A stretch of 20,376 bases of DNA from a virus: positions 1 to 20,376 of IMG/VR virus record IMGVR_UViG_3300034104_002928; one strand, written 5' to 3'. Position 1 is the first letter of the stretch, and each line of letters opens with the position of its first letter. Position numbers and translations under genes: made by a program. The notes beneath the pieces were generated by a model that did not search any database, was not told the DNA's origin, and saw only the letters and a program-made list of their open reading frames with translations. Positions 1-20,376 of the stretch are shown here, one piece after another.

Positions 1-209
1 TGAGCTGGCAGCCGACCAACTACATGGGCGAGTGGCAGTGGGTGACTGGTGCCTACAAGCTCGATGTGGATTGCGCCGATCCTCTGGAGAAGAAGGGTCA
101 GCACTACGCTGAGTTCGTTCATGCCGTGGAGCCAGTGTTCACCAATCAAGGAATGACGATTATCTTCCGTCGTTGCACAGGCTCGCTGACACAGATCATT
201 TGTAGCTGA
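1..209 (+). CDS. C-terminal part of a phage structural protein, possibly major capsid protein
   Basis: The reading frame is open from the window edge (first whole codon at position 3) and ends with TGA at 207-209, so the start and most of the protein lie to the left. About 68 residues are visible. They are rich in aromatic and charged residues and contain the stretches GEWQWVTG, DPLEKKGQHYAEF and a closing FRRC. This pattern reminds me of C-terminal ends of capsid-type proteins in uncultured podoviruses, but it is recollection, not a search. A strong intrinsic terminator follows after 21 bases, which fits the end of a highly expressed transcript. If this is the capsid gene, it lies on the strand opposite to the scaffold candidate at 4913-6085, which would be unusual. 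It could equally be another abundant virion protein. Confidence 0.6.
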   Translation, partial: SWQPTNYMGEWQWVTGAYKLDVDCADPLEKKGQHYAEFVHAVEPVFTNQGMTIIFRRCTGSLTQIICS

Positions 210-230
210 AAAGCCCAGTAAATACGCGAG

Positions 231-264
231 AATCCGCAGGTCGAAAGGCTTGCGGATTTTTTGT
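231..264 (+). terminator. Rho-independent terminator after the leftmost gene
   Basis: An 8-bp perfect inverted repeat (AATCCGCA at 231-238 and TGCGGATT at 251-258), extendable by G-C and wobble pairs, encloses a loop with TCGAAA. It is followed directly by a T-run. It lies 21 bases after the stop codon at 209, so it should end transcription of the upstream structural gene on the plus strand. Confidence 0.88.
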
Positions 265-300
265 TGCCACGTTCAGTCGATGCGTCTATTTTTACATCGC

Positions 301-1068
301 ATGGAACAATATGAACCAAAACGTGGCGACGTACGCGAATCGGATGGAATGGTCTGCTGGGGTTACACCTGGAAAGATCCGCAGGGAAACAAGCGGTATC
401 AGTGGTTAACGCCCGAGCGTTTCGCCGAAAAGATGGCCGCTGATAAGGAGAGGTTGGCCAAGTACACAGCCGACAACGCTGAGAAAATCCGCGTGAAGCA
501 GGCTGAAAAGTATCTCAAGAATGCGGAGTATTACAAAGCAGCGGCTAGGGGATATTACGCGAACAATAGGGAAAAAATGCGTGAGATTCACAAAAAGTAC
601 CAAAAGGAAAACGCCGAGCATCTGAAGAAGCAAAAGAACGAGTACCGCGCCGCGAATCGCGAGAAAACAAGAGCTTGGGCCAGAAAGTACGGCAAAGTTC
701 ATCGCGCAAAGCTGACGGAGAAACTCCGCGAGAAACGTCGCTCAGATCCGATATTCCGACTGAAGGACGCAATTCGCGGTTCAATCCGTGCGTATCTTGG
801 AAGCAAGAAGACCCGTCGCGGATCTACCTTCGAGATTGTCGGCTGCACTCCCGATTTCCTGCGCGAGCATTTGGAGAGGCAGTTTAAGCCCGGAATGACT
901 TGGGATAATTACGGCTCGCACTGGCATGTTGATCATCGCATACCGTTGGCCAGCGGTCGTACTTCCGATGAGGTAAAAGGCTTGAGTCACTGGACCAATC
1001 TTCAGCCATTGGAAGCGTTGGAGAACCTCATTAAGAGCGACAAGGTTCCGCAGTCGGTAATGCCTTGA
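301..1068 (+). CDS. HNH endonuclease (free-standing, homing-like)
   Basis: A 255-residue protein from ATG 301 (an in-frame ATG at 280 is an alternative; neither has a clear Shine-Dalgarno). The C-terminal third carries the HNH metal-finger pattern: WHVDHRIPLAS with the His-Asp-His core near residues 209-212, then HWTNLQPL and a closing N-x-x-KSDK. HNH enzymes of this type cut double-stranded DNA using a divalent metal bound by these residues. Residues about 48-149 form a very Lys/Arg-rich helical stretch with imperfect repeats around a (Y)xxxNREKxR core, probably the DNA-binding arm. The gene is sandwiched between a terminator and small structural-like genes and lacks an obvious promoter, as seen for mobile intron-less phage HNH genes. 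A packaging-associated role is possible, but those HNH genes usually sit next to the terminase, which here is far away. Confidence 0.9.
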   Translation: MEQYEPKRGDVRESDGMVCWGYTWKDPQGNKRYQWLTPERFAEKMAADKERLAKYTADNAEKIRVKQAEKYLKNAEYYKAAARGYYANNREKMREIHKKYQKENAEHLKKQKNEYRAANREKTRAWARKYGKVHRAKLTEKLREKRRSDPIFRLKDAIRGSIRAYLGSKKTRRGSTFEIVGCTPDFLREHLERQFKPGMTWDNYGSHWHVDHRIPLASGRTSDEVKGLSHWTNLQPLEALENLIKSDKVPQSVMP

Positions 1069-1098
1069 CATCGCACCTCATAATCTGATGCTCCCCGT

Positions 1099-1380
1099 AT
1101 GCCGAGTTTTACTCTCCCCGAAGGCGTTGAGATTCCCGAGAATTTGAAGGAAGGCGAAGCGTTCCAGACGATGGCGACGATTGTCCTCGGCAAGAACGGC
1201 AAGGCTGAGTTCATCGAGATTGATGGCATGGCTATCCCCGGCTACGAGAAGAAGTCGAAGGGCAAGAAGATGGCCGAGCGTGGCTATGAGGAGGAGGAGG
1301 GCGAGGAGATGGAATCCGAGGGCGGCGGCGGTTTCATCGCCGAGGTGATGCAGCGCGGTCGTGGCGGCCCGATGGCCTAA
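1099..1380 (+). CDS. Small acidic protein of unknown function
   Basis: A 93-residue protein from ATG 1099. Residues 1-47 look beta-rich and ordered, with a LPEGVEIPENLKEGE opening. The rest is low complexity: a Lys patch (KKSKGKK), then a strongly acidic run dominated by Glu, a Gly run, and a short C-terminal helix ending in a Gly/Arg stretch. I do not recognise the family. It begins a run of closely spaced plus-strand genes leading to the tail fibre (16 bases to the next start). The codons of the acidic run are mostly GAG, giving a GA-rich DNA tract near 1288-1325. It could be a small virion accessory or decoration protein, but that is a guess from context. Confidence 0.72.
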   Translation: MPSFTLPEGVEIPENLKEGEAFQTMATIVLGKNGKAEFIEIDGMAIPGYEKKSKGKKMAERGYEEEEGEEMESEGGGGFIAEVMQRGRGGPMA

Positions 1381-1396
1381 CCAATAGGAAAACGAT

Positions 1397-1831
1397 ATGG
1401 CGATTATCACATGCGATGAGGCGGAGACGCTGATCAATGAGGCGGCATCGCTTGGATGTCGTTCTCCGTGGGAGGTCGAGCTGGCCAAGCTCGCGCTAGA
1501 GAATCGCATCGCGACGTATCTTCAGGGTGGCGGCGCGACGCGCGGCGCATACCGGAGCGTTACGACGACCGGCAATGTGGTGAGCGGAGATTATCTGCTC
1601 ATCTGCGATGCCGCCGCTGGCGCGATTACGATGACCTTGCCGCCTGCCGCTCTGGTTCCGGGTCGTATCTACGCTTTCAAGCGCATCAACAGCGGCGCGA
1701 ATGCGGTCATTGTTGATGGCTACGCGAGCGAGACGATTGACGGCGCGGCGACTCACACGCTGACTCCTCAATGGAATGCTTTGACGATCATGTCAAACGG
1801 TGTCGCTTGGTTCATCTTGGCCGATCATTGA
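1397..1831 (+). CDS. Small fibre-like protein with beta-rich C-terminal domain
   Basis: A 144-residue protein from ATG 1397, preceded by a good Shine-Dalgarno (AGGAAAA about 6 bases upstream). The first ~43 residues are helical and start MAIITCDEAETLINEA; this module is related to the N-terminus of the next gene. Residues about 55-144 form a beta-rich domain with the pattern GDYLLICDAAAGAITMTLPP, then FKRINSGANAVIVDGY, a DGA-containing turn and a closing MSNGVAWFI. I know this pattern from domains near the ends of phage tail fibres and spikes. The domain stands almost alone here, so this may be a short fibre or a cap that docks through its N-terminal helix. The stop is followed one base later by the next start. 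Confidence 0.78.
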   Translation: MAIITCDEAETLINEAASLGCRSPWEVELAKLALENRIATYLQGGGATRGAYRSVTTTGNVVSGDYLLICDAAAGAITMTLPPAALVPGRIYAFKRINSGANAVIVDGYASETIDGAATHTLTPQWNALTIMSNGVAWFILADH

Positions 1832-1832
1832 T

Positions 1833-2042
1833 ATGGCAAACATCTCCTGCGAACAAGCGGCGGCATTGATTGCGGAGGCGTATGGCGCGTCCTGCAAGAG
1901 CAACCGCGAGAAGAACCTGCTGGAGATTGGCCTACTCTGGGAGGCGGCGACGCTTGGCGGCAATGCCGATATCACGGCGGACAACACGGTGATAAGTGCG
2001 GACAGCACGATCATCACGGCGGACATGACCGAGTTTTTCTAA
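1833..2042 (+). CDS. Small protein with paralogous N-terminal module and ITAD-type heptapeptide repeats
   Basis: A 69-residue protein from ATG 1833, one base after the stop of the previous gene. Residues 1-43 start MANISCEQAAALIAEA and match the N-terminal helical module of the preceding gene in spacing and in the I-x-C-(D/E)-x-A core. Residues 47-67 are three tandem seven-residue units (ITADNTV, ISADSTI, ITADMTE), ending in two Phe residues. The same repeat type occurs in the large tail protein at 15942-17795. No known function; the repeats look like a short beta-prism or an attachment element. Its place directly before the tail fibre gene suggests a fibre-attachment or assembly role, which is inference. 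Confidence 0.75.
   Translation: MANISCEQAAALIAEAYGASCKSNREKNLLEIGLLWEAATLGGNADITADNTVISADSTIITADMTEFF
1971..2033 (+). repeat. Three in-frame 21-bp coding repeats ([IV][TS]ADxxx heptapeptide)
   Basis: Three consecutive 21-base units encode ITADNTV, ISADSTI and ITADMTE. The third-codon positions vary while the Ala-Asp core is constant, so the protein repeat is conserved more than the DNA. A matching three-unit array lies at 16131-16193 inside a different protein. Confidence 0.75.
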
Positions 2043-2069
2043 GACCGAAAGAAACCCCTTACATAGATT

Positions 2070-3431
2070 ATGGCACAGCAAACGATTAACGTAGGCGCAG
2101 CTCCGAATGACGGAACGGGAACGCCGCTGCGTACGGCATTCCAGTACACGAACAGCAACTTCAGCGAGCTGTACACGGCTGTCGGGCCGAGCGGCAATAA
2201 CATCGTCGTACCGGGAAACGCCACCATCACCGGCGATCTGACGGTGGATACGAACGTGTTGAAGGTGGACACGACGCTCAATCGGGTGGGTATTGGGACG
2301 GCGACACCTGTCAGTTCTTTGCAGGTACTTGACGGTGATATCACTGTAACCACGGGAGGTTCGTTTTCTGGTTTTAACGGAACGCGACAGACTGTTCCGT
2401 CGAGTGTCGGTACACAGTTGAGCCGACTCCATTTCTCCGCATACAGCACCGGAACAACTTATGTTCAAGGTGCGTCAATTCAATCGTATTCCGATGCTGC
2501 ATGGTCAGCTTCAAGCGCACCTGCGTATTTGGCGTTTTATACAACCCCGTCTGCAAGCGTCACGCTGTCTGAGCGTTATCGCATCGCTTCCGACGGTGTA
2601 GCCACTTGGTCGAACGTCGGCGGAGTCGCTGGCACCGCCATGACCCTCAACTCCACGGGGCTGGGCGTGGGGGTTACGCCGAGTGCGTGGCTTGCTGCTG
2701 TAAAAGCAATCGACATTGGTTCAAATGCTCTCGCTGCTTACAGCGGCGGTATCACCCATAACGCTTACTTCGACAACACTGATTCGCGTTGGGAATACAA
2801 AGGAACCGGAGCCGCTACATTCTACAGCGTCCAAGGAGGGCTTCACTCTTGGTACGTTGCGGCTTCTGGAACTGCAAACGTCGCAATTACGACGTTCTCA
2901 TCGGCAGCGATGACGCTCGACGCGAGCGGGAATCTGTTGGTGACTAAAACGTCGCCCAACGCCACCGTCGTTGGATTCCAAGCTACATCGACTGGTGAAA
3001 CGTCATCGACGATGGCCAGCGCAGTGTCGGCTCAAAGCACATTTAACGTGTATTCCACCGGAGCCGCTGCCTATCGGTTCTACGTTGGAATGAACGGAAC
3101 GATCAATGCCACTAACACGACTATCGCGGCAATCTCCGATCAGCGACTGAAGGAAAACATTCAAGACATCGACGTTGGACTCGGCGCGATTCTCGCTCTA
3201 AAGCCGCGCAAGTTCGATTGGAAGGCCGGTAAGGGTAAGGACATCAAAGGCGATCGTGGTTTCATCGCTCAGGAGTTTGAGCAGGTGTTCCCGAACCTCA
3301 TCGACGAGTGGAAAGATCCTGCTCCTGAAGGCGAAGCTCCCTACAAGTCCGTTCGCCAAGACCTTATTCCTGTGCTGGTGAAAGCCATTCAGGAACTGGC
3401 CGCTGAAGTCAACGCTCTGAAGAACGCCTAA
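2070..3431 (+). CDS. Tail fibre or spike with C-terminal S74 intramolecular chaperone
   Basis: A 453-residue protein from ATG 2070. The N-terminus (MAQQTINVGAAPNDGTGTPL, then RTAF and NSNFSELY) is a common phage-fibre attachment sequence. The middle, about residues 60-350, is a Ser/Thr/Ala/Gly-rich beta-repeat shaft typical of trimeric fibres. From Ser356 the C-terminus is a Peptidase_S74 domain: the hallmark SDQRLKEN, then LKPRKFDWK, GFIAQEFEQVFP and a terminal helix that normally forms a trimeric coiled coil. In this family the C-terminal domain acts as a folding chaperone and is released by self-cleavage just before the Ser, with the Ser-Asp and Lys nearby needed; all are present (Ser356, Asp357, Lys361). 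The mature fibre would then be about 355 residues. It likely binds the host surface. No Shine-Dalgarno is evident; the start context is GATTATG. Confidence 0.93.
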   Translation: MAQQTINVGAAPNDGTGTPLRTAFQYTNSNFSELYTAVGPSGNNIVVPGNATITGDLTVDTNVLKVDTTLNRVGIGTATPVSSLQVLDGDITVTTGGSFSGFNGTRQTVPSSVGTQLSRLHFSAYSTGTTYVQGASIQSYSDAAWSASSAPAYLAFYTTPSASVTLSERYRIASDGVATWSNVGGVAGTAMTLNSTGLGVGVTPSAWLAAVKAIDIGSNALAAYSGGITHNAYFDNTDSRWEYKGTGAATFYSVQGGLHSWYVAASGTANVAITTFSSAAMTLDASGNLLVTKTSPNATVVGFQATSTGETSSTMASAVSAQSTFNVYSTGAAAYRFYVGMNGTINATNTTIAAISDQRLKENIQDIDVGLGAILALKPRKFDWKAGKGKDIKGDRGFIAQEFEQVFPNLIDEWKDPAPEGEAPYKSVRQDLIPVLVKAIQELAAEVNALKNA

Positions 3432-3432
3432 T

Positions 3433-3858
3433 ATGAACATCTCCATTGTCTGGATCATCGAACGCCTTCTCGTTAAGCCGACCGAAGGCAGTCTCACGGA
3501 CGTTGTGATTACCGCCGACTGGCGATGCAACGGCACGCAGGAATCGTTCAGCGGAACTTGTTACGGCTCGTGCAGCTTCGCTCCTCCGAGTGGCTCGTTC
3601 ACTCCTTACGAAGACCTCACGCAGGAACAGGTCTTGAGCTGGTGCTACGCCAACGGAGTCGATCAGAGCGCGATTGAGGCGAACGTCTCGCTCCAGATCC
3701 AGAACCAGATCGACCCGCCGGTGGTGAGTTTGCCGCTGCCGTGGGTGCCGCCGGTGCCGCCGCCCGAGCCTGAGATGATCGTGCCTCCGATGTTGCCTCA
3801 GGTGGAGCCGGTTTTGGTTGCCAGCGATTCGTCTGTCTCCGATGCTTCGGCGGCATGA
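3433..3858 (+). CDS. Fibre-associated small protein with Pro-rich tail (DUF7936-like pattern)
   Basis: A 141-residue protein starting one base after the S74 fibre stop, so probably translationally coupled. Residues 1-95 have the pattern M-x-x-x-x-x-W-x-I, then VVITADW, GSFTPYEDLT, VLSWCY and LQIQNQIDPP. I associate this with a small domain of unknown function found beside tail fibres in marine and freshwater phages (DUF7936, from memory). The C-terminal third is dominated by Pro, Val and Glu (for example PPVPPPEPE) and is likely disordered. Family members sit next to fibre genes, so a fibre assembly or chaperone role is plausible. The stop overlaps the start of the next gene (ATGA at 3855-3858). 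Confidence 0.78.
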   Translation: MNISIVWIIERLLVKPTEGSLTDVVITADWRCNGTQESFSGTCYGSCSFAPPSGSFTPYEDLTQEQVLSWCYANGVDQSAIEANVSLQIQNQIDPPVVSLPLPWVPPVPPPEPEMIVPPMLPQVEPVLVASDSSVSDASAA

Positions 3859-4019
3859 TTAAAATTGAGCTGACCATCGAACAAGTTAACAGCCTCCTGC
3901 AACTCATCGATATCTCGATCAAAGCTGGCGGTTTTCAGAACGCAAAGGTTGGAGTACCTCTGGCCGACCTGATTCTGGAAGCCGCCAAGTCCTCGCAGCA
4001 GATCGAAATCGCTAAGTAG
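3855..4019 (+). CDS. 54-residue helical protein of unknown function
   Basis: An ATG at 3855 overlaps the TGA of the upstream gene in an ATGA quartet, which argues for coupled translation. The 54-residue product begins MIKIELTIEQVNSLLQLIDI and ends in Glu-Ile-Ala-Lys; it should be mostly two short helices. Small proteins with this opening, an L-T-x-x-Q-x-x-x-L-L core and a middle Gly, are common beside phage fibre genes, but I know no function. It sits between the fibre-associated protein and the lysis-like cluster, with 11 bases to the next start. Confidence 0.75.
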   Translation: MIKIELTIEQVNSLLQLIDISIKAGGFQNAKVGVPLADLILEAAKSSQQIEIAK

Positions 4020-4030
4020 AAAATCATCCC

Positions 4031-4213
4031 ATGACTGAATCCCACTTCATGCGAGACATGTTTGCCGCTGCTAGTGGGCCAGTTATCGGAATACTCGGGA
4101 ACGCGGTTTTCTCAGACCCGAACCTCAAGACGGCATCGCTCGCGTTCGGTGCCGTCACTGCTTTTATCGTCTGCCTATCCAAGGCCATCGACCTGTATCG
4201 AAAGTTCAAATGA
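4031..4213 (+). CDS. Small membrane protein, holin-like
   Basis: A 60-residue protein from ATG 4031. A moderately hydrophobic segment lies at about residues 12-27 (ASGPVIGILGNAVF) and a stronger one at about 33-55 (SLAFGAVTAFIVCLSKAIDL), followed by the basic end YRKFK. The size, one or two membrane segments and the charged C-terminus fit a class II or III holin, but no family signature decides this. The stop overlaps the start of the next small membrane protein (ATGA at 4210-4213), so the two may act as a holin and antiholin pair. No endolysin gene was found beside it in this window. Confidence 0.7.
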   Translation: MTESHFMRDMFAAASGPVIGILGNAVFSDPNLKTASLAFGAVTAFIVCLSKAIDLYRKFK

Positions 4214-4401
4214 ACCCCAATCTTACCTCTCTCATTCGCCATCTTCTCTCCGCCGCTGGTGGCTTCCTCGTCGCCAAAGGCTTGGCTAGTGCCGATCAAG
4301 TCGCTGAACTTGCCGGTGCTACCGTGAGCATCATTGGCGTCGCTTGGTCGATCTTCAATAACAAGAAGGCGGCGAAGTCTGACGCTCCGAAAGCTGAATG
4401 A
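4210..4401 (+). CDS. Putative holin, Pam3-gp28-like
   Basis: A 63-residue protein whose ATG overlaps the preceding stop. It opens with MNPNLTSLIRHLLSAAGGFL, then KGLASADQV, a central Gly-Ala-Thr membrane stretch (about residues 35-50, GATVSIIGVAWSIF) and a Lys/Ala-rich tail. The order LIRHLL, AAGGFLVAKGL and GVAWSIFNNKK matches what I remember of the Pam3-gp28 type of putative phage holins, which would make holes in the inner membrane at the end of infection. Its stop overlaps the next start (ATGA at 4398-4401), the third ATGA quartet in this cluster. Confidence 0.78.
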   Translation: MNPNLTSLIRHLLSAAGGFLVAKGLASADQVAELAGATVSIIGVAWSIFNNKKAAKSDAPKAE

Positions 4402-4577
4402 ACTTTCTGGCCGACTTGGTGATGAAGCTGGTCATCTGGCTTCATGCGCTGACGAAGCAGGATGTCTCAAGTGAAGACGCCAAGAAACAACCGGATCTTA
4501 AGCGCGGTCTTCTGGATCGTGTTCGCCAGCATGAGCATGAGCTGCGCGAGCCGAGTGATTTACGTCCCCCACGGTGA
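4398..4577 (+). CDS. Small protein with hydrophobic N-terminus, possible inner-membrane spanin partner
   Basis: A 59-residue frame from the ATGA overlap at 4398, ending with TGA at 4575-4577. The N-terminal ~18 residues are hydrophobic but interrupted by Asp and Lys (MNFLADLVMKLVIWLHAL). The rest is highly charged, with a helical region rich in Arg, His and Glu. The next gene starts inside it in another frame at 4462, and 116 bases are shared. That layout resembles the nested i-spanin and o-spanin genes of many phages of Gram-negative hosts. The N-terminal segment is not a strong transmembrane helix, so the spanin reading is tentative; a small soluble accessory protein is possible. Confidence 0.55.
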   Translation: MNFLADLVMKLVIWLHALTKQDVSSEDAKKQPDLKRGLLDRVRQHEHELREPSDLRPPR

Positions 4578-4701
4578 GCCTGTACGCCTCGCTGAGAGCG
4601 TTAAGGCCAAGGTCTGGACTGTTGACGCCAGCGGCAAAACGGTGCGTAGTAAGAACCGAATTACCATCCATGACGGTTGGTATGCACTGCCAAAGGAGTA
4701 A
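4462..4701 (+). CDS. Small lipoprotein-like protein, possible outer-membrane spanin
   Basis: A 79-residue protein from ATG 4462, in a different frame from the overlapping gene at 4398-4577. It has a basic N-terminus (KTPRNNR), a hydrophobic core (ILSAVFWIVFASM) and then SMSCAS with Cys28 as the candidate lipid-modified residue; Met instead of Leu at the -3 position makes the lipobox imperfect. The mature part contains VIYVPHGEPVRLAE, VKAKVWTVDASG and a closing DGWYALP, a pattern I recall from small phage proteins near lysis genes. Size, Cys and overlap suit an Rz1-like o-spanin that disrupts the outer membrane, though Pro-richness typical of Rz1 is absent. Confidence 0.68.
   Translation: MSQVKTPRNNRILSAVFWIVFASMSMSCASRVIYVPHGEPVRLAESVKAKVWTVDASGKTVRSKNRITIHDGWYALPKE
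4692..4698 (+). promoter_or_regulatory. Strong Shine-Dalgarno fixing the start at 4702
   Basis: AAAGGAG overlaps the end of the lipoprotein-like gene and lies three bases before ATG 4702. The spacing is short, but this is one of the best Shine-Dalgarno matches in the window and supports the 48-residue gene that follows being translated. Confidence 0.65.
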
Positions 4702-4848
4702 ATGAGCCATAACGCACCTTACAAAGGTTCACCGCCTCTCTCACGACCTAGCGGAAGCGGACCTTACAAACAGTCGCCGCCTCCCAAGCCGCCTGTTCGG
4801 CCTCAGCCAAAGCCGGTTCCGAGCGGAAGCGGTCCTTACCGCAAATAA
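4702..4848 (+). CDS. 48-residue Pro/Ser/Gly-rich protein with SGSGPY repeats
   Basis: The ATG follows directly on the TAA of the lipoprotein-like gene, with AAAGGAG just upstream. The product has 48 residues and almost no hydrophobic content. A short unit recurs three times: a degenerate N-terminal copy (NAPYK), then PSGSGPYK and PSGSGPYR, separated by Pro-rich linkers such as SPPPKPP. It should be disordered or polyproline-like. I do not recognise it. Being the last gene before the bidirectional terminator and next to lysis-like genes, it could be a Pro-rich periplasmic partner in lysis or a small virion linker; neither is supported beyond position. Confidence 0.62.
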   Translation: MSHNAPYKGSPPLSRPSGSGPYKQSPPPKPPVRPQPKPVPSGSGPYRK

Positions 4849-4902
4849 TTCAAAGCAAAATCCCCCGGTGGCTTCGAAACCATCGGGGGATATTTGTTTC
4901 CA
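4849..4902. terminator. Bidirectional intrinsic terminator between convergent operons
   Basis: A 12-bp stem (arms 4860-4871 and 4880-4891, ATCCCCCGGTGG against CCATCGGGGGAT with one wobble pair) encloses an 8-base CTTCGAAA loop. On the plus strand it is followed by TATTTGTTTC. On the minus strand the same stem is followed by TTTTGCTTTG. It lies between the plus-strand lysis-like genes and the 3' end of the minus-strand head operon, so it should stop transcription from both sides. Confidence 0.9.
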
Positions 4903-4912
4903 GCGCAGCGGC

Positions 4913-6085
4913 TCAGCGTCCTAACGACTTCAGAACGCTCGCAACGAAGTCCTCGCTCTTGGCGTTGTTCGTGTTGGCAGGACGAGAACCACCGCTGACA
5001 GCCTTCGAGCTAACTCCCGGCTCGCTGCCACGGTACTTCGCCAGTTCGGCTTGTAGGCGTTTGTTTACCTCAACCTGAGAATAGAGAAGCTCGCGGTACT
5101 TCGGTGCGGCAGCGGCCCAAAGAGCGGCCTTGGCGAGGTCTTCTTCGCTGTTCTCTCCGTTGAAGATCTGCTGCGCGAGGCTGAGACGCTGGTTCAGCTC
5201 ACCATTCCATTCCTCATCGCCCTCACGCGGCTCGAATATTTCAAGAGCGCGAGCATTCTCGCTCACCTTCGCCCAGGTCTTACTGGCCGACTCCAATGCA
5301 GCCTTCGTCCCCTGCTCGTTGTCCTGCTGATACTTCGAGATGATGGCGTCGTAATCGGACTTAGCCTCGGACATCTCCGCCGCTTTCTCGCCGTTAATCT
5401 CGTCGTAGCGAACGATCAGCGCGCCGAGCTTGGCTTTCTTGGACGGCGAAAGACCGTCAACGATGTCGTCGATCTGCGAGTTGCGGTAATCGCTCTCGGG
5501 CGACTTGAGTAGGCCAACAAGCCGTTCTCCATCGGTGCCGACAAGACCCTTCACCGATTCAAAGACGCCATTGATCTTGCCCTCATACTTCTTAACGAAC
5601 TCAGGGTGACGCTCGATGTCGAGCAATCGAACACGCTCAGAAAGCGCGTCACGCTCCTCCTGCAAGGTCTTGAGCTGCGACTCAAAGTTCGGATTAGCGG
5701 TCTTGCCAGCTTTAAGCTCGTCCAGTTGCTTGGCCAACTGCGCCTTCTCCTCCTTGATCTTGCGGAACGCGTCAGCGGCCTTCGTAGACTTGATTGTCTC
5801 GGGGATATCGGAATCAGCGTCCGTAGAAGTCGGAACCTCGGCGGCGGCGGTAGCCTGCTTCTTTGAAGAACCAAACAAACGCTCGATGTCCTTCTCGGAC
5901 TTGCTGGTTGGCTTGGTCGTTTCGGATGCCGCAGGCGTTGCAGCTTTCTTAGGCTCCTCGGTAACCGGAGTCGATATGCCCTCATCGGCTTCGGCTCCCA
6001 TGCGATTGAATGCGTCGAGAATCGAATTGCCAAAATCAGGCTGCGACGCCGGATTGGTCAGCGGAGAGTTCAGTGGTACGTCCAT
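4913..6085 (-). CDS. Putative head scaffolding protein
   Basis: A 390-residue protein from ATG 6085. Residues 1-95 are Ala/Pro/Ser/Thr-rich and likely disordered. About 100-160 is a strong coiled coil rich in Lys, Glu and Leu (for example IKEEKAQLAKQLDELK). Acidic helical segments follow. The last ~30 residues are Gly/Ser/Asn-rich and end in FVASVLKSLGR, a short basic helix like those with which scaffolds bind coat protein. Composition, size and position at the end of the terminase-portal operon all fit a scaffold, which would guide procapsid assembly and then leave. Sequence identity to a known scaffold cannot be judged here. There is no Shine-Dalgarno; the start context is AAATTATG. The gene ends at the bidirectional terminator. 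Confidence 0.78.
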   Translation of the reverse strand: MDVPLNSPLTNPASQPDFGNSILDAFNRMGAEADEGISTPVTEEPKKAATPAASETTKPTSKSEKDIERLFGSSKKQATAAAEVPTSTDADSDIPETIKSTKAADAFRKIKEEKAQLAKQLDELKAGKTANPNFESQLKTLQEERDALSERVRLLDIERHPEFVKKYEGKINGVFESVKGLVGTDGERLVGLLKSPESDYRNSQIDDIVDGLSPSKKAKLGALIVRYDEINGEKAAEMSEAKSDYDAIISKYQQDNEQGTKAALESASKTWAKVSENARALEIFEPREGDEEWNGELNQRLSLAQQIFNGENSEEDLAKAALWAAAAPKYRELLYSQVEVNKRLQAELAKYRGSEPGVSSKAVSGGSRPANTNNAKSEDFVASVLKSLGR

Positions 6086-6091
6086 AATTTG

Positions 6092-6346
6092 TTAATATTG
6101 TTTTTCGAAGGTTGCTTCAGGTTCCTTAGTTGTTTCATTCACCGACAATTTTCGAAGGTTTTCAAGACAATGCGCGTAGCCAGCGGTTACACCGGCAGCG
6201 AAAATAATGTCTGATTCCTTCGCTCCATGAGACGGCATTGGCACCGGCATGGATTCAGCGACGATACGGATTGCCATGCGTAAGAGCGGAGTCTGCAACA
6301 GCTTAGAGAATTCGGCACTCTCACCGCTGGTCATCCACTCCGCCAT
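6092..6346 (-). CDS. Small protein of unknown function upstream of the scaffold
   Basis: An 84-residue protein from ATG 6346. An upstream in-frame ATG at 6415 would overlap the previous gene by 62 bases. I prefer 6346 because a TGAGGT Shine-Dalgarno sits 4 bases before it and overlaps the TGA of the previous gene. The product begins MAEWMTSGESAEFSKLLQTP, then a helix with RMAIRIVAESMP, and a central AAGVTAGYAHCLENLRKL helix. It is probably all helical. I do not know its family; small genes between portal and scaffold in podoviruses are mostly uncharacterised. Six bases separate it from the scaffold start. Confidence 0.75.
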   Translation of the reverse strand: MAEWMTSGESAEFSKLLQTPLLRMAIRIVAESMPVPMPSHGAKESDIIFAAGVTAGYAHCLENLRKLSVNETTKEPEATFEKQY

Positions 6347-6350
6347 ATTT

Positions 6351-6356
6351 ACCTCA
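6351..6356 (-). promoter_or_regulatory. Shine-Dalgarno overlapping the upstream stop; decides the start at 6346
   Basis: On the minus strand TGAGGT followed by AAAT precedes ATG 6346. Its TGA is also the stop codon of the beta-propeller gene, a compact termination-reinitiation arrangement. Confidence 0.65.
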
Positions 6357-7697
6357 GGCAGATTCTTCAGGTCCGATTTCTGGGTCTTCGTTGAGCCTTT
6401 CAGCCAATTTATCATACTTTGTCTTCTTGTTTCGTTTCAGTTTATGCCTCTGCGGAATCGGGTCGAGAACCTCGTCTAGCTTGATCGGTTTCTCAAGCGT
6501 GACGACATCGCGTTTAGGTCGAATCACCTTTGTCACCTCCAGCATGTCGGCCAATGGCAGCTTGATGTATCCGCAATCAACGTCGTTGATGCCGTACGAG
6601 ACGACAAAATGACTCTTCGCGCTGTCGTAGAACGCTCCGCACGGGAATACGACAGCAGGCAATCCCGGCCACCAGTCCTGCTGATTCGTGCCGGTGAGAA
6701 GCGGCAGCGTCGTCATGCGGACGATGCGGAACGGAGCCTTAGACTCGAAGGCGTACGCACCCATGTAGTAGCGACGCTTCTTGTTGATCCACGGCAATGA
6801 GCTGTGGAAGAAGGTCCAGTACAAGCCATCGACCAGAATGGGGTTGGAGCCGCCGCGCACCTCGCCAAATTTCCAGAGCGGATTGAACTCGTCGGTGACG
6901 TACTCCGCTTCCTTCTCAAGACGCCCATTAAGGCGCACTACGACATGAGGATTGGCCGAATACACCATGTGTGGCGTGTTATCGTGGACGAAGTAGAGCC
7001 AGTTCTTCTCATGGCCATCGTTCACCATCGCCTGCGCGTAGTTGTTGCCGTAGATCGGGTCGAATCGGGCGACGTTCAGGAACTGCTTGTCCAAGACGAA
7101 CATCGCCTGATGCGCGTAACTCTTGAACGGCACAAATGTGCAGCAGCTTAGTCCGTACTTGTCGCCGAACTTGACCACTCGCGGATCTTCGAACTGCTCG
7201 CCTGGAATGTGCGAGGTGAGGTTGATCAACGCTTTTTTGATGGCCCCAAGATCCTTGGTCAGCTCGAAGACAACGATGTCGTTCTTCTCAAGGTAAACGT
7301 CCTCATCCTTCTCGCGCTTATTGCGGCAACGTCGGGCGAAAAGAAGGATCTGACCGCTCGGTTCCTGAACGATTGCAGGGTTGAAATAGTAGGTTCCAAC
7401 CTCCTCAGGAAGCGTGATTTTACCAACCTCCCAGTCGCATTGTTCGGCCAGCTTGGGTACGTCGTTTTTTGCGTAGCTCATTAGAAACTCGGCTGCGAAT
7501 TTGATTTCGTCGTAGAGAGCAAGCCAATGATCGCGCTCCTCGCGGACCTCGGTCAGATGCTCCTCGTGTTCTTTGGTTCGAATCTCAAGTGTCTTCTGCA
7601 AATCCTCGATCTGCATCAGCAAATCGGCCTGACCATCACCGCCATTTGCAAATCGTTTGAGAGCTTTAAGAGACAGTTCTCGGATGATGTCTTTCAT
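6354..7697 (-). CDS. GH130-like five-bladed beta-propeller protein, putative carbohydrate-active
   Basis: A 447-residue protein whose ATG shares one base with the TAA of the preceding gene (TAATG at 7695-7699). Residues ~20-65 form a coiled coil. Residues ~100-385 look like a GH130 or GH43-type beta-propeller: YYFNPAIV near 103-110, FEDPRVVKFGDKYGLS near 169-184, KNW at 231-233, RGGSNPILVDG at 281-291, FFHSS at 297-300, YYMGAYAF at 310-317 and VSYGINDVD near 366-374. GH130 enzymes phosphorolyse or hydrolyse beta-mannosides; related propellers occur in glycan operons with unknown activity. The tail (about 395-447) is Lys/Arg-rich then acidic. With two GT25-like genes directly upstream, a role in processing or binding the same glycan is likely. 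Catalytic activity cannot be claimed. Confidence 0.75.
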   Translation of the reverse strand: MKDIIRELSLKALKRFANGGDGQADLLMQIEDLQKTLEIRTKEHEEHLTEVREERDHWLALYDEIKFAAEFLMSYAKNDVPKLAEQCDWEVGKITLPEEVGTYYFNPAIVQEPSGQILLFARRCRNKREKDEDVYLEKNDIVVFELTKDLGAIKKALINLTSHIPGEQFEDPRVVKFGDKYGLSCCTFVPFKSYAHQAMFVLDKQFLNVARFDPIYGNNYAQAMVNDGHEKNWLYFVHDNTPHMVYSANPHVVVRLNGRLEKEAEYVTDEFNPLWKFGEVRGGSNPILVDGLYWTFFHSSLPWINKKRRYYMGAYAFESKAPFRIVRMTTLPLLTGTNQQDWWPGLPAVVFPCGAFYDSAKSHFVVSYGINDVDCGYIKLPLADMLEVTKVIRPKRDVVTLEKPIKLDEVLDPIPQRHKLKRNKKTKYDKLAERLNEDPEIGPEESA

Positions 7698-8326
7698 TAT
7701 GGATACAATTTTGTGTTCTCCTGCGTCGCGAGCCTCGGAAGAATCCCGTAAAAGTTCATCCTAGGCATCGAATCGACCAGCATCTGGATGTCGATTGGAC
7801 CCCAAACCTTCTGGTTCGTTTCGAGGAGTTTGCAGACACCTTCGTAATTTACAAGGTAAGCATGCGTACACATGCCGCGAACGAGCTTGTAAAGGTTCGA
7901 CGCGATGTAGCCGTGGTCTTCAATCGGGTCGGCGCAGCAGCTTCCGATGTAGACGACATGCCAATCGCTCGGGAGATAGTCCAGATTGTCGGCCAGCTTT
8001 GCCTTCCAGTCGGAGCATGTGAACTCAACGTCATCCTCGACGATGAGGAATGTGCGATGATCGGTTATCTTCGACTCAACCATCCACTTGATGGCCGACC
8101 AGACAGAGAAATGGCTGAGTCCGGCGACGATTGTTTTGACTTTCGCCTTCTCCTTCTCGCGTGTGTGGTAGTAATCGGTCGATATGCCGCAGTTCTCAGC
8201 CCTGAATCCGTACATCGGAACCGCATCGATTCCGAATGACTTCATGTAGCGAATGCAGCGTCGCTCCTTCTCGCTCTCAGGCTTCGAGACGATGAAGCAC
8301 GGCGTCTTTTCGAGCTGTAGTTTCAT
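7697..8326 (-). CDS. GT25-like glycosyltransferase (second copy)
   Basis: A 209-residue protein whose ATG overlaps the upstream TGA (ATGA at 8323-8326). It has the GT25 layout: an N-terminal strand CFIVSKPESEKERR, AGLSHFSVW near 68-76 (the GT25 SH element), the acidic IVEDDVEF with Glu97-Asp98-Asp99 that binds metal and nucleotide sugar, and GPIDIQM near 177-182. GT25 enzymes transfer galactose or related sugars to lipopolysaccharide or, in animals and giant viruses, to collagen hydroxylysine. It shares GSCCA, SNL, CTHxYxV, LETN and PID blocks with the gene at 8918-9520 and must be a paralogue. At ~209 residues it is slightly short for the family but has the core. Donor and acceptor are unknown. 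Confidence 0.85.
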   Translation of the reverse strand: MKLQLEKTPCFIVSKPESEKERRCIRYMKSFGIDAVPMYGFRAENCGISTDYYHTREKEKAKVKTIVAGLSHFSVWSAIKWMVESKITDHRTFLIVEDDVEFTCSDWKAKLADNLDYLPSDWHVVYIGSCCADPIEDHGYIASNLYKLVRGMCTHAYLVNYEGVCKLLETNQKVWGPIDIQMLVDSMPRMNFYGILPRLATQENTKLYP

Positions 8327-8913
8327 CGGTTCGGGAGGATGTAGATGATGCCGCGACGCGCGCCGGTAGAGCGGCTGGGGTGGTTGTAGTAGAAGCTGTA
8401 GCCGTACTTCTGCGTCAACGTCTTGGCGCGGTAAATTGCGTCCAGCTTGTCCTTGATGTAGCCGAGACAGATGTCGTGGCCGTTGTAGCTGTCGTAGCCA
8501 AGCTGTCCGGTCGGTTCCTTGAAGTCGTGGATGGCGATAACTGGATGCAGGTCGTAGCGATTAATTGCCTCAAGCTCTTCGAGCAGCGGCAGGTAGTCGT
8601 TCCAGTGAGCGTCGAGAAAGAAGATCGTGTCGTGTCCAATTCCGTGATGCGGAATGAACCAGTTCATGCAGGCATCACTGCTGCCCTCGAACATCTCGAC
8701 GTAGACATTCTCGCGCTTGAACTTCTCCTTAGCCTTCTCAACCAGATCATGGTTCAGCTCGCACGAAACAGTCTTGAGGAAGTTCTTGGCCAACCAAACG
8801 GTGGTGTCCGCTTCGTGAGTGCCGGTTTCGACAGCGGTCGTCAGCTCGAAGCGTTCTTTGAGGTAAAGAAACTCCTGCTCGATGAACGTGTCTCCATTGA
8901 AAGGTGAACCCAT
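8323..8913 (-). CDS. Class I SAM methyltransferase-like protein (ETGT type)
   Basis: A 196-residue protein from ATG 8913; a TTG at 8952 would overlap the preceding gene, so I reject it. The start lies four bases after the upstream TAA, with the context AAATTATG. The SAM-site motif is VETGTHEADTT near residues 28-38, then SCELNHDLVEKAKEKF with the acidic residue expected to hold the ribose. FFLDAHW near 98-104 and AIHDF follow, as in the class I family whose members carry ETGT-x-x-G-x-TT and LDAHW. One Gly of the usual ETGTYxGxTT is Ala here. Members are often in polysaccharide clusters. It could methylate a sugar hydroxyl or a protein; the acceptor is not visible. Confidence 0.75.
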   Translation of the reverse strand: MGSPFNGDTFIEQEFLYLKERFELTTAVETGTHEADTTVWLAKNFLKTVSCELNHDLVEKAKEKFKRENVYVEMFEGSSDACMNWFIPHHGIGHDTIFFLDAHWNDYLPLLEELEAINRYDLHPVIAIHDFKEPTGQLGYDSYNGHDICLGYIKDKLDAIYRAKTLTQKYGYSFYYNHPSRSTGARRGIIYILPNR

Positions 8914-8917
8914 AATT

Positions 8918-9520
8918 TTAGTCGGCCAAAGGACAGTCTTCTTGATCGGCAACTCGCGGAAAAATTGTGAAGCATTTCAGATGCTGGCGGCTCTTGAAGT
9001 ACATCTGCAAATCGATTGGAGCGAAGACCTCTTCGTTCGTCTCGATGAGAGTCTTGAGAGCCTTCTTGCGGACGATGTAGCAGTGAGTGCAAAGTGGCAT
9101 TCCTTCGAAAAGGTTTGAATCCAGCTCGCGTGAGAGCTTTCCATGCGCGCAACAGGAGCCGGGATAGAGAATGTCCCAATCCTCAGGCAGCTTTGTCAGC
9201 GCACGTTCGATTGTTTCGCGCCAATGCGGACGGAATAGGATGTCGTCCTCTAGAACCATCACCATGTCCGGCGTGGAAGGATCGAAATCCAGCGCGTTCC
9301 ACAGCATCCAATGGGACATGCTGCATCCAACGTGCTTGGAGCAGATGAGGTAGCCTGAGCCGGGGGCATCTATCTCGTACGGAATGCTCGCTTTCAGGCC
9401 AGACTTCGCGCCGTTCAGGCCATAGAAAATGCGGTAGTCCGTGACTCCAGCGGAATCAAGGTTTCTTTGTAGGCGCGGGATGCGAGAACTGCCTCGCATC
9501 GTGATAACGACCGTTTGCAC
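8918..9520 (-). CDS. GT25-like glycosyltransferase (first copy)
   Basis: A 200-residue protein starting at GTG 9520, four bases after the previous stop. An internal ATG at 9499 would remove the first beta strand (TVVITMRG), so the GTG is more likely. GT25 features in order: the N-terminal strand with SSRIPRLQRNL, GCSMSHWMLW at 65-74, MVLEDDILF with the Glu91-Asp92-Asp93 metal and sugar-nucleotide site, and FAPIDLQM near 166-173. It aligns through its length with the gene at 7697-8326 (EDD, LP-x-DW, GSCCA, SNL, CTHxYxV, ETN, PID, PR-x-A-x-QE). Likely acts in the host cytoplasm. Possible acceptors are a virion protein, host lipopolysaccharide or a precursor glycan. Confidence 0.87.
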   Translation of the reverse strand: MQTVVITMRGSSRIPRLQRNLDSAGVTDYRIFYGLNGAKSGLKASIPYEIDAPGSGYLICSKHVGCSMSHWMLWNALDFDPSTPDMVMVLEDDILFRPHWRETIERALTKLPEDWDILYPGSCCAHGKLSRELDSNLFEGMPLCTHCYIVRKKALKTLIETNEEVFAPIDLQMYFKSRQHLKCFTIFPRVADQEDCPLAD

Positions 9521-9524
9521 GGGG

Positions 9525-10142
9525 TTATTTCAGTTTTCGATAGATAGCAAAAACGCTCTCGCTCAGATCAAATCGCGAAACAAATTCGCAGCGTTTCAGG
9601 ACGAACTTGAGAGCAGTCTGGGTCGATTCCCAGTTCACATCGTCCATGACCAGATATCCGCCAACCTTGAGCTTTGGAAGCCAGTTGACGACATCGCTCG
9701 TAGACGGCCATTCGGCGTGATTGGCGTCGATGTGAACCATGTCCATGTCGGGCAGAAATCGCGACGCATCCCATGAGGACATGCGGCAGAACTGAATCTG
9801 CTTTACGACCTGCGCGCGAACGCAATGACCAACGAAAGATTCGTAATGCTTGTCCAGATCGAGTGTCGCCCACCACTCCTGATTGGCATTCGTCTCGTCG
9901 TCGATGCAGTCCTCTTTTTTCCAAGAATCGATAGCGTAGACGGTTCCGCTTCCGTTCAGCTTGCAGGCTTGGGCGAGTGCGAGCGTGGACTTGCCTTCGA
10001 AAACACCAACTTCAGCGATGCGCTGCGGTTTCGTTTCGAGAACAAGTTTGGCGATTTCCAAACCTTTTTTCGGATCGCACCAACCGCCCATCTTCGGGAA
10101 GTTGTCGGCGATGAATTGAACGATGTTTTCTTCGTTTCCCAT
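9525..10142 (-). CDS. Class I SAM-dependent methyltransferase (Methyltransf_24-like)
   Basis: A 205-residue protein from ATG 10142, with AGGGA 8 bases upstream and the context GAATTATG. Motif I is RIAEVGVFEGKSTLALAQA (residues 41-59), with the ExGxxxG core intact. TVYAIDSW follows with Asp72 at the ribose position, then MVHIDANH and KVGGYLVMDDVNW, matching the Methyltransf_24 pattern (D-x-x-H then GG-x-x-x-x-DD). Family members methylate sugars, cephalosporins and other small or polymeric acceptors. It starts five bases after the portal stop and opens the five-gene cassette. The second methyltransferase downstream is of a different subtype. Acceptor unknown. Confidence 0.85.
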   Translation of the reverse strand: MGNEENIVQFIADNFPKMGGWCDPKKGLEIAKLVLETKPQRIAEVGVFEGKSTLALAQACKLNGSGTVYAIDSWKKEDCIDDETNANQEWWATLDLDKHYESFVGHCVRAQVVKQIQFCRMSSWDASRFLPDMDMVHIDANHAEWPSTSDVVNWLPKLKVGGYLVMDDVNWESTQTALKFVLKRCEFVSRFDLSESVFAIYRKLK

Positions 10143-10147
10143 AATTC

Positions 10148-12397
10148 TTATCCCTGACGCGCCAAGTTGGACTCGGCAGTTGCATTCGCTCGCTGAATAT
10201 CAGCGGTTGTCTTGGCATTCCGGCGTGACAGATCAGCCATCGCCTTCGTGTTCTGACGCTGAATGTTGGCCATAGTCTCGGCATTCTGGCGAGCGATTTT
10301 CGCCTGAACCTCCGCATTCATCACTGCAGTCTTCGGATCGACACCCTGCTGGATAGCCATCGCTTGCTGCTGCTGCGCCATCGCCTGCTGCTGTTCGGCC
10401 AATAGCTGACCAAGCTGCTCAACAGTCTGAACAAGCATCTGGAGCTGCTGAGCGTAAGCATCAACTTGAGGACGACGAGTAGGATCGGTGGAGAGACGAG
10501 CCAGATGATCCTGAACGTGCTGACCGATACCTTGCAGGAAGAGCATAATCTCCTGCGGATTACCGCCCTGCTGGATCGAGGAAGCAGCTTCGTTCGCCGC
10601 CGCAAGATGCGTGTCGATGTGAACGATTTGATTCTGCGTGTCCGTGACGATTGCCATGTTGCCCTGGCGCAGCGACGAATGCTCCAGAACAGCCAGCGCG
10701 GTCTGATCCTGAATTCGCGAAGACTGGATCTGAGTCGGCAGATACCGATCAACCATTTGTTGGCCAACCTGAGCGGCGATGTAGTCGCGCAAGAGGCTGA
10801 CTTTGCCACCCTCTGGCAGAGAACCAAGAAGTCCGAGCAGAGAACCAAGGAGCTGCTGCTTCGCGAACTGAGAACCTTGGCCGACCGTGCGAGTCGCTTC
10901 CACGAAGTCGATGTCCAGCATGGCTTGAACCGGAACGCCGCGTTCGGCGCAACGACGCTGGAACTCAATCGCGTCCTTATCCGACTTCGTAATCGGGTTC
11001 AGGTTGGGATTGGAGGCTCGGTTGTACCGCTCTTCGAAGAAGGAATCGAGCTGGTTGTAATACCGGCTGAGCTGCGTCTTACCGATTGCTGACTGCTGTG
11101 CCACGATGGCCTGGATTTCAGTCGCAGTTCGTGGGTTGCCAGCCGGTTTGTTGAGCGATTGGCGATACTGAGAGAGATTGCCTTGAAGAACATTCTCAAG
11201 GTCCGCGTTGACCGCCATAGGAGCGTCCAGAACGCCAGCAATGTTCTGCTGAATGACTTCGTAGTCTGGCGGGAGAATGGCATACGGTCCTTGCTGAACG
11301 ACGCTCGTCTTGCTGAGAGCGTTCGGGTTAAGGGGGCGGAAGAGAATCTGGGTGCGAGCGAATGCGCTGTCCACCATCGAGCAGCGGAGCCTGTTCTTCA
11401 GCTCCATCGCCTGAAGCATCTTGATGCCAAGACCCTTCACACCGTGATGCTCGCCATCACCACGGTCGTAATACATCGGATGAATGATCTGCTCCCACCG
11501 CTTGTAACGGCGCAGCTTCCGGTACATGAAGTTCTCGCTGTCCCGCTCATCGATGATGGCATGGCTGATCTGACCATCGAACTCCTTGTAGAAGATGTGG
11601 GACATCAGCACGACCTCTGACCGTGCAGAGAACGTGATGTCGTTCGAGCGAAGCTGGCGTTGGAAGAACTCCCAATCGTACTGAACGCCGGAACGGTACG
11701 GCTCAGGCATCGCAGCGCGGATACGCTGGCGAACGTAATCTACGTTCCAGCCGGCAGCAGTCGCCGCCTGCTCGTCTTGGATCTTCTCGAACAAGTCATC
11801 GACGCCCATGCGAGTGCGGACGCAGGCTACCTTCCAATCGCTGACATTGGACTTTGTGCCATCGGGGACGAGAAGATCCGTCGCCATGATGGCCTTGCAC
11901 CGCCAGTTGGAGCCGTCTTCAAAGATCAGCGGACCATCGCCAATGAGGACCATCTCACGCTGCGAGAGCTGCATAATGTAGTCGAAGTCCTTGTCCAGCT
12001 TCTGGAGACGGTCGAACTCCTCGGTGATAATCTTCGACCACTCCTCCCGCTTATCCATGTCGTTGCCGTAAGCGGTGCGAATGTTGGCGTAGGTAGGAAC
12101 CTCAGCGAACACATCGTAGAAGGCTGACATGGCCAACGTGAGGAACGCTTCCGACTCGCGGAAGTTGACGTTGGTACGGAACGCTTGGTTGTTACGACGA
12201 AGCTCTGCCGGATTGTACGGAGGATTGCCGTCAACAAGACCACGGAGCTTTGCGCGGGTGCTGTTCCGCAGCTCGTCGGCCATGATGAGCTTTTGGAATA
12301 TCTCGCGAGCCGATGCCGCGTCGGCAATACGAGTTTCGGGAGCTTTACCCTCCTCGTTAATGGTTTCGAGCGGCAGTTGGGCTAGGTTTCCGTACAT
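10148..12397 (-). CDS. Portal protein (podovirus-type)
   Basis: A 749-residue protein from ATG 12397, overlapping the stop of the Cys-rich gene by 16 bases. Portals form the dodecameric ring at one capsid vertex through which DNA enters and leaves. The visible layout is an N-terminal helical region with RAKLRGLVDGNPPYN, ELRRNNQAFRTNVNFRE and FYDVFAEVP, a wing region up to about residue 300, then YDRGDGEHHGVKGLG, an HTH-like and crown region, and a long C-terminal helical part. Residues ~650-690 are Gln-rich. Residues 699-749 are five consecutive 11-residue units that should form a helical barrel. Length and order, directly after the terminase, support the call; the tyrosine and Gly-rich motif around 311-325 is common in podoviral portals. 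Confidence 0.92.
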   Translation of the reverse strand: MYGNLAQLPLETINEEGKAPETRIADAASAREIFQKLIMADELRNSTRAKLRGLVDGNPPYNPAELRRNNQAFRTNVNFRESEAFLTLAMSAFYDVFAEVPTYANIRTAYGNDMDKREEWSKIITEEFDRLQKLDKDFDYIMQLSQREMVLIGDGPLIFEDGSNWRCKAIMATDLLVPDGTKSNVSDWKVACVRTRMGVDDLFEKIQDEQAATAAGWNVDYVRQRIRAAMPEPYRSGVQYDWEFFQRQLRSNDITFSARSEVVLMSHIFYKEFDGQISHAIIDERDSENFMYRKLRRYKRWEQIIHPMYYDRGDGEHHGVKGLGIKMLQAMELKNRLRCSMVDSAFARTQILFRPLNPNALSKTSVVQQGPYAILPPDYEVIQQNIAGVLDAPMAVNADLENVLQGNLSQYRQSLNKPAGNPRTATEIQAIVAQQSAIGKTQLSRYYNQLDSFFEERYNRASNPNLNPITKSDKDAIEFQRRCAERGVPVQAMLDIDFVEATRTVGQGSQFAKQQLLGSLLGLLGSLPEGGKVSLLRDYIAAQVGQQMVDRYLPTQIQSSRIQDQTALAVLEHSSLRQGNMAIVTDTQNQIVHIDTHLAAANEAASSIQQGGNPQEIMLFLQGIGQHVQDHLARLSTDPTRRPQVDAYAQQLQMLVQTVEQLGQLLAEQQQAMAQQQQAMAIQQGVDPKTAVMNAEVQAKIARQNAETMANIQRQNTKAMADLSRRNAKTTADIQRANATAESNLARQG
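10151..10303 (-). repeat. 11-residue coiled-coil repeats at the portal C-terminus
   Basis: Residues 699-749 read AKIARQNAETM, ANIQRQNTKAM, ADLSRRNAKTT, ADIQRANATAE and the partial SNLARQG. The pattern A-x-[IL]-x-R-x-N-x-x-x-x repeats at 11 residues, so it is a hendecad coiled coil. Confidence 0.85.
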
Positions 12398-13002
12398 GGT
12401 CGTTTTTTCCAGCAGTGAGCTGGCAAGTTTGCGTTCTCTGTAGCGTCCGTAAATTTATGGAGCGTTTCAATGGGAAACCACACCATGCTTCTGATGAAGC
12501 AACCACAAAATTCACAGCTTTGAAGCTGGTCGTCTAGTGGCGTTGTCCCGTGTTGAGAAAGTGTCCTGACAGCCTCCTTGAGGACGCGAGCGTTGCATCC
12601 GGTGCATCCGAGTGGTTTCCGATTGAACTGACATCCGGCGCAAATGCTCGCTCTTCGAATCGCTTCCTCCTGATCCACTTTGCCACCGCCAACGGTCAGC
12701 CCATGAATCAGGCTCATGCTGAAACGGATAACGTCTCCGATCTGAAGAGATTTCAAACCTTTTGGCCTGGGAATCTCAACTTCGTCGTAAGAGCAGTCGG
12801 CACCGTTACGACACTGATACTCGGTGATTAAGATGTCGAGGTTGGTGGGAACCTTGACTGCGTTGGCCGCGTAATGGTTGCGGACGAACTCGCGGAGCTG
12901 CGGCAATGAACCGGCGGGTATCTCGATGCCGGTTTCAGGAACGCGGTAGTTCCATCCGCCGGGAATGACATTGTGTTCATTGAGGATCTTGTAGCCGCTC
13001 AT
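12382..13002 (-). CDS. Cys-rich putative zinc-binding protein between terminase and portal
   Basis: A 206-residue protein. ATG 13002 overlaps the terminase TGA (ATGA at 12999-13002), which fixes the start against the longer frame to 13053. The N-terminal half is mixed and unrecognised (GGWNYRVPETGIEIPAGSL). The C-terminal half has ICAGC (Cys121, 124), GCTGC (133, 136), CEFCGC (163, 166, 168) and two later Cys (197, 203), a zinc-ribbon-like double CxxC arrangement with an extra FCGC. Cys64 and Cys70 form a further pair. Its position, coupled to the terminase and portal, suggests a role in packaging or portal assembly, or DNA binding. Iron-sulfur binding is an alternative. I do not know a characterised member. 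Confidence 0.78.
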   Translation of the reverse strand: MSGYKILNEHNVIPGGWNYRVPETGIEIPAGSLPQLREFVRNHYAANAVKVPTNLDILITEYQCRNGADCSYDEVEIPRPKGLKSLQIGDVIRFSMSLIHGLTVGGGKVDQEEAIRRASICAGCQFNRKPLGCTGCNARVLKEAVRTLSQHGTTPLDDQLQSCEFCGCFIRSMVWFPIETLHKFTDATENANLPAHCWKKRPCTET

Positions 13003-14678
13003 ACGTCCCCGTCGTAGTAAATGGAGTCTGCGTCCCTCACCAGCTTTTCCCATACCTTGTCAGCTTTTGTTGCTCGCGGTTCAAATGAGGCGGTTTTACG
13101 CACCAGATCAAGCAAGACAACAGCAGCATCGGCCAAGTCAGGCGATTTGCCGGTCCTTTGCTTCATCACGGTCTTCGATTCGACGGATATCTTTCGCTTC
13201 CCATCGTCGAACATTCGCGCACAGAACTCTTGCAACGTCTCAATGTCCATGCCGCCGACTCGCTCCTCGACGACCCATTTACGCATCGAGAACCAGAGTT
13301 CCGTCACCTTGCGGTCGTATGCCTCATTGCATGGCCTACTATCCTCGTCGCTAACCGGAATGGTCGATGGAGAGCCGCCGAACTCGACGCGATGAACCAC
13401 ACCCCATTCTCTGGTCAGAATGTCCGCCAGACCGCCACCCTCACCGCTTGAATCGAGAGCGAACTTGTCAGGTGGAACGCCTCGCTTGTTGCATTCCTCT
13501 TTAACTCGATTGGCTATCTGGTAATGGACCGGCTCGGTGAGCTGCGCGTTGGGTGATATCTGGATGATATCCTGAAAGAGTATGCTCAGCTTATCGTTAG
13601 CGGTGCCGACTTTGGCAAAGCGAAGGATACATCTATCACCTCCGAAGCCGGGGTCGAGAGCCGCGACAATCTGGACATTGGTCGTAAACGTGAGCTTCTT
13701 GTTCGGCGAATGCGTGTCGATGAGCGACTCGGACAGCACGGTCTTAACCATACCGTCAGGACTCCAGAATCCGCGTGTGTACTTCCAGAACGTAGGACTC
13801 TGTTCGCCCTCATGGCGCATTGCCGACAAGACCTGATCTTGGGTGATGAGGTATGGGTATTTCGTTCGCCCCTCGGTGATGTTCGGCGACTTCATGCCGT
13901 CGAAGCGTCGGCACATGCCGCGTTCCGTCAGCCAATGCTGATCTTCAATCGTGACGCTGCGCCACCCTTTTGCCGGTGTGCAGAATCTGCCGTGCGGATC
14001 AAATTTTGATGCCGGATTCCCGATGACGAGCATCTTAAACTCGCGGCAACCCTTGGAGAGGTTCGTGCAAGCCTCGAACGCTGCTTCAGGCGTATCCGTC
14101 GCTTCGTCGATGATGACCATCACCCGTTCTGCGTGAATACCCTGAATGTTGGCCACTGCCTTCGAGGTGTTGCCTTCTGCGACTGCGATAGCTGAAATGG
14201 AATGCCGGTCGTCACCTTTAACAGCCTGTAACGCCATCTTCGAATCGACCATGTTACCAGGGAATCCGCGCGATTTCCGAACAAGATCCTGAAGATTGGC
14301 CCACATACGCTTTCGGATCATCTTCGCGGTCGTCGATGTCAGAACGACTGTTGACTTGGAAGGATTGGCCAACCACCAGACTGTCGCGAAAAGCGTTGCT
14401 CCGAAGGTCTTTCCGCTCGCTCCGCATCCCGCCCATCCAACGTAGTCATGCTCGCAGAGGCTTTCGACTTGCGCTTCCAACCACGGGTTCCAACTCATCT
14501 TCGGCCAGAGCATTTTCGTCGCATTCTGAAAATGTTCGAAAGTGCCTAGTCCACCCTCGTTTGGTTGGAGTCGATTTCGGAAAGCGTACAGCTCTAGTTC
14601 AAGATCAGGAATCTTGACGGGCGAGCGTATTCCGTACTTGTGGTCGATCAATGGATTCTCAGACACTTGCTCTGCCAT
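12999..14678 (-). CDS. terL: Terminase large subunit
   Basis: A 559-residue protein from ATG 14678, supported by AAGG seven bases upstream; ATG 14693 is an alternative. The N-terminal ATPase has Walker A GCGASGKT (residues 84-91), Walker B VMVIIDEATD (186-195, Asp191-Glu192) and a coupling motif around MLVIGNPAS. The C-terminal RNase H-like nuclease has ALDPGFGGD (Asp342), ALDSSGEGGG (Asp409) and SPDLADA (Asp514 and Asp517 region). It pumps DNA into the procapsid through the portal and cuts concatemers. Length is normal for the family. It is the first gene of the minus-strand head operon, and diverges from the fibre gene at 14733. No small terminase was recognised nearby. Confidence 0.95.
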   Translation of the reverse strand: MAEQVSENPLIDHKYGIRSPVKIPDLELELYAFRNRLQPNEGGLGTFEHFQNATKMLWPKMSWNPWLEAQVESLCEHDYVGWAGCGASGKTFGATLFATVWWLANPSKSTVVLTSTTAKMIRKRMWANLQDLVRKSRGFPGNMVDSKMALQAVKGDDRHSISAIAVAEGNTSKAVANIQGIHAERVMVIIDEATDTPEAAFEACTNLSKGCREFKMLVIGNPASKFDPHGRFCTPAKGWRSVTIEDQHWLTERGMCRRFDGMKSPNITEGRTKYPYLITQDQVLSAMRHEGEQSPTFWKYTRGFWSPDGMVKTVLSESLIDTHSPNKKLTFTTNVQIVAALDPGFGGDRCILRFAKVGTANDKLSILFQDIIQISPNAQLTEPVHYQIANRVKEECNKRGVPPDKFALDSSGEGGGLADILTREWGVVHRVEFGGSPSTIPVSDEDSRPCNEAYDRKVTELWFSMRKWVVEERVGGMDIETLQEFCARMFDDGKRKISVESKTVMKQRTGKSPDLADAAVVLLDLVRKTASFEPRATKADKVWEKLVRDADSIYYDGDV

Positions 14679-14732
14679 AGTTTGGCCTTGCATTAGTTGT
14701 CGTTGGACTTGAGGTTCTGCGAAAGGAAAATT
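14679..14732. promoter_or_regulatory. Divergent control region between head and tail operons
   Basis: About 54 bases separate the terminase start from the collagen-like fibre start, and both operons must be transcribed outward from here or from further in. I could not find convincing -35 and -10 boxes on either strand; a TTGGAC at 14703-14708 on the plus strand has no good partner. A phage-specific promoter or read-through are possible. Confidence 0.45.
14722..14730 (+). promoter_or_regulatory. Shine-Dalgarno for the collagen-like fibre gene
   Basis: AAAGGAAAA followed by TT sits directly before ATG 14733. It decides the start against the in-frame upstream initiator at 14697. Confidence 0.65.
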
Positions 14733-15938
14733 ATGCCGTCGCAACTTGTTTCTTCATCCGGCTGTTGCCAGCCTTGCGACTCCGAGCCGGTAGTCGTGAA
14801 TATCCCTGGTCCTCAAGGGGCAGCGGGTACTAACGGTACCAATGGCACGAACGGTATTGATTCGTTCACCTACACGACTGCGGCATTTTTTGTCCCCGCT
14901 CTTGGAGCATCGGTTGTGGTTGCGGTCGATAACACCGAGTTTTTGCCTGAATCAGTCGCCGGACAGTTCTTCGTTTCGATTCAGGGTCTTGGCTACATGC
15001 AGGTTACCTCGGTCGATGGCCTGCTGTTGACCTTGCAGAATCCCGCCGCTGGAGTTCTTGGCATTGCCAATGCGGTTCCGACTACGTTGATTCCGTCCGG
15101 TTCGCTCATCACGCTGGCTGGAGCGATTGGTCCTACGGGTGCTGCCGGTGTGTCTGGCGGTGCGCCGGTTGGAGCTTCTTACATCTGTCGCACAGCCGAT
15201 GGAACTCTGACGAACGAGACAGCTCTCGATTCGCTTGCCTCCGGTTACATGAAGACCGCCGGATCGGGTGGTGCTGGCGTCGTCTCGACCGTTGCGACGG
15301 TTCCGGTTGGCGACATCAGCGGCACGTTGCCAATTGCTAAGGGTGGAACGAATCTGACGACCGCTCCGGCAAACAAGATTCTGGTGGGCGATGGAGCCGC
15401 CTATCTCCAGAAGGAAATCGTCGGAACACTTCCGATTGTCGTCACGAATTCGACTGGAAACATTACGCTGTCTGCGCCTTCGATTGTTCCGTTCAGCTAC
15501 GTCACGTTTACGCGGAGGGTGACTGGAATTGGGGCTGCAAATGCTCCGCTTTTGCCCACAGCGACAACGACAAATCCATTTAGCCTAACCGCCTATCCAT
15601 TAGCCTCTTACGCTGGCATTGACACCGCTTCAGGGTTCAACTCTGCGCTGGGTCGTTTTACGGTTCCATACACCGGATACTACACGATTGATGTGGTGTT
15701 GAATCTTGACGCGGTGACAACCACCGCCTCCGTAAGAGTTTTTATTCGCAAGACCGGCTCCGACATAATCGCATCGTTTCCGTTTAACGTAACAAGCTCT
15801 GGATTTCAGCCGATATCCATCAACTACGTTGATAACGCGACTTCGGTAACCGATTATTACGAAATTTTCATCACGACCACGCACGACCTTTACGTCGATC
15901 AAGGCTCTTCATTCTCCGTCCAGCGGATTCAGGCTTAA
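14733..15938 (+). CDS. Collagen-like tail fibre with C1q-like C-terminal head
   Basis: A 401-residue protein. Residues 1-25 contain three Cys. Residues 26-43 are six Gly-X-Y triplets (GPQ, GAA, GTN, GTN, GTN, GID) and 130-144 are five more (GAI, GPT, GAA, GVS, GGA), between beta-rich segments. Around 200-215 there is DISGTLPIAKGGTNL, a trimeric fibre-type segment. The last ~145 residues look like a C1q/TNF jelly roll: SGFNSALGRFTVPYTGYYTIDV is close to the C1q core F-x-x-x-G-x-F-x-x-P-x-x-G-x-Y, followed by alternating strands and a terminal strand. Collagen plus C1q heads form trimers in eukaryotes and in bacterial BclA-like filaments. It likely binds the host cell. First gene of the plus-strand tail operon; three bases to the next start. 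Confidence 0.88.
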   Translation: MPSQLVSSSGCCQPCDSEPVVVNIPGPQGAAGTNGTNGTNGIDSFTYTTAAFFVPALGASVVVAVDNTEFLPESVAGQFFVSIQGLGYMQVTSVDGLLLTLQNPAAGVLGIANAVPTTLIPSGSLITLAGAIGPTGAAGVSGGAPVGASYICRTADGTLTNETALDSLASGYMKTAGSGGAGVVSTVATVPVGDISGTLPIAKGGTNLTTAPANKILVGDGAAYLQKEIVGTLPIVVTNSTGNITLSAPSIVPFSYVTFTRRVTGIGAANAPLLPTATTTNPFSLTAYPLASYAGIDTASGFNSALGRFTVPYTGYYTIDVVLNLDAVTTTASVRVFIRKTGSDIIASFPFNVTSSGFQPISINYVDNATSVTDYYEIFITTTHDLYVDQGSSFSVQRIQA

Positions 15939-15941
15939 ACC

Positions 15942-17795
15942 ATGAGCGAACGCGCACCACGCAGGTACACGGACGGATCTGTCACCTTTGACGGTGGCAT
16001 CGACTCCGGCGTCATGCCTTCCGAGGTGGAAAAGAATCAAGTTGCGTTCGCCGTCAATGCCAACTTTCGCGAGGGGTTTATTTCGCCTCGCCCCGGTTTC
16101 GTTCAGAAAGACTACGACCTCTGCGTCACAATCACCGCTGACAACGCCGAGGTTACTGCTGATCAGACGAACGTGACAGCGGATGGGTGGTCGGAGGAAT
16201 GCTACGGTCCTCAGGGTCTGACCGGCACGTTCCAATGCGCGCTGCCCTACATCTCGGACGATGGACGCACGTTCATTCTGCTGATGATCAGTGGTAAAGT
16301 GTGGCTTTACAACTGCGCTCAAAACAACGCTCAGAACCTCAGTGTTACGCCTGACCTAGAGAATCCGTCCAACCTGCTCGATGGCTGGATGGTTCAAGCT
16401 GAGAACTTCGCCGTCATTCAAGATGGATTCAGCAAGCCGCTGATCTTCAACGGGACAAGCCTACGTCGAGCTAAGGATGACGAGATTAAGACCGGCAGAG
16501 TTATGGCCTACGTCAATGGCCGTATCTGGTACGCGCTTCCGAACGGCTTTTCATTCCGAGCCACCGACATCGTTTATGGAGACGGTACGCGAGCCAGCGT
16601 TCTCAAAGAAACCGAGAACACCTTCCTTAATGAAGGCGGAGACTTTTCGGTTCCGTCGGATTCAGGAGGCATCACAGCAATGGCCGTCCCCGGCGATCCA
16701 GATACGTCGCTTGGTCAAGGACCGCTTCTTGTCTTCACGCCTCGATACGTTTTCAGCGTCCAAGCCCCTGTAGACCGCGATGTTTGGAAGAACCTGAACT
16801 ATCCCATTCAGGCCATCAGCTTGCTGACCAGCGGCGCGCTAGGCGCACGGTCGGCCATCACCGTCAATGGCGATGTCTTCTACCGAGCTATCGACGGTAT
16901 CCGCTCGTTTATCATCGCTCGTCGGTCATTCAGCGACTGGGGTAACACGCCCATCAGCGGCGAGATGACGCCTATCGTTGAGAACGATCAGTCGAATCTC
17001 TTGTGGGCCAGTTCTGCCGTCGTCTTTGACAATCGGGTGCTGATGACTTCTCAGCCTCGCTTCAATTCAGAGGGTGTGATTCATAAGGCCATATCTGTGT
17101 TGGATATGGAGCTTGTCACCTCGATGCGGAAGAAGGCTCCTCCGGCATGGGCTGGCATCTGGACCGGCCTGAACGTGTTGCAGCTCGTCAAGACCGAGAA
17201 CGCTTACGGAGACGCTTGTTTCGCAATCGCTCGCGGATCTGACGACACGATTCAGATTTGGGAAATCACCAAGTCCGAGAAGTTCGACATGAACTTGAGC
17301 GAGACTCCCAAGAAGGAAATCGAGTGGCAGGTGCAGACTCGCGCCTACAACTTTGAGGTTCCGTTTGGTCTGAAGCGTCTCGATTCCGGCGACTTGTTCA
17401 TCGACAAGCTGGAAGGCGATGTCTCCTTCAATGTCACCTATCGACCTGACCAGTATCCTGGCTGGATCGAGTGGATTGACTTCGCCGAGTGCGCGACTGT
17501 TACGCAGTGCTTTGATCTTTGTCCGCTCACGAACTTCAAGCCGCAGTATCGGCCCAAGATGCGCTTCCCGACTCCATCGGATGCGCCGTGCAACGCGACG
17601 ATCAGCACTCCCGCTCGGAATCTTTACGAGGTTCAGGTCATGTTGAACATCATCGGGTACTGTCGGGTCAAGAGTCTTCGAGTTCACGCCTACGACATCC
17701 AAGAGTCGAGTGTTGGAGAGTGCCGGACGGTCTTCCCTGCCTGCACACCGCTTGATGTCTGCGATATCAACCCGCTGACCTACACATCGGAATAG
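15942..17795 (+). CDS. Large tail-tube or stabilisation-like protein with ITAD repeats
   Basis: A 617-residue protein from ATG 15942. The N-terminus has TFDGGIDSGVMPSEVEKNQV, then a Gly/Arg segment ending SPRPGF; this opening occurs in large proteins of uncultured podoviruses that sit beside neck genes. Residues 64-84 are three ITAD-type heptapeptides. The bulk is beta-rich with recurring Gly-Trp and Asp turns (for example RIWYALPNGFSFR and WAGIWTGLN), consistent with a beta-propeller such as that of podoviral nozzle proteins (T7 gp12 or P22 gp10 type). Cysteines cluster near the C-terminus. I infer a nozzle or tail-hub role from size and neighbours; sequence homology to T7 or P22 proteins is not visible by eye. 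Confidence 0.72.
   Translation: MSERAPRRYTDGSVTFDGGIDSGVMPSEVEKNQVAFAVNANFREGFISPRPGFVQKDYDLCVTITADNAEVTADQTNVTADGWSEECYGPQGLTGTFQCALPYISDDGRTFILLMISGKVWLYNCAQNNAQNLSVTPDLENPSNLLDGWMVQAENFAVIQDGFSKPLIFNGTSLRRAKDDEIKTGRVMAYVNGRIWYALPNGFSFRATDIVYGDGTRASVLKETENTFLNEGGDFSVPSDSGGITAMAVPGDPDTSLGQGPLLVFTPRYVFSVQAPVDRDVWKNLNYPIQAISLLTSGALGARSAITVNGDVFYRAIDGIRSFIIARRSFSDWGNTPISGEMTPIVENDQSNLLWASSAVVFDNRVLMTSQPRFNSEGVIHKAISVLDMELVTSMRKKAPPAWAGIWTGLNVLQLVKTENAYGDACFAIARGSDDTIQIWEITKSEKFDMNLSETPKKEIEWQVQTRAYNFEVPFGLKRLDSGDLFIDKLEGDVSFNVTYRPDQYPGWIEWIDFAECATVTQCFDLCPLTNFKPQYRPKMRFPTPSDAPCNATISTPARNLYEVQVMLNIIGYCRVKSLRVHAYDIQESSVGECRTVFPACTPLDVCDINPLTYTSE
16131..16193 (+). repeat. Three in-frame 21-bp coding repeats (ITADNAE, VTADQTN, VTADGWS)
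   Basis: Residues 64-84 of the large tail protein repeat the [IV]TADxxx unit three times. It matches the array at 1971-2033 in period, copy number and core sequence. Confidence 0.75.
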
Positions 17796-17805
17796 CCTAA
17801 CAATC

Positions 17806-18507
17806 ATGCCAAACCTTACGCTCATCACGCTCACTCCGCCGAGTCTGCCGGTTGGATATTGTCCGCTGAACTACCAGAACTTGGCCAACGATATCATCAG
17901 CGGCACTCAAGCGACGTTCAACAGCGCGATTGGAAACTCGTTCTTTAATTTCGGATCGACCACTCCTGCGCTGAACAATCAGGTTTATCCGTGGCTGGAT
18001 GAAGATAGCAATTGGTGGGTCTTCAACGGCGGCTATTGGAGCCGAAAGCATCCTGTTTCGATAACAAGTTCCGAGCGTCGGATCTTTGTTGGCACTACCA
18101 ACGACTTGCTTTCGTACGATGGTGGCGATGGAACTTCAAACCCTGTCACCAATTACAGCGGAGCGATGTGGGAGGTTGACACGGCTTTTCAGGCGCGCTT
18201 CCCGGTCGGTGCTGGAACCTTTGCGGCAAGCGGAGTCATCAACGTCAATGGGACAGCCACCTCGACTGCCGTTGTCGGCGAGGATCAGCACACGCTGACC
18301 GTGCAAGAGATGCCTGCTCACACTCACAATTTCTTTCCGCTTGTCACTGCGGATGCAAATAATGGCGGAGCCAATGGCGTCCAGTACGGCACCACGGCGA
18401 ATGTCCCCACTTCATCCACTGGAGATGGAGCGGCTCATAACAACCTGCCGCCGTTTTACGGTGTTTACTTCATCAAGCGAACCGCCCGAGTCTACTACAC
18501 CAAATGA
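17806..18507 (+). CDS. Tail collar-type fibre protein
   Basis: A 233-residue protein from ATG 17806, ten bases after the previous stop. The N-terminal 100 residues are beta-rich and contain LPVGYCPLNYQNLANDIISG and several Trp (YPWLDEDSNWWVFNGGYW). The C-terminal half has FQARFPVGAGTF, TLTVQEMPAHTHNF and HNNLPPFYGVYFIKRT, the familiar collar-domain end seen in phage tail fibres, with the HTH residues likely holding metal between trimer strands. It probably forms a short receptor-binding or collar fibre. Its stop overlaps the next start (ATGA at 18504-18507), so it is likely co-translated with the neck-like gene. Confidence 0.88.
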   Translation: MPNLTLITLTPPSLPVGYCPLNYQNLANDIISGTQATFNSAIGNSFFNFGSTTPALNNQVYPWLDEDSNWWVFNGGYWSRKHPVSITSSERRIFVGTTNDLLSYDGGDGTSNPVTNYSGAMWEVDTAFQARFPVGAGTFAASGVINVNGTATSTAVVGEDQHTLTVQEMPAHTHNFFPLVTADANNGGANGVQYGTTANVPTSSTGDGAAHNNLPPFYGVYFIKRTARVYYTK

Positions 18508-19475
18508 AGCTGATTGTTCAGGACATCCGCTCGACTATCGCTCGGGTCATCGGCGTATGTGTCGATGATCAGCGCGTTTACGACTACATCAACCAAGCGT
18601 GTCGAAGGCTTCTACACAAGGGGTTGTGGGCTGGTGCGTACGGGCGGTTCACGATTCATACGGTCGGCGGTTGCATCACTTGGCCGCGTCAGATCGAAAC
18701 CATCGAAGCTGTAGCCGACTGCTGCGGAGTCGGAACCGTCCGCAATCAATGGTTCGAGTTTCAAGAAACCGGCTATGGACTACTCAACTCAGGAGACGCT
18801 TGCGTCGGTAAGCAGCTTATTGACCGTGGGACTGTCGTCTCTTACCGCGACATGTCTGGTGGTCTTAACAGCTACATTCGAGTCTACCCTGGCGACGCTT
18901 CGGATGTCGGCAAGACCATCACCTTGCAAGGAGTCGATCAGAACGGTCAGTGGATTCGAACGCAGTCCGGCGGCGCATGGATTGACGGAGAGAAGCTGAC
19001 GCTCGCTTTGCCGTACGTTCAATCGACAAAGAAGTTCACTCAGCTTACCGGCGTTATCCGTGAGGCGACGAACACCGCGAGCCGATTGTACGAGTACGAT
19101 GCGACTGCGTTGTCCGAACTCGATCTGGCAGTTTACGACCCCGATGAAACTTTGCCGCAGTACCGTCGCAGCTTGCTCACCGACCGCTGCCATAACGACG
19201 AGGATAAGCCGGTGACGGTCATGGCGAAGATGCGCCATATCAACGCGACGAGCGTTAACGACTACCTCATTCCTCCGTGTCCTGATGCCATCAAGCTGAT
19301 GGTCATGGCGATTCGCAAGGAGGAGAACGATTTGATTCAGGAAGCAGTGGCCTACGAAGCTAAAGCGGTTCAAGCTGTGCAGGAGCAGACGATGCAGTAT
19401 CTGGGCGATGCGGTGCATACGATACGCATGGTCGGTGTAGGATTAAATGGCGGTGGATTCTCGCAATGGTTCTGA
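18504..19475 (+). CDS. Neck or tail-adaptor-like protein
   Basis: A 323-residue protein whose ATG lies in an ATGA overlap with the collar-fibre stop. The N-terminus is helical (VQDIRSTIARVIGV, RVYDYINQACRRLLHKGLW), then beta-rich strands around IHTVGGCITWPRQIETIEAV, SYIRVYPGDASDVGKTITLQ and TQLTGVIREA. The C-terminal part is helical again and holds CPDAIKLMVMAIRKEENDL. A helix-beta-helix layout with a leading helix bundle is seen in podoviral adaptor proteins (T7 gp11 or P22 gp4 type), which sit below the portal. The position next to the tail-tube-like and ejection-like genes agrees. Identity by sequence is not certain; another tail protein is possible. Confidence 0.7.
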   Translation: MKLIVQDIRSTIARVIGVCVDDQRVYDYINQACRRLLHKGLWAGAYGRFTIHTVGGCITWPRQIETIEAVADCCGVGTVRNQWFEFQETGYGLLNSGDACVGKQLIDRGTVVSYRDMSGGLNSYIRVYPGDASDVGKTITLQGVDQNGQWIRTQSGGAWIDGEKLTLALPYVQSTKKFTQLTGVIREATNTASRLYEYDATALSELDLAVYDPDETLPQYRRSLLTDRCHNDEDKPVTVMAKMRHINATSVNDYLIPPCPDAIKLMVMAIRKEENDLIQEAVAYEAKAVQAVQEQTMQYLGDAVHTIRMVGVGLNGGGFSQWF

Positions 19476-19491
19476 ACCAAAAGGATAATTT

Positions 19492-20355
19492 ATGCCAATA
19501 GGAATTGGAGCGGCAATTTTGGGTGGAGCAGGCATCTCGGCAGCGGGAAGTCTGCTTGGTGGACTGTTTGGTGGAAAGAAGCCGAAGGTTCCTGAGCTGA
19601 AGCCGATTGATTTCGCCAAGGAACAGCAGCAGGCGATTCAGCAGAACATCGCGTCGCTTGAGTCGGCCACTGATCTAGCAAAAAGGACGACCGCCGCTGA
19701 GCAGTCTCAGCTTGAGTCGCAGCTTCGTCGCGCGATTCCTGGCTATGACCAACTTGTTAAACAAGCTGGCGCAAACATTGGGTCGGCTTTGCGGGGTGAA
19801 ATCTCGCCTGAAGTCTCCGCTCAGGTTCAGCGTTCTACCGCTGGACGCGCTTTGTCTGGTGGATTTGGCGCAGGATCTGGATTCGGTCGTGCGCTGACCG
19901 CTCGCGATTTAGGTCTGACCGGCATGCAGATTCAGAATCAAGGTCTTGCTCAAGCTCAGAACTTCATCCAGCAGCAACGATCATTTGGTATGGTTCAGCC
20001 GTTCTCGGTGAGCAGTATGTTCATCACGCCAGCGCAGCGCATTGGAGCGATTCAGCAGCAACAGTCGGCCATGTACGGCCGTGATTTGACTGCCGCTCAG
20101 GTTGCTGCCGCTCCCTCTCCGATGCAGCAGGCGGCTCAGACTGCACTTACCAATTTTGGCGGTGTTGCCGGTGGCGCGCTGTCGCAGTACGGAATGTATC
20201 AGGGGTTGATGGCTGGCCAACGTGGGCCGTCGCCTTCGTACAATCCAATGAACGATCCTGAGCTTTACGCGATTCCTGCCACGAACACTTCCGAGCTAGG
20301 GCCGACTTCAACGAGCTTGTTCCCAGAGTACGGCTCTTCAATCTACGGACGCTAA
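19492..20355 (+). CDS. Internal virion or DNA-ejection-like protein
   Basis: A 287-residue protein from ATG 19492 with AAGGA seven bases upstream. The N-terminus is a Gly/Ala-rich hydrophobic stretch (about residues 3-27, IGAAILGGAGISAAGSLLGG), suited to membrane insertion. The next 80 residues are Gln/Ala-rich and helical (EQQQAIQQNIASLESA), then a Gly-rich hinge (GGFGAGSGFG), further Gln-rich helices and a Pro/Ser-rich C-terminal tail. These traits occur in podoviral ejection proteins, which cross the host envelope to guide DNA (T7 gp14 type). The call rests on composition and position at the end of the tail operon. No enzymatic motif is seen. Confidence 0.72.
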   Translation: MPIGIGAAILGGAGISAAGSLLGGLFGGKKPKVPELKPIDFAKEQQQAIQQNIASLESATDLAKRTTAAEQSQLESQLRRAIPGYDQLVKQAGANIGSALRGEISPEVSAQVQRSTAGRALSGGFGAGSGFGRALTARDLGLTGMQIQNQGLAQAQNFIQQQRSFGMVQPFSVSSMFITPAQRIGAIQQQQSAMYGRDLTAAQVAAAPSPMQQAAQTALTNFGGVAGGALSQYGMYQGLMAGQRGPSPSYNPMNDPELYAIPATNTSELGPTSTSLFPEYGSSIYGR

Positions 20356-20359
20356 CATT

Positions 20360-20376
20360 ATGGCCGACCAATCTCT
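20360..20376 (+). CDS. Start of another gene, cut by the window edge
   Basis: ATG 20360 opens a frame (M-A-D-Q-S) four bases after the previous stop, with the context ACATTATG. The rest lies to the right of the window, so no function can be assigned. By position it is likely another internal virion or ejection protein. Confidence 0.55.

Follow-up and report, generated by a model that had tools for sequence, protein, structure and literature searches.

Exchangeable glycosyltransferase and methyltransferase blocks beside the portal gene of a metagenomic phage group: a candidate virion-glycosylation cassette

The presence of putative sugar-modifying enzymes inside the portal operon of a phage raises the question of what they act on, and whether they form a single unit. 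We considered this question in a 20,376-nucleotide stretch of viral DNA (IMG/VR record IMGVR_UViG_3300034104_002928, positions 1 to 20,376; henceforth the window), for which a reading made from the sequence alone had proposed a five-gene cassette of two methyltransferases (MT), two GT25-like glycosyltransferases (GT) and a GH130-like protein. Our best explanation of the locus as a whole, which we consider probable, is a glycan-writing virion cassette housed in a slot between the portal and GH130-like genes, in which blocks of genes are exchangeable and the GH130-like partner is fixed.

Gene content and packing of the locus

All five open reading frames proposed at positions 6354-10142 are present there on the minus strand, inside the portal operon and on the same strand as the portal gene. 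The features of the locus are as follows:

10148..12397, minus strand: portal, the upstream border of the swap slot (named from the sequence-only reading and gene order, without a convincing profile match)
9525..10142, minus strand: MTa, SAM methyltransferase (Methyltransf_24; PF13578, E 7.5e-20), first gene of block c2-c1
8918..9520, minus strand: GTa, GT25-family glycosyltransferase (PF01755, E 5.1e-10), GTG start, block c2-c1
8323..8913, minus strand: MTb, predicted class I SAM methyltransferase (fold model, Foldseek), block c4-c3; listed ORF 8952-8323 (TTG 8952)
7697..8326, minus strand: GTb, GT25-like glycosyltransferase (hhalign to GTa), block c4-c3
6354..7697, minus strand: GH130-like protein (PF04041, E 2.5e-9), constant backbone gene adjoining the swap site
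6092..6415, minus strand: 107-aa protein downstream of the GH130-like gene, alternative start 6346
4913..6085, minus strand: scaffold-like protein, encoded last in the leftward operon (named from the sequence-only reading; no family above cut-off)
4860..4891, strand not given: 12-bp stem with a T-rich tail, past the end of the leftward operon
14697..15938, plus strand: fib1, a fibre-like protein containing short Gly-X-Y runs of collagen type, candidate acceptor (exploratory)

The presumed major capsid gene, named by place and size without a profile match, lies on the opposite strand, and its end occupies positions 3-209 of the window. The genes are as tightly packed as had been claimed: 5 bases separate portal and MTa, 4 bases separate MTa and GTa, and overlaps of 4 bases and 1 base join MTb to GTb and GTb to the GH130-like gene, respectively. 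The GTa/MTb boundary depends on the MTb start, being a 35-base overlap with the listed start and a 4-base gap with ATG 8913; the latter is the likely start, as its methionine (M14) is found in 10/10 aligned rows and begins the ORF in 7/10. Neither promoters nor terminators internal to the operon exceeded chance, and the region of the stem held 8 terminator-like matches vs. 10.8 in shuffled sequences, i.e., no excess. The proposed placement of the set between portal and scaffold holds as an order, with the amendment that the 107-aa ORF intervenes between the GH130-like gene and the 'scaffold'. This ORF also follows the GH130-like gene in the relatives displayed (uncounted).

Profile searches bore out part of the proposed enzyme assignments: MTa, GTa and the GH130-like protein scored above their family cut-offs, whereas GTb fell below and MTb had no Pfam match above cut-off. 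Specifically, GTa matched the GT25 profile PF01755 with 40 bits (cut-off 24) and GTb with 18.9 bits (E 1.4e-3, below the cut-off of 24); its homology to GTa is nevertheless established by hhalign (probability 99.9, E 4.5e-32). The solved sequences nearest to GTa were mimivirus R655 (3.6e-6) and then procollagen galactosyltransferase 1 (0.08). An acidic EDD motif is a mark of GT25 glycosyltransferases, and it was present in 48/48 distinct copies of the GTa type (cluster c1), 37/37 of the GTb type (c3) and 12/12 of the GT25 member c8; the SAM motif was found in 45/45 distinct copies of the MTa type (c2) and 32/32 of the MTb type (c4). These two motifs are thus kept in every distinct copy of the clusters checked (c1, c2, c3, c4 and c8).

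MTb is predicted to be a class I SAM methyltransferase from its fold model (AF2 pLDDT 72.9), for which the best Foldseek match was NovO (8.5e-10), followed by COMT. This resemblance to small-molecule methyltransferases counts against DNA hypermodification, in which sugars would be added to a hydroxymethylated base as protection against restriction. Phage glycosyltransferases are known to act in this way, according to passages of the cited literature, and one relative carries a C5 cytosine methylase. However, across 16 records, some possibly incomplete, we found neither the Tet/JBP family (PF12851, 0/16; control genomes also gave none above cut-off) nor the ThyA/dCMP-hydroxymethylase family (PF00303, 0/16; controls positive in 9/14). 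Given that no Tet/JBP or ThyA-type gene was detected in these 16 records, we consider DNA glycosylation very unlikely.

Exchange of blocks between the portal and GH130-like genes

The metagenomic relatives of the locus comprised 135 and 168 matching stretches, of which the best 80 of 135 and the best 80 of 168 were kept, so divergent members are under-sampled. In 75 distinct portal-to-GH130 regions, the GT and MT genes formed 10 orders of exchangeable blocks (counted after dropping c10, which consisted of one, apparently spurious, ORF). The kinds of block found in the slot were MT-GT25, GT25-MT, DXD-GT plus MT, and a GT7C-like GT, and both a GT and an MT co-occurred in all ten orders. Rather than the single five-gene cassette that had been proposed, the locus consists of two MT-GT pairs, each an exchangeable block, and a constant GH130-like gene.

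Among pairs of regions whose portals shared 96% identity or more without being identical, 51 had the same gene order and 51 a different one (8/75 regions without a full portal and one identical pair were left out of this comparison). On a portal tree of 74 of the 75 rows (L063 left out) the cassette types required 28 changes, where 9 is the lowest possible number and shuffled labels needed a mean of 41.9, with 0/200 shuffles as low; swapping is therefore frequent, yet partly follows descent. That half of the near-identical pairs differ points to selection for a particle sugar that changes, or to very frequent recombination at this site.

The GH130-like gene was present in 56/56 portal loci with enough downstream sequence, whatever block sits upstream (leaving out 10 portal loci without GH130, on contigs ending within 1.7 kb of the portal), and the portal lay upstream of GH130 in 48/48 loci reaching far enough, on contigs partly common to the 56-locus set. 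Considering this pairing, the locus is not an assembly artefact, a concern that the sequence-only reading had itself raised. Among 16 large records the GH130 match was absent in one (G016), whose locus stops ~1.1 kb past the portal. The GH130-like gene belongs to the constant backbone, outside the variable part. When loci were fetched with three variable genes as queries (contigs repeat), 81/82 had portal and/or GH130 adjoining, the exception being a weak match (L201).

Median dN/dS in nine cassette clusters ranged from 0.05 to 0.11 (0.083 for c2, the MTa type), i.e., the cassette genes are under purifying selection. This bears on another explanation, namely that the enzymes tailor small molecules, or are cargo genes unconnected to virion or host surface. 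The nearest folds of the MTb model, NovO and COMT, are indeed small-molecule methyltransferases, but the constancy of the slot between portal and GH130, the purifying selection and the pairing of glycosyltransferase with methyltransferase in all ten orders argue against this explanation, which we regard as scarcely probable.

The phage group is known from metagenomes alone. Among 50,697 phage records there was no match to the portal, MTa or MTb; GTa matched 3 records, the GH130-like protein and c9 had one weak match each, and all terminase matches were below 60% identity. By comparison, c8 matched 96 phage records, of which 79 came from Mycobacterium phages, and some of the Mycobacterium phage glycosyltransferases from this search are presumably of cluster F. 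Alignments of the portal and of GTa gave no relative when searched against one genome per species (84,980 species).

The GH130-like protein

The PF04041 match of the GH130-like protein (37 bits vs. a cut-off of 26, E 2.5e-9) spans residues 97-390 and profile positions 28-319 of 320, and two NCBIfam equivalog models for GH130 enzymes have cut-offs far above its score. The match leaves out the ~95 N-terminal residues, which are helical in a low-confidence model; GH130 proteins fold as a five-bladed propeller, and AF2 with an alignment of 17 close homologues gave a pLDDT of 38.4. E170-D171 is invariant in the 17 homologues, and D171 aligns, in a weak alignment, with the aspartate of ED(P/A)R or YDPR in solved GH130 chains. 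By motif, D171 may be the counterpart of Asp142 of BT3780, whose own sequence lies outside this weak alignment; Asp142 is the invariant GH130 aspartate in the portion of PMC4599007 that sets out residue roles in the family. In the alignment to 7fip, N106 and D372, also invariant in the 17 homologues, fall on N and D, and they would correspond to Asn74 and Asp363 of BT3780, which contact the minus-1 sugar. The HRR stretch of 7fip aligns with an invariant HDN, in which H298 is kept; the phosphorylase subgroup has three basic phosphate-binding residues. Domain matches and aligned motifs thus place the protein near the GH130 mannoside phosphorylases and mannosidases (Lin0857; the beta-1,2-mannobiose phosphorylase 7fip; BT3780), from which it differs in its extra N-terminal region, HDN in place of HRR, and phage context. 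GT108 comprises GH130-like glycosyltransferases; for a link of the phage protein to this family, the literature search gave no paper combining the topics, and the idea is not used as evidence here.

Possible function and comparison with known systems

In the glycan-writing explanation that we favour, the cassette would be expressed late together with the portal, presumably so because its genes lie inside the portal operon. With nucleotide sugars of the host as donors, soluble glycosyltransferases would glycosylate a virion protein, be it the capsid, the portal or a collagen-like fibre, and methyltransferases would cap or tag the added sugars. The GH130-like protein may prime, remodel or trim a beta-mannosyl-type sugar in the shared portion of the glycan. 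Recombination, probably via the conserved portal and GH130 flanks, would replace blocks, and we propose that near-identical phages would thereby make different glycans. Since blocks differ between such phages, matched pairs could reveal the sugar added per block.

An exploratory comparison pointed to fib1 as a candidate acceptor of the glycan, as its sequence co-varied with cassette type (12 proteins with results, S74 giving none, and 7 permuted; the pairs are non-independent and within-cluster shuffling leaves some relatedness). GH130 was also linked to cassette type (p 0.001), which may reflect no more than its closeness to the swap site. A more specific and tentative suggestion is a phage 'serotype locus', in which GT-MT blocks would recombine in one slot, each combination giving a different methylated glycan on the same virion protein, most likely fib1, with the GH130-like protein making or remodelling the shared core sugar. 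If true, the O-antigen loci of bacteria would have a counterpart in phages.

The enzymes could instead alter LPS or capsule sugars of the host, blocking superinfection or progeny sticking to debris, with the cassette varying with host glycans. GT25 is a named LPS family whose enzymes act on LPS too, and phrog_2835 carries the category 'moron, auxiliary metabolic gene and host takeover'. Serotype-conversion gtr clusters encode a membrane flippase and a membrane GT; the cassette proteins of the window have no transmembrane-like stretch (highest 19-residue hydropathy 1.12). This lack of a membrane protein among the window's cassette genes, their place inside the portal operon (presumably late) and the closest positional precedent, which is virion glycosylation, all speak against host-surface modification. 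The variable-region glycosyltransferases of pelagimyophages are interpreted as acting on the host surface in part of PMC7029224, and these hypervariable regions likewise vary in glycosyltransferase content, but as described there they span tens of kilobases with tail fibres, have GT8 as the most represented family and feature no portal-adjacent slot. Overall, we judge host-surface modification possible but unlikely.

Among solved sequences, those closest to GTa and GTb are GT25 collagen glycosyltransferases (human COLGALT1 and the putative mimivirus R655), which are longer and remote, only the match of R655 to GTa being significant. In slot and gene types, the locus matches cluster O mycobacteriophages (Corndogvirus: Corndog gp35-gp38, Catdawg gp33-gp36), which share an O-methyltransferase and glycosyltransferases including one GT25, portal-adjacent and tightly packed. 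In Catdawg the portal is followed by an O-methyltransferase, three glycosyltransferases, a capsid protease, a small protein and the capsid; Pfam matches there were above cut-off for TylF/Methyltransf_24 and GT25 and weak for GT2/GT7C. As in Corndog, MT and GT genes in the window lie between portal and head-assembly genes, given portal and scaffold names taken from the sequence-only reading and gene order. Similarity between the proteins themselves is remote: hhalign probabilities to Catdawg gp36 were 93.7 for c8, 91.5 for GTa and only 16.6 for GTb, a tblastn match to gp36 covered one third of c8, and the Catdawg methyltransferase had no match to the MTa/c7 profile (3.7%).

Sections of PMC4351075 describe the same arrangement across cluster O, and report that the four Corndog enzymes were detected in infected cells and absent from virions, with capsid modification proposed. 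Corndog gp38, the counterpart of Catdawg gp36 by gene order and equal length (621 bases), is termed essential for capsid glycosylation in a passage of PMC12363180. Che8 gp110 and Corndog gp38 (Freeman 2023, as cited in passages of PMC12363180 and PMC12619734) are phage glycosyltransferases that modify capsid and tail-tube proteins, as reported there from experiment. With cluster O as the precedent, we infer, as had been proposed, that a virion protein carries a methylated glycan. Cluster O phages differ in their Mycobacterium host, long tail and capsid protease, the Catdawg stretch has no annotated GH130-like gene, and block swapping is not described for cluster O in those sections of PMC4351075. 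Virion glycosylation is documented, in the passages cited, in a few mycobacteriophages, and the same slot and enzyme types now occur in a group without a portal match among the phage records searched. On our best reading, the cassette is a variant of this known kind of virion glycosylation, set apart by its swapped blocks and its constant GH130-like gene.

Gene orders between portal and GH130-like gene

The stretch between the portal and GH130-like genes is a swap slot rather than a fixed cassette. In the window, a virus record of 20,376 bases, a compact minus-strand row comprises, in order, terminase, a 223-aa protein, portal, MTa, GTa, MTb, GTb (two methyltransferases alternating with two glycosyltransferases), the GH130-like gene, a 107-aa protein and a scaffold-like protein. 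This row, together with profile searches, confirmed the sequence-only reading's observation of a glycan-type gene set between portal and scaffold-like gene; both of these names are that reading's own, the two proteins having no convincing profile match.

Features in the window
14744-12999, minus: terminase, first in the row
12382-13053, minus: 223-aa protein, cysteine-rich (CxxC), overlapping the terminase gene as well as the portal gene; weakly matched in PHROG, unmatched in Pfam
10142-9525, minus: MTa
9520-8918, minus: GTa
about 8913-8323, minus: MTb
8326-7697, minus: GTb
7697-6354, minus: GH130-like gene
4860-4891: 12-bp stem with T-rich tail, past the end of the row
3-209, plus: C-terminus of the presumed major capsid protein
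14697-15938, plus: fib1, fibre-like

The presumed capsid gene lies outside the row, on the strand opposite to the portal and scaffold-like genes; it was recognised from a relative's complete copy (L162:2609-3856), which had no Pfam or PHROG match and is named from place and size.

We retrieved relatives with the GH130-like protein (best 80 of 135) and the portal (best 80 of 168). The 136 loci having both borders contained 75 distinct portal-to-GH130 sequences, with ten gene orders assembled from few blocks.

Gene orders in the 75 distinct regions
MTa-GTa-MTb-GTb: 28
DXD-GT, MT, MTa, GTa: 18
GT7C-like, MTb, GTb: 8
DXD-GT, MT, GT25, MT24: 8
MTa-GTa alone: 4
DXD-GT, GT25, MT24: 4
Remaining four orders: 2, 1, 1 and 1

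The portal was followed by GH130 in 56/56 loci that extend 4.5 kb or more downstream of it, and GH130 was preceded by the portal in 48/48 loci with more than 5.5 kb upstream (the two sets have contigs in common). Conversely, three variable genes used as queries found 82 loci (contigs repeat), 81 of them adjoined by portal and/or GH130, although such scans detect close relatives only and do not imply that the genes occur nowhere else. The sole exception, L201, was a weak 26% match, a distant relative of the glycosyltransferase of cassette cluster c9 on a much larger contig (128,784 bases). Another record, L097 (92,531 bases), is about twice as long as the other large records (42-48 kb) and could be a concatemer, a chimera or a larger genome. 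The earlier interpretation, one five-gene cassette acting on a virion protein or host surface sugar, is thus partly supported: its fixed composition gives way to ten block orders in one slot, beside a GH130-like gene that is constant whichever cassette adjoins.

Mapped onto a 74-row portal tree, the ten cassette labels required 28 changes (minimum 9). Shuffled labels required a mean of 41.9, and 0/200 shuffles were as low as observed, so the cassette still partly tracks descent. Among portal pairs with identity of 96% or more but short of 100% (67 of the 75 regions), cassette order was the same in 51 and different in 51. L006 and L084 illustrate this: their portals are 98.1% identical and their GH130 genes 96.6%, yet the cassette is GT7C-like/MTb/GTb in the former and MTa-GTa-MTb-GTb in the latter.

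Enzyme families and conservation

Profiles supported GTa as GT25, MTa as Methyltransf_24 and the large protein as GH130; GTb fell under the Pfam cut-off, yet is homologous to GTa. MTb had no Pfam match above cut-off, with a weak Methyltransf_25 match in 10/10 aligned members, and its predicted structure (pLDDT 72.9) matched NovO and catechol O-methyltransferases. Because median pairwise dN/dS in nine cassette clusters (0.05-0.11) resembles that of portal (0.06), GH130 (0.08) and scaffold-like (0.10) genes, and simple motif patterns were found in all distinct copies from the eight clusters examined, the cassette genes look like working genes.

In the GH130-like protein, N106, E170-D171 and D372 are invariant (17 homologues), and motifs of solved GH130 chains line up with these residues. 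By motif, they would correspond to the residues of BT3780 that hold the minus-1 sugar or are the candidate acid, as described in passages of PMC4599007; the chains aligned were solved GH130s other than BT3780. A basic stretch, HRR, in a solved phosphorylase aligned, weakly, with an invariant H-D-N. Structure prediction gave no usable model of this protein.

Possible acceptors and rival readings

Most likely, the cassette enzymes would decorate a virion protein with a short, partly methylated glycan. The data establish gene content, packing, slot, swapping and selection, whereas the timing, acceptor, sugars and location of the product we infer. Glycosylation of DNA instead is disfavoured: 16 large records contained no Tet/JBP and no ThyA/dCMP-hydroxymethylase family gene, while one relative does encode a C5 cytosine DNA methylase and ThyX (L164:2036-3049 and L163:17858-18535, both minus), away from structural genes. 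The enzymes may instead modify the host surface: GT25 includes LPS enzymes, and excerpts of published work interpret the variable glycosyltransferases of pelagimyophages in this way.

For a virion glycan, fib1 is an exploratory acceptor lead, drawn from multiple tests on related rows. Among pairs with portals 95-99.9% identical, compared by permutation for same versus different cassette, fib1 was more alike when the cassette was the same (p 0.0065). So was GH130 (p 0.001), which may reflect hitch-hiking with the adjoining swap; terminase, p223, p617, p233 and scaffold-like proteins showed no cassette link in this test (p 0.13-0.49). Since fib1 lies beyond the terminase on the opposite strand, linkage alone explains its co-variation poorly. 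Short collagen-like Gly-X-Y runs of at least three triplets occur in 53 of 54 distinct complete fib1 ORFs (the 45 rows listed include two short fragments: one lacks any run, and that of the other, L099, is apparently off-frame). The nearest solved relatives of GTa/GTb were mimivirus R655 and procollagen galactosyltransferase 1, only R655-GTa being significant; R655 is called a putative collagen glycosyltransferase, named without assay, in the relevant passage of PMC9546862. Separately, fib1 and p233 were the most variable of 12 proteins compared among near-identical phages.

Comparison with cluster O mycobacteriophages

The GT25 protein of one block (cluster c8) matched 96 phage records, of which 79 were from Mycobacterium phages. 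Catdawg has the order terminase, HNH, portal, O-methyltransferase, three glycosyltransferases, capsid protease, small protein and capsid, and its enzymes gave, in order, TylF/Methyltransf_24, no Pfam match, weak sub-threshold GT2/GT7C matches and a GT25 match slightly over the cut-off, the same kinds as in our slot. Passages of PMC4351075 describe this arrangement, methyltransferase and glycosyltransferases after the portal, for cluster O phages; according to them, the four Corndog enzymes were detected within infected cells and not in virions, and capsid modification is their proposed role. Corndog gp38 and Che8 gp110 are called essential for capsid glycosylation in an excerpt of PMC12363180, citing Freeman 2023. 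In profile comparisons with Catdawg gp36, c8 (93.7%) and GTa (91.5%) are plausible remote homologues, whereas direct homology of GTb was unsupported (16.6%) and the Catdawg methyltransferase did not match the MTa/c7 methyltransferase profile (3.7%). The likeness is therefore one of slot and enzyme type and, for GT25, of remote homology at most. The literature surveyed, mostly titles and abstract openings with few passages beyond them, described no phage swap slot of this type. Portal-adjacent phage virion glycosylation, the probable function here, is of a known kind, and what is new is the block swapping together with the constant GH130-like partner.
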